47,377 nt of DNA, taken from positions 1 to 47,377 of IMG/VR virus record IMGVR_UViG_3300032282_002907; one strand, given 5' to 3'. Source of the DNA: a virus. Positions 1 to 47,377 of this stretch are shown here, one piece after another; the stretch's first letter is position 1, and each line of letters opens with the position of its first letter. The position numbers and the translations under genes were made by a program. The notes below the pieces were generated by a model. It worked only from the letters and a program-made list of their open reading frames with translations, was not told the DNA's origin and did not search any database.

Positions 1-177
1 GGTGCAAAATATGAAGCCGTTATTGGAAGAACAGTTGCTGGATCTGCTAATTTATATTTATTTACAAATGAAAAAGAACCAAAACCTTTTGACTACGAAC
101 GTCCATTTGGAAATGGTGGATGGACAACTAGTAAAGGTAGTTTTATGACATTTAGTGGAGTATACGAAAAACAATAA
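1..177 (+). CDS. C-terminal end of a phage protein, probably tail or adhesin (partial)
   Basis: An open frame enters from the left edge and stops at 175-177, giving 58 residues that end in GVYEKQ. The piece is rich in Gly, Ser and aromatic residues (for example FGNGGWTTSKGSF), as in beta-rich virion proteins. I do not recognise a family. It lies just upstream of a run of fibre genes on the same strand, so a tail-fibre or receptor-binding role is plausible by position only. A promoter-like element follows 10 bases after its stop. Confidence 0.6.
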   Translation, partial: GAKYEAVIGRTVAGSANLYLFTNEKEPKPFDYERPFGNGGWTTSKGSFMTFSGVYEKQ

Positions 178-186
178 CTAAGCAAA

Positions 187-195
187 TGATATAAT
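187..195 (+). promoter_or_regulatory. Extended -10 element (TGATATAAT)
   Basis: TGA-TATAAT matches the TGnTATAAT element found before many genes in this window. Here no start codon follows at the expected position. The triplet 7 nt after the hexamer is AAG, opening the decayed frame at 203-304. Confidence 0.5.
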
Positions 196-202
196 ATATT
201 TA

Positions 203-304
203 AAGGCAGGCGCCACAGGTGCAGCAGGTGCAACAGAAACATTTACTTCTCAAGACAACAAAACATTAACAGTAACTAACGGAATTATTACAAGCATAGT
301 TTAA
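203..304 (+). pseudogene. Possible decayed leaderless mini-gene (AGATGAAGATETFT-type)
   Basis: The frame from 182 to the stop at 302-304 is open and reads KAGATGAAGATETFTSQDNK and so on, ending NGIITSIV. This low-complexity Gly-Ala-Thr stretch followed by a short beta segment looks like the C-terminus of phage fibre proteins. It has no ATG, GTG or TTG. A TGATATAAT element ends 7 nt before the AAG at 203, exactly where other genes here place ATG, so one ATG-to-AAG change would explain it. It could instead be the frameshifted tail of the upstream gene, which is in another frame. Confidence 0.35.
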
Positions 305-310
305 AAGTCG

Positions 311-319
311 TGAGATAAT
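311..319 (+). promoter_or_regulatory. Extended -10, leaderless spacing to the gene at 326
   Basis: TGA-GATAAT at 311-319, followed by six bases and then ATG at 326. In a sigma70-type promoter +1 would be the A of ATG. No Shine-Dalgarno sequence is present. Confidence 0.6.
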
Positions 320-325
320 CTAATT

Positions 326-1081
326 ATGGCTACTTCTAAATCTATGGACTTTCCTGCTTCAAAATCCTCTAGCTATGCCGATAAAGTTAAAAATGAAAAT
401 AGTCAAATAGATAATACTGTTTATATTCCTGTTCCTGGTCCGCAGGGTGAAAAAGGATATCCAGGTAAAGATGGATTAGCAGGCCCAGAAGGACCACAAG
501 GACCAAGGGGTGAACGTGGAATCCAGGGTAAAGATGGAAAAGACGGTAAGCCAGGTCCACAAGGACCTAAAGGGGATCCTGGACAAGTAGAGTCAATACT
601 TAATACATATGGACAATCATCTGGATGGGCAAACTATGATAGTTTAACTAAACAACCATTAAGAGTTGGAGCAAATAGAGGCATAGACGGATGGGTAAAT
701 TTATCTGTTGATGGTTTAGGTGATAATACAAATGAGTTATATCTTCCAACTAATAAAGTATCCCTATACAGTACAGAATCTCAAAAAATCAATTTTAAAA
801 GTTTAAAACTAGGCTCAAGGGTAGATGTGGTTTACAACTTAACAATAGAGACTTTTAATAATAACACAGAAATATGGTTTAGGTCTCTTTTTGCAAATGA
901 AGAAGATAGTTTTATTACCTTTGTAGCATCTTTAAAATATCAACATGTTTATGATCTATCTACAACACATACCTTTTTTATCAATAATGAGAAAATGAAA
1001 ATATTTGGCATTACCCCTCAAATAAGGTCTGATTTAGAAGCTATGGCTACCTTAAATTCTATCTACATTTCAATATCTTGA
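326..1081 (+). CDS. Collagen-like phage fibre protein
   Basis: 251 residues. Residues 38-86 form sixteen uninterrupted Gly-X-Y triplets. Proline is frequent in X, and GYP, GKP and GDP put proline in the Y position, the site hydroxylated in collagens. The rest is a non-repetitive beta-rich domain with no family I recognise. Collagen-like segments in phages typically form trimeric stalks in tail fibres, so an extended trimeric fibre on the virion is likely. The start is set by a -10 element six bases upstream with no ribosome site, suggesting leaderless translation. Seven prolyl-hydroxylase-like genes lie 13-20 kb downstream. The stop at 1081 slightly precedes the next promoter. Confidence 0.85.
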
Positions 1082-1083
1082 CA

Positions 1084-1092
1084 TGGTATAAT
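1084..1092 (+). promoter_or_regulatory. Extended -10, leaderless spacing to the gene at 1099
   Basis: TGG-TATAAT, then six bases, then ATG at 1099. It begins immediately after the stop of the collagen-like gene. Confidence 0.65.
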
Positions 1093-1098
1093 AAAACT

Positions 1099-1455
1099 AT
1101 GGCATTTCCAGGAGAATTAAATATAAGTTATTACAAGGGTGACACCTATGAGTTTAAAATTTACCCTAAAAAAACAGATGGTACAGTATTTAATATGTCT
1201 GGTTATTCTGTAAAATTTTCAATGGCTACAGAAAGAGGATCTTCAACTATTATTGAAGGTTACGCATCTATATCTTCTGACAATACATATGTTCTTTGTG
1301 CAATTACCCCAGGTAATGGTGCATCTTTAATTTCTGGAACACAATATGTTTATGATGTTGAAATTAAAAAAGCTTCTACTCCATATACTTTAGTTAATAC
1401 TTTGCTAACTGGAACAATTACTGTAACAAATCAAGTAACTCCAGCAGGAGCTTAA
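1099..1455 (+). CDS. BppU-like Ig-fold baseplate/fibre domain protein
   Basis: 118 residues starting MAFPGELN. A longer reading frame opens at a TTG at 1078, but ATG 1099 lies exactly six bases after TATAAT and is preferred. The pattern 'GDT.EF..Y....DGT...MSGYSVKFSM' resembles the N-terminal beta-sandwich of siphophage upper baseplate proteins (BppU type), and it resembles the protein at 5868 in this window. The likely role is an attachment or adaptor domain in the tail-tip or fibre apparatus. The next gene starts two bases after its stop region and has its ribosome site (GGAG) inside the end of this gene, so the two are probably co-translated. Confidence 0.6.
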   Translation: MAFPGELNISYYKGDTYEFKIYPKKTDGTVFNMSGYSVKFSMATERGSSTIIEGYASISSDNTYVLCAITPGNGASLISGTQYVYDVEIKKASTPYTLVNTLLTGTITVTNQVTPAGA

Positions 1456-1456
1456 T

Positions 1457-2026
1457 ATGACAGAAATTTTATTATCTTCAGAAGATATTACTGTTTTTGG
1501 AGGACCATCGTCCTTAAATGTTGAAGTTGATTTTGGCCCAACTGGTGAACGTGGCAGTCAAATTTTTGTAGGATATGGAAAACCAAATTTAACAGAAATT
1601 GGACAAGTTCCAAGTCTTCTTGATCTTTATATTAATTTACTTGTTTCTGATGATGAGTATTTATATTTATATCAATATCAAAACGTTAGTGGGATAAATA
1701 CCTGGGAACCAATTATTGATTTAATTCCAAATCTTTATTCTGTTAATTTTCAAAAAACATTTACAGATGGATCAACAACAATATTAATACCATTAGTAAG
1801 CATAGATCCATCTGCTGTGGGTTTAGATTCTAGTAATTTTAATATTCAACATTCAATAGTAAATAATACAAACCCAGTATCTTCTTCTCTTTCTGTAGGC
1901 TCAATTATAGATGATTCTGGAATTTTATGTCTTCCTATATCTATAAATGCAATTGAGTATAGTGGAACTTCTTGGAGTAATCTGTCTGGATCTAAAAATG
2001 TCCATATACTGATTACTGTGGTATAA
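1457..2026 (+). CDS. Fibre-associated protein with short collagen-like motif
   Basis: 189 residues. Near residue 27 there is a short GPTGERG piece, followed by beta-rich sequence with alternating hydrophobic and Ser/Asn residues. I recognise no catalytic motif or known family. Its place between the BppU-like gene and further fibre genes suggests a small structural adhesin or adaptor. A GGAG ribosome site overlaps the end of the preceding gene. The gene's 3' end overlaps the promoter for the gene at 2046. Confidence 0.5.
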   Translation: MTEILLSSEDITVFGGPSSLNVEVDFGPTGERGSQIFVGYGKPNLTEIGQVPSLLDLYINLLVSDDEYLYLYQYQNVSGINTWEPIIDLIPNLYSVNFQKTFTDGSTTILIPLVSIDPSAVGLDSSNFNIQHSIVNNTNPVSSSLSVGSIIDDSGILCLPISINAIEYSGTSWSNLSGSKNVHILITVV

Positions 2027-2027
2027 T
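2019..2027 (+). promoter_or_regulatory. Extended -10 promoter upstream of the gene at 2046
   Basis: TGG-TATAAT, overlapping the end of the previous gene. ATG follows 18 bases after the hexamer, so the transcript would have a leader of about 12 nt containing a weak GGTGA ribosome site. Confidence 0.55.
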
Positions 2028-2045
2028 CTAAAGTGGTGATAAATT

Positions 2046-2504
2046 ATGGCTGAAAATATTGATAACACAGTAGGTGGAACTGGATTATATAATACCAAGA
2101 TTCCAAGTTTTGATGAGGCAGCAGATATTCAAGCAGCCCTAAGACTTTACCATTATGGATCTAGTTCATATGATACAACAAATACTGATCCAGCCCAACT
2201 TCCAAATCCATCTTTAGCAAGACATTTAAAAATTTTACAAGATGATATTGATAGCGTTGATGCAAAAGGAATTGGATCCGTTTACTCTGCTACAGCCCCA
2301 ACATCTCCAATAGATGGTTATGTTTGGATGGATTCAACAACATCTAGTGCATCTTCGGTTGGTATTCCAACAGCAGTTTATACAAACTCAGCACCAACTA
2401 CAGGATTAACAGACGGACTTCTTTGGGTAGATAAAGATTCATCACCACTAAAAATGTATATCTATAATGCTACATCATCTGACTGGAAAGAGATTGGTGC
2501 ATAA
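2046..2504 (+). CDS. Small fibre protein with repeated 'APT..DGxxWxD' motifs
   Basis: 152 residues. The N-terminal part (about 1-75) is helical, with an 'ARHLKILQDDIDSVDAKG' segment that probably forms a coiled coil. The C-terminal part holds two copies of a motif of about 35 residues, reading 'TAPTSPIDGYVWMD' and 'SAPTTGLTDGLLWVD', followed by 'YIYNATSSDWKEIG'. The same motif type occurs in the proteins at 2607 and 8799 here, and it is common in phage fibre proteins. A structural role in the tail-fibre complex is inferred. The stop and the next ATG overlap by one base (TAATG). Confidence 0.6.
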   Translation: MAENIDNTVGGTGLYNTKIPSFDEAADIQAALRLYHYGSSSYDTTNTDPAQLPNPSLARHLKILQDDIDSVDAKGIGSVYSATAPTSPIDGYVWMDSTTSSASSVGIPTAVYTNSAPTTGLTDGLLWVDKDSSPLKMYIYNATSSDWKEIGA

Positions 2505-2617
2505 TGGCTAAATCATCAGAACAAGAATTAAAAGAAATTGGAATTGCAAAGTTAGTTGCACTTGGATTAACTGAAGCAGAATTAAGAGCATTGGGGTTGA
2601 GATCAGATGACAATTAG
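2504..2617 (+). CDS. 37-residue protein overlapping two fibre genes
   Basis: A short frame, MAKSSEQELKEIGIAKLVAL and so on, ending GLRSDDN. Its ATG overlaps the upstream stop (TAATG) and its stop lies 11 bases inside the next gene. It is predicted to be helical and charged, with an 'LGLTEAELRALGL' amphipathic segment. The tight coupling on both sides supports translation. It could be a small helical oligomerisation peptide of the fibre complex. I recognise no family. Confidence 0.5.
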   Translation: MAKSSEQELKEIGIAKLVALGLTEAELRALGLRSDDN

Positions 2618-3230
2618 TTCTAATGGAAAAGTAGCATATGTTTATCAAGATTCAACATCTACTTGGCATCCAGTAGCAGGAACAACAAGTACTGGAGCTA
2701 ATTATGCATGGACTGGAACACATAATTTTGGTTCAGCAGTTACTTTGACAGAAGTTTTAACGGCTAAAGCTGGAGTAAATAATTTTTTAAATACAGCAGC
2801 AAGAGATGCAGCACTTCCATCACCAACTAATGGTATTGTTTGTTTTGTTCGTCAAAATGATAATGGTAATGAAATTAATGAACTTCAATACTATGATAAT
2901 GCTTGGCGTTCATTAAATGATGCCACTACGCTTTTGCCAAAAACAGCAAGTTATACAGCTGCACTTTCAGATGCTGGTAAAACTGTTACTATGAATGTTG
3001 CAACAGGAAATACAGTTACAATACCGCCAAATTCAAGTGTTGGATTTATTAATGGATCAAGATTTGATATTATTCAACTAGGTGCTGGTCAAACAGAAGT
3101 AGTTGCAGGTGTAGGTGTTACTATTTATAGCAAAAATTCAAATAAGAAAATTGCTGCAAGATACTCAGGTTGTACAATTTTTAAAATTGATACAAACGAA
3201 TGGGTACTTATTGGCGATTTGACAGCGTAG
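2607..3230 (+). CDS. Tail-fibre protein with shared C-terminal beta domain
   Basis: 207 residues. The middle carries the fibre motif 'LPSPTNGIVCFVRQ...LQYYDNAWRSL'. From about residue 110 to the end ('KTASYTAALSDAGKTVTMN' to 'CTIFKIDTNEWVLIGDLTA') it matches the C-terminus of the large fibre at 9305, which ends 'NTWVVYGDLTA'. This domain is therefore a mobile adhesin module or fibre tip. The start overlaps the preceding small gene and no strong ribosome site is visible, so translational coupling is likely. An FN3/FFPP gene follows directly, the same order as 9305-12033. Confidence 0.7.
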   Translation: MTISSNGKVAYVYQDSTSTWHPVAGTTSTGANYAWTGTHNFGSAVTLTEVLTAKAGVNNFLNTAARDAALPSPTNGIVCFVRQNDNGNEINELQYYDNAWRSLNDATTLLPKTASYTAALSDAGKTVTMNVATGNTVTIPPNSSVGFINGSRFDIIQLGAGQTEVVAGVGVTIYSKNSNKKIAARYSGCTIFKIDTNEWVLIGDLTA

Positions 3231-3236
3231 GCTTAA

Positions 3237-4604
3237 ATGCTGGGGGTAATAGGCCTATTGGCATCATCATCACAACAAATACCCCTTAATGTTACAGGAT
3301 TATCTGCAATAGACGTTGGAACTCTTAGACCATACTTACTAACCGCTAATACTACTTCAACAATTTCAGCATCAGGAACTGGTGGAGCAGTATCTCTTGT
3401 TTGGACATTACCAACTAACTCACCTGCAGCAACATCTTATACAATTACTACAACTCCATCTACATATACTGTTATAACTGGATCTTCAACACCGTCTTAT
3501 ATTTTTCAAGGACTTGCTTCAAATGTTTCTTATACATTTACTGTAATAGCTACAAACTCTTCTGGATCTTCATCAGGAACTACCTCTTCTTCTGCAACAT
3601 CAACTACAGTTCCTGCTCAAATGTCTGCTCCAACCCCAACAGCTGGAGTTAATCAAAACTCTATTGCCTTTACAGCTCCGATTAACGGCGGTAAGACTAT
3701 TACTGGATACACAGTAAATGGTTCTGATTCGACTACTGGAACAGGTGCTACATCTCCAATACTTATTTCTGATACTGGTGGAACATCACAGACTTATACA
3801 GTTAGAGCAACTAATGCTAATGGTACTTCTATTGCATCTCCTGCATCTATTTCTATTACCACTACGCCTCCATTCTTCCCGCCATTCTTCCCACCATACT
3901 TCCCATTCTTCCCGCCATTCTTCCCACCATTCTTCCCATATTTCCCTCCTGCACCAACAATTTCTAATCTTTCCTACACAGCAACAGGTGAAACAACTGG
4001 AACCCTTACTTTTACAACAACTGCTGAAACAATATTATTTACAGGCAGTGCAACAAATTATCCATCACCATATAATTATGGAGCCTATACATCTTATACA
4101 CCATCATCACCTTCAACTGGTTGGGGAGGAAGACTCGTTGCAATGACGCAGGGGCAGTCATATACTGTTTCTGTTACAGTTTCTCCAGGTGCAGCAAGTC
4201 AAACAATTACATTTACTCATTCTTACATTGTTTCACCATTCTTCCCGCCATTCTTCCCACCATACTTCCCATTCTTCCCGCCATTCTTCCCATACTTTTC
4301 TATAGGAACACCAGCTACACCATCAAATGTTTCAGTAAGTCCTAGTGGATCTGTATCTTGGACAGCATCATTATCTGGTCCAACAGCAACAAGCTTTTTA
4401 GTTCAGTACTATTTAGCTCAAGATGCCAGCGGAACAAATTCTTCTGGTCCTTATTATTCATCACCTGACGCTGATTCATCTCCTTATCAGATACCATACT
4501 CATCACCTAATAACTGGGCAAGAGCAAGAGTAGCTGCAAGAGGAGCAGATGATACACTATCATCTTATTCATCATGGTTCCCATCAGCTTCAACATATAT
4601 TTAA
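3237..4604 (+). CDS. FN3 adhesin with two FFPP aromatic-proline repeat blocks
   Basis: 455 residues. Residues about 15-205 contain two fibronectin-III-like domains with typical 'YTFTVIATNSSG' and 'GKTITGYTV' strands. Residues 211-238 and 334-354 are almost pure Phe/Pro/Tyr in FFPP and FFP units. A beta domain (about 240-330) lies between them and an FN3-like domain follows. The first 210 residues are clearly paralogous to the protein at 12033, including a 66-bp stretch identical at DNA level. The FFPP blocks probably act as stiff or sticky linkers between adhesin domains. It ends just before a bidirectional terminator. No strong ribosome site precedes the start. FN3 domains in phage structural proteins generally bind surface carbohydrates weakly. 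Confidence 0.8.
   Translation: MLGVIGLLASSSQQIPLNVTGLSAIDVGTLRPYLLTANTTSTISASGTGGAVSLVWTLPTNSPAATSYTITTTPSTYTVITGSSTPSYIFQGLASNVSYTFTVIATNSSGSSSGTTSSSATSTTVPAQMSAPTPTAGVNQNSIAFTAPINGGKTITGYTVNGSDSTTGTGATSPILISDTGGTSQTYTVRATNANGTSIASPASISITTTPPFFPPFFPPYFPFFPPFFPPFFPYFPPAPTISNLSYTATGETTGTLTFTTTAETILFTGSATNYPSPYNYGAYTSYTPSSPSTGWGGRLVAMTQGQSYTVSVTVSPGAASQTITFTHSYIVSPFFPPFFPPYFPFFPPFFPYFSIGTPATPSNVSVSPSGSVSWTASLSGPTATSFLVQYYLAQDASGTNSSGPYYSSPDADSSPYQIPYSSPNNWARARVAARGADDTLSSYSSWFPSASTYI
3602..3667 (+). repeat. 66-bp direct repeat, copy 1
   Basis: This stretch is identical base for base to 12404-12469 and encodes 'TTVPAQMSAPTPTAGVNQN' and adjoining residues in the FN3 region of both FFPP proteins. 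The flanking sequence has diverged, which points to recent gene conversion or recombination. Confidence 0.9.
3870..3950 (+). repeat. FFPP repeat block 1 (coding)
   Basis: A pyrimidine-rich tandem array of units such as TTCTTCCCACCA (FFPP) and TTCTTCCCA (FFP), in frame in the gene at 3237. Some units carry TAC for Phe-to-Tyr. Confidence 0.95.
4236..4298 (+). repeat. FFPP repeat block 2 (coding)
   Basis: Second array in the gene at 3237, with the same unit order at its start as block 1 (FFPPFFPPYFPFFPP). The two blocks were probably duplicated together with a linker domain. Confidence 0.95.
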
Positions 4605-4624
4605 AATATTTAAATAAAATAAAA

Positions 4625-4650
4625 AACCCCTACCGCTTATGATAGGGGTT
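4625..4650. terminator. Bidirectional terminator between convergent genes
   Basis: The inverted repeat AACCCCTA / TAGGGGTT has a 10-nt loop. It is flanked by an A-run on the left and a T-rich tract on the right. It sits between the + strand FFPP gene and the minus-strand lysozyme-like gene, so it can end both transcripts. Confidence 0.85.
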
Positions 4651-4665
4651 CTTTATATTTTAATT

Positions 4666-5214
4666 TTAATTAGGAAAGCGACTCATCCACATTTTTGTTT
4701 TAGCTGTAATTCCATGCCAAGCAGACCAATCTTTTCCACCACCTGACATATGAAATGCAATTTGTGCATTAATGACAGGATTTAACAAATCTGAATTAGA
4801 AACAAGATCAAACTTATCTCTTCGTTCAGGACCTAATGAGCTAATCATATTTATTTGAAAGATGCCATAAGAACTGTCTCCAGTTTTAACATTTCCATTA
4901 AATCTAATTGGCTGTCCATTAGATTCTTTTTTGGCTACTGCCCAAGCTTCCTTTAGATTGTTGCCCCTAAAGCCAACAAGGTATAAAAGTTCCTTAAGTT
5001 CACCATCGGTTAAAAAACCTTTATTTTCAAACTTTTTTAATTTTTCTTCCGTAGAAACACTTAAAGCCTCTTGCGAGGCTGAATCTACGGGTACTACAAT
5101 TTCCGTACTTATATTATTGCGTTCACTAGCATTAGCAACATTTAAACCTTGTGCTACCATTACTATAATCGTGAGTATGCCGATGAGTTTTTGTTTATCT
5201 TGTGTTATGTTCAT
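4666..5214 (-). CDS. Secreted lysozyme / transglycosylase-like protein
   Basis: 182 residues. Residues 9-29 are a hydrophobic signal segment ending in an A-N-A cleavage motif. The C-terminal half has a lysozyme-like (SLT/transglycosylase) pattern: catalytic-type Glu97 in 'AVAKKESNG', then 'TGDSSYGIFQINM' and a 'GGKDWSAWHG' end. It likely cleaves peptidoglycan glycan chains outside the membrane, as a lysis or secreted cell-wall enzyme. It is the only gene on the minus strand. It has its own sigma70-type promoter, a leader hairpin and a strong AAGGAGG site six bases before ATG. This isolated orientation and the signal peptide suggest acquisition from a host. The alternative is a phage endolysin exported by Sec. 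Confidence 0.75.
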   Translation of the reverse strand: MNITQDKQKLIGILTIIVMVAQGLNVANASERNNISTEIVVPVDSASQEALSVSTEEKLKKFENKGFLTDGELKELLYLVGFRGNNLKEAWAVAKKESNGQPIRFNGNVKTGDSSYGIFQINMISSLGPERRDKFDLVSNSDLLNPVINAQIAFHMSGGGKDWSAWHGITAKTKMWMSRFPN

Positions 5215-5237
5215 CTGTTTCCTCCTTAGAAACGAAA

Positions 5238-5253
5238 AACCCTTTTCAGGGTT
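5238..5253 (-). promoter_or_regulatory. Leader hairpin with T-run (possible attenuator)
   Basis: Read on the minus strand this is AACCCT-GAAA-AGGGTT, followed by more T residues. It lies between the promoter and the ribosome site of the lysozyme-like gene. A GNRA tetraloop and a T-run make it look like a weak intrinsic terminator inside the 5' leader. Confidence 0.5.
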
Positions 5254-5263
5254 GTTACTCCCA

Positions 5264-5293
5264 AGTATAACATAATTTTGTTATCAAAGTCAA
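5264..5293 (-). promoter_or_regulatory. Promoter of the minus-strand lysozyme-like gene
   Basis: On the minus strand, TTGACT (5293-5288) and TATACT (5269-5264) are separated by 18 nt, with TGT before the -10. It is the only promoter here with an obvious -35 box, and it is divergent from the promoter at 5310. Confidence 0.75.
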
Positions 5294-5309
5294 CTATGAG
5301 CGTAGAACG

Positions 5310-5318
5310 TGGTATAAT
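5310..5318 (+). promoter_or_regulatory. Extended -10, near-leaderless, before the gene at 5328
   Basis: TGG-TATAAT with nine bases to ATG 5328. The predicted leader is about 3 nt. There is no ribosome site. Confidence 0.6.
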
Positions 5319-5327
5319 AAATATACT

Positions 5328-5849
5328 ATGGCTACTGGAAATACAGATGATGGTTTATTTAATTTACCTTACCCGCTTGCAGAAGATCCTGTAAATGTAC
5401 ACGGAGACATTGAGGCATTAGCTGATAGATTAAAAATTATTTTACCTCCACTTGGATTATCTCAATTTCAAATTCAAGTAAAAAATACTGGGGGATCAAC
5501 ACTTTCAGCAGGAACACCAATATATGCAACAGGATATACTACAGTCACAACTGTTTCAAAAGCAATTCCAACAACTACATCTCCTATTTTAGGATTATTA
5601 AAAACTAGTTTAGCAAACAATACCGAAGGTATTGCAGTTGTAGCAGGAGTTATGGAAGACATTAATACTTCTGGTTTTTCTAATGGAGATGTTTTATATG
5701 TTGCAGAGTCTGGTGGATTAACAGCAACACGGCCAGCATCTGGTTCTGGTGCAGTTGGAATTGTAGCTCATGCAGCCTCATCTGGAATTATTATTGTTGA
5801 GGCAAAAGGCAACGGGACATGGGGGGCACTAAAGGCTGGACTAGCCTAA
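5328..5849 (+). CDS. Fibre/decoration beta-domain protein
   Basis: 173 residues. After a 50-residue N-terminal segment ('NVHGDIEALADRLKIILPPLG'), a beta domain begins 'IQVKNTGGSTLSAGTPIYATGY' and runs to 'GIVAHAASSGIIIVEAKGNG'. This type of domain recurs in phage fibre and capsid-decoration proteins. The initial segment is common at the N-terminus of virion fibres. It opens the second adhesin cassette and is the first gene after the reverse-oriented lysozyme-like gene. The start is fixed by the TATAAT nine bases upstream. Structural role is inferred from domain type and position. Confidence 0.55.
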   Translation: MATGNTDDGLFNLPYPLAEDPVNVHGDIEALADRLKIILPPLGLSQFQIQVKNTGGSTLSAGTPIYATGYTTVTTVSKAIPTTTSPILGLLKTSLANNTEGIAVVAGVMEDINTSGFSNGDVLYVAESGGLTATRPASGSGAVGIVAHAASSGIIIVEAKGNGTWGALKAGLA

Positions 5850-5852
5850 TAG

Positions 5853-5861
5853 TGATATAAT
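5853..5861 (+). promoter_or_regulatory. Extended -10, leaderless spacing to the gene at 5868
   Basis: TGA-TATAAT followed by exactly six bases and ATG 5868. No ribosome site. Confidence 0.65.
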
Positions 5862-5867
5862 AAACAA

Positions 5868-6272
5868 ATGGCAACTACTCGTGGATCAGCAAACTCTTAT
5901 GACATTGGAAATAAACCTCCAACAGTTCTTTGGACTGTAGTTCGTGGAGATACTTCAGGTTTTAGAGTCTATGCTACAGATGATGCAAAAGTTGCTTTAA
6001 ATATTCCTGATTGGGATATTAGTATGAAAATTAAAAGACCGAACAGTGTTGCTAATCTTGGAGTTATTACAGATGATGCTACAACAGTTATGATTTTAAC
6101 TCCCGCTGCTGATCAAAATGATGGTCCAGGAGAATTTACAGTTTGGCTTGAAGCAGCACAATCTCAAAATCTTCAAACAGGAGACATTTTTGATATTCAA
6201 TTGTCAGACCCTACAAGAGTTTGGACAGTAGCTCAGGGTGCAATGAGAATTCTTGAAGATGTAACAGATTAA
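5868..6272 (+). CDS. BppU-like Ig-fold baseplate/fibre domain protein
   Basis: 134 residues. 'VLWTVVRGDTSGFRVYATDD' begins a beta-sandwich like that of upper baseplate proteins, continuing 'LNIPDWDISMKIKRP'. It is a paralogue by pattern of the protein at 1099 and holds a matching place in the second cassette. Like 1099 it starts at a -10 element with six-base spacing. Its stop overlaps the next start by one base (TAATG). The proposed role is an adaptor domain for fibre attachment or tail-tip structure. Catalytic motifs are absent. Confidence 0.6.
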   Translation: MATTRGSANSYDIGNKPPTVLWTVVRGDTSGFRVYATDDAKVALNIPDWDISMKIKRPNSVANLGVITDDATTVMILTPAADQNDGPGEFTVWLEAAQSQNLQTGDIFDIQLSDPTRVWTVAQGAMRILEDVTD

Positions 6273-6469
6273 TGGCCAGAGCATTAATACTTGATGAATT
6301 AAACAATAAAACAAAAAGTATTTATCCAATAGACTATCCAGCAAAAGTGGTAGTTAAAGATATACTTTTATTTAGAGTTAAGTTTATTCCTATACAGATT
6401 GAATCTCTTTTTGGCAACCCCCCAGGAATTGGGCTTCAAGTAATTGGTTATAGCAACTACATTCTTTAA
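6272..6469 (+). CDS. Small hypothetical fibre-cluster protein
   Basis: 65 residues, coupled to the upstream gene by a TAATG overlap. The sequence is mixed beta-type ('AKVVVKDILLFRVKFIPIQ') with a 'GNPPGIGLQVIGY' end. I recognise no family. Its tight coupling to the BppU-like gene suggests that the two products act together in the fibre complex. It is followed by the promoter of the gene at 6502. Confidence 0.45.
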   Translation: MARALILDELNNKTKSIYPIDYPAKVVVKDILLFRVKFIPIQIESLFGNPPGIGLQVIGYSNYIL

Positions 6470-6486
6470 TAATCTAATTAAATACA

Positions 6487-6495
6487 TGTTATAAT
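6487..6495 (+). promoter_or_regulatory. Extended -10, leaderless spacing to the gene at 6502
   Basis: TGT-TATAAT followed by six bases and ATG 6502. No ribosome site. Confidence 0.65.
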
Positions 6496-6501
6496 ATCAA
6501 C

Positions 6502-6948
6502 ATGGCTAGAATATCACTCGCAGGCGTAAAGGCTCTATTCCAAACAGGAGATAGACCAACTCAAGAAAATTACGAAGATTTAATCGATACACTTTCTGCT
6601 CAGTCTACTGATCTTGGATCAGCAGGTAATAATGAGAGCACAATTAATGGCATTGAAAATTCAACAGTCGTAGACAGCTTTGATGCAACAGTATGGCGTT
6701 CAGTTACTTATGCTATTTCAATTTCAAAAACTTCTGCAGGAGATAATAAATTCTATGCAACTAAACTAGATATTCTTATTGACGGATCAAATGTATCTGT
6801 TAATGAGTATGCAATAATTGACAATGATGGGAATATTGGCACCATTAATGTTTCTCGCACTGGAAATACCGTGGCTATATCAGTCACTCCAGACGCTGCG
6901 ATCAAGCCAGTCACTGTACGATATTCTCGCATAGGACTTAAGGCATAA
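6502..6948 (+). CDS. Fibre protein with C-terminal beta domain shared with the 6965 fibre
   Basis: 148 residues. The N-terminus 'GVKALFQTGDRPTQENYEDLIDTL' is a helical segment seen at the start of many phage fibre proteins. The C-terminal 85 residues ('DATVWRSVTYAISISK' to 'VRYSRIGLKA') match the last part of the 598-residue fibre directly downstream ('SATTYSSAKYLVQMKKSGD' to 'SVKLHKTYIEA'). The two genes probably share a receptor-contact or capping domain by duplication. It has a leaderless start. A strong AAGGAGA site for the next gene follows its stop. Confidence 0.65.
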   Translation: MARISLAGVKALFQTGDRPTQENYEDLIDTLSAQSTDLGSAGNNESTINGIENSTVVDSFDATVWRSVTYAISISKTSAGDNKFYATKLDILIDGSNVSVNEYAIIDNDGNIGTINVSRTGNTVAISVTPDAAIKPVTVRYSRIGLKA

Positions 6949-6964
6949 CTAAGGAGATATAAAA

Positions 6965-8761
6965 ATGGCAACAGTAAATAAAGATTTTAGAATTAAGAAT
7001 GGTCTTGTCGTTGAGGGTTCAACTGCAACAGTTAACGGCAAGAATATTATCACAGCAGGCGTCGTTGATGCTAAGGGTGATTTAATAGTTGGTAGCGCAG
7101 ACGATGCAGTAGCACGTTTAGGCGTTGGTACAAATGGTCAAGTTCTTACAGCAGCATCAGGTGCAACCTATGGTGTTCAGTGGTCAGATCCAGCAGCAGT
7201 TGGTGTATTTGGAGAAAGCATTGTATTTGAAGGTGCTACAGCAGATGCATATGAAACAACTCTTGCAGTAACTGATCCAACAGCAGATCGTACAATCACA
7301 TTTAAAGATGCTTCTGGAACAGTAGCATTTACTTCAGATATTCCTTCATCAACAACTGGATTATCAGAAGGAACAAACCTTTACTTCACAGATGAGCGAG
7401 CACAAGATGCTATTGGTTCAAATGTTGGAACAGGTCTTTCATACAATGATACTACAGGTGCAATTTCTGTAACTGCAAATACATATGATGCATACGGTGC
7501 AGCATCTTCAGCACAATCTGCTGCAGAGTCAACTGCTTCAGGTTATGTTTCAACACACGCAGGTCTTACAGCAACACACGGTGTTACTGGCGCAATTGTT
7601 GGTACAACTGACACACAGACACTTACAAATAAGACACTTACAAGTCCAACAGTTTCAGGTCTTACACTTTCAGACGGATCAATTGTTCTTGAAGGTGCAA
7701 CTGCTGATGCATTTGAAACAACACTTACAGTCACAGACCCCACTGCTGATCGGACAGTAACATTCCCAGATGCTACAGGTACTGTTGCTCTTACAAATAA
7801 CAAGTTGAGCGCATTTGCTGCAACTTCATCATCAGAACTTGCTGGAGTAATTTCAGACGAAACTGGTACTGGAGCACTTGTTTTTGCTAATACTCCAACA
7901 CTTGTAACACCAAATATTGGTGCTGCAACTGGTACATCTTTGGTTCTTTCAGGGGACCTAACAGTTAATGGTACAACAACTACAATTAACACAGTAGATA
8001 CTTTAGTTACAGATAAAAACATTACAATTGGTAACGTAGCAACCCCAACAGATGCAACAGCAGATGGTGGTGGTATTACTCTTAAGGGTGCTTCAGACAA
8101 GACTCTTAACTGGGTAAATTCAACTGATGCATGGACATCTTCTGAGCACATGAATCTTGCTTCTGGTAAAGCATATTACCTAAATGGCACAGTACTTAAG
8201 GAAGTTACAGAAACTCTTAAGAACAAGACAATCAATGGTGCAGATAATACACTTTCAGTAAGAATTGCAAATGATGTTACTGGTCTTGGAACTGGCGTAG
8301 CCACATTCCTTGCTACACCATCTTCTGCAAACCTTGCATCAGCATTAACTGATGAGTCAGGATCTTCAACTGTAGCGTTTACAAATAGCCCAACTTTTGT
8401 TACTCCAACACTTGGAGCAGCAAAGGCTACATCTATTGAATACCCAGACTCACTTGCTGGATCTTCAACAGCAACTGCTGGAACATCAGCAACTACAGTT
8501 GATACATGGTCAGCAACAACATACTCAAGTGCTAAATATTTAGTTCAGATGAAAAAATCTGGGGATATTGAAACAATTGAAGTACTTGTAACAGTAGACG
8601 GAGCAAATAACGTTTATGTAACAGAGTATGCTGATGTAATTAGCAATGTTACTCTTGGAACAGTTTCTGCAGCATATAGCTCTGGAGATGTTATTCTTAC
8701 AGTAGAAGCAGCAGCAGCAGGTACTTCAGTTAAGTTACATAAGACTTACATTGAAGCATAA
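6965..8761 (+). CDS. Large repeat-type tail fibre
   Basis: 598 residues with an AAGGAGA ribosome site. It carries two copies of a repeat ('FEGATADAYETTLAVTDPTA' then 'DRTITF', and a second form with 'ADAFETTLTVTDPTADRTVT') and 'TQTLTNKTLTSP' motifs. These are familiar from long fibres of marine and freshwater phages. The N-terminus 'KDFRIKNGLVVEGSTATVNG' parallels that of the gene at 8799. The last 90 residues are the beta domain also found in the protein at 6502. It probably forms a trimeric beta-helical or beta-solenoid fibre used in host recognition. A long minus-strand frame within it is a shadow. Confidence 0.85.
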   Translation: MATVNKDFRIKNGLVVEGSTATVNGKNIITAGVVDAKGDLIVGSADDAVARLGVGTNGQVLTAASGATYGVQWSDPAAVGVFGESIVFEGATADAYETTLAVTDPTADRTITFKDASGTVAFTSDIPSSTTGLSEGTNLYFTDERAQDAIGSNVGTGLSYNDTTGAISVTANTYDAYGAASSAQSAAESTASGYVSTHAGLTATHGVTGAIVGTTDTQTLTNKTLTSPTVSGLTLSDGSIVLEGATADAFETTLTVTDPTADRTVTFPDATGTVALTNNKLSAFAATSSSELAGVISDETGTGALVFANTPTLVTPNIGAATGTSLVLSGDLTVNGTTTTINTVDTLVTDKNITIGNVATPTDATADGGGITLKGASDKTLNWVNSTDAWTSSEHMNLASGKAYYLNGTVLKEVTETLKNKTINGADNTLSVRIANDVTGLGTGVATFLATPSSANLASALTDESGSSTVAFTNSPTFVTPTLGAAKATSIEYPDSLAGSSTATAGTSATTVDTWSATTYSSAKYLVQMKKSGDIETIEVLVTVDGANNVYVTEYADVISNVTLGTVSAAYSSGDVILTVEAAAAGTSVKLHKTYIEA

Positions 8762-8798
8762 TTTAAAATAAATTAAGTAAAAAGAAAAGAGGACGGGA

Positions 8799-9251
8799 AT
8801 GGCAACTACTACTAAAGACTTTAAGGTTAAACACGGTTTATCCGTAACTAACGGAGGCTCCTTTGGTGGAGCGGTAGTAGTTGCTACCCCAACTGAAAGT
8901 ACTCACGCAGCAACTAAGGGCTATGTGGATAATAAGGCACCTAATGTGCCAAGAGCAGCAACTGCTCCAGCTGATCCTATAGATGGACAGCTATATTATG
9001 ATACAGTTTTCAACAGAATGCATATTTTTTATGATTCCAGTTGGAGAGCATTGGCAAATGTTGCAGATGCTGAATTTTTACAAGAGCATATTCACGATAC
9101 CTCAATTGGTGGAAGTGGATTGCTTGCAAGTATATTTGTTGAAGCAGGAACCTACAATACTGAGGGAGTTCTAATAGAAACTGGTACATACAATACAGTT
9201 TTATTTAGTCAAACTTGGGATGGTGGACTTTCAGCAGATAACTTCAACTAA
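8799..9251 (+). CDS. Short fibre protein with 'HAATKGYVDNKA' motif
   Basis: 150 residues. It begins 'MATTTKDFKVKHGLSVTNGG', like the neighbouring fibre. It then has 'TPTESTHAATKGYVDNKAP', a hinge motif found in tail fibres, and an 'APADPIDGQLYYDTVFNRM' motif like that in the 2046 and 2607 products. The last 50 residues repeat 'VEAGTYNTEGVLIETGTYNT'. An AGAGGA ribosome site precedes the start. Likely role: an accessory or truncated fibre of the tail tip. The next promoter starts six bases after its stop. Confidence 0.65.
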   Translation: MATTTKDFKVKHGLSVTNGGSFGGAVVVATPTESTHAATKGYVDNKAPNVPRAATAPADPIDGQLYYDTVFNRMHIFYDSSWRALANVADAEFLQEHIHDTSIGGSGLLASIFVEAGTYNTEGVLIETGTYNTVLFSQTWDGGLSADNFN

Positions 9252-9256
9252 AATAG

Positions 9257-9265
9257 TGTTATAAT
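9257..9265 (+). promoter_or_regulatory. Extended -10 promoter upstream of the large fibre gene
   Basis: TGT-TATAAT. The leader to the 9305 start is about 33 nt and contains an AAGGAGAT ribosome site and an 8-codon upstream frame. Confidence 0.55.
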
Positions 9266-9275
9266 AATATAAGTA

Positions 9276-9302
9276 ATGGGTAGCACCCAGAAGGAGATTT
9301 AA
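9276..9302 (+). other. Possible 8-codon upstream frame overlapping the ribosome site
   Basis: ATG at 9276 opens MGSTQKEI and stops at 9300-9302, three bases before the fibre ATG. The AAGGAG of the fibre's ribosome site is read as Lys-Glu in it. A GGGT-AGC-ACCC mini-hairpin lies at its start. It may be chance. Confidence 0.3.
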
Positions 9303-9304
9303 AT

Positions 9305-11995
9305 ATGGCAACTAGAATGCAACAGCGCAGAGGAACTGCAGCTCAATGGATTTCTTTAAATGATGGGGCTGGTCCAATCCTTGCATCTGGTGAGATTGGT
9401 TTTGAAACAGACACTAATCAGTTTAAGATTGGTGATGGTATCAATCACTGGGCAGACCTTTCATATTTTAAAAATTTAGAAGATCTTGGTGGATCTCTTG
9501 ATGACTATATTCTTCTTACAGCTAAAGGAGCAGCATCTGGAGTTGCAGAACTCGATGCTTCATCAAATATTTTAGCACCAGTTGGAATTGTTTTTGAAGG
9601 TGCTACAGCAAATTCGTATGAAACTACAATACAAGTTCAAGATCCAACAGAAGATCGGACTATTACATTTCCAAATGCTACAGGTATTGTTGTTCTTTCT
9701 GATTCAAGTGGAAATGTTACTATTCCAGGAAATTTTACGGTATCTGGAACAACAACAACTGTAGATAGTACAGTAATTAATATTCAAAATGAACTTAAAT
9801 TTGAAGGAGCAACCGCAAATGCTTATGAAACAAGTGTTGTAGCAGAAGATCCAACAGCAGATAGAACAATTACACTACCTAATCTAACAGGAACTGTAGT
9901 TCTTCATGAGGGTGCTCAAAGTTTATTTAATAAGTCAATTAATTTAAATTCAAATACTTTACTTGGTACTATTGCAGAATTTAATACTGCTGTATCTGAT
10001 GCTGACCTAGCAACACTTGCTGGAACAGAAACTTTAACCAATAAAACTTTAACATCCCCAAAAATTAATGAAAATGTTGCAGTTACAGCAACTGCTACAG
10101 AATTAAATTATGTAGATGGAGTAACTTCAGCAATTCAAACACAACTAGATGCAAAATTATCTTCAGCAACAGCTTCAACAACATACCAACCTTTAGTCTC
10201 TGGAGTATCTGACACAGAGATTGGATATCTTGATGGAGTAACTTCTGCTATTCAAACACAGATAAATGCTAAACTAGCATCTTCAACAGCTTCAACAACA
10301 TATGCACCAATTGCTTCACCTACATTTACTGGAACAGTTTCAGGTATTACAAAAGCAATGATTAGTCTTGAAAATGTAGATAACACATCAGATGCTAATA
10401 AACCAGTTTCAACTGCTACACAAACAGCACTTGACCTAAAAGCTGCACTTGCTGGACCAACATTTACTGGCACAGTCGTTCTTCCTTCTACAACTTCAAT
10501 TGGAACAGTATCAAATACTGAAATTGGATACCTTGACGGAGTAACTTCTGCCATTCAAACACAACTAAATAATAAACAACCAATTATTAGTGGAGTATCA
10601 GATGTTGAAATTGGATATTTAGATGGAGTAACATCTGCTATCCAGACTCAATTAGATGCTAAGTCAACTGCTTCTAAAACAGAAACACTTACAAATAAAA
10701 CTTTAACTTCTCCAGTAATTAACACACCTACTGGAATTACAAAATCAGATGTAGGACTTAGCAATGTTGATAATACAACAGATGCAGGAAAACCAGTTTC
10801 AACTGCTACTCAAACAGCACTTGATCTAAAGGCTAACCTTGCTGCACCAACATTTACTGGTACAGTAGTTCTTCCTTCTACAACTTCAATTGGAAATGTT
10901 TCAGCAACTGAACTTGGATATGTTGATGGAGTTACATCAGCTATTCAGACTCAATTAGATGATAAGTTGTCAAAGGCTGGCGGAACAATGACAGGAGCAC
11001 TTACACTTTCAGGTGCGCCTACAGTTGACCTACATGCAGCAACAAAACTTTATGTTGATAATGTTGTAGCTGGACTTAATTTCCACCAGCCAGTACGTGT
11101 TGCTACAACAGCAAATATTACACTAAGTGGAACACAGACAATTGATGGCGTATCAGTAATTGCTGGAGACCGTGTTCTTGTTAAGGATCAAACAACACAA
11201 ACTCAAAATGGTATTTATGTAGTATCAGCAAGTGCATGGTCACGTGCAGCAGATGCAGATAATACACCTGATGGCGAACTTAAGGGTGGAGATTTTACTC
11301 TAGTACTTGAAGGCACTGTTGGAGCAGGGTATGGATATGTTTGCTCTAATACATCAGCAATTACTATTGGAACAACTAACGTAACATATGTAGCATTTAA
11401 TGCTGCTAAAGCAATTACAGCAGGTTCTGGTTTAACAGAATCTACACCAGGAACACTTGATATTGCAACTGGCGGAGTTACATCAGCAATGATTGCAGAT
11501 GGAACAATTGTAAATGCCGATATAAATGCATCTGCAGCAATCGCAACATCTAAAATCTCAGGCCTTGACACAGCACTTTCTGCTAAAGCACCACTTGCAG
11601 ATCCAACATTTACTGGAACAGTAACGGTTGCAGCATCTGGAATTGCATTTACAGACGGTACACAGACAAAAGAAGGTGTTCCATCACGTACACCAATTGT
11701 TCAAAAGACTGCTTCATATACACTTTCAGCACTTACTGAAAGAGACTCTTTAGTTGAAGTTTCTTCAGCATCTGGAACAACAATTACAATTCCAACAAAT
11801 ACAGCAGTAGCGTATCCAATCGGAACTTCAATTGATATTCTTCAAACCTCAACAGGTCAAGTAACAATCGCAGGAGATACTGGAGTAACAGTAAATGCTA
11901 CACCAGGATTAAAACTAAGAACACAATGGTCATCATGTACACTATTCAAGAGAGCAACAAACACTTGGGTAGTTTACGGAGACCTAACAGCATAA
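9305..11995 (+). CDS. Large tail fibre with Mtd-like N-terminal domain
   Basis: 896 residues. The start 'MATRMQQRRGTAAQWISLND' with 'GEIGFETDTNQFKIGDG' matches the N-terminal attachment domain known from phage major tropism determinant proteins and many fibres. Two 'FEGATAN.YET...DPT.DRTIT' repeats follow. Then come at least six copies of 'YLDGVTSAIQTQL' interleaved with 'TPTGITKSDVGLSNVDNT' and 'PTFTGTVVLPSTTSIG' units, a 'LHAATKLYVDNVVAGLNF' hinge and a C-terminal domain shared with 2607. The repeats should form a long trimeric shaft. It is probably the main receptor-binding fibre of the second cassette. An AAGGAGAT site precedes it. Confidence 0.88.
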   Translation: MATRMQQRRGTAAQWISLNDGAGPILASGEIGFETDTNQFKIGDGINHWADLSYFKNLEDLGGSLDDYILLTAKGAASGVAELDASSNILAPVGIVFEGATANSYETTIQVQDPTEDRTITFPNATGIVVLSDSSGNVTIPGNFTVSGTTTTVDSTVINIQNELKFEGATANAYETSVVAEDPTADRTITLPNLTGTVVLHEGAQSLFNKSINLNSNTLLGTIAEFNTAVSDADLATLAGTETLTNKTLTSPKINENVAVTATATELNYVDGVTSAIQTQLDAKLSSATASTTYQPLVSGVSDTEIGYLDGVTSAIQTQINAKLASSTASTTYAPIASPTFTGTVSGITKAMISLENVDNTSDANKPVSTATQTALDLKAALAGPTFTGTVVLPSTTSIGTVSNTEIGYLDGVTSAIQTQLNNKQPIISGVSDVEIGYLDGVTSAIQTQLDAKSTASKTETLTNKTLTSPVINTPTGITKSDVGLSNVDNTTDAGKPVSTATQTALDLKANLAAPTFTGTVVLPSTTSIGNVSATELGYVDGVTSAIQTQLDDKLSKAGGTMTGALTLSGAPTVDLHAATKLYVDNVVAGLNFHQPVRVATTANITLSGTQTIDGVSVIAGDRVLVKDQTTQTQNGIYVVSASAWSRAADADNTPDGELKGGDFTLVLEGTVGAGYGYVCSNTSAITIGTTNVTYVAFNAAKAITAGSGLTESTPGTLDIATGGVTSAMIADGTIVNADINASAAIATSKISGLDTALSAKAPLADPTFTGTVTVAASGIAFTDGTQTKEGVPSRTPIVQKTASYTLSALTERDSLVEVSSASGTTITIPTNTAVAYPIGTSIDILQTSTGQVTIAGDTGVTVNATPGLKLRTQWSSCTLFKRATNTWVVYGDLTA

Positions 11996-12003
11996 TACAG
12001 TAG

Positions 12004-12009
12004 TATAAT
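12004..12009 (+). promoter_or_regulatory. -10 element before the FFPP gene at 12033
   Basis: TATAAT without the upstream TG, nine bases after the previous stop. An AAGGGAG ribosome site follows in the leader. Confidence 0.45.
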
Positions 12010-12032
12010 TTAATAGACTAAGGGAGTTTTAA

Positions 12033-13109
12033 ATGGCAAAAAAGGCTGGAAGACATTCACAACAAGCGAATGACTTTTTGCAACCCCTTGATGTCACAAG
12101 TTTAACAGCTACTGATGTTGGAACAGCTCGGCCCTATTTAGCTACCGCAAATACTACTTCTGCAGCTTCTGCAGCAAATACAGGAGCCGCTGTAAGCCTT
12201 TCCTGGACCCTTCCAGCGCTGTCCCCAGCAGCAACTACTTATATAATTACTACTACTCCAGCAACTTATACTTGGGATACTGGATCTGCAACAACTTCAG
12301 CCACTTTTCAGGGACTTGCTTCAAATACAGCATATACATTTACAGTTAAAGCATCTAATAATTCAGGAACAGCAACTGGAACTACTTCAGGATCAGTAAC
12401 AGTAACTACAGTTCCTGCTCAAATGTCTGCTCCAACCCCAACAGCTGGAGTTAATCAAAACTCTATTGCTTTTTCAGCACCAGCAACTGGTGGAAAATCA
12501 ATTACTGGATATACAGTAACAGGATCTGATGCAACATCTGGCACAGGAGCATCATCTCCAATTGTAATTTCAGATACTGCTGGCACTTCACAAACTTATA
12601 CAGTTACTGCCACTAATGCTAATGGAACTTCTGCTGCCTCAGTTGCATCTGGATCTATTACTACTTTATCACCATTCTTCCCCCCATTTTTCCCGCCGTT
12701 CTTCCCATTCTTCCCATTCTTCCCACCGTTCTTCCCACCTTTCTTCCCATTCTTCCCACCATTCTTCCCACCTTTCTTCCCATTCTTCCCATTCTTCCCA
12801 CCGTTCTTCCCACCTTTCTTCCCGTTCTTCCCACCCTTCTTCCCACCATACTTCCCATTCTTCCCATTCTTCCCACCGTTCTTCCCACCTTTCTTCCCGT
12901 TCTTCCCACCTTTCTTCCCACCTTTCTTCCCACCTTTCTTCCCACCTTTCTTCCCAAGTTTTGTAGTTTATAGATTCTGTACAACTTCAAACGTAACAAA
13001 CGGACAGTGTCCTACTGGTTGCGGTAACAAGTGTGGTGCTGGTTCAGGCAGTACCTGTGGAGCATTACAATATGGAAATGGTAGCGTACCTTGCGATTCA
13101 GGCTTCTAA
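12033..13109 (+). CDS. FN3 adhesin with long FFPP stalk and Cys-rich cap
   Basis: 358 residues. Two FN3-like domains occupy about residues 20-210 and are close paralogues of those in the gene at 3237. Residues 214-308 are an almost pure array of FFPP and FFP units with a single Tyr. The last 50 residues switch abruptly to a Cys-rich piece with six cysteines ('RFCTTSNVTNGQCPTGCGNK' and on to 'VPCDSGF'), unlike anything else in the fibre cluster. A reasonable model is an adhesin head, a hydrophobic stalk and a disulfide- or metal-stabilised cap. The ribosome site is AAGGGAG. The minus-strand frame across the repeat is an artefact of its composition. Confidence 0.82.
   Translation: MAKKAGRHSQQANDFLQPLDVTSLTATDVGTARPYLATANTTSAASAANTGAAVSLSWTLPALSPAATTYIITTTPATYTWDTGSATTSATFQGLASNTAYTFTVKASNNSGTATGTTSGSVTVTTVPAQMSAPTPTAGVNQNSIAFSAPATGGKSITGYTVTGSDATSGTGASSPIVISDTAGTSQTYTVTATNANGTSAASVASGSITTLSPFFPPFFPPFFPFFPFFPPFFPPFFPFFPPFFPPFFPFFPFFPPFFPPFFPFFPPFFPPYFPFFPFFPPFFPPFFPFFPPFFPPFFPPFFPPFFPSFVVYRFCTTSNVTNGQCPTGCGNKCGAGSGSTCGALQYGNGSVPCDSGF
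12404..12469 (+). repeat. 66-bp direct repeat, copy 2
   Basis: Identical to 3602-3667. It lies at the FN3-1/FN3-2 junction of the second FFPP gene. Confidence 0.9.
12672..12956 (+). repeat. FFPP repeat block 3 (long, coding)
   Basis: About 285 bp of 12-bp (FFPP) and 9-bp (FFP) units, in higher-order groups such as FFPPFFPPFFPFFP. The wobble base of Pro varies (CCA, CCG, CCT, CCC) while TTC is nearly fixed. Confidence 0.95.
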
Positions 13110-13125
13110 AGATAAAGGATAAAAA

Positions 13126-13482
13126 ATGATTACAATGGCAGATATAACTTACTCATCAATACATGATGAAAATGGTTTAGCTTTAGTATTAGTTATTGAT
13201 GGTCAATGTTTGTATGACTTTCCATCAACAGCTTATGGAGCAGAGCTTTTTACAAAAAATAAAGGTATTGAAGATATTTCATCTGAATATCCAGATTATG
13301 ACGGCATGACACTTAAAATAATTAAAGAAGATGGTTTTGAAATTTTACAGGTAGCAGAGTATATTGGATCAATTATGATTAGTAGTCCTCAAGTTTTAGA
13401 TTTAAATTTATATCCTAATGGAGAATATGTTGTTTCACCAAATGCAACTTTTGACGGAGAAAAATTTAATATAACATATTAA
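13126..13482 (+). CDS. Small hypothetical protein after the fibre cluster
   Basis: 118 residues. The sequence is acidic with mixed alpha/beta character ('YPDYDGMTLKIIKEDGFEIL') and no recognised motif. An AAAGGA ribosome site lies about eight bases before the first ATG. It follows the Cys-capped FFPP gene by 16 bases and so probably belongs to the same transcript. The next gene has its own promoter. No function can be assigned. A fibre chaperone or small virion protein is possible by position only. Confidence 0.5.
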   Translation: MITMADITYSSIHDENGLALVLVIDGQCLYDFPSTAYGAELFTKNKGIEDISSEYPDYDGMTLKIIKEDGFEILQVAEYIGSIMISSPQVLDLNLYPNGEYVVSPNATFDGEKFNITY

Positions 13483-13505
13483 TATTAAAATTATTATATC
13501 TTTTA

Positions 13506-13514
13506 TGCTATAAT
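13506..13514 (+). promoter_or_regulatory. Extended -10 promoter before the gene at 13538
   Basis: TGC-TATAAT within a TTTATGCTATAAT block that is repeated almost exactly at 13802-13814. A GGAGA ribosome site follows. Confidence 0.6.
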
Positions 13515-13537
13515 TAATTTATAACATTGGAGAATAT

Positions 13538-13771
13538 ATGTCAGAAAAAAGTGCATGGCAAAAATATAAAGAAAAAAATGGCGCAACTCCCTTAGATATG
13601 CTTAATCCAAATACAAAACGCATACCTGATGAAGACGCTCAAAAAAGATTTGATATTTGTAACACTTGCCCAGAACTAATTAAAGTAACCTCTCAATGCA
13701 AACAATGTGGTTGTTTTATGAAAGTTAAAACCAAATTAGAAATTGCTAAATGCCCAATAGGTAAATGGTAG
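13538..13771 (+). CDS. Small Cys-rich (zinc-ribbon-like) phage protein
   Basis: 77 residues. The C-terminal part has 'CNTCPEL', then 'CKQCGCFMKVKTKLEIAKCP' and 'GKW', giving CxxC and CxxC pairs plus extra cysteines suitable for binding a metal. This pattern is widespread in small phage proteins (I would place it with DUF6171-like sequences; the assignment is from memory). The function is unknown. It has its own promoter and GGAGA site. It opens the oxygenase block, whose first member uses a near-identical promoter, so the two may be co-regulated. Confidence 0.65.
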   Translation: MSEKSAWQKYKEKNGATPLDMLNPNTKRIPDEDAQKRFDICNTCPELIKVTSQCKQCGCFMKVKTKLEIAKCPIGKW

Positions 13772-13805
13772 CCCTTGCTAATTTTTGATTAAAATAGCAT
13801 CTTTA

Positions 13806-13814
13806 TGCTATAAT
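13806..13814 (+). promoter_or_regulatory. Extended -10 promoter of the oxygenase block
   Basis: TGC-TATAAT 30 bases upstream of ATG 13845. The leader includes an AGGA ribosome site. It is the likely main promoter for the 13845-16708 gene run. Confidence 0.65.
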
Positions 13815-13844
13815 AAAGTTATACCACTTAAAGATAGGAATTTT

Positions 13845-14555
13845 ATGAATACTTATGATGAAAATGATAATCCTTGGTTTACCAAAGATAGATCAGAAAC
13901 AGCTTCAAAAAGAATTGCAAGACTAATGCCTCAAAGTAATATTAGTGTTAGTAATCCAGGTTTAGGTTTAAATATTTATCATAATGTTTTTTCTAAAGAT
14001 GATTCCGAAAGATACATCGACACACTTGAGCATAATTTATCAGGAGATAAGAAGTATAAATGGTCAGAGGCTAAAGTAACAAACTCCGATGCTCCAATTA
14101 AAAAAGCAAGAGATTGTGTAGATTTTAAATACAAGCAAGAAAACCTTGGACCAAGAGATGAACATAATGGTGATCTAATTGATTTACATGAAGAGATATA
14201 TCAAAAGTTAAAACTATGCATTGATGATTATGCACATTATTGGGGTATTAATGTTACATATTACGAAGCGTTTAACTTTGTAAAATATGAAGGAGAAGGA
14301 ACTCACTTTAATATTCATGCTGATCATGGTCCTGCTTACAACTGTACAGTATCTGCTGTTATTTATATTAACGATGATTATGAAGGAGGAGAAATTAAGT
14401 TTCCAAGATTAGATAACTTTGTTCATACTCCAAAAGTTGGTGATATAGCTATATTCCCTTCAAACTATATTTATGAGCATGCATCGCTGCCAATGAAAAA
14501 AGGTACAAAATATTGTGTTGTTATTATGACAGATATTAATGAACTGAGTCATTAA
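13845..14555 (+). CDS. 2OG-Fe(II) oxygenase, prolyl-4-hydroxylase-like (1 of 7)
   Basis: 236 residues from ATG 13845. A frame opens earlier at 13785 but crosses the promoter and is rejected. The double-stranded beta-helix core shows His158 and Asp160 (HxD), distal His212 and Lys222 as the 2-oxoglutarate anchor, with the family signature 'INDDYEGGEIKFP'. Such enzymes couple 2OG decarboxylation to hydroxylation of a side chain, often proline. All metal and cosubstrate residues are intact, so it should be active. Its closest relative here is the gene at 15336, including the 'EAFNF.KY' segment. It overlaps the next gene by one base (TAATG). The substrate is unknown. Confidence 0.85.
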   Translation: MNTYDENDNPWFTKDRSETASKRIARLMPQSNISVSNPGLGLNIYHNVFSKDDSERYIDTLEHNLSGDKKYKWSEAKVTNSDAPIKKARDCVDFKYKQENLGPRDEHNGDLIDLHEEIYQKLKLCIDDYAHYWGINVTYYEAFNFVKYEGEGTHFNIHADHGPAYNCTVSAVIYINDDYEGGEIKFPRLDNFVHTPKVGDIAIFPSNYIYEHASLPMKKGTKYCVVIMTDINELSH

Positions 14556-15325
14556 TGAATATGTTAGCGATATTTAAATCTTTTAGACCTTGGTTAAATA
14601 AAGATAGTTTTTCTGTTCCAGCACCAACACAAAGTGTTATTCCTCAATGGTATAAAGATGCAGATAGGTTTGCTAAAAATCCAATTAATAATGAATATTA
14701 TAAAGCACCCAAAGAAACCTGTCCATTTCCCAAAGAAGGAACTGTAGATGATTACGGAAAAATTCCTACATGGAAAGCGTGTCCAGCAATTATGGATGCA
14801 TTTTCAACTGGATATGTTTTTAAAACCCCCTGCGATTTAACATTTTTTAAAAACTCACAAGGAATTATTAATGTAAAGATTGAAGACAAAAGATATCAAG
14901 ATTTTTGTACTCAAAGACCTTCAATGCCACAGTTTGAGCATCCATTAGGGTATTACAAGCATCACTTTGCTTGGAGTTCAGACTGGGGACTTGAACTTCC
15001 TGAAGGATATAGTGCTTTATTCATGACACCAATGAATAGGTTTGATCTTCCATTCTTAAATACAACAGGAATTGTTGACTCAGATAAGGTTCACTTGCTT
15101 GGAAGTTTTCCATTTTTTATTGCAGAAGGTTGGGAAGGAACAATCCCAGCAGGAACACCATATTTACAAGTCTTGCCATTCAAAAGAGAAAACTGGGAAA
15201 GTAAAATAGAAATATTAGGACAATCTGAGATCTATGATAAAATGTTTAACAACATGAAGTTTTATAGACAGCCTGACGGCGGAGTGTATAAAAATAAAGT
15301 TTGGTCAAGAAGAGAATACAAATAA
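14555..15325 (+). CDS. DUF6065-like phage protein (copy 1)
   Basis: 256 residues. It starts in a TAATG overlap with the upstream oxygenase. Patterns include 'PSMPQFEHPLGYY', 'WGLELPEGYSALFMTPMNRF' and 'GTIPAGTPYLQVLPFKRENW', which I associate with the DUF6065 family from phages (a tentative recall). The 'P.G.S....P.NR.' and 'I.AGTP..Q..PF' strands suggest a beta-barrel. Its function is unknown. It is a distant relative of the gene at 15992, and each copy sits directly after an oxygenase, which suggests the pair acts together. It may bind or present the hydroxylated product. Confidence 0.6.
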   Translation: MNMLAIFKSFRPWLNKDSFSVPAPTQSVIPQWYKDADRFAKNPINNEYYKAPKETCPFPKEGTVDDYGKIPTWKACPAIMDAFSTGYVFKTPCDLTFFKNSQGIINVKIEDKRYQDFCTQRPSMPQFEHPLGYYKHHFAWSSDWGLELPEGYSALFMTPMNRFDLPFLNTTGIVDSDKVHLLGSFPFFIAEGWEGTIPAGTPYLQVLPFKRENWESKIEILGQSEIYDKMFNNMKFYRQPDGGVYKNKVWSRREYK

Positions 15326-15335
15326 GGAGAATAAA

Positions 15336-15992
15336 GTGAAAACATGGACAGAAAAAATAGACCTTGGAAATGGAATATATGTTTACAAGGGTGTAATTAA
15401 AAAAGAAATTGATGTAATAAAAAGAATTGAAGATAACCTTAAACCAGAAGGAGACAATACTGGTTATAGCTGGCAGCCTGCCTATGTTGGATATAAACAA
15501 CTTATGCCAGATTACAGAGATTGCAATGATTTTAAGTTCAAGAAAACAGATCTTGAAAATGATAAAAGCGAAGTTAGTTTAAATCTTCAATCTCTTTGGC
15601 AAGATCTATATGACGTAAAATCTCCAGCAGTAGAAGATTATTGCAAAATGTATAATATTAATAATTTAAAATATTGGGAAGCTTTTAATTTTATTAAATA
15701 TGGTAAAGGTCAACATTTTATGGAACACCATGACCATGGTTTTTCTTATAACTGTACTGTATCTTTAGTTTCATATGTTAATGATGACTACGAAGGTGGA
15801 GAGCTTTTCTTTAGACTACAGAACTTAAAAGTTAAAGCAGAGGCTGGAGATTTGTTTATTTTTCCATCAAACTTTATGTATCCTCATCAAGCAATGCCAG
15901 TAACTTCAGGAACTAAATACTCTATTGTTACCATGCTTGACTATAGCAAAAAGTTTCACACTCCAGAAATGTATAGTGCAGAGGCAGACTAA
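15336..15992 (+). CDS. 2OG-Fe(II) oxygenase, prolyl-4-hydroxylase-like (2 of 7)
   Basis: 218 residues, GTG start with AAGGAGA about six bases upstream. Metal ligands His131, Asp133 and His184 and the 2OG-binding Lys194 are visible, with the signature 'VNDDYEGGELFF'. It is a close paralogue of the gene at 13845 over most of its length ('WEAFNFIKYGKGQHF', 'SYNCTVSLVSYVNDDYEGGE', 'SGTKYSIVTM'). The oxygenase plus DUF6065-like pair has therefore been duplicated in tandem. It overlaps the next gene by one base. The substrate is unknown. Confidence 0.85.
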   Translation: MKTWTEKIDLGNGIYVYKGVIKKEIDVIKRIEDNLKPEGDNTGYSWQPAYVGYKQLMPDYRDCNDFKFKKTDLENDKSEVSLNLQSLWQDLYDVKSPAVEDYCKMYNINNLKYWEAFNFIKYGKGQHFMEHHDHGFSYNCTVSLVSYVNDDYEGGELFFRLQNLKVKAEAGDLFIFPSNFMYPHQAMPVTSGTKYSIVTMLDYSKKFHTPEMYSAEAD

Positions 15993-16708
15993 TGTTTAAT
16001 ATCTCAGTTGAAAAAACACAAGGAGCTTTATTTGATATTAAGCCTATGTCAATTAAAAGAGATTGGATGGATGTAACATCAGAGGGCCATGCTTATAGAT
16101 GTTTTCCAGTAACCCAATCAAATGTAATTGGTTGGAGCCTTTCTTGTGTAAAAGATATTGAGTTTATTTGGGATGGAGTTAATGACCAAACTCCAGATCA
16201 TGTTCAAGTTTTTAGTCCAAATGGAGCTTATGGTGGAAGAGGTCAATCTTCTATAAGTTTAAACACTGGTTTAATTTTTCGAACAGATATGGATGTGAGT
16301 ATTTTTACTATTAATCCAGTAAATTATTTTAGTGATGAGTTTGAAACAATGTCTTCTTTAATTAGTACTTCTTTTTATGACAACCCTTTGCCTTTAGCTA
16401 TTAAAGCAAAAATTGCAAATAAAAAAGTAGTAATTAAATCTGGAACACCAGTTGCTACAATTATTCCTATATCATTATCAAATTTGAATGGTACAAATAT
16501 TCAAATTGTTGAATATCAAGATCCAGATAGAAAAAGACTTGAGGCTAATATTTCTTATGGATCTGCTGCTCAAAAAATAAATTCTACTGGAAAATGGACA
16601 GATTGGTATAGAGATGCTATAAATGAAAAAGAAGAATCTCAAGGTTCTCACGAAGTAAAAACATTAAAATTAGGTGTAATTGATAATACGAAAGGTGATA
16701 TAATATAA
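15992..16708 (+). CDS. DUF6065-like phage protein (copy 2)
   Basis: 238 residues in TAATG overlap with the upstream oxygenase. It shares with the gene at 14555 a core of 'IGWSLSCVKDIEFIWDG', 'SLNTGLIFRTDMDVSIFTIN', 'P.NYF' and 'KSGTPVATIIPISL'. Divergence is high, so the duplication is old or each copy has a different ligand. No catalytic residues are obvious. Its last codons (GAT ATA ATA TAA) contain the -10 element of the next gene, so the coding end and the promoter are superimposed. Confidence 0.55.
   Translation: MFNISVEKTQGALFDIKPMSIKRDWMDVTSEGHAYRCFPVTQSNVIGWSLSCVKDIEFIWDGVNDQTPDHVQVFSPNGAYGGRGQSSISLNTGLIFRTDMDVSIFTINPVNYFSDEFETMSSLISTSFYDNPLPLAIKAKIANKKVVIKSGTPVATIIPISLSNLNGTNIQIVEYQDPDRKRLEANISYGSAAQKINSTGKWTDWYRDAINEKEESQGSHEVKTLKLGVIDNTKGDII
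16696..16704 (+). promoter_or_regulatory. Extended -10, leaderless, inside the end of the upstream gene
   Basis: TGA-TATAAT followed by exactly six bases to ATG 16711. It overlaps the last codons of the gene at 15992. Confidence 0.65.
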
Positions 16709-16710
16709 AA

Positions 16711-17391
16711 ATGCAATCAAATAAAGATTCTTATACAGTAGTCAAAAGAACACCATCTATAACTCCATCTGGATGGTTTGGAGATAGCAAAGACATGATT
16801 GTTGAGTTAGAAAATTTTATGACCCAAGAAGAAATAGAATTTTTAGAAAAAGCTGCTAAATCTTTAACAATTTGGGATGTCACCGAAAGCCATATGAATG
16901 AAAATGGAACTGTTACATATGACTCAGATTATTGGAAAGATAGGGTTGCAACTAGTCCAACATTAAATAAAAATGATCCAACTATTGCACCAGTAATTGC
17001 TGGTCTGTTTGAAAGATTAAAACCAATTGTTGAAGAATTTTATAAAGTAGAAGTTATTCCAACTGGGACAACTATTGTTAAATGGCTTCCTGGACAATTT
17101 CAAAAACCTCATGCAGATAAAGAATTACATGAAGGACCTGATGCTGGAACACCTAATGATTTTCCAAACTATGATCTTTCAAGTTTGTTTTATTTAAATG
17201 ATGACTATGAGGGTGGGGAATTATATTTTCCATTACAAGGAGTTCAGTTTAAACCTAAAAAGGGTGCTGCTTATTTTTTCCCAGGCGACAAAAACTATAT
17301 TCATGGAGTTACAGAAATAAAAAGTGGTTTAAGATTTACCTGTCCATTCTTCTGGGAAATAACTAAACATACAGGAGACAGACAGCCATGA
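16711..17391 (+). CDS. 2OG-Fe(II) oxygenase, prolyl-4-hydroxylase-like (3 of 7)
   Basis: 226 residues with a leaderless start. His134, Asp136, His198 and Arg208 form the expected iron and 2OG site; Arg replaces the Lys of oxygenases 1 and 2. The core 'LFYLNDDYEGGELYFPLQGV' with 'FKPKKGAAYFFPGD' is the classic phage P4H-like pattern. Being separately promoted, it may be expressed independently of the first two. It overlaps the following oxygenase by four bases (ATGA), suggesting strong coupling. A protein-hydroxylase role is inferred from the family; the substrate is unknown. Confidence 0.87.
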   Translation: MQSNKDSYTVVKRTPSITPSGWFGDSKDMIVELENFMTQEEIEFLEKAAKSLTIWDVTESHMNENGTVTYDSDYWKDRVATSPTLNKNDPTIAPVIAGLFERLKPIVEEFYKVEVIPTGTTIVKWLPGQFQKPHADKELHEGPDAGTPNDFPNYDLSSLFYLNDDYEGGELYFPLQGVQFKPKKGAAYFFPGDKNYIHGVTEIKSGLRFTCPFFWEITKHTGDRQP

Positions 17392-18272
17392 CATATCCCT
17401 TGGTAGATAGCAATCTTGAGGCAATAGAAATATATCCTCATATTCTTGTATATAAAAATCTTTTTAAAGATATTTCAAAATCTTATAAAGTTTTAACAGA
17501 TTCTTTTGTAGAAACAGAAGATAGACTTTTTACTAATTGGACACAATGGTCTATTTTTGGAGACTACCTTAATCCAATTATTCCTGGTTTTTCTATGTCA
17601 GATAAATACGGAAATTTAAAAAATATAGAAGCAAAAACACCAATTCAAGAAGATCAAAAGAATTTTGGCATAGAAATGATGGAAAATTTTCATTTAGTTA
17701 CAGAAGATTATATTAAAAGATATAACATTGATGTAGATTTAAATGCAACTGCTATTGATGAAGATGGTAACACTATTCCTACTTGGAGATGGACAGGTGG
17801 AACAATAGGTAAGTATCACATTAGTACTAGTGATCAAGAAGTTGGAATGAGATATCATTCAGATTATCAAAGAGAACAAGGTTCATCCCCAGGTTATAAA
17901 TTTGTAATAACATGCACAATATATTTTAATGATGATTATGAGGGTGGAGAGATTGATTTTGCAATGGGTGACAATCTTGTAAAGTATAAGCCAGAAGCAG
18001 GAGATCTATTAGTTTTCCCATCAGGGCATCCAGAGTATCTTACAGAAGATGGAATGCCATATCTACATGGTGTTATGCCATCATATAATAAAAATAAAAT
18101 TTTATCAAGAATGTATTGGCAAAAATATCAAAAAGGAACTGATGAATGGTATGCAAAAGAAAACGAATTTGGAAAAAAAGTTTGGGCCAGCATGCAACCA
18201 GCATTAGAGGAACAATTTAGAAAAGACCATCCTCAAAGAACTACAATAGAAAATGGAGTAAGAATACAATGA
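17388..18272 (+). CDS. 2OG-Fe(II) oxygenase (4 of 7), long form
   Basis: 294 residues, the longest of the set. His157, Asp159 and His227 form the metal triad. The basic 2OG anchor is probably Lys237 or Arg241 in 'NKNKILSRMYW'. The signature 'YFNDDYEGGEIDF' is intact. An 'EVGMRYHSDYQREQ' segment surrounds the HxD motif. The C-terminal 50 residues are charged and helical. It overlaps both neighbours by four bases (ATGA), so genes 3 to 5 form a coupled run. Its divergence from the other six suggests a separate substrate. Confidence 0.83.
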   Translation: MTYPLVDSNLEAIEIYPHILVYKNLFKDISKSYKVLTDSFVETEDRLFTNWTQWSIFGDYLNPIIPGFSMSDKYGNLKNIEAKTPIQEDQKNFGIEMMENFHLVTEDYIKRYNIDVDLNATAIDEDGNTIPTWRWTGGTIGKYHISTSDQEVGMRYHSDYQREQGSSPGYKFVITCTIYFNDDYEGGEIDFAMGDNLVKYKPEAGDLLVFPSGHPEYLTEDGMPYLHGVMPSYNKNKILSRMYWQKYQKGTDEWYAKENEFGKKVWASMQPALEEQFRKDHPQRTTIENGVRIQ

Positions 18273-19027
18273 ATCTAAATGATAAAATTAGACTAACAAA
18301 AGATATTGTTGTTTATAAAAATTTTATAAATAAAGAAGATTGCAAGAAAATGATTCAAGCCTTAGATGCTCAAGCAGACAATGGTGCACTTTCTTGGATG
18401 CCTATTTCATTTTATGAATCTTATTCTTCAGTATTGCCACAAGATAACGATAAAGAATTAATTGATGCTAAACTATCTCCAACTATATTTTCAGACATTG
18501 AAAAAACAATGCCAGAGGCAATTGCTTCAGTTCATGACCTTGATCCAAAAACAATTTCTAAGATTGGATACCATACACAAAAGTGGGAGCCAGGAGCATA
18601 TGCAAGAGTGCACTCAGATAATACAGATGCTGAAGGTAATTCAGGTGCATTTACAAGAAGCCGTTATGCAGGATTTCTATATTTAAATGATGATTTTCAA
18701 GGAGGGCTACTTAAGTTTCCAAGTCAAGATATAGAAATTAAACCAGAAGCTGGAATGCTTGCTGTTTTTGATGGGGGATTTAATAATATGCATGAAGTAT
18801 CATTAATAGAAAGTGGAGTAAGATACACTATAGGATCTTTCTGGGACGACAGAGAAGAAGATGCTTACCCACAAGAACTAAGAGATGCCTGGGCTGCAGA
18901 AATGAAAGAGACAAGAGCAAAGCAAGAAATTGAAAGAGCCGAATGGCAAGAACTTTTAAAAGAAGGCTGGAAATTAGATGATAAAGGTAATAAGTATAAA
19001 GTAGAAGAATTGGGAAAAAATGTCTAA
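18269..19027 (+). CDS. 2OG-Fe(II) oxygenase (5 of 7)
   Basis: 252 residues. His115, Asp117, His175 and Arg185 are in place. The signature is altered to 'LNDDFQGGLLKFP', losing the usual Glu after GG, so the active-site rim differs. The pattern 'YARVHSDNTDAEGNSGAFTR' around HxD and 'MHEVSLIESGVRYTIGSFW' near the distal His is typical of P4H-like enzymes. A charged helical tail of about 50 residues ('KQEIERAEWQELLKEGWKL') follows. It overlaps the next gene by eight bases. The substrate is unknown. Confidence 0.83.
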   Translation: MNLNDKIRLTKDIVVYKNFINKEDCKKMIQALDAQADNGALSWMPISFYESYSSVLPQDNDKELIDAKLSPTIFSDIEKTMPEAIASVHDLDPKTISKIGYHTQKWEPGAYARVHSDNTDAEGNSGAFTRSRYAGFLYLNDDFQGGLLKFPSQDIEIKPEAGMLAVFDGGFNNMHEVSLIESGVRYTIGSFWDDREEDAYPQELRDAWAAEMKETRAKQEIERAEWQELLKEGWKLDDKGNKYKVEELGKNV

Positions 19028-19679
19028 TTTTCTAACCGACATACTAAAAGAAAATAATTTTCAGATTGAAGAAGTCACTAATGATATTGTTTTAATTAAA
19101 GATTTTATTTCTGATAATGAATTAAAACAAATATTTGAAATTATAAATTCAACCCCAGATGAAGAATGGTTTATTGAATATTTGTCTAATTTAAAAAGAT
19201 TTTGTTTTCAAAAATTTGGCAGAGACGATGTTGATAATTTAGTTGCTGAAGGCAAATTTGAAATAACTCAAAACTGGCAAGATAAAAATTTAAATATAGG
19301 AAAATATTTATTTCAAAAAGTAATATATGATAGACTAAATGATTTAGTTCAAGTAGTTGATAATACAATAGAGTTAAGCGGTTTTGCTACAATTCAAAGA
19401 ATGCAAGAAGGAGTTGAGCTAAAAGCTCATACAGATCAAGATACAGATCCATCAATTAGATATGCTGCTATTTTATATTTAAATGATGACTATGTTGATG
19501 GAGAGCTATTCTTTCCAATTAATGGTTTAGAGTTTAAACCAAAACCTGGAACAATGCTTATTTTTCCAGGTAATTCAGAATATAATCATGGAGTAAAACA
19601 TGTAGGTCCTGGACCGATTAGATATGTTTTAGTTGGGTTTATTAAAGAAAAAGGATTTTATGAAAATAATAGATACTAA
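19020..19679 (+). CDS. 2OG-Fe(II) oxygenase (6 of 7)
   Basis: 219 residues. His137, Asp139, His190 and Arg201 form the site, with 'YLNDDYVDGELFFPINGLEF' as the signature and 'GTMLIFPGNSEYNHGV' before the distal His. The N-terminal 110 residues form a helical and beta cap with no detectable partner elsewhere in the window. It starts inside the end of the previous oxygenase. A GGAGAT ribosome site for the next gene follows its stop. Activity is likely; the substrate is unknown. Confidence 0.84.
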   Translation: MSNFLTDILKENNFQIEEVTNDIVLIKDFISDNELKQIFEIINSTPDEEWFIEYLSNLKRFCFQKFGRDDVDNLVAEGKFEITQNWQDKNLNIGKYLFQKVIYDRLNDLVQVVDNTIELSGFATIQRMQEGVELKAHTDQDTDPSIRYAAILYLNDDYVDGELFFPINGLEFKPKPGTMLIFPGNSEYNHGVKHVGPGPIRYVLVGFIKEKGFYENNRY

Positions 19680-19690
19680 AGGAGATATAA

Positions 19691-20425
19691 ATGAATAAAG
19701 AAATACTAGACCCAAAGGTATATTACTATACAGATGCAATTGAAGATTTTGACAATTTTAAAAAAGTTTGGAAAGAGTTAGATACCCTTCAACAATATGC
19801 TGATTCAGGGGTAAATGTTTGGAATCCCTGGACATCTTCAAATGATAAAACTTTTATTTATGGAGAAACAAAAACATTTGACATTAATGCAATAAATAAT
19901 ACTCCTGGTGAAGTGGGAGAAAAAAGCAAATATATGTACGATGCTGTTATGACTGCACTATATGATGTTTGTAAAGATTATGCAACTTCTTTAGGTGATT
20001 TTGATGAGCCAAGACTTTTTCCAACCTTTAATATAAAAAAATATAATACTGGAATGGGAATGGGTGCACATTTTGATCAATTAGACGGTGATAAAACTTT
20101 AAGATATTCCCTTGTAATGTATTTAAATGATGATTGTGAAGGCGGAGAGATATCCTTTCAATTAAAAGATTATGATGGCGGATGGACAAGTACTGATGGC
20201 TTTTCCAAAGGATCAGCCCCAGCAGTTGATTTAGATTATGATATATCTGTTGCAAATGGTGCAATTGATTTTGGATTAAAGCCAAAAGCAAATAGTGTAG
20301 TTATATTTCCAGCATTTCCACCATATTTTCATACAGCCCACACTGTAAAATCTGGTTTTAAGTACATGGTTCCTGGGCATTGGATTCATAATGGAATGGA
20401 TCTTAATAAATCACAGAGTATGTAA
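19691..20425 (+). CDS. 2OG-Fe(II) oxygenase (7 of 7), with insertion
   Basis: 244 residues, GGAGAT ribosome site. His127, Asp129, His217 and Lys224 are present and 'MYLNDDCEGGEISFQL' is the signature. An insertion of about 30 residues (roughly 161-193, Gly/Ser/Asp-rich) sits between strands near the active-site mouth. Such loops often determine substrate choice in this family. The stop is immediately followed by ATG of the SDR gene with no gap, so the two are translated together and may act on the same molecule. Confidence 0.84.
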   Translation: MNKEILDPKVYYYTDAIEDFDNFKKVWKELDTLQQYADSGVNVWNPWTSSNDKTFIYGETKTFDINAINNTPGEVGEKSKYMYDAVMTALYDVCKDYATSLGDFDEPRLFPTFNIKKYNTGMGMGAHFDQLDGDKTLRYSLVMYLNDDCEGGEISFQLKDYDGGWTSTDGFSKGSAPAVDLDYDISVANGAIDFGLKPKANSVVIFPAFPPYFHTAHTVKSGFKYMVPGHWIHNGMDLNKSQSM

Positions 20426-21094
20426 ATGAAAACAGCAATAGTTACAGGTGCTAGCAAAGGCGTAGGATTAGCAACAGTCAAATACTTATCTGAAAATGGT
20501 TACAAGGTTATTGCTGTTTCAAGAAATCTGTCTAAAGTTTCTCAGATAGTATCTGATAATGTTGAAGTCTATCAGTTAGATATTACAGACTCTAAAGCAA
20601 TAGAGGAATTTGCTGAAAAATATAAAGATATTACTTTAGATCTTTTAGTCAATAATGCTGGTGGTGGCTCAGGTCCTACTTATATTATTAATGAAACTCC
20701 AGAAAATTTTAGAAAAGCCTATGACATAAACGTAACTGGTCCAATGTACTTATCTCAATTATTTGTACCATCTATGGAAAAGTCGCAGTCTCCAACTATT
20801 ATTTTTATTACATCTTTTGGTGGAAAAGTTCCTTATCGTGGTGGAGGAAACTATACAAATGCTAAAAGAGGAGAAAGAGGTTTAATTGATACAATGAGGC
20901 TTGAATTCCCTCAGTTTGGAATTAAGATTACAGAAATCTGCCCAGCTACTATTGATACGCAGGAAGAAAAAAGGGATCAGGCATTAACTGCTGAAGATTT
21001 AGCACAAGCAATTTACTGGGTTGGATCTTTACCAAGTCATGTTAATATTAATCAAATTGAGATGTGTCATATCCACAGTAGCAAGTATGGTTAA
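20426..21094 (+). CDS. Short-chain dehydrogenase/reductase
   Basis: 222 residues. The Rossmann motif TGASKGVG (residues 7-14), NNAG (76-79) and the catalytic Ser130, Tyr143 and Lys147 ('YTNAK') are all visible, so it is a classical SDR. Members oxidise or reduce alcohols or carbonyls with NAD(P)H. Its position at the end of the oxygenase run, with zero-base spacing, suggests it oxidises or reduces a product of those enzymes, or acts in sugar or nucleotide metabolism. It is slightly short compared with typical SDRs of about 250 residues. The substrate cannot be inferred. A weak hairpin follows. Confidence 0.85.
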   Translation: MKTAIVTGASKGVGLATVKYLSENGYKVIAVSRNLSKVSQIVSDNVEVYQLDITDSKAIEEFAEKYKDITLDLLVNNAGGGSGPTYIINETPENFRKAYDINVTGPMYLSQLFVPSMEKSQSPTIIFITSFGGKVPYRGGGNYTNAKRGERGLIDTMRLEFPQFGIKITEICPATIDTQEEKRDQALTAEDLAQAIYWVGSLPSHVNINQIEMCHIHSSKYG

Positions 21095-21104
21095 CTATTT
21101 TGTT

Positions 21105-21122
21105 TATAACACTTTTGTTATA
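21105..21122 (+). terminator. Weak hairpin after the SDR gene
   Basis: TATAAC / GTTATA with a six-base loop. It lacks a clear T-run, so it may be only a weak terminator or may not function. Confidence 0.25.
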
Positions 21123-21187
21123 TAAAAGTAGTAACTATAAACAATAACTTTATAGATCAAAATTAAGCGTAGAATTATTTTTAATTA

Positions 21188-21196
21188 CATGCTATA
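21188..21196 (+). promoter_or_regulatory. Extended -10-type promoter of the RNR gene
   Basis: A TG.TATACT-type element about 60 bases before ATG 21257. It gives a long leader, unlike the leaderless genes. Confidence 0.5.
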
Positions 21197-21204
21197 CTTA
21201 GGAC

Positions 21205-21225
21205 TACTTTGAATTTTGCAAAGTA
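21205..21225 (+). promoter_or_regulatory. Hairpin in the RNR leader
   Basis: TACTTTG and CAAAGTA arms with a seven-base loop, just after the predicted transcription start. No T-run follows. It is too short to be a cobalamin riboswitch. Confidence 0.4.
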
Positions 21226-21256
21226 CTAATCAATTTTAGAAAGGTAATACAAACAA

Positions 21257-23287
21257 ATGTCAGATATTTTTTCTTTTCGCTTAACAGAGGATTTTATAAA
21301 TAAATATAATAATATTCCAGCACCCTTTGGATTTACGGATGCAGGAGAAAACTCTTTAGGAGAAATTACATTTATTCGTACATATTCTCGTGTTAAAGAG
21401 GATGGGACTAAAGAAAGATGGCATGAGGTTTGTCGCCGTGTAATTGAAGGTATGTATTCAGTTCAAAAGAACCACGCTAAAGACAATCGTCTTTCTTGGA
21501 ATGATAATAAAGCACAAAAATCTGCTCAAGAAGCATTTCAAAGAATGTTTGAATTAAAGTGGACACCTCCAGGTCGTGGCATGTGGACATTTGGAACTGC
21601 TATGACTATGGAAAAGAAAAATTCAGCAGCACTTCAAAATTGTGCAATGGTATCAACTAAAGACCTTGATAAAAATGATCCAGGAGCCTTATTTGCTTGG
21701 GTTATGGATGCTTTAATGCTTGGTATTGGCGTAGGGTTTGATACAGTAGGACAGGAAAAGAATTTTGTTATTTATGCTCCAACAGAGCCAGCAATTACTT
21801 TTGAAATCCCAGACACTCGTGAGGGTTGGGTAGAATCAGTACGTATACTATTAAACTCTTACCTAAGAGCAAATCAACCTATTCAGAAATTTAATTATGA
21901 TCTTATCAGACCTCTAGGAGCACCGATTAAAGGCTTTGGAGGGGTTGCCAGCGGTCCAGCACCACTCATTGCATTACACGACAAGATCAACCATGTGATA
22001 GGCTCCAGAGCAGGTGAAATGTTGGATTCTCGTGCTATTACAGACATTATTAACTTGATTGGAACATGTGTTGTTTCAGGAAATGTTCGTCGTTCTGCAA
22101 CGTTAGCTTTAGGTGCTCCAGGAGATGAAGATTTTATTAATCTTAAGAATCCAGAAATATTTCCAGAACGTAACTCCTATGATTCAGAAAACCCAGGTTG
22201 GGCGTGGATGTCAAACAACTCAATTTCTGCAACAGTTGGAATGGATTATGAAAAGTACACGGATCTAATTGTTAATAACGGAGAGCCAGGTTTTATTTGG
22301 CTTGATGTTGCTCGTAATTTTGGTCGTCTAGCAGATCCAGCAGATGGAAAAGATTATCGTGTTATGGGATTTAATCCTTGTGCAGAGCAACCATTAGAAT
22401 CATATGAGCTTTGTACACTTGTAGAAGTGCACCTTAATCGTCATGAGTCTAAAGAGGATTTCCTCAAGACATTAAAGTTTGCTTATCTTTATGGTAAGAC
22501 CGTAACACTTCTTCCAACACATTGGCAACAAACAAATGGCATTATGCAACGCAATCGTCGCATTGGCACATCTCTTACAGGCATTGCTTCATTTGCAGAT
22601 CAAAAAGGATTGCCAGCAGTTCGTGAATGGATGGATGAAGGCTATAATACAATTCGTAAATATGATAGTCAATACTCAGAATGGCTCTGTGTTCGTGAAT
22701 CAATTCGTGTAACAACAGTAAAGCCATCTGGATCCGTTTCAATTCTTTCTGGAGCAACACCAGGAGTTCACTGGGGACCAGGAGGAGAGTTCTTCCTTCG
22801 TGCTATTCGCTTTGGAAATACTGACCCAATGCTTCATTTATTTAAAGCAGCAGGGTATAAAATTGAGGATGACTTAGTATCAGCAAATACGTCAGTAGTT
22901 TATTTCCCAGTTAAATCAGGTCATGCAAGATCTGAAAAGGATGTTACCCTATTTGAAAAGATTGCTCTTGCAGCAACTGCTCAAAAATATTGGTCTGATA
23001 ATGGAGTTTCTGTAACTCTATCTTTTGATAAAGAAACAGAATCAAAGCATGTACCAACAGTTTTACATATGTACGAAGGACAGCTAAAAGCAGTTTCATT
23101 CCTTCCAATGGGAAATCATACATATCCACAACAACCTTATACTCAGATTACAGAAGAAGAATATGACTACTATATTGGCCGAATCGGTCATATTGATTTT
23201 TCTGCTATATATGATGGTGTAGATAATCTTGAAGCACTTGGAGAATCTTACTGCACTACAGACTACTGTGAGATTAAAATAAAATAA
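21257..23287 (+). CDS. nrdJ: Adenosylcobalamin-dependent (class II) ribonucleotide reductase
   Basis: 676 residues. It reduces ribonucleotides to deoxyribonucleotides using a B12-derived radical, supplying DNA precursors. Cys129 ('LQNCAMVST') and Cys386 ('ELCTL') match the reducible pair, and Cys375 ('NPCAEQP') the radical cysteine. The 375/386 spacing of 11 equals that of Lactobacillus-type RTPR. The C-terminal pair Cys666/Cys671 ('CTTDYC') matches the thiol-shuttling tail. All catalytic cysteines are present, so it should work. Class II fits hosts that obtain B12. It has its own promoter and a leader of about 60 nt with AAAGG. It sits between accessory and virion genes, typical of a phage auxiliary metabolic gene. 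Confidence 0.93.
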   Translation: MSDIFSFRLTEDFINKYNNIPAPFGFTDAGENSLGEITFIRTYSRVKEDGTKERWHEVCRRVIEGMYSVQKNHAKDNRLSWNDNKAQKSAQEAFQRMFELKWTPPGRGMWTFGTAMTMEKKNSAALQNCAMVSTKDLDKNDPGALFAWVMDALMLGIGVGFDTVGQEKNFVIYAPTEPAITFEIPDTREGWVESVRILLNSYLRANQPIQKFNYDLIRPLGAPIKGFGGVASGPAPLIALHDKINHVIGSRAGEMLDSRAITDIINLIGTCVVSGNVRRSATLALGAPGDEDFINLKNPEIFPERNSYDSENPGWAWMSNNSISATVGMDYEKYTDLIVNNGEPGFIWLDVARNFGRLADPADGKDYRVMGFNPCAEQPLESYELCTLVEVHLNRHESKEDFLKTLKFAYLYGKTVTLLPTHWQQTNGIMQRNRRIGTSLTGIASFADQKGLPAVREWMDEGYNTIRKYDSQYSEWLCVRESIRVTTVKPSGSVSILSGATPGVHWGPGGEFFLRAIRFGNTDPMLHLFKAAGYKIEDDLVSANTSVVYFPVKSGHARSEKDVTLFEKIALAATAQKYWSDNGVSVTLSFDKETESKHVPTVLHMYEGQLKAVSFLPMGNHTYPQQPYTQITEEEYDYYIGRIGHIDFSAIYDGVDNLEALGESYCTTDYCEIKIK

Positions 23288-23294
23288 GCTTGTG

Positions 23295-23303
23295 TGGTAA
23301 AAT
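23295..23303 (+). promoter_or_regulatory. -10-like element before the gene at 23318
   Basis: TGG-TAAAAT followed by an AGGAG ribosome site. It lies close after the RNR stop. Confidence 0.45.
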
Positions 23304-23317
23304 AGGTTAGGAGAACT

Positions 23318-26300
23318 ATGACTAACCCATCTAATTTATATGCTGAAAAGATTTTTGCCGAACATCCATTGGCTCTCTGGGCGCTAGATGACACAGTTGA
23401 CTATGTTTCTTTAATTACTGAAAATCAAAGAAATTTTGATAATTGGGAGATATCTAATGGATCTTTTGGTGCTTTTACTAATACAAATGATGAACCATTT
23501 AACACAAGCTATGTTGGAAAAATTATTGGAAATGTTCCATTAAGTGGAATAGAAACAACAACTGCAGTTAGTGACTATATTATTAATTTTACAGACATGG
23601 ATCAGTCTCTTGGAACTTTTTCAATAGGTGGATATTTTTATTCTCAAAGTTCTTTCCTTACTGGGTTTGAACTTGGATATCAATATTATGATACAACCTC
23701 AGCACAATTAATTGAAAAAACAAAATCTTTTAGTACTTCAGTATCTAACCAATGGCAATTTATTTCAGAAACTTTTGCCATTCCAAGTGAAAATACAGAA
23801 ATTAAAATAGTTGTTAAAATTAAATATGAGTCTGGGTCTGTTTCTGAAAATGATTATCATTTTTTAGTTAATGGAATCACTCTTGGGCAATGGAGTGAAG
23901 AATTTAACTCTTCTTCTTTAGGTGTTCAACCAGAATCATTGATTGGAATTTTGCCATATGAGCAAAATGTTATTTCAGCAAGCTGTTATGGACTTGAAGA
24001 GTCTTTTGGTTATTATTGTGTTAGTGGCAATAAACTTCTTGCTAAAAATTCTGGAGTTCCATTAGTTTATGGGTCATCTAATGTTACTAATATTTATCCA
24101 AATGAAAACAAACCATCTTTAATTATTCCAGCTAAAGGATTTTTAAATTCTATTGGACAGTATAAAGATTATACTGCAGAACTATGGATGAGAATTTCTT
24201 CAAACTGTACTACGCCTAAAAAAGTTTTTGGCAATTTAAATGGACAAGATGGTCTATTTGTTAATGGTCCATTTTTAATTTTAAAAATAGGTGACAATAT
24301 TGGTTCTCATTTTGTTGGAGAATGGGATAGACCGATGTTAGTTCATATTAGGGTTGCACAAAATAATGCAAGTTTATTAATAAATGGAGAAGAAGTTTTA
24401 TCATTAACATATTTGACTTCAGACCTTGAATTTCCAGATTTAACTTCTACAATTAATAATATTATTTGTGATAATAATTGGCTTGGTGTTTGGTCATACA
24501 CAGATGTAACACCACTACAAGTTGACTGTATAGCTCTTTATCCTTATAAAGTTTCTTCTGTAATGGCAAAAAGAAGATTTGTTTATGGTCAAGGGGTTGA
24601 ATTTCCAGAAGATGTAAATAGTGCTTATGGTGGAACTTCAATAGCAATAGATTATTCTTTTGCAGACTATACAAATAATTACAGCTATCCAAATATTGCA
24701 AGATGGTCTCAAGGAAGTTTAGATAATTTAATTATACAGAATAATATATTAACAACACCAGATTATATTTTGCCAGATCTCGTATTCGATAATAAAACAG
24801 AATTTGAATTTTACGCAGATAATAAGGTAGAACAAAATGAATCATCTTTATTTTTTTCATTAAAGCCAAAAAATAGTTGGAACACAACAAATGGATATTT
24901 ACTGTTTAAAGATTTTAATCTATTAAAAGAAGATGTTAGATGCTTTTATGGAATTTTTAAAGCAAAATCAACAGCAGTTAATGAAACTTTAATCCATATT
25001 GATTCTGAAAATACAGAAAATTATTTTAATATTAGTTTAAATGGGTCAGATATTATTTATACAATTAAATATAATAATACAGAGCAAATATTTTATACTG
25101 GTGTTGGATATACTGTTGGAGAAAACTTAACAGTTGGTTTAGATTTAGATAGTGCAATTAACTATTTTGGTTCATCCGTTGCATCATTTTTTAGTAATAG
25201 AAGTGGATTAAAATTTTATGTTGGAGGTTCAGCAAATCTATCAAATACTTTTTCAGGAAATATTTATAGTATAGGATTTTGCACCGATAAAAACTTTCAA
25301 AAAATAAAAAGTCTGTTTAATGAAAATGGACTTCCAAAAAGTTATGAAGATGTTTTTAATTTATATGGCGGACCAATTGATTATGATGCTGGAGATACTT
25401 ATTTTGGCGATGAGGCTTTTTATTGGGACTATATTTTAGACGGTGGAACTCCTGCTGGCTATGTTGCTTATGTGCTTGAAACACATACTGCAAGTTATAC
25501 TCTTGTAGCATCAGAATATTTTGAAAAATATTCCTTAGATATTAATGTTGAGGGTTCTTGGAAAGACTATATGCCACTAACATATTTTGCTCAATATGTA
25601 AAAAATAAAAAAGGTGTATCTTATTATGATTTAGACTTTTTACAATTTAATATTTTATATCCAGAGCCTTCAACATTTTTAACACAAGAATCTGCAGGAT
25701 CTTGGAGTTACGGAGAACTTAAAAATGAATTTTCAAATCCAATTCAAAGAACTTATGCTTCATTAGATAATCATTTATTTACTGGTTATGATGATTATCA
25801 AAGTTTAAAAGATAGAACAACTAATAAAGAAGTTTATGACACATCAAACTCAGTAATTAAAAGTCATATAACTTTTGAGTATTTAGAGTCTGGTGCTAGT
25901 GCTGTAGATGAATTTTTTACTTATGATAAATCTGCACCCAAAGATGGTATTCTAGAACCAGGAACAGAATGGATAAATACTAAGTATGAAGTTATTAATA
26001 ACACGATTATTTATCCACCAACAGATATAGATTTTAATGATTTAAAAATTGTTTTTCATATTGACTTTAATGCAAAATCAATTTTGAAAAACAAAGTTAA
26101 TATTAAAAGTTTAGAGGTTTGTTCTCAAGCATTTAATGATTCTGAACCAAACCCTATTGGAACTAAGTTTGGATCTAATATGTATCCATATAAAAAATCT
26201 GGAGTTTACTATGATTATAAAGGAAAAAATCCTTTTGTAATTTATAAAGGTAATTCTCCATACTTAAATCTTACAAGACATAGTGGAATACAGATTAAGG

Positions 26301-27016
26301 GAACCTATGATCCATTAGCTAGTAGAGGAATATCTATTCCAGTTAATTCAACAATTGCATCAAACTACAAAGTAATTGCAATGCAAGCGTCATTAAGATA
26401 TGACGATGCTTTCTTTTCCTATTCGCCAACAGAAATATTTGAAATTAAATCTAAAGATTCAATAATTAAATTTTTTATGGTAGCTAACAGTTCTGATGGT
26501 AAAAGAGCAAAAATTTATGCAATCAATGCAAAGACTGGCGAACTAGAAAATGGTATTGGATTTTATTGGAATGGAAATCTTGTAAAAGAACCAGTTATAA
26601 CAATAAAAGAATGGGGATTCCTGGGAATTTCATTTAATAATATTTTAAATTTTTCAAATGTTGTTGGATCTATTAACATTACTGGACCTATTTTAATTAA
26701 CAATATATCTCATTATCAAACAACAAGTTTGCAGGAAGTAGGAAATGCTGTTAAACGACCATGGTTTAAAGTTAAAAGTCTTGGCTTGCTTGATATAGAC
26801 TGGATATTCTGGCTACCTTACTCATGGAACAATGTTTTAGTGCTTTCATCTTCAAGCGTAGTAGGTGTAAAGCCTTCAACAATTTATAAAAACTATACGG
26901 GAACTAATAAAATAATTGTTGGAGATGGATACGATAAAAAACTTAGCTTTGGCTTGTACGAATATCAGTTCTATCAGGATGTTTCTTGGCAGACATCAAC
27001 CCTAAATGCTGTGTAA
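23318..27016 (+). CDS. LamG-type minor tail / virion structural protein
   Basis: 1232 residues. The start 'NLYAEKIFAEHPLALWALDD' is of a type seen in actinophage minor tail proteins. Two concanavalin/LamG-like beta-sandwich regions appear, near residues 270-400 ('YTAELWMRISSNCTTPKKVF', 'MLVHIRVAQNNASLLINGEE') and 540-655 ('CFYGIFKAKSTAVNETLIHI', 'LKFYVGGSANLSNTFSGNIY'). These probably bind polysaccharide on the host surface. The rest is beta-rich and Tyr/Asn-rich. An AGGAG site precedes the start. It is separated from other tail genes by the head operon, which is unusual but not unknown. Confidence 0.75.
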   Translation: MTNPSNLYAEKIFAEHPLALWALDDTVDYVSLITENQRNFDNWEISNGSFGAFTNTNDEPFNTSYVGKIIGNVPLSGIETTTAVSDYIINFTDMDQSLGTFSIGGYFYSQSSFLTGFELGYQYYDTTSAQLIEKTKSFSTSVSNQWQFISETFAIPSENTEIKIVVKIKYESGSVSENDYHFLVNGITLGQWSEEFNSSSLGVQPESLIGILPYEQNVISASCYGLEESFGYYCVSGNKLLAKNSGVPLVYGSSNVTNIYPNENKPSLIIPAKGFLNSIGQYKDYTAELWMRISSNCTTPKKVFGNLNGQDGLFVNGPFLILKIGDNIGSHFVGEWDRPMLVHIRVAQNNASLLINGEEVLSLTYLTSDLEFPDLTSTINNIICDNNWLGVWSYTDVTPLQVDCIALYPYKVSSVMAKRRFVYGQGVEFPEDVNSAYGGTSIAIDYSFADYTNNYSYPNIARWSQGSLDNLIIQNNILTTPDYILPDLVFDNKTEFEFYADNKVEQNESSLFFSLKPKNSWNTTNGYLLFKDFNLLKEDVRCFYGIFKAKSTAVNETLIHIDSENTENYFNISLNGSDIIYTIKYNNTEQIFYTGVGYTVGENLTVGLDLDSAINYFGSSVASFFSNRSGLKFYVGGSANLSNTFSGNIYSIGFCTDKNFQKIKSLFNENGLPKSYEDVFNLYGGPIDYDAGDTYFGDEAFYWDYILDGGTPAGYVAYVLETHTASYTLVASEYFEKYSLDINVEGSWKDYMPLTYFAQYVKNKKGVSYYDLDFLQFNILYPEPSTFLTQESAGSWSYGELKNEFSNPIQRTYASLDNHLFTGYDDYQSLKDRTTNKEVYDTSNSVIKSHITFEYLESGASAVDEFFTYDKSAPKDGILEPGTEWINTKYEVINNTIIYPPTDIDFNDLKIVFHIDFNAKSILKNKVNIKSLEVCSQAFNDSEPNPIGTKFGSNMYPYKKSGVYYDYKGKNPFVIYKGNSPYLNLTRHSGIQIKGTYDPLASRGISIPVNSTIASNYKVIAMQASLRYDDAFFSYSPTEIFEIKSKDSIIKFFMVANSSDGKRAKIYAINAKTGELENGIGFYWNGNLVKEPVITIKEWGFLGISFNNILNFSNVVGSINITGPILINNISHYQTTSLQEVGNAVKRPWFKVKSLGLLDIDWIFWLPYSWNNVLVLSSSSVVGVKPSTIYKNYTGTNKIIVGDGYDKKLSFGLYEYQFYQDVSWQTSTLNAV

Positions 27017-27018
27017 TA

Positions 27019-27027
27019 TGGTATACT
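27019..27027 (+). promoter_or_regulatory. Extended -10, leaderless spacing to the gene at 27035
   Basis: TGG-TATACT followed by seven bases to ATG 27035. An earlier in-frame ATG at 27029 lies only one base after the hexamer and would be upstream of +1. Confidence 0.6.
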
Positions 27028-27034
27028 TATGGTT

Positions 27035-27439
27035 ATGAATATTCAAGATCCACGTAAAAAGAAGAAAGCTTTGCCTAAAATGAAGGGGCAAGTGGGCGAG
27101 TCCCGTGCAAAAATTATTGAAAAACATTATGACTGGGGTCTTTATGTTTACAAAAAATCCAATGGAAAATGGTTTACGGATGGAACTGGCTCTGTTTTAA
27201 ACATTCCTTCAATGAAGGGCGACATTTCTAAAATTTCTGAATTAAAAACAGCAGCAAAATATTACGGGGATGAAGGAGATGGGGAATGTATCTTCGTTCC
27301 AGGCTTAACAAGAATTACAGAAGAAGAGTATTCAGAGCAAAAGCAAAGACTTGCAGAAGGTTTAATTCCATCTATGAATGACCTTGGTGCTTGGAAAGCT
27401 GCTCAAGATACACACAACAAATATGGAAGTGATGAATAA
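27035..27439 (+). CDS. Hypothetical protein preceding the portal
   Basis: 134 residues from ATG 27035, chosen because it fits the leaderless promoter; the ATG at 27029 would lie upstream of +1. The N-terminus is strongly basic ('DPRKKKKALPKMKGQ'). A compact domain with aromatic residues follows ('HYDWGLYVYKKSNGKWFTDG'). It is coupled to the portal by TAATG. Position in the head operon suggests a packaging or capsid-related role, perhaps nucleic-acid binding given the basic start. I do not recognise a family, and no terminase motif is seen. Confidence 0.5.
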   Translation: MNIQDPRKKKKALPKMKGQVGESRAKIIEKHYDWGLYVYKKSNGKWFTDGTGSVLNIPSMKGDISKISELKTAAKYYGDEGDGECIFVPGLTRITEEEYSEQKQRLAEGLIPSMNDLGAWKAAQDTHNKYGSDE

Positions 27440-29055
27440 TGTCAACAGATAGTGATTATATTATTGGTGCAAGAATTGATAAAGCTATTGAAGTTGATGA
27501 CACTTTTGATAAACAGGATCCATTTAATAAATCTTGGGATGACTTAAAAAATCTTAATGGTTTGGATAATAATTTTAAACGTCGAACATCTCGTGTAATT
27601 AAATCAGTAGATTCTGAAGTAAGCAAAGTAGATGCCTCACAAGGGTATATTGACTCTGCTCGTGCAGTAAGTTCTGGTATTAATGGAGCACAATCAAAAG
27701 AAATTAATCCTGGTTTAATTTATCGCAATGGCTATGGATTATTTGATGTTATTACACCACCATGGAATTTATATGAACTTGCTAATTTTTATGATACATC
27801 ATTTGCAAACCATGCAGCTATTGATGCTAAGGTAGAAAATATTGTTGGACTAGGTTATGATTTTGAAGTATCTCCAAGGACAATGTTAAAACTAGAATCT
27901 TCTACAGATGCAACTTCGGTAGATCGTGCAAGAAAAAGAATTGAAAGAGCAAAGATTGAGGTTAGAGACTGGCTGGAAAGCCTTAATAGTGACGATTCTT
28001 TTACTGCTTCAATGGAAAAGGTTTATACTGACCTGCAGGCAACTGGTAATGGCTACCTTGAAATTGGCAGAACTGTAAAAGGAGAGATTGGATATGTTGG
28101 ACATATTCCATCTACAACTGTTCGTATACGTAGACTGCGTGATGGTTTTGTTCAGGTTATTGCTAATAAGGTTGTTTATTTCCGTAACTTTGGAGCAACT
28201 AATCCAAATCCATTGGGTACAGATGCTCGTCCAAATGAAATTATTCATTTTAAACAATACTCACCATTAAATACTTTTTATGGTGTTCCAGATATTATTT
28301 CAGCCATTAATTCTTTATATGGAGATAGCCTTGCTTCACAATATAATATTGACTACTTCCAAAACAAAGCTGTTCCAAGATATGTTGTAACCCTAAAGGG
28401 TGCTAAGCTTTCCTCAGAAGCAGAAGACAAAATGTTTAGATTTTTACAGACTGGTCTTAAGGGGCAATCTCATAGAACTCTTTATATACCACTCCCAGGA
28501 GATTCTGAAACCAATAAGGTTGAGTTTAAAATGGAACCAATTGAAAATGGGGTTCAGGAAGGATCTTTTGAAAAGTATCGTAAGCAAAACCGTGATGATA
28601 TTTTAGTAGCACACCAAGTTCCTTTATCTAAGTTAGGAGGTAGTGATTCATCTGCAATTGCAGCAGCCTTAGCACAAGATAGAACCTTTAAAGAGCAGGT
28701 AGCAAGACCTGCCCAGGATAAGCTAAACAAAATGATTAGTAAGATCATCCGTGAAAAAACAGATATTTTAGATTTTAAATTTAACGAACTTACTTTAACT
28801 GATGAAATTACACAGTCTCAAATTCTTGAAAGATATGTTAAGACTCAGATCATGGTTCCAAATGAGGCTCGTACAATTTTAGGTATGCCTCAAAGAGATG
28901 GCGGAGATGAACCTTTGGAAATGAAACCGCAGGATTCAGCAGATACTACAGCTAACAGAGCAAGGGATGGTCAAAGAACAAATAATAACTCTGATAGTCC
29001 ATCTACTGTTGCTGGAAGAAATCCAAAAGGCGAAGGTCGCAAATTTGATGAATAA
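27439..29055 (+). CDS. Portal protein
   Basis: 538 residues. It forms the dodecameric ring at the capsid vertex through which DNA is packaged and ejected. The sequence follows the HK97/PBSX-type portal pattern: 'NHAAIDAKVENIVGLGYDFE', 'TGNGYLEIGRTVKGEIGYVG', 'VRIRRLRDGF', 'HFKQYSPLNTFYGVPDIISA' and 'KYRKQNRDDILVAHQVPLSK'. The C-terminal tail is acidic, Asn-rich and disordered. It is coupled to the preceding small gene by a one-base overlap. Position just before the protease/scaffold and capsid genes confirms the assignment. Confidence 0.92.
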   Translation: MSTDSDYIIGARIDKAIEVDDTFDKQDPFNKSWDDLKNLNGLDNNFKRRTSRVIKSVDSEVSKVDASQGYIDSARAVSSGINGAQSKEINPGLIYRNGYGLFDVITPPWNLYELANFYDTSFANHAAIDAKVENIVGLGYDFEVSPRTMLKLESSTDATSVDRARKRIERAKIEVRDWLESLNSDDSFTASMEKVYTDLQATGNGYLEIGRTVKGEIGYVGHIPSTTVRIRRLRDGFVQVIANKVVYFRNFGATNPNPLGTDARPNEIIHFKQYSPLNTFYGVPDIISAINSLYGDSLASQYNIDYFQNKAVPRYVVTLKGAKLSSEAEDKMFRFLQTGLKGQSHRTLYIPLPGDSETNKVEFKMEPIENGVQEGSFEKYRKQNRDDILVAHQVPLSKLGGSDSSAIAAALAQDRTFKEQVARPAQDKLNKMISKIIREKTDILDFKFNELTLTDEITQSQILERYVKTQIMVPNEARTILGMPQRDGGDEPLEMKPQDSADTTANRARDGQRTNNNSDSPSTVAGRNPKGEGRKFDE

Positions 29056-29088
29056 GCATAGTTTTTAAATAAAAGAATAAAAAGGGAT

Positions 29089-29094
29089 TATAAT
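29089..29094 (+). promoter_or_regulatory. -10 element, leaderless spacing to GTG 29101
   Basis: TATAAT followed by exactly six bases and a GTG start. The TG extension is absent. An AAAGGGA at 29081-29087 lies too far upstream to act as a ribosome site. Confidence 0.55.
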
Positions 29095-29100
29095 ATAATA

Positions 29101-30507
29101 GTGAATAGTATATCAAAAGCTCATTGGGATACCGATGGGGAAAATGTTCGTCTCTCAATGCCCCTTACTAAGGTGGACAAGGAAAGACGCATTGTTTCAG
29201 GTTTTGCTTCATTAGATAACCTTGATAAACAAGATGATATTGTTACAGCAGAAGCATCAATGGCAGCATTTGCAAAGTTCCGTGGGAATATTAGAGAAAT
29301 GCATCAGCCAGTAGCAGTAGGTAAAATGGTAGAATTTAAAGAAGATAAATATTTTGATCCAATATCAAAGAAGTTTTATAAGGGTGTTTTTGTATCTGCG
29401 TATGTTTCAAAGGGTGCACAAGATACTTGGGAAAAGGTTCTTGATGGAACCCTTACTGGCTTTTCAATTGGTGGAAGAATGAATAAATGGGATGATGCTT
29501 ATGATGAGAAATCAGATAAAGCAATTCGTGTTATTAAAGAATATGATTTGGTAGAGTTGAGTCTTGTAGATTCCCCTGCTAATCAGTTTGCAAATATTGT
29601 TTCTGTAGAGAAAGTAGATGGCGTGGATATTATTAAAGCAGATGAAACACTTCTTGAAAATGTATTTTGGGATAAAGAATCTGGACTTGTAATGGTTTCA
29701 GAAAATGAGTCTGAGCTTAGCCCAGTAAATGGTAATGAAATGACCAATATAGGTTTCGTTGAAAAAACGGATAACGAAAAAACAAATATGATAAAGTTCT
29801 TAGTTGATAGTGCTAAAGGCATTAATACTTCTAAGATTAACAAGGAGGCAAATCCTATGGCAAAAACAACAAAAAAGGTAGCAGACGAAATCGTAGCGAA
29901 ATCAGATGCTCCAGTTGAAGCAGTAGAGGTCGCTCCAGAGGCAGATGCAGTGGCAGAAGCAGTAGAAGCAGCACCAGCAGAAGAAGCAACAGAGAAGGCT
30001 GATAAGAAGCCAATGTCTGATGAAGAAAATGCTACAGAAGATGCAAAGGATTCAACAGAGAAAGCTGCAAAGCACCCTGATGAAGAGAATGCAGCGGAAG
30101 ATGCAGCAGAGCCTGCAGATGCTGAAATGACTGAAGAAAAGAAGCCAATGGCACCTAAGTCAGATGAAGTAATTGTTGAGTCTCTTGCGGAAATCAAGAA
30201 CACTCTTACATCAGCCTTTAGCGATCTAGCATCAACAGTCAAATCTTTACAAGCAGAAGTAGAACTTCTTAAGTCTTCAAAGGTTGATGTTGAAACAGCA
30301 AAAAGTTCATTTGAAGCGGTAGCAAAAGATATTGCAGCTGCATCAAGTGTATTCAATGAATTTGGTAAGCGAGTAGATGCTGTTGAAGCAGATACAGCTT
30401 TCCGAAAGTCTGGCGATCTCGGCGAGATAGTACAGAATCAACCTGAAACGGTTGAAAAATCCCTATGGGGCGGTAGTTTCCTCAAAACAGCCGACTTATT
30501 CAATTAA
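29101..30507 (+). CDS. Prohead protease fused to scaffold domain
   Basis: 468 residues, GTG start. Residues 1-170 form an HK97/U35-type prohead serine protease with His68 ('REMHQP') and Ser122 ('TGFSIGGRM'); the segment 'YDLVELSLVDSPAN' supplies the third acidic position. Residues about 250-440 are Ala/Glu/Asp-rich with repeats ('DEENATEDAKDSTEKAAK') and coiled-coil character, typical of scaffolds. The protease trims scaffold and capsid during maturation. An internal ATG at 29857 with a perfect ribosome site indicates that the scaffold is also made alone. A long minus-strand frame here is a codon-bias shadow. Confidence 0.85.
   Translation: MNSISKAHWDTDGENVRLSMPLTKVDKERRIVSGFASLDNLDKQDDIVTAEASMAAFAKFRGNIREMHQPVAVGKMVEFKEDKYFDPISKKFYKGVFVSAYVSKGAQDTWEKVLDGTLTGFSIGGRMNKWDDAYDEKSDKAIRVIKEYDLVELSLVDSPANQFANIVSVEKVDGVDIIKADETLLENVFWDKESGLVMVSENESELSPVNGNEMTNIGFVEKTDNEKTNMIKFLVDSAKGINTSKINKEANPMAKTTKKVADEIVAKSDAPVEAVEVAPEADAVAEAVEAAPAEEATEKADKKPMSDEENATEDAKDSTEKAAKHPDEENAAEDAAEPADAEMTEEKKPMAPKSDEVIVESLAEIKNTLTSAFSDLASTVKSLQAEVELLKSSKVDVETAKSSFEAVAKDIAAASSVFNEFGKRVDAVEADTAFRKSGDLGEIVQNQPETVEKSLWGGSFLKTADLFN
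29842..29848 (+). promoter_or_regulatory. Internal ribosome binding site for the nested scaffold
   Basis: AAGGAGG eight bases before an in-frame ATG at 29857. It is one of the strongest Shine-Dalgarno sequences in the window, and it lies inside a coding region. Confidence 0.7.
29857..30507 (+). CDS. Nested capsid scaffold protein (internal start)
   Basis: 216 residues, in frame with the protease gene at its codon 253. It begins 'MAKTTKKVADEIVAKSDAPV', then has an acidic Ala/Glu/Asp-rich region and ends in a coiled-coil-like part ('SLAEIKNTLTSAFSDLASTV'). In lambda the scaffold Nu3 is made by an in-frame internal start within protease gene C. The arrangement here is the same, supported by the AAGGAGG site. 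The separate product would outnumber the protease fusion and drive capsid assembly. It is not proven that it is made. Confidence 0.65.
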   Translation: MAKTTKKVADEIVAKSDAPVEAVEVAPEADAVAEAVEAAPAEEATEKADKKPMSDEENATEDAKDSTEKAAKHPDEENAAEDAAEPADAEMTEEKKPMAPKSDEVIVESLAEIKNTLTSAFSDLASTVKSLQAEVELLKSSKVDVETAKSSFEAVAKDIAAASSVFNEFGKRVDAVEADTAFRKSGDLGEIVQNQPETVEKSLWGGSFLKTADLFN

Positions 30508-30544
30508 AAAAATCGATAAGTAAAAATCACTAGGAGGTGACAAT

Positions 30545-31702
30545 ATGTCGGAACAAAATATAGAAAAGAACCAGCCAGGTACTACAGGTACAGGTCATGT
30601 GGGCGGAACAGAACCAGGACTCTATCAGGGTCAGGGAGCATTCGCATCAGGATCAGATGCTGGAGTAAACATACCAGGTAATTACGGTGACGGCGGTGTC
30701 TTGGGTAATATCCCAGCATCACTATCAGGAATTACATCTGGACCAAATGCAGTTAACCCTTCAGGTGAGGCTGGATCAGGTATCCTACGCCCAGAGCAAG
30801 CACGTCGTTTTATTGACTACGTGTGGGATGCAACCATTCTCGCCCAAGATGGCCGTCGTGTTACTATGAGAGCCAATACAATGGAACTCGAAAAGGTAAA
30901 CGTTGGAGAGCGTGTAATTCGTTCTGCTACACAGGCACTCGGAGAGTACACAAATGCTGGAGCAACTTTCTCAAAGGTTGAATTGACTACAAAGAAGATT
31001 CGTCTTGACTGGGAAGTAACTGCAGAAGCACTAGAAGATAATATTGAAGGTGCAGCACTTGAAGATCATATCGTTCGTCTTATGACAAACGCATTTGGTA
31101 ATGACATCGAAGACCTTGCCATTAATGGTACAGGCGACGGTGCCGATGGTGCATTCCTTGGAATTATGAACGGTTTCGTAAACCGTGTAACTTCTGATGG
31201 AGACGCACACGAAGCAGTAGTTACAGTTACAAATGATAACTGGACAACTGATGCAATGCAGAAGATCATTCTTGCAATGCCACGTAAGTATCGTGCTATC
31301 AAGTCTAACTTGAAGTTCTATGCTGGTACAGATGCATTCCAGGGAATCGTTAAGAATAACGGTACTCTTGCAGACGCAGTAGCTGAGGCATTTGCTTCAC
31401 AAGCTGGCGGTACTCCAATGAATCGTCAAGCCTACCTTGATGGTGGAGCACAGACATTCGGTGGAGCACGTTCAACACGTGTTCTCGGAATTGACGTACA
31501 AGAAGTTCCTTACTATCCTGCAGGTTATGTTGATTTGACATTCCCACAGAACCGTGTATGGGGCTTCCAGCGTGACATCACTGTAAACCGTGAATACAAG
31601 CCAAAGAAGGACACTGTAGAATACACAGTCTTCGTTCGCTTCGGTATTCAATGGGAAGAGCAGGATGCTATCGCATTCGCTGACGCTGCTTCAGAATCAT
31701 AA
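30545..31702 (+). CDS. Major capsid protein (HK97 fold)
   Basis: 385 residues. The first about 90 are Gly-rich and flexible ('GTTGTGHVGGTEPGLYQGQG'). A classical capsid body follows, with 'RVTMRANTMELEKVNVGERV', 'VTAEALEDNIEGAALEDHIV', 'FGNDIEDLAINGTGDG' and 'FLGIMNGF', as in HK97-like major capsids. Its ribosome site (AGGAGGTGA) is the strongest in the window. Codon choice shifts towards CGT, AAG, GAC and other C- or G-ending codons compared with neighbours, as expected for very high expression. A strong hairpin terminator follows. Confidence 0.92.
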   Translation: MSEQNIEKNQPGTTGTGHVGGTEPGLYQGQGAFASGSDAGVNIPGNYGDGGVLGNIPASLSGITSGPNAVNPSGEAGSGILRPEQARRFIDYVWDATILAQDGRRVTMRANTMELEKVNVGERVIRSATQALGEYTNAGATFSKVELTTKKIRLDWEVTAEALEDNIEGAALEDHIVRLMTNAFGNDIEDLAINGTGDGADGAFLGIMNGFVNRVTSDGDAHEAVVTVTNDNWTTDAMQKIILAMPRKYRAIKSNLKFYAGTDAFQGIVKNNGTLADAVAEAFASQAGGTPMNRQAYLDGGAQTFGGARSTRVLGIDVQEVPYYPAGYVDLTFPQNRVWGFQRDITVNREYKPKKDTVEYTVFVRFGIQWEEQDAIAFADAASES

Positions 31703-31721
31703 TCTGTAAACAGTTTAAATT

Positions 31722-31756
31722 AGGGGGAGTGGGAGTTAATTCTCCTGCTCCCCTTA
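31722..31756 (+). terminator. Long hairpin after the capsid gene
   Basis: The arms GGGGAGTGGGAG and CTCCTGCTCCCC pair with two G-U wobbles around a TTAATT loop, and flanking bases extend the stem. The following T-run is short, so termination may be partial. Confidence 0.7.
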
Positions 31757-31767
31757 TTAACTTATAA

Positions 31768-31776
31768 TGATATAAT
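31768..31776 (+). promoter_or_regulatory. Extended -10 promoter before the gene at 31795
   Basis: TGA-TATAAT, then a short leader with AGGAGGA before ATG. It restarts transcription after the capsid terminator. Confidence 0.65.
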
Positions 31777-31794
31777 ACTATTTAGGAGGAAATA

Positions 31795-32274
31795 ATGGAA
31801 AATATAAATGAAAATCCAGTTGTAGAAGAAAATACTGAAACACCAATTATTGAAGAAACACCAGAGGTTATTGAAATCCCTGTAGTTGAAGAACCAGTAG
31901 TTGAAGCTCCAGTTGTTGAAACACCAGTTGTAGAAGCACCACTTGCTGAAGAGCCTAAAAAAGAGCCAGAAGCAATTAGTACAAATGATTTTACAAAATC
32001 AACATTAGAGCGAGAAGTAGTTGGATCAGTAGACAATGGAGCTATTGGAGTTGCTACAGCACCAAAGCCAGTTCAAAGAAAATCTTCTAAGAAAACAGAC
32101 GAAGTTAAAAAGACTATGGCAATTCACTCAACCAAGAATGTTACATGGCAGGGTGTTGGAAAAGTTTACAGAGGATACAATATTGTAACCGAAGAAGCTG
32201 CAGAACAATGGTTAACTCGTAGCCACATCCGTACAGCAACACCAGAAGAAGTTGCAAAGGAATTTGGTAAGTAA
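31795..32274 (+). CDS. Glu/Pro/Val-repeat head protein
   Basis: 159 residues. Residues about 5-60 are repeats of 'PVVEEP/APVVETP' type, acidic and extended, probably unstructured. The C-terminal 55 residues ('AIHSTKNVTWQGVGKVYRGY' to 'RTATPEEVAKEFGK') form a small basic domain. It follows the capsid gene with its own promoter and strong AGGAGGA site, so it may be abundant. A decoration, capsid-associated or connector-zone role is possible, but no family is recognised. A minus-strand frame over the repeat is an artefact. Confidence 0.6.
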   Translation: MENINENPVVEENTETPIIEETPEVIEIPVVEEPVVEAPVVETPVVEAPLAEEPKKEPEAISTNDFTKSTLEREVVGSVDNGAIGVATAPKPVQRKSSKKTDEVKKTMAIHSTKNVTWQGVGKVYRGYNIVTEEAAEQWLTRSHIRTATPEEVAKEFGK

Positions 32275-32277
32275 TAA

Positions 32278-33186
32278 ATGGAGGTCATGAGAGTTCCACC
32301 TTATCCTATTACAACTACTTGGAATTTACCCATACCAAACTATGAGTATATTCAATATGTTGAGGATCTGGTGGATCACTCAGTAGTAGAGACTACAGTG
32401 ATGTCAGATGCTAATGGAGTAGTTGAGTATGAACTACCATTAGAAAAAGTACAGTATGATAGAAAATTTTATATTAAGTTTTATGACTCAGAGCATATTC
32501 ACACACTTTATGAAGAAAATTTAGATATTATTAGACCATATGTAAATGCCAAAAAAATGGCTACAACTGCTTCAGAGATTGCAGATTATAGAATGCAAGA
32601 GCTTCTTGCCAGAGCGGTAATTGATACAATTATTCCAAATGGTTTTTATAATCATAAACAGGTTATTCAAGCAGTTGGACAAGGCACAGATTACTTCCCA
32701 GTTTGGTATGATACAAACAAAGTTTTAAAAGTATATGAAAATAATGTACTTGTTTATGATGTGGAAACTCCAACAGAAAATATTTATGATTATATTATTA
32801 CTTTAGATAACTCTGCAATTCAAAGAGTTATTTTAGATCCATATAATCGTGCTGAAAAAACACCACCAGATTTGCTTAGCGCAAGAGGAGATCTTGGATA
32901 TTATGGTTTTCAATCAGTTTCATTTCCAACGGGATATGATTATACCTTTATTGTAGATAGTGGATATAAGACAATTCCATCAGATGTTGAAGTTGCGACT
33001 AAAGCACTTATTGAAGATATCCAGTGTGGAAAACTAGACTACTATAAGAGATATATTACTGCTTATAATACTGATCAGTTTAGAATTCAATTTGATAAAT
33101 CAGTTCTTGATGGAACTGGAAACATGCTAGTAGATAAGATATTAGATAAGTATGCAAATACTATTCTTAAACCAGGGATAATCTAA
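32278..33186 (+). CDS. Head-tail adaptor-type connector protein
   Basis: 302 residues. The first about 100 residues are beta-rich ('VEDLVDHSVVETTVMSDANG'). The middle 'ASEIADYRMQELLARAVIDT' and the C-terminal 'DVEVATKALIEDIQCGKLDY' helices resemble adaptor proteins that sit under the portal. A start at ATG 32278 is preferred, since a GGAGG only two bases before the ATG at 32287 is too close to serve as a ribosome site. It overlaps the next gene by one base. Role inferred from fold pattern and order. Confidence 0.6.
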   Translation: MEVMRVPPYPITTTWNLPIPNYEYIQYVEDLVDHSVVETTVMSDANGVVEYELPLEKVQYDRKFYIKFYDSEHIHTLYEENLDIIRPYVNAKKMATTASEIADYRMQELLARAVIDTIIPNGFYNHKQVIQAVGQGTDYFPVWYDTNKVLKVYENNVLVYDVETPTENIYDYIITLDNSAIQRVILDPYNRAEKTPPDLLSARGDLGYYGFQSVSFPTGYDYTFIVDSGYKTIPSDVEVATKALIEDIQCGKLDYYKRYITAYNTDQFRIQFDKSVLDGTGNMLVDKILDKYANTILKPGII

Positions 33187-33632
33187 TGATATGCGAAGCA
33201 ACGGACTTTATGTTTCCAATGCAAGCAGATATATTCTATCCTTTGGTAGAACAAGGTGCATATGGTAACGTTAAAAAAGCTTGGATTCAGGATAGAACTG
33301 TTGCTCTTGCCGTTGCTCCAGTTGGTCGTGCAGGCAAAGAAGAAATTACTCCAAATGTTAATATTACACAAGGATCTATCTTACTTGGAAGAACGAAGTC
33401 GGATATAAGAGTATCTAGTAAAGATGATCGCAATTCAATTACAAATGTTTTAATTACTAATATTAAAGATAAAAACTGTAATGAGTTTTATTTGGAAACA
33501 TCAGGTCCAAGATCTGGAAAGTCTACAATTTTTGAAATTGCAACACAAGAACCTTTTATGGGTCCATTTGGAAATATTGAATATTATAATTTAGTTATAC
33601 GCAGATCAGAAAATCAGGCGGTAGATATTTAA
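33186..33632 (+). CDS. Head-closure / stopper-like protein
   Basis: 148 residues in TAATG overlap with both neighbours. It has beta-rich segments 'RTVALAVAPVGRAGKEEITP' and 'GRTKSDIRVSSKDDRNSITN' with a 'GPFGNIEYYNLVIRRSE' end. The size, and the position after the adaptor and before the tail-completion genes, match stopper proteins in siphophages. Homology is not evident by eye, so the assignment is mainly positional. Confidence 0.5.
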   Translation: MICEATDFMFPMQADIFYPLVEQGAYGNVKKAWIQDRTVALAVAPVGRAGKEEITPNVNITQGSILLGRTKSDIRVSSKDDRNSITNVLITNIKDKNCNEFYLETSGPRSGKSTIFEIATQEPFMGPFGNIEYYNLVIRRSENQAVDI

Positions 33633-34300
33633 TGATAAAGGTTAATGATTTAAAATTTAGAAAAGATATGGATAATATATTAGCATATTCTTTTGGATTT
33701 TTAGAGGGCATGGAAAAAGGAAAATTAGCTCTATATGGAAAACTTGGGCCAGAAGTAACAGCACTAGCATCTGAGTTTATTGATGCAAATGCTAGAATGA
33801 ATCCACAAGACTTACACCATGTTTATGAATGGTATCGCACAGGAAGCCCAGATTCAAGACTATTTGATTTTGATTATTCTATTAGTAAGTATGGAATATC
33901 TTTTAGCAGCACATTAAAACAATCTACTACGATTAAAGATGGTTCAAAAGTTCCTTTTTATAATAAAGCCACAATAATGGAAAGTGGAGTTTCTGTAACA
34001 ATTAAACCTAAAGTGGCAGATGCTTTGAGGTTTGAAGTAGATGGAGACATTGTTTATACTAAGGGACAAATTACCATTGACAATCCTGGAGGAAATACTG
34101 CAGGAAAATTTGAAAATGTAGTAGACATGTTTTTTAATAATTACTTTAAGCAGACATTCTTTAGATTAACAGGTTTAGATAAACATTTTAAAAATCCATC
34201 AATATATAAACAAAATTTAAAAAATGGAAAAAAACAAGGTAGATATGCTGGAATTAAAACTGGCTATCAGTGGGTTGCTTCAGCAGGAATAGGTGCATAA
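33632..34300 (+). CDS. Head-tail joining / gp10-like protein
   Basis: 222 residues. The first helical half ('RKDMDNILAYSFGFLEGMEK', 'LGPEVTALASEFIDANARMN') is followed by a beta region ('FDFDYSISKYGISFSSTLKQ', 'KATIMESGVSVTIKP') and a basic C-terminus ('LKNGKKQGRYAGIKTGYQW'). Such proteins in this slot (HK97 gp10 type) join head and tail. It overlaps neighbours by one base at each end, forming a tightly coupled connector operon. Confidence 0.5.
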   Translation: MIKVNDLKFRKDMDNILAYSFGFLEGMEKGKLALYGKLGPEVTALASEFIDANARMNPQDLHHVYEWYRTGSPDSRLFDFDYSISKYGISFSSTLKQSTTIKDGSKVPFYNKATIMESGVSVTIKPKVADALRFEVDGDIVYTKGQITIDNPGGNTAGKFENVVDMFFNNYFKQTFFRLTGLDKHFKNPSIYKQNLKNGKKQGRYAGIKTGYQWVASAGIGA

Positions 34301-34872
34301 TGGCAAATAGTGATTTATTAAATACACCAGTACTTTGGATAAATAAATATTTACAGGATCAAATTCAGCTACTAACTGATATTGAGACACCATTTTTTCC
34401 ATCAACCCCTTCAACAATAAATGATCTAACTCAATATTTTCCAGATGGTGGAGTTATGGCTACTTGGGATAGACTGATTAAAATGAATAAAAGGGGATTT
34501 CCTCATATTAAATGTGAACAACTTCTTTATTATTTTTATGCTACAGCAGATAATTCAATTTTAAATATGGTAAAGATTCAAGAATCAGTTTTAAGATTAA
34601 TGGACAGGTTTGATGAAACAGCAGAAGAAATAAATGCATGGTGTGCAAATAGACAAATACGGTTAGACGATGGATCCGTCATAGATAACATGTTCTATTT
34701 CCATAACTTTAAAGTCTATCAACTGGAAGAAACCAGAGACATTATTGATTTTGGTACAGCACGTACATACGGTGGTAATAAGATAATTATTGACTTTGAT
34801 TATCACGCTATGCCAGATCTAATTAACACATATGAACCAGAATCACGTTTATCTAGTAAAATAATTATATAA
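34300..34872 (+). CDS. Tail terminator / completion-type protein
   Basis: 190 residues from ATG 34300 in a TAATG overlap; a longer frame from 34270 is not supported. 'LLNTPVLWINKYLQDQIQLL' starts an alpha/beta protein with 'MVKIQESVLRLMDRFDETAE' and 'HNFKVYQLEETRDIIDFGTA' segments. The position immediately before the tail tube gene matches tail terminator proteins that cap the tube. The assignment is positional with a weak fold resemblance. Confidence 0.5.
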   Translation: MANSDLLNTPVLWINKYLQDQIQLLTDIETPFFPSTPSTINDLTQYFPDGGVMATWDRLIKMNKRGFPHIKCEQLLYYFYATADNSILNMVKIQESVLRLMDRFDETAEEINAWCANRQIRLDDGSVIDNMFYFHNFKVYQLEETRDIIDFGTARTYGGNKIIIDFDYHAMPDLINTYEPESRLSSKIII

Positions 34873-34875
34873 AAT

Positions 34876-34905
34876 GCGTGTTATACTATAACTGAGGAAA
34901 CACGC
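34876..34905 (+). promoter_or_regulatory. Promoter within an inverted repeat, before the tail tube gene
   Basis: TGT-TATACT (34879-34887) sits between GCGTGT (34876-34881) and ACACGC (34900-34905). The left arm overlaps the promoter and the right arm the early transcript. It could be an operator. The strong AGAGGTGG ribosome site follows 20 bases later. Confidence 0.45.
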
Positions 34906-34939
34906 CTACAATTCAATACAAGAAAAAGAGGTGGAAAAT

Positions 34940-35569
34940 ATGGCATATACAAGAGGCGACAGTACTAACATTATCGTTGGTGCAGCAGCACTTTTCACAT
35001 ACGAACTAGGTAACCTAACAGATGGCGACCTTCCAGCGTATGTAGATGGAACATCATACAAGGATACCCTAAGCGATCCTGCTAATGATTTCCGTAACGT
35101 CGGTTACACAATGAATGGTCTAGAACTACAGTTCCAGCCTGACTTCGGTGAAGTTAAGGTTGATCAGGTTCTTGACGTAGCAAAGCTTTTCAAGCAAGGC
35201 ATGCAGGTTAGCCTAAAGACAGCTTTTGCTGAGTCAACACTTGAAAACCTTCTGTTTTCATTAGCAGGTAAGGATGCAGATCTTTCTTCAGTAGCAGGCA
35301 ACCCAACACTTAACCTATCAGCAGGAGACATCGGAGAATGTCCAGTTGAGCGTGGTTTGGTAGCAGTTGGACCAGGTACAGGTGACTGTGCAGTTGGTTC
35401 AGAATTGGAAAGAGTTTATGTTGCATATCGTGCACTCTCAATTGAGAATGTAACTGTATCAGCAAAGCGTGATGAAGCAACAATGTTTGAAGTTTCATTC
35501 CGTCTACTTCCAAATGATGATGCTTCATACGGTAAGATCGTTGATCGTACTGTTCCAGCACATTCATAA
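34940..35569 (+). CDS. Major tail tube protein
   Basis: 209 residues from ATG 34940, preceded by an AGAGGTGG ribosome site; the GTG at 34931 lies within that site and is not used. It begins 'MAYTRGDSTNIIVGAAALFT', then 'NVGYTMNGLELQFQPDFGEV' and a beta-sandwich continuing 'LERVYVAYRALSIENVTVSA'. The length, the single-copy position before the chaperones and the high-expression codon choice (as in the capsid gene) fit the tube subunit. It ends before a strong terminator. Confidence 0.82.
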   Translation: MAYTRGDSTNIIVGAAALFTYELGNLTDGDLPAYVDGTSYKDTLSDPANDFRNVGYTMNGLELQFQPDFGEVKVDQVLDVAKLFKQGMQVSLKTAFAESTLENLLFSLAGKDADLSSVAGNPTLNLSAGDIGECPVERGLVAVGPGTGDCAVGSELERVYVAYRALSIENVTVSAKRDEATMFEVSFRLLPNDDASYGKIVDRTVPAHS

Positions 35570-35589
35570 TACAATTTAATAATACAGGG

Positions 35590-35627
35590 TTGCCCTTCAT
35601 CTTTGGATGCGGGGCAATTTTGTTTTT
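35590..35627 (+). terminator. Rho-independent terminator after the tail tube gene
   Basis: TTGCCC / GGGCAA with an inner CATC-TTTG-GATG hairpin and a TTTTGTTTTT tract. It is the best terminator in the window and would keep tube expression separate from the chaperones. Confidence 0.9.
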
Positions 35628-35635
35628 GGTATACT
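35627..35635 (+). promoter_or_regulatory. Extended -10, leaderless spacing to ATG 35642
   Basis: TGG-TATACT followed by six bases to ATG 35642. The TG shares its T with the terminator T-run, so terminator and promoter abut. Confidence 0.65.
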
Positions 35636-35641
35636 ATAAGT

Positions 35642-36328
35642 ATGGCTACAAAAATATATGATAGTGAAACAATAAATTTAGTTGATGGAACAGAAATCTA
35701 CCTAACCCCACTAAAAATTAAATATTTGCGTGAATTTATGTTAGCTTTTGATAATGTAAAATCTGCTAAAAGTGATGAAGACGCAACATTAAATCTGCTT
35801 GAATGTGTTAGGATTAGCATGCAGCAATATTTTCCAACCATCAAGACTATAGAGCAATTAGAAGATAGTGTTAACATGCCCAATATATATAAAATTTTAG
35901 AAATCGCAGCGGGGATTAAAATTAATGAAAAATCTGAAGAACCAGTAAAACAACAAGCTGTAGAAAGTGGATCATCCTGGGAAACATTAGATTTGGCCAC
36001 TTTAGAATCTGAGGTTTTTTTGCTCGGAATATGGAAAGACTATGAAGAATTAGAAACATCTCTATCTATGCCAGAATTAACAGCAATATTAAATGTTAAA
36101 AGAGACTCAGACTATAGTGATAAAAGGTTTTTAGCTGCAATGCAAGGTGTTGATTTAGATAAAGAAAGTGGTAAGTCTAATGCAAATGCTTGGGAAGAAA
36201 TGAAAGCTAGAGTTTATAGCAAAGGTCAAGCAACAAATTCAAAAGATGTTTTAGCCCTTCAAGGAATGAATGCACAAAAGGCTGGTTTTGGTATTGGCAT
36301 GGGCCTAACTTACGAAAAAATAGAATAA
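35642..36328 (+). CDS. Tail assembly chaperone, long (fused G-T type) form
   Basis: 228 residues from ATG 35642; a frame from 35603 crosses the terminator and promoter and is rejected. Residues 1-95 are paralogous to the whole protein at 36379 ('DGTEIYLTPLKIKYLREFML', 'NIYKILEIAAGI'). Residues about 115-228 ('WKDYEELETSLSMPELTAIL', 'RFLAAMQGVDLDKESGK') resemble the second domain of siphophage tail chaperones normally reached by frameshifting. Chaperones coat the tape measure during tail assembly. The fused form is encoded here as one continuous gene with a leaderless start, perhaps to keep its output low. Confidence 0.8.
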   Translation: MATKIYDSETINLVDGTEIYLTPLKIKYLREFMLAFDNVKSAKSDEDATLNLLECVRISMQQYFPTIKTIEQLEDSVNMPNIYKILEIAAGIKINEKSEEPVKQQAVESGSSWETLDLATLESEVFLLGIWKDYEELETSLSMPELTAILNVKRDSDYSDKRFLAAMQGVDLDKESGKSNANAWEEMKARVYSKGQATNSKDVLALQGMNAQKAGFGIGMGLTYEKIE

Positions 36329-36343
36329 AAATAAGCCTGCCTA

Positions 36344-36352
36344 TGGTATAAT
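36344..36352 (+). promoter_or_regulatory. Extended -10 promoter before the short tail chaperone
   Basis: TGG-TATAAT with a leader containing a strong AGGAGGA ribosome site ahead of ATG 36379. Confidence 0.65.
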
Positions 36353-36378
36353 TAATCTACTAACATAGGAGGATTTAC

Positions 36379-36705
36379 ATGGCAACTAAGCCACTCGAAC
36401 CAAATCAAGTCGCATTTCTTGACGGTACAGTCATCACAGCACAACCACTAAAGATATCTCTATTGAGACCATTTATGAAAAAATTCCAGGAACTTCCAAA
36501 CGTAACTGACGATAATGATAAATCAATTGATATCCTACTTGATTGCGTACAGATTGCAATGAAGCAGTATAAGCCAGAATTGTCAGAAGATAAGGCAGCT
36601 TTGGAAGATAATCTAGACCTTCCAACAGTATATAAAATTGTGGATATAGCATCTGGAGTTCCTACAATGGATCCAAATTCAGTTGTTAATGTTTTAAATA
36701 AGTAA
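36379..36705 (+). CDS. Tail assembly chaperone, short form
   Basis: 108 residues matching the N-terminal domain of the long chaperone: 'DGTVITAQPLKISLLRPFMK', 'DKSIDILLDCVQIAMKQYKP' and 'LPTVYKIVDIASGV'. It has its own promoter and strong AGGAGGA site, and should be made in larger amounts. In most siphophages short and long chaperones come from one gene pair by a programmed frameshift. Here they are separate paralogous genes. A TTTAAAT heptamer at 36693-36699 leads directly to a stop in the -1 frame and so is not useful for frameshifting. Confidence 0.8.
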   Translation: MATKPLEPNQVAFLDGTVITAQPLKISLLRPFMKKFQELPNVTDDNDKSIDILLDCVQIAMKQYKPELSEDKAALEDNLDLPTVYKIVDIASGVPTMDPNSVVNVLNK

Positions 36706-36728
36706 AAAGAAAAGGGGTGTCGTAATCA

Positions 36729-39700
36729 GTGTCAGATATAAATTCCAATATTCGTATTGACTTTGATACTGGTTCGGCTCTCGCTCAACTTCGTAATTTA
36801 CAGGCTGGGCTTTCTAAGTTTCATCAAACACTTGCAGAGGGAAACCTTGCAGCAGCTAATGCTCAAAAAGGCTTAACCACAAGCTTAATCCAATCAGTCA
36901 ATGCTACAGGTAAGTTTTCTGCAAGTCAAAGAACGGTAGCAACAAGTACAACCGCTTTTACAAATGCTCTTGAAAAGAATCAACTAAGCCTTAAGCAATA
37001 TTTTAGATATTCTGCTGCAGCAGCTACGGCTAATACAAGGGTTCTTAAAGGCGCCTTTGAATCTGAACGTGAGATTTTAAATCGTGCCAGTAGAGATAGA
37101 GTCAAATCTTTACAGTCTCAGTATATACAGTTAAACAAGGCTAATAACTCCCTTGTTAAAACTCTTCAAATTTTACCAAAAACTTTGCAGATGTCTAATG
37201 GCCAGTTTACAGAACTTGGCACTAGAATGCAAATGGCTGCTCAAAGACAGCAATTTTTAAATCAATTATTAAAACAAGGATCAACACAGCTTCTTAATTT
37301 TGGTAAGAATATGCAGTGGGCTGGCCGTCAGCTTATGGTTGGTTTGACTATTCCTTTGTCTATGTTGGCAGGGTATGCTGCAAAAGCATTTAGAGAACTA
37401 GAGCAAGAAACAGTAAACTTTAGACGTGTTTATGGAGACATGTTTACTAGTGATGCTGAAACACAAAAAGCAATTGATAATATTCAAAAAATTGCAGTAG
37501 AGTATAGCAAGTATGGTATTGCAGTAAAAGATACCATGTCTATGGCTTCTAAAGCAGCAGCAGCAGGTTTTACTGGTGCTAATCTTGATGCACAAGTTAA
37601 ACAAGCAAATAAACTTGCAGTGCTTGGTCAAATTGACCAACAAAAAGCTTTAGATACAACAATTTCATTGCAAAATGCTTTTGGTTTATCTGCAGATCAA
37701 CTTGCTAAAAAGATTAACTTTCTTAACGCAGTTGAAAACCAAACTGTAGTATCTCTTGATGATATTACAACAGCAATTCCAAAAGTAGCCCCAGTAATTA
37801 AACAGCTTGGTGGATCTGTAGAAGATCTTGCATTCTTCCTTACAGCTATGAAAGAAGGAGGTATCAATGCCTCTGAAGGGGCTAACGCATTAAAGTCTGG
37901 TCTTGCTGGATTAATTAATCCAACAAAGGCAGCAAGAACAATGTTGCAAGGTTATGGAATTGACATTAATGGAATTGTTAATGGCAATGCTGGAAATTTA
38001 AAAAATACAGTTGTAGATTTTGCAAGAGCACTTGACACACTTGCCCCATTACAAAGAGCAAGAGCAATTGAAACAATGTTTGGTAAATTTCAATTTGCTC
38101 GTTTATCTACATTATTTCAAAATGTTACAAAAGATGGATCTCAAGCAAGTAGAACACTAAATCTTGCTACAGCATCAGTTGAAGAATTAGCAATCTTATC
38201 AGAACGAGAAATGGGTAAGGTTGAAAATGCAGTTGGAGTTAAGTTCCAAGCAGCAATTGAAAAAATGAAAGTATCTCTTATGCCAATTGGTAAAGAGTTT
38301 TTAAAAGCAGCAACACCAATTATTGAGTTTTTTGGTAAAATGTTTGATAAATTTAATAATTTAGGTGATGGCACTAAAAAAGTTATAACAATTATTGTTG
38401 GTGCTTTGGGACTTATTGGACCAGTAGCACTGATGACTTTTGGTGTGCTTGCCAATGGAGCAGCAAATGTTATTAAATTTTTTGCTTTATTGCGTGGAGG
38501 AGTAGCAAAATTAAATGGTCAGACAAAGTTTCTTGGTGGTGGATTTGATTATTTAACTCAAACAGAGATAGATAATGCTGTTCAATCAAATGCTCTTCAT
38601 GCATCACATGCAAAATTAATTTCTGTTTTTAATGTTGAAAAAACATCTCTAGATTCTTTAGCAGGCTCTTATGCAAATGCAGCATCACAAGCTAGAGCAC
38701 TTGCTTCCTCATCTCCAGGATTATTTGCAGCCCCAGGTGCAAGAGCTGCCGTAAGTAAACTTCCTCAAAGCAAAAAATATGCACAAGGTGTTTTATCAGT
38801 TCCTGGACCAAAGGGTGCTGGAGATATTCAACCAGCAATGCTTGCCCCAGGTGAAGCGGTTATTCCATCAAAGCAATCTGAAAAACATCGTGGTTTAATT
38901 CAAGCAATTATGAGCGATCAAATTCCAGGCCACATGGCTGGAAGAATTCCTAAAGGTTCACAAAGTTCTAGAGACCCACTATTTCTTGGAATGCCAAAAT
39001 CATTTAAAGATGTTACTACAAAAATAGCAAACCAAAGAATGCTAGACGAGCTAGATCGTGCAATTAAAAATAGTCCATATGGGGCAATGCCTGTTTCAAA
39101 CTTTGGAAAATTGGTTACAGAAACAACTGGTCGAAGTTTTCCAGTCAAAGGGGTTGGTGGTGTTTATCAGCAACCAAATGGAGAACAAGTATTTGTTAAG
39201 CCAGTAGTAGATCTTGAAGCTGCACGAGCAGAAGAGCTATCAACTATTTTTACAAGCAAGGGTCATGGATTAGTAGCACCAAAACAAGAAATTAAAACAA
39301 TGATGGATCCAACAGATCCAACTGGAAAAAGAAAACTAGCAGTTCTTGTATCACCATATAATCCTAAGTTTGCAAATCCAACTGGTAAATTTACAAAACA
39401 ACAAATGGCTGATCAACTTTATGCATCATCCCTAAGAGGAGATAAAGACTTACAGACAGCAAATGTTTCTGGAAATATGGTTATTGATGCAGGCACGTCA
39501 TACGCATATAGCACGGCATCAGGAAAAAGAACGCAAACAACCTCTTTAAAATCAGTATTAGAACAAGCACAAATAAATACGCTTGGAGTTGCAGGTAGTG
39601 GAGCAAGAAGAGACTTTGCAGATTCAATAGCCCCAATAGCAAGGAAAATGTCCGCAGACGAGTTTGAAACCCTTATGTCTGGTACTGTAAAGACTCACAA

Positions 39701-42700
39701 TGAAAGATTAGTAAAAACATTAGCAGAAACAAAGCTTACCGCAGAGGAAAGAGAATTTTATACAAAAAATATTTTAAGCAGAGCAGAAGAAGCTGCAAAT
39801 ATTACAAACTGGAAAGATATACATGCAAACCTTGTTAATCTACAGCCTGCTAAAAAGAAACCACTAACAGCTGCTGCAATTGAAAAACGTTTTCAAGAAC
39901 AACAATTAAGAGCAAGACGAAGAGGACATGCAAACCGTGACTTTGATGTAACTCCACTTGATGATGGAACTGCTGGATTTGGAATGAATAATTTTGATAA
40001 AGCTGTTCCGACAAAAGATAGTCAGATTGCAAAAAGAGCATTTCAAATTTGGGCAGAGCAAGAAATGGCAAAAGAAGGAAATCCAGAAAGAGCTGTTAAT
40101 AAATGGAAAGATAAGAAGACTGAATGGAAGAAAAAGTTTGATGCAAACTTTACTTATGATCCAGCAACCAAGTTATTTTATACTGGCAAAGAAGGCGAAA
40201 AAGGAACCACACTTGAAAAATTAAAAGAAACATTCAGGTATAGCTCTGGAATAACTCCTGCACCTGACACTGGTGAATTTGTTTCTGATAAAAAACTTTT
40301 AGGACCATCAAATTTTAGAGATAAAGCAGCAACTGGTGGAAGTGGTAAAAAATCTGGTGGGTTAAAAACAAATAATCCAAAAGCTTATAAAGAATATGAA
40401 AAAGCCATGCTTGAGCATGAAGCAGAAAATAAAGCTCAAGGTTCAAAGGGAGAGCTTAATAAGTGGAGACAAGAAGTACTTAAAGCAAACCCAGGTATGA
40501 CTGCTGCTCAACAAAAACATTTCTTTAGATATGAAGCCTCTCACCTTTCAAAAACAGCAACTCCAAATTCACAACTTGGTGGAAGAAGTGAAGAAAAGTG
40601 GGCAGAAGGAAAAGTAATTCCAGATTATCGTGGTTTAAATAATTATCTCAATGCACCAACAAGACCTTTAAATATTCTTGAATGGAATAAAGAAAATAAC
40701 TATTCTTTAATTCCAAAATCAGAAGTAGGAAAATATGAAAAAGCTGCAGCTTTCATGGCTTCAGAAATGCACCCAGCAACAAGAGAGCAAGCTCGTTTAG
40801 TACAGATTGCAGCACAACTTGAACTAAAAGCACACGCAGCATCAGAACAAGGAAAACTTCCTAACATAGGAAAACTAAGAAGTCACATTAATCCAGAAAC
40901 AAAGTATGTTGCTTCTGCAGTCAACTCTCTTATGGATATTAGACTTGGAAAAGATAATACTTTTTATGATGATCTAATTAAACAAAAAAGAGTTATAGAT
41001 CTTGCAACAGCACAAAGAACTAGTGATATTGCTGTTGGCATTGGCGAATCTCAATTAGTTAAAAAAGGAAATAAAACAAAAGTTGAAAAATTTACTTCTT
41101 TAAATACAAGTCCATTACCTGCTAATGCTAATGTAATTGGTGGAAATAAAGAAGATCAAAGAAAGCCTAAAAAAAGAAAAGGTCCAATTGGATCAAAGGC
41201 TGTAACAAATTTTATTGGAAAAGCAGATGGAGATGTAACTTTATCTACAGGTTCAAGTCAAACTACTACAAACACATTAAGTAAAAATGCACAAGGTAGA
41301 ATTACTAATCAATTAAATCAACAGGAAAAATTATTAAAGGCAAGAAATAATCTTTCACAAAAGGAAATTGATCAGGCTCTTTCTCAATATAAAAAGAGAC
41401 TTATTGCTGGAGAACAAGAAAAGGCAATAAACTATAATAAAGATCAACAAGCAAAGCAGTCTTTAAAACTTGAAAAAGAAATAAATGCTACAAAATCTCA
41501 AACAGCTCTTGCTGCAAGAAAAGAAAAGGTTGGAAGATATTCTGGTAAGGCAGCAGGAGCACTTGGCGGTATAGCAATGGGTGCAGCTATGACTGGAATG
41601 GATTCAAAGGTAACTGGTGGATTATTTGCAGCATCAACTGTTGCAGGAATGCTTCCATCTTTAATGAATCCATGGGTAGCAGCAGCTACCGCTATGGCAG
41701 CAATTGGTGTTGTTGCTTGGAAATTTAATAAAGATCTTGAAAATGCAACAAAAGAAGGTATTAATTTAGCAAAGTCAATGTCTATGACATCTAAAAAACT
41801 TCAAGATCTTTCTATAATAACAGGAACAGTAAGTGCATCTGAAGTAGCAAATAGAAGGCGTCAAGATACTGCTACTGGAACATCTGCCGTATCAAGAAAA
41901 TTTGGAATGAATACACTTGGTAGTGATTTTGGAAAAGGTCTTTTATCTGATATATCTAAACAAGCAGAAAATGGAGCAGGTCCAGAGCAAATTGCAAAAA
42001 GTATTTCTACTAGTCTTGCTGTAGCAATTACACAAGGCGTTATTTCAATGGATCAAGCAAAAAGTATTTCATCTGCCCTTGGTGAACAATTACGTAATTA
42101 TGAAATACCTGCACTCATTAGCGGAAACCTTGTTAGCCTTCTTGGTCCAAATGGAGAAAATCTTGCAAAAGATCCTCTTAACATTAGACTTCAAATACAA
42201 AAAGACTCAATGGATCAACAATCTAAAGCATTTCAAAATGCAATTGACCTTGCAAAACCTTTAAGAACTCCTGGATCAGATGCAAAGATGGCAGCAGGCA
42301 CCGCACTAATGGCATCGGCTGGTGTAGCAGCAGCTACAGGAGTGGGAGCGCCAGCTGCAGCTGCCATGGCTATTGCAGCAGCTGGTACTATGTTATGGTC
42401 TCTAAAAGACCAGAATAAAGCAAAAGAAGAAAATAATATATTAATGGGAGCTGCAATTCAACTTGGTGTTGAGCAGGTAGCACAAAATCAAGGAATGGTT
42501 GATTCTCTTAATGCAGAATATGATGCAAAACTTAAAACTGCAAAAACATCAAAAGAAATTGAAACAATTGAAAAAAATAGAAAAAAGGGTTTAGATGCTT
42601 TAAATTCATCAAATAAAAATAGTTTAGATATTCTTATTAAACAAAAAGATAGTTTAGATCCAACAATATTTTCTAATGCAATAAAGGCTCAAACAGACAC

Positions 42701-45700
42701 AATGTATAAAGAAGGACCTATGAAGGTCTTTGCAGATCAAGCAACCACTGCACTTAATGCAATGAAAGAAACTAGTTTTAAAACAACACTTCAGTTAGAG
42801 TATGCTTCTGGAAACCTTGATCCGATTACCCTTACATCTTTAATAAAATATGCAGAATCAGATAAGACACTTGAAGCAAATTATCAAGTATTGGTTGGAC
42901 TTGTCGGAGGAGCAGAAGCAAATCTTGCATTGCAACTACTTTCAAAAGCTGGAGCAAAGCCAGAAACTATATCAAGCATGGTAGAACTTCTTACAAAAAA
43001 TCCAGATGAATTTAAGAAAAATATGGATGCAATTAATGTTATTGGTAACATGCAGCAAGAGTATGGCGTAACAGTTGATATTAATACTAATGGTGATGAA
43101 AAAATAGCAAAAGTTAAAAGTATTACCGATGCACTTAAAAATGACAAAACAGAAATAACTAAAGACATTATTACAAATTATGCAAAAGATCCAAATAACC
43201 CAAATCAATCACAGTTTCAAGGAATTTTAGATAACTGGCAAACACTGGTTGGCAGTGCTAAGTCAATTACAAAAACAATGGCAATTAACTTTGTTACTGC
43301 TGGCACAGATAATGATGTATTAAAAGCATATATGGTAGCTACAGGAATTACACCACTTAAAGGAAAAGGTTTTGCAGATCAAAAGAAGCGCCTAATGCCA
43401 AAAGCTCAAGCTTGGCTAACTGGCATTGGAGGGGGGTCACAAGGTGAAGGAAGTGGTACTGGAACTGGTGAAAATACAAACACTGGCGGACAAAGAGATA
43501 CTACGCTTGATGACCTATTAAGAAGGCTTAGAGATATTGCTGATGCTTCAATTGATGCAACCAAAGGAACAGCAGAACTACTACGTATTACATCTGGTAA
43601 AGGTATTACAAAGTTTGATGGAATTACCCAACAACTTCAATCAGGTACTACAGGTGGATCGAACAGAGAATTTATATCTTTCCTTGAGGGGATGGATAAG
43701 GCAACTTTACAAGCATATGTAAGTATGTCTAAACTAAAAAAGGGTGTGGTAGAGTTACTACCTCTTGGTAAATCTTTAGAAATTGCTTTTAATGAAAAAA
43801 CAATTAGAGACTATAGTGTTGCTCAAACTCAATCAACTCAAGATAGCCTTGCTCAACGTGCTGCTTTAATTAAATTACAAAAGGCTGGAGTAGATAATGC
43901 TACTGCTCTTGAAATGGTTTCAGATGCAAGTCTAGCTGTTGCAATTAACTCAAAGACAATAGATTCAACTAAATTAAGAGAAATGGCAGCAGATGCTAAT
44001 CAAGCTAAAAATGAGATTGCAGATCTTAATCTTGAACTACAAAACACTGCTGAGTCATCTAGAAAAGACTTAAAAGTTTTATCATCAACTTTAGATGTTT
44101 TACAACAAGTTAAAAATAAATATCCAACTATCACTTCAGATCAACTTTCTGCTCTTGCATCTAATCCAGCAATGATTTCTGGATTTAAAAAACTTTTTGC
44201 AGGACTTGGAAGTAAGAGTGAATTAACAAAATTAAAAACAGATTTGGAAGATTGGGTTAATAACTTAGATTTAACTGCTAAACTTAAAGTTAAAATTGAT
44301 GCAGAGGTTAACCTACCAGACTCATTAAGAGCGCAACTTGATAGCATTGGTTCTAAGATGCAATCATACTTTAGTTTAGCAAAAGCAAAAGTTGAAGCTA
44401 GTTTTAGATCTCAAATTAATCCAGCAACAAATACTGTTAAATCTAAGCAAGATGCCGTTGATTCAGCTCAAACAAGACTAGATATAGTACAAGGCAGCAT
44501 TGATGCTGAAAATAAAAGATATGAAAGACAAACACAAAATATTGAAGAAGAATATAGAACTAGATTATTTAACTTACAAAATAGTTTAAATGATCAAAAC
44601 AATGCTTTAGAAATAGCTAACCAAGCAGTTGAAAAAGCACAAAAAGAAATTTCAGATAGACAAGAAGCAGCTAGAATGAAATATGATAGCATGTTTAATA
44701 AAGATGGAACCCTTAATCAATTTTCAACTGAATTCCTTCAACGCCAAATTGATGCTAGAAATGAAATTATTACAAATACTATTGATAAGCCAATTGAGAC
44801 ATTACAAAACTTAATTGATCAAGCTCAAAGAAGAATTGAAATTAATTTTACAAGACCAATTGATGAATTACAAAAATCTTCAGACAAGTATGCAGACGAT
44901 TTAACATTAATAGATCATGCAGCAGAAGCAATTAACAAAAAATATGATGCACAAGAAGAAGCTTTAAATAAAATTTCTGCTATTAATGATCAGATTATTG
45001 GACAACAAAAGCAACAATTAGATTTAGCAGGTGCAATTTCTTCTGGAGATATCGGCGCAGCTGCAAAAGCTATGCAAGATATTCAGGCCTCTCGTGTTTC
45101 AGGAATGGCAAAAACACAACAAGATGCAATTACTGCAGCTCGTACTGGACAAATTAATGCACTTACAGGTGCAACATCTGGACTTACTAAAGATCAAATT
45201 GAAGCTAAGCAGTGGGAAATTTCAAGACAAATTTATGCACTTCAACAAGCACAAGCTGCAGAAGATAAGATTATATTTGATTTTAAAGAACAAATTTATG
45301 CAAAAGAAGAAGAGCGTAAAATTCAATTACAGGTATTAAACTACCTTGAGTCTTCAATGAATCAAACTATTAAAGACAGACAGGTTGAGCTAGATGCTAT
45401 TGCCCTTAAAGAAATTGCATTAAAGCCTTTGATAGATGCTCAAGTAGCAGCTCAAAATTCAGTTAATAAAGCGCAGGCTGACTACAATAAATTACTTGAT
45501 GAAAAAGACACAAAACTTAAAGATGCTGAACAAAAACATCTTGATACATTAGTTTCATATCAAGCTGAACTAAGAGCTGCTGAAGACGCATTAACACTAG
45601 CAAATGCAGAACTGCTTAAAGCAGAAACAGCACTTGCTGCTATTCAGAAAGACGTTGATAAAGAACTTGACAAAATTGCAGCAATGGAGCAAGATTGGGC

Positions 45701-46481
45701 AGATGTTGAAACTGCTATTGCAGATGCTGAATTAGCAACTTTTAGTTTTACACAGGAACTTGGTAAAGCCAAAAAAGCAGCTGATGATTTAGCAGCATCA
45801 TTAAAAATACAAACTGAAAAAAATATAGCAAAAGCAGAGAGTGATCTTAAGGCTGCAGACGCTGCTTATAAAAAAGCTCAAGCAGAAGCAGATTATCTTC
45901 AAAATTATGTAGATAGTTTAGATATTCCAAACGATGTAATGACAAGACAAAAAGCTGAAGCCATTAAAAGACAAGAGGCAGCTCAAAAAGAAGCAGATAG
46001 ACTAAAAGCAATATCTGATCAAGCAGAAGCAGATAAAGCAGAAGCACTTAGACTTAAAGCAGTTTCAGATGCTAAAAATAATGTAACAGTAGTTCCACCA
46101 GTATCAGTTACTAAGACTATGGCTCAAGGTCGTATTGATCACCCTGGAATGCCAGACTTTGTTCTTGCTAGTATGGGATATAAATCAAGTGGCGGAATGA
46201 TTCCAAAATATTTTGCAGCAGGTGGACTTTCTCGTGGAACTGACACTGTACCAGCAATGCTTACTCCTGGAGAATTTATAATGAGTAAATATGCAGTTCA
46301 GTCTCACGGAGTAGATAAAATGAAAGCAATGAATAATGGAGCGCCTATAGGCGAGTCAGTGTATAATTATAGTGTTAATGTAAATGTTAAGTCTGATGCA
46401 AATCCAGATGAAATTGCAAGAGCAGTAATGATGCAAATTCGTCAAGTTAGTGATCAGAAAATTAGGGGGAATAGATATTAA
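36729..46481 (+). CDS. Giant tail tape measure protein
   Basis: 3250 residues, GTG start with an AAGGGGTG-type site. Tape measures set tail length and are ejected with DNA. A TP901-type core appears near residues 180-480 ('MQWAGRQLMVGLTIPLSMLA', 'YGIAVKDTMSMASKAAAAGF'). The motif 'PAMLAPGEAVIPS' near residue 703 recurs as 'VPAMLTPGEFIMSKYAV' near 3175. A kinase-like segment lies near 740-960. Hydrophobic segments occur near 1605-1670 and 1857-1895, a Gly-rich linker near 2230-2260 and long coiled coil at 2560-3100. At about 0.15 nm per residue the full length would mean a tail near 490 nm, but inserted domains may reduce this. Confidence 0.93.
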   Translation: MSDINSNIRIDFDTGSALAQLRNLQAGLSKFHQTLAEGNLAAANAQKGLTTSLIQSVNATGKFSASQRTVATSTTAFTNALEKNQLSLKQYFRYSAAAATANTRVLKGAFESEREILNRASRDRVKSLQSQYIQLNKANNSLVKTLQILPKTLQMSNGQFTELGTRMQMAAQRQQFLNQLLKQGSTQLLNFGKNMQWAGRQLMVGLTIPLSMLAGYAAKAFRELEQETVNFRRVYGDMFTSDAETQKAIDNIQKIAVEYSKYGIAVKDTMSMASKAAAAGFTGANLDAQVKQANKLAVLGQIDQQKALDTTISLQNAFGLSADQLAKKINFLNAVENQTVVSLDDITTAIPKVAPVIKQLGGSVEDLAFFLTAMKEGGINASEGANALKSGLAGLINPTKAARTMLQGYGIDINGIVNGNAGNLKNTVVDFARALDTLAPLQRARAIETMFGKFQFARLSTLFQNVTKDGSQASRTLNLATASVEELAILSEREMGKVENAVGVKFQAAIEKMKVSLMPIGKEFLKAATPIIEFFGKMFDKFNNLGDGTKKVITIIVGALGLIGPVALMTFGVLANGAANVIKFFALLRGGVAKLNGQTKFLGGGFDYLTQTEIDNAVQSNALHASHAKLISVFNVEKTSLDSLAGSYANAASQARALASSSPGLFAAPGARAAVSKLPQSKKYAQGVLSVPGPKGAGDIQPAMLAPGEAVIPSKQSEKHRGLIQAIMSDQIPGHMAGRIPKGSQSSRDPLFLGMPKSFKDVTTKIANQRMLDELDRAIKNSPYGAMPVSNFGKLVTETTGRSFPVKGVGGVYQQPNGEQVFVKPVVDLEAARAEELSTIFTSKGHGLVAPKQEIKTMMDPTDPTGKRKLAVLVSPYNPKFANPTGKFTKQQMADQLYASSLRGDKDLQTANVSGNMVIDAGTSYAYSTASGKRTQTTSLKSVLEQAQINTLGVAGSGARRDFADSIAPIARKMSADEFETLMSGTVKTHNERLVKTLAETKLTAEEREFYTKNILSRAEEAANITNWKDIHANLVNLQPAKKKPLTAAAIEKRFQEQQLRARRRGHANRDFDVTPLDDGTAGFGMNNFDKAVPTKDSQIAKRAFQIWAEQEMAKEGNPERAVNKWKDKKTEWKKKFDANFTYDPATKLFYTGKEGEKGTTLEKLKETFRYSSGITPAPDTGEFVSDKKLLGPSNFRDKAATGGSGKKSGGLKTNNPKAYKEYEKAMLEHEAENKAQGSKGELNKWRQEVLKANPGMTAAQQKHFFRYEASHLSKTATPNSQLGGRSEEKWAEGKVIPDYRGLNNYLNAPTRPLNILEWNKENNYSLIPKSEVGKYEKAAAFMASEMHPATREQARLVQIAAQLELKAHAASEQGKLPNIGKLRSHINPETKYVASAVNSLMDIRLGKDNTFYDDLIKQKRVIDLATAQRTSDIAVGIGESQLVKKGNKTKVEKFTSLNTSPLPANANVIGGNKEDQRKPKKRKGPIGSKAVTNFIGKADGDVTLSTGSSQTTTNTLSKNAQGRITNQLNQQEKLLKARNNLSQKEIDQALSQYKKRLIAGEQEKAINYNKDQQAKQSLKLEKEINATKSQTALAARKEKVGRYSGKAAGALGGIAMGAAMTGMDSKVTGGLFAASTVAGMLPSLMNPWVAAATAMAAIGVVAWKFNKDLENATKEGINLAKSMSMTSKKLQDLSIITGTVSASEVANRRRQDTATGTSAVSRKFGMNTLGSDFGKGLLSDISKQAENGAGPEQIAKSISTSLAVAITQGVISMDQAKSISSALGEQLRNYEIPALISGNLVSLLGPNGENLAKDPLNIRLQIQKDSMDQQSKAFQNAIDLAKPLRTPGSDAKMAAGTALMASAGVAAATGVGAPAAAAMAIAAAGTMLWSLKDQNKAKEENNILMGAAIQLGVEQVAQNQGMVDSLNAEYDAKLKTAKTSKEIETIEKNRKKGLDALNSSNKNSLDILIKQKDSLDPTIFSNAIKAQTDTMYKEGPMKVFADQATTALNAMKETSFKTTLQLEYASGNLDPITLTSLIKYAESDKTLEANYQVLVGLVGGAEANLALQLLSKAGAKPETISSMVELLTKNPDEFKKNMDAINVIGNMQQEYGVTVDINTNGDEKIAKVKSITDALKNDKTEITKDIITNYAKDPNNPNQSQFQGILDNWQTLVGSAKSITKTMAINFVTAGTDNDVLKAYMVATGITPLKGKGFADQKKRLMPKAQAWLTGIGGGSQGEGSGTGTGENTNTGGQRDTTLDDLLRRLRDIADASIDATKGTAELLRITSGKGITKFDGITQQLQSGTTGGSNREFISFLEGMDKATLQAYVSMSKLKKGVVELLPLGKSLEIAFNEKTIRDYSVAQTQSTQDSLAQRAALIKLQKAGVDNATALEMVSDASLAVAINSKTIDSTKLREMAADANQAKNEIADLNLELQNTAESSRKDLKVLSSTLDVLQQVKNKYPTITSDQLSALASNPAMISGFKKLFAGLGSKSELTKLKTDLEDWVNNLDLTAKLKVKIDAEVNLPDSLRAQLDSIGSKMQSYFSLAKAKVEASFRSQINPATNTVKSKQDAVDSAQTRLDIVQGSIDAENKRYERQTQNIEEEYRTRLFNLQNSLNDQNNALEIANQAVEKAQKEISDRQEAARMKYDSMFNKDGTLNQFSTEFLQRQIDARNEIITNTIDKPIETLQNLIDQAQRRIEINFTRPIDELQKSSDKYADDLTLIDHAAEAINKKYDAQEEALNKISAINDQIIGQQKQQLDLAGAISSGDIGAAAKAMQDIQASRVSGMAKTQQDAITAARTGQINALTGATSGLTKDQIEAKQWEISRQIYALQQAQAAEDKIIFDFKEQIYAKEEERKIQLQVLNYLESSMNQTIKDRQVELDAIALKEIALKPLIDAQVAAQNSVNKAQADYNKLLDEKDTKLKDAEQKHLDTLVSYQAELRAAEDALTLANAELLKAETALAAIQKDVDKELDKIAAMEQDWADVETAIADAELATFSFTQELGKAKKAADDLAASLKIQTEKNIAKAESDLKAADAAYKKAQAEADYLQNYVDSLDIPNDVMTRQKAEAIKRQEAAQKEADRLKAISDQAEADKAEALRLKAVSDAKNNVTVVPPVSVTKTMAQGRIDHPGMPDFVLASMGYKSSGGMIPKYFAAGGLSRGTDTVPAMLTPGEFIMSKYAVQSHGVDKMKAMNNGAPIGESVYNYSVNVNVKSDANPDEIARAVMMQIRQVSDQKIRGNRY
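38946..39608 (+). other. Kinase-like domain embedded in the tape measure
   Basis: Residues about 740-960. 'VGGVYQQPNGEQVFVKP' resembles a nucleotide-binding lobe with Lys824, followed by Glu835. 'GDKDLQTAN' then 'VIDAGTSYAY' gives Asp907, Asn912, Asp920 and Gly922 in the order DxxxxN...DxG used by PI3/4-kinase and HipA-like enzymes. The spacing between Asn and the second Asp is shorter than usual. It may be an active kinase or a degenerate relative. Confidence 0.45.
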
Positions 46482-47188
46482 TGCCTACAGCAAATGATGC
46501 TAACTCAGCATACCTTCAAGGTAGAAAGAAATATGGCAGACCACAAGCAATGCTTTGGTCAGAAAATGCAGGAACCCTAAAAAATGGAATTTATGTTCCT
46601 TACGGATATGAAATTGGAGCAACAATTCCAGAAGATGCAGATCCATCATTAATAAATCAATTTATGATTTTATCTGACGATAACCGTGACGGAATTCAGA
46701 TGAGTACAAATAGAATTGAAAAGCGTGAAAGAATGATTAATGGCCGTATGAGATCTTATCACATTGCCGATAAAATAACAATTTCTACATCTTGGAAAAA
46801 TCTTCCATCACGTTCATTTAGCCTGCCACCAGAGTTTAATGATGAGGGTATATCCATACTAAGAAATCCAGGGAACAGGTCTGACAATGCCCTTCCAGCC
46901 TCTGTAACAGGCAAGAATACAAACCTATCTCAACAATATACTACAGATGGTGGAGCAGGCGGAGTAGATCTACTTGACTGGTATGAAAATCATAAAGGAT
47001 CTTTTTGGGTCTATCTTGCCTATGACAAGAAATCTAACTTTGGTACTGATGATAATTCCTATGGTCATCTTAGTCAATATAATCAATTAGTTGAAGTTTT
47101 CTTTTCTAATTTTAACTACTCTATAACTAGTCGTGGAGCCAACAACTATGATTTTTGGGATATTGATATTACACTGGAAGAAGTATAA
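46481..47188 (+). CDS. Distal tail-type protein
   Basis: 235 residues in a TAATG overlap with the tape measure gene. It is beta-rich with 'KKYGRPQAMLWSENAGTLKN', 'RMRSYHIADKITISTSWKNL' and a C-terminal 'NYSITSRGANNYDFWDIDIT' strand region. The position after the tape measure and before another minor tail gene fits distal tail or hub proteins. It contains no enzyme motif. Confidence rests on order, size and beta character. Confidence 0.65.
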   Translation: MPTANDANSAYLQGRKKYGRPQAMLWSENAGTLKNGIYVPYGYEIGATIPEDADPSLINQFMILSDDNRDGIQMSTNRIEKRERMINGRMRSYHIADKITISTSWKNLPSRSFSLPPEFNDEGISILRNPGNRSDNALPASVTGKNTNLSQQYTTDGGAGGVDLLDWYENHKGSFWVYLAYDKKSNFGTDDNSYGHLSQYNQLVEVFFSNFNYSITSRGANNYDFWDIDITLEEV

Positions 47189-47377
47189 TGTTTATCAATT
47201 CAGAATTACAAGAACATTTAGAGACTTCTTCAACAATTAAAAATCAGTCTGCGGTAATTGCAGAGTGGAACATGAACATACCAACAAACATTCATACTAT
47301 TGGAAACTATCGCTATAGACCTAGTGACCAAAACTCTATTTATAATTCAATCCCTAATTTTTTCAGTGGCGATGAAA
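47188..47377 (+). CDS. Minor tail protein, N-terminal part (partial)
   Basis: The frame starts at ATG 47188 in a TAATG overlap and runs off the right edge after 63 codons. 'ELQEHLETSSTIKNQSAVIA' and 'EWNMNIP...IGNYRYRP' are of the sort seen at the start of actinophage minor tail proteins that follow the distal tail gene. It probably forms part of the tail tip. Only the N-terminus is visible, so no domain can be named. Confidence 0.65.
   Translation, partial: MFINSELQEHLETSSTIKNQSAVIAEWNMNIPTNIHTIGNYRYRPSDQNSIYNSIPNFFSGDE

Follow-up and report, generated by a model that had tools for sequence, protein, structure and literature searches.

We have found, in a water-borne virus of bacteria, seven genes for putative protein-hydroxylating enzymes that adjoin a tail-fibre gene with Phe-Phe-Pro-Pro (FFPP) repeats. 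In many relatives of this virus, repeats and enzymes are either both present or both missing, a pattern that suggests chemical modification of the fibre by the enzymes. We consider it probable that the phage cassette hydroxylates its own Phe-Pro repeat fibre; intact catalytic residues, a predicted fold like that of prolyl 4-hydroxylases (P4H), linkage and co-variation were observed, and from them we infer that the repeat is the substrate.

The cassette and the Phe-Pro repeat

The window (the whole stretch of viral DNA analysed, 47,377 nucleotides) carries between positions 13785 and 20425 seven PF13640 (2OG-FeII_Oxy_3) oxygenase genes, O1 to O7, and two DUF6065 genes, D1 and D2 (Table 1). The initial annotation of this DNA had described a seven-oxygenase array, and seven open reading frames on the same strand indeed exceeded the PF13640 gathering score (35.9–52.1 bits, cut-off 27). 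The position that it gave as the start, 13845, is an in-frame ATG at which the first gene probably starts; the mechanically called reading frame opens earlier, at a TTG at 13785. Both DUF6065 genes, interleaved in the array, were absent from its list. The capsid (about 42%) and portal (45–47% identity to Streptomyces phages) are Stanwilliamsviridae-like.

Table 1. Genes of the cassette and related features of the window
Feature	Position	Strand	Evidence or remarks
Collagen-like protein (PF01391), without statistical tie to the array	326..1081	+	
Second protein with FFPP (two short arrays), FN3-like	3237..4604	+	array residues 211-238 and 334-354
Proposed main substrate: FFPP fibre protein with an FN3-like N-terminal region, an xFPP/xFP array and a short tail rich in Cys	12033..13109	+	fn3 1.8e-9; array residues 214-310; directly upstream of cassette in relatives
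Small Cys-rich protein Z, recurrent beside FFPP	13538..13771	+	weak DUF6171, below cut-off
O1, PF13640 oxygenase; presence tracks xFP single-Pro steps	13845..14555	+	TTG-extended ORF from 13785
D1, DUF6065-like	14555..15325	+	phrog_7084
O2, PF13640 oxygenase, core enzyme common to all lineages, predicted P4H fold	15336..15992	+	profile, structure model
D2, DUF6065 (PF19541), predicted dUTPase-like beta-clip fold	15992..16708	+	profile, structure model
O3, PF13640 oxygenase, second core enzyme common across lineages	16711..17391	+	
O4, PF13640 oxygenase	17388..18272	+	
O5, PF13640 oxygenase	18269..19027	+	
O6, PF13640 oxygenase	19020..19679	+	
O7, PF13640 oxygenase	19691..20425	+	
Short-chain dehydrogenase (PF00106), often the last gene of the cassette	20426..21094	+	

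The FFPP arrays previously noted in two proteins are real, and their residue ranges could be mapped. The FFPP frame was open in all 119 FFPP loci from other contigs. The repeat unit is strict, the second F of xFPP being kept in 702 of 702 cases while x is free (F, Y, H, W). The array is made of xFPP and xFP units here, and FF[SA]PP appears in relatives. Natural fusions of repeat and oxygenase were looked for and not found.

Linkage of the repeat and the oxygenases across genomes

The initial annotation had looked to co-occurrence across genomes as a check of its proposal, and this was borne out very strongly for FFPP and failed for the collagen-like protein. PF13640 genes were present in 45 of 48 FFPP records, with six or more in 34 of them, although this and the following co-occurrence counts are not independent because the compared phages are partly related. 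The FFPP records with no PF13640 gene (G025, G051 and G056) are fragments of 19–38 kb. When records were sampled by RNR, a gene unrelated to the cassette, at least six PF13640 genes were found in 7/7 records with FFPP and 1/34 without (Fisher 3.6e-7, relatedness ignored), and the sole exception, G073, ends prematurely on the side where FFPP would lie.

The slot between fibre 'l' and RNR provided a direct comparison. An FFPP protein at this place was followed by at least four oxygenases in 9/9 cases, and a homologous FN3 protein (38–52% identity) free of the array was followed by none in 13/13 (11 non-redundant). At least seven well-supported changes of array state are required on the RNR tree. 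Some phages with an empty slot have oxygenases elsewhere (L340, L318, L262, L580 and L581).

The reverse test was made from O2. All 46 close O2 orthologs with at least 3 kb visible had an xFPP array 1.7–2.8 kb upstream on the same strand. Among orthologs 43–64% identical to the scanned query, xFPP was present at a distance of up to 5 kb in 32 of 46, and the remaining 14 mostly had variant F/P repeats directly upstream, e.g., GFFSPPGFFAPP. An F/P-rich ORF lay at most 5 kb upstream of O2 in 36/36 (close orthologs) and 35/43 cases, against a background of 5/561; L730 has an O2 cassette with no visible F/P repeat. At least three unrelated phage backbones, namely the Stanwilliamsviridae-like one, the contractile-tail G034/G038 (with different sheath, portal and RNR) and G031, have the xFPP array directly upstream of an oxygenase cassette. 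The gene order FFPP-O1-D1-O2-D2-O3 recurs among relatives.

The presence of O1 follows the composition of the repeat. Within the same lineage, O1 accompanied 26 of 26 arrays containing an xFP single-Pro step and 1 of 11 arrays lacking it, using repeat classes that were refined after a first pass (23/23, 5/20 and 1/9). O1 and repeat type switched at least three times on the O2 tree.

Catalytic residues and predicted fold

The HxD...H iron triad and the Lys/Arg 2OG anchor are intact in all seven oxygenases, as had been noted before. For the family in related contigs (235 members), the catalytic residues were scored by alignment columns because lenient HxD...H motif counting is a poor test (114/235 shuffled sequences pass); the values were H 234/234, D 235/235, H 234/234 and R/K 234/234. 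The best PDB profile match for the seven enzymes was the P4H of Bacillus anthracis (6.5e-13), and prolyl 3-hydroxylase 1 and PHD2 were also matched. The predicted structure of O2 (pLDDT 93) was closest to an algal P4H with a (Ser-Pro)5 peptide (3gze; Z 19.9, rmsd 2.2, 175 aligned), followed by PHDs (Z 18–19.7) and vCPH of the virus PBCV-1 (5c5t; Z 17.5). The modelled fold of O2 is thus like that of peptidyl-prolyl hydroxylases, a shared fold that does not prove function.

The DUF6065 genes

D2 reached 86.2 bits with PF19541 (cut-off 26.6), and D1 gave no Pfam match and was assigned to phrog_7084 (9.6e-34). The D2 model (pLDDT 91) has a predicted dUTPase-like beta-clip fold, with Z 11.2 to dUTPases over 116–124 aligned residues; the dUTPase Pfam profile matched neither gene at E 0.1. 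A tblastn of D2 against named phages gave no match, a DUF6065 sequence search against PDB gave nothing useful and a DUF6065 literature search was empty. The idea that DUF6065 strictly marks the cassette was rejected, since DUF6065 also appears beside FN3 fibres that have no arrays. In Alphaproteobacteria it is mostly found with no PF13640-like neighbour.

Alternative substrates

The oxygenases might instead act elsewhere, on glycans of the host or phage, a different fibre protein or a small molecule, the FFPP fibre being linked to them through one swappable host-adsorption cassette. Mini-modules of O3, O2 and DUF6065 were found with no FFPP in the related phages G006, G009, G010, G011 and G075, in several cases adjoining a carbamoyltransferase, and therefore enzymes related to the core pair act on other substrates. 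Cassettes of other lineages also hold glutathione-peroxidase-like, TauD and sulfotransferase genes. However, where the same slot holds the repeat-free FN3 homologue, oxygenases are absent, the presence of O1 goes with the grammar of the array and the closest structures are peptide hydroxylases, so that we regard action elsewhere as rather unlikely. Auxiliary genes for 2OG oxygenases might also simply have accumulated, functionally unconnected with the fibre gene nearby, which would fit the wide distribution of PHROG 61 oxygenases in aquatic phages (PMC12774648) and the presence of PF13640 also in FFPP-negative records. This reading is already disfavoured by the slot comparison, the reverse test from O2, the low background of F/P-rich ORFs per 5-kb stretch, the recurrent gene order and the match between O1 and repeat grammar, and we find it hardly credible.

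The proposal of the initial annotation, multi-enzyme hydroxylation of Pro-rich fibres, stood as regards the linkage to FFPP and failed for collagen. The collagen-like protein that it reported is real and has Y-position prolines, and the enzymes could be seen as analogues of collagen P4H acting on this GXY protein, the more so as the B. anthracis P4H is their best profile match. Yet in relatives it is FFPP and not a collagen gene that adjoins the array; L581 has a collagen-like gene and an FN3 slot free of the array, and L584 combines a collagen-like fibre with a stretch free of oxygenases. Only 6 of 47 phage records with the collagen pattern had any PF13640 and 1 of 47 had at least four, and collagen was rejected as the substrate, a role that now appears very improbable. 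Modification of nucleotides had been offered as an alternative; it, or modification of DNA, by TET/JBP-like or nucleotide oxygenases, comes to mind from the neighbouring RNR and the dUTPase-like fold of DUF6065, together with a D1-like gene near thymidylate synthase in haloviruses. The best match to the TET/JBP profile (PF12851) was, however, weak (20.5 bits, 3.1e-4, cut-off 34.9) and no protein reached the cut-off. The structure matches are peptidyl hydroxylases, and the linkage is to the repeat fibre gene, not to replication genes, and survives where RNR and backbone differ. We consider this alternative highly improbable as well.

Proposed modification of the fibre

For hydroxylation of the phage's own fibre, we propose that an FN3-based receptor-binding or tail-fibre protein, presumably located in the virion, carries the long Phe-Pro array. 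The repeat would be bound in extended form by the 2OG/Fe(II) oxygenases encoded downstream, much as (Ser-Pro)n is by prolyl 4-hydroxylases, and would be hydroxylated at numerous sites, for the most part prolines, giving hydroxyproline, and perhaps aromatic side chains too. O2 and O3 would form the enzymatic core, and the action of O1 would take place at the single-Pro xFP steps or depend on their presence. Once hydroxylated, an otherwise very hydrophobic stretch prone to aggregation may become soluble and form a stiff polyproline-II-like rod capable of hydrogen bonding, with DUF6065 as a possible helper (scaffold or substrate handler). More tentatively, and in our view somewhat less likely than not, each oxygenase might own one Phe-Pro position or step (e.g., the xFP step for O1 and the xFPP core for O2 and O3), repeat and enzyme set being inherited as a code, the densely hydroxylated Phe-Pro rod being of a kind not known from any organism and the dUTPase-fold protein a dedicated helper. 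The locus names a concrete substrate candidate and a prediction per enzyme (O1, xFP step), and therefore the substrate question is directly testable. If true, this would be, to our knowledge, the first case of a phage fibre hydroxylated by a multi-enzyme system. It would also provide a new Phe-Pro repeat material, and many 'auxiliary metabolic' calls would shift to virion maturation. No earlier report of an FFPP-oxygenase cassette was found in the open-access literature searched, and a search for FFPP and phage gave only irrelevant matches among the matches listed.

There are known enzymes of similar type. The B. anthracis (5hv0, 3itq) and Pseudomonas putida P4H (4iw3, solved with EF-Tu according to the structure title, a likeness in bacterial protein prolyl hydroxylation) are cellular enzymes, unlike the phage cassette. 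We know of no repeat-fibre neighbour for either of them. The algal P4H is eukaryotic, with a substrate that is not Phe-rich and no enzyme array. PBCV-1 vCPH is described as a viral prolyl hydroxylase of the 2OG/Fe(II) type that acts on peptides (Eriksson, 1999, cited in PMC9301287), but it is a single enzyme of an algal virus, whereas the bacteriophage cassettes have up to eleven paralogs beside one aromatic FFPP fibre gene, with DUF6065 partners. Among isolated phages, O2 and O3 have their best named relatives in the cyanophage 2OG-Fe(II) oxygenases of PHROG 61, members of the same superfamily whose identity covers part of the length and does not exceed about 38%.

The oxygenase cassette and its neighbourhood

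Features of the cassette and of the adjacent fibre genes
Feature	Position	Strand	Remarks
Second FFPP protein	3237-4604		Two shorter arrays
Lysozyme-like gene (SLT_3)	4666-5214	minus	Opposite strand, between fibre genes
Major-tropism-determinant-like fibre (Mtd_N)	9305		Precedes the FFPP fibre
FN3-type fibre protein	12033-13109		97-residue FFPP/FFP stretch; directly upstream of the cassette
Cassette O1-D1-O2-D2-O3-O4-O5-O6-O7	13785-20425	one strand	Nine almost overlapping genes: seven PF13640 oxygenases (O1-O7), two DUF6065 (D1, D2)
Short-chain dehydrogenase, then ribonucleotide reductase (RNR)			After O7 in gene order

The remaining six oxygenases share only 19–43% identity with O1, and therefore the array does not derive from a recent tandem expansion. 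In a tree with related phages, O1-O7 fell in classes that recur between phages (13 label changes vs. 101 in shuffles). As the initial annotation had stated, the HxD motif, the distal His and the Lys/Arg anchor are intact in all seven, and the corresponding alignment columns retain these residues in 234 of 234 relatives. A profile built from the seven enzymes matched, in the PDB, the prolyl 4-hydroxylase (P4H) of B. anthracis (6.5e-13), prolyl 3-hydroxylase 1 and PHD2. The structure closest to the O2 model (pLDDT 93) was an algal P4H in complex with (Ser-Pro)5 (Z 19.9), followed by PHDs, a Pseudomonas P4H with EF-Tu and a Chlorella virus enzyme. The capsid and portal encoded in the window, a virus record of 47,377 bp, are 42–47% related to those of Streptomyces phages such as BillNye and Annadreamy.

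Linkage of the Phe-Pro repeat and the oxygenases

We have sampled viral contigs with a DNA pattern for FFPPFFPPFFP, obtaining at least 119 stretches, with the frame open in 119 of 119 among those listed. Among the 48 FFPP records listed, 45 had PF13640 genes, 34 of them at least six copies, and no such gene was seen in three fragments. In a neutral sample of contigs retrieved by an RNR motif (41 records), at least six PF13640 genes were found in 7/7 FFPP-positive vs. 1/34 FFPP-negative records, this single record being truncated on the side where FFPP would lie. Five FFPP-positive records of a capsid sample (four called by the strict pattern, G003 by translation) hold four to seven copies, and among the 15 remaining ones only G010 had four or more. 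When the contigs were retrieved by a collagen motif (47 records), any PF13640 gene appeared in six and four or more in one. Thus, the co-occurrence survey called for by the initial annotation, which had proposed both collagen-like and FFPP fibres as targets, bore out the FFPP part and not the collagen-like one. Long FFPP arrays occurred in only four stretches when 257 Gb of cellular genomes were searched, and in each case oxygenase and/or DUF6065 genes lay at most a few kb away; all four are on MAG contigs and may well be phage.

The same linkage was apparent at a single locus, in relatives where the region from fibre 'l' to the RNR was visible. At least four oxygenases followed the FFPP protein in 9/9, and oxygenases followed a homologous FN3 protein devoid of FFPP units (38–52% identity to the window's protein) in 0/13 (11 non-redundant), an empty slot not being equivalent to a genome free of oxygenases: L340, L318 and L262 carry an array elsewhere, and L580 and L581 oxygenases. 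The RNR tree required at least seven changes of array state on well-supported branches. The FN3 fibre without FFPP of L581 (5133-6386) had a weak C-terminal match to Hint (intein-like), below the cut-off (0.011).

In the reverse direction, contigs were sampled by O2. Close orthologs with 3 kb visible had an xFPP array 1.7–2.8 kb upstream on the same strand in 46/46 cases. In the distant set (5 kb visible) xFPP was found in 32/46, and nearly all of the other 14 had a sister repeat directly upstream, e.g., GFFSPPGFFAPP or PFFPSFCP, leaving L730 (no repeat visible) and L671 (repeat 6.6 kb away). An F/P-rich ORF was located within 5 kb upstream of O2 in 36/36 close and 35/43 distant cases, and in 5/561 random 5-kb stretches. 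The variant xFF[SA]PP replaces xFPP in the FN3 fibres of L696, L705, L710, L715, L717, L726 and L733, some of which extend C-terminally with further sequence.

Repeat grammar and O1

The first position of the xFPP unit is F, Y, H or W, and the second Phe was invariant in 702 of 702 units with free choice. Within the window's lineage, the non-redundant cassettes carried O1 in 26/26 cases with single-Pro xFP steps in the array vs. 1/11 without (Fisher 3e-8, uncorrected). The O2 tree needed three changes of repeat type; L732 has xFP steps and O1 though inside the other clade, and L083 lacks both though inside the xFP clade. An initial round gave 23/23, 5/20 and 1/9, and the repeat classes were then defined more broadly, so that we consider the tie of O1 to xFP steps a strong lead and not a pre-planned test.

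Unrelated phages and DUF6065

The order FFPP-oxygenases-DUF6065 was also found in the contractile-tail phages G034 and G038, with portals unrelated to the window's (the RNR of G038 is 32% identical), and a minimal form with a small Cys-rich protein (Z), FFPP-Z-DUF6065-DUF6065-... and one oxygenase, in G031 and G057. The contractile-tail members sit inside the O2/O1 and O3 branches of the tree, indicating that O2, O3 and DUF6065 are the shared core. FFPP cassettes of other lineages (L472, L480, L482, L497 and similar) also carry glutathione-peroxidase-like, TauD, sulfotransferase, Asp/Asn hydroxylase and 2OG-FeII_Oxy_5 genes.

DUF6065 (window 15992-16708), a family of unknown function and a putative helper of the oxygenases, was predicted to adopt a dUTPase-like beta-clip (pLDDT 91, Z 11.2), with no match in a search with the dUTPase sequence profile. 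Of about twenty alphaproteobacterial genomes, two encode DUF6065 as a fusion with a Cupin_8/JmjC 2OG-oxygenase domain (L544:1471-3165, L547:574-2220), an independent if weak hint of partnership with 2OG oxygenases. In haloviruses, e.g., Halorubrum tailed phage 7 (L505), a D1-like gene lies close to those for thymidylate synthase and DNA polymerase B, and none of its annotated neighbours is an oxygenase.

A possible role in fibre modification

The FFPP repeat is most likely the substrate of the array. The oxygenases would hydroxylate atoms within the Phe-Pro repeat, and this would give a receptor-binding fibre, presumably located in the virion, a stiff and soluble rod in place of a hydrophobic aromatic/proline one. 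Against this reading, capsid or RNR relatives (L573, L574, L575, L577, L578) carry O3-like, O2-like and DUF6065 genes as a small module that lacks FFPP, adjoined in several phages by a carbamoyltransferase-like gene, which indicates that the family can have other substrates. The three FFPP-positive fragments in which no PF13640 gene was seen also speak against it. 2OG oxygenases are common in phages, and the use of viral P4H has been termed cryptic (PMC9301287, PMC12774648); a Chlorella virus P4H with peptide substrates was already known (Eriksson, 1999, as cited in PMC9301287). We found no report of FFPP arrays in phages, or of their tie to oxygenase arrays, in the open-access literature searched, most subscription journals being outside this coverage.

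The Phe codons of the two FFPP proteins' arrays were TTC in 71/76, a bias opposite to that of the other genes (66/474), and one that would keep slippery TTTTTT runs out of the arrays. Phe codons in a further 134 arrays, on other contigs, leaned the same way (2766 TTC, 459 TTT).
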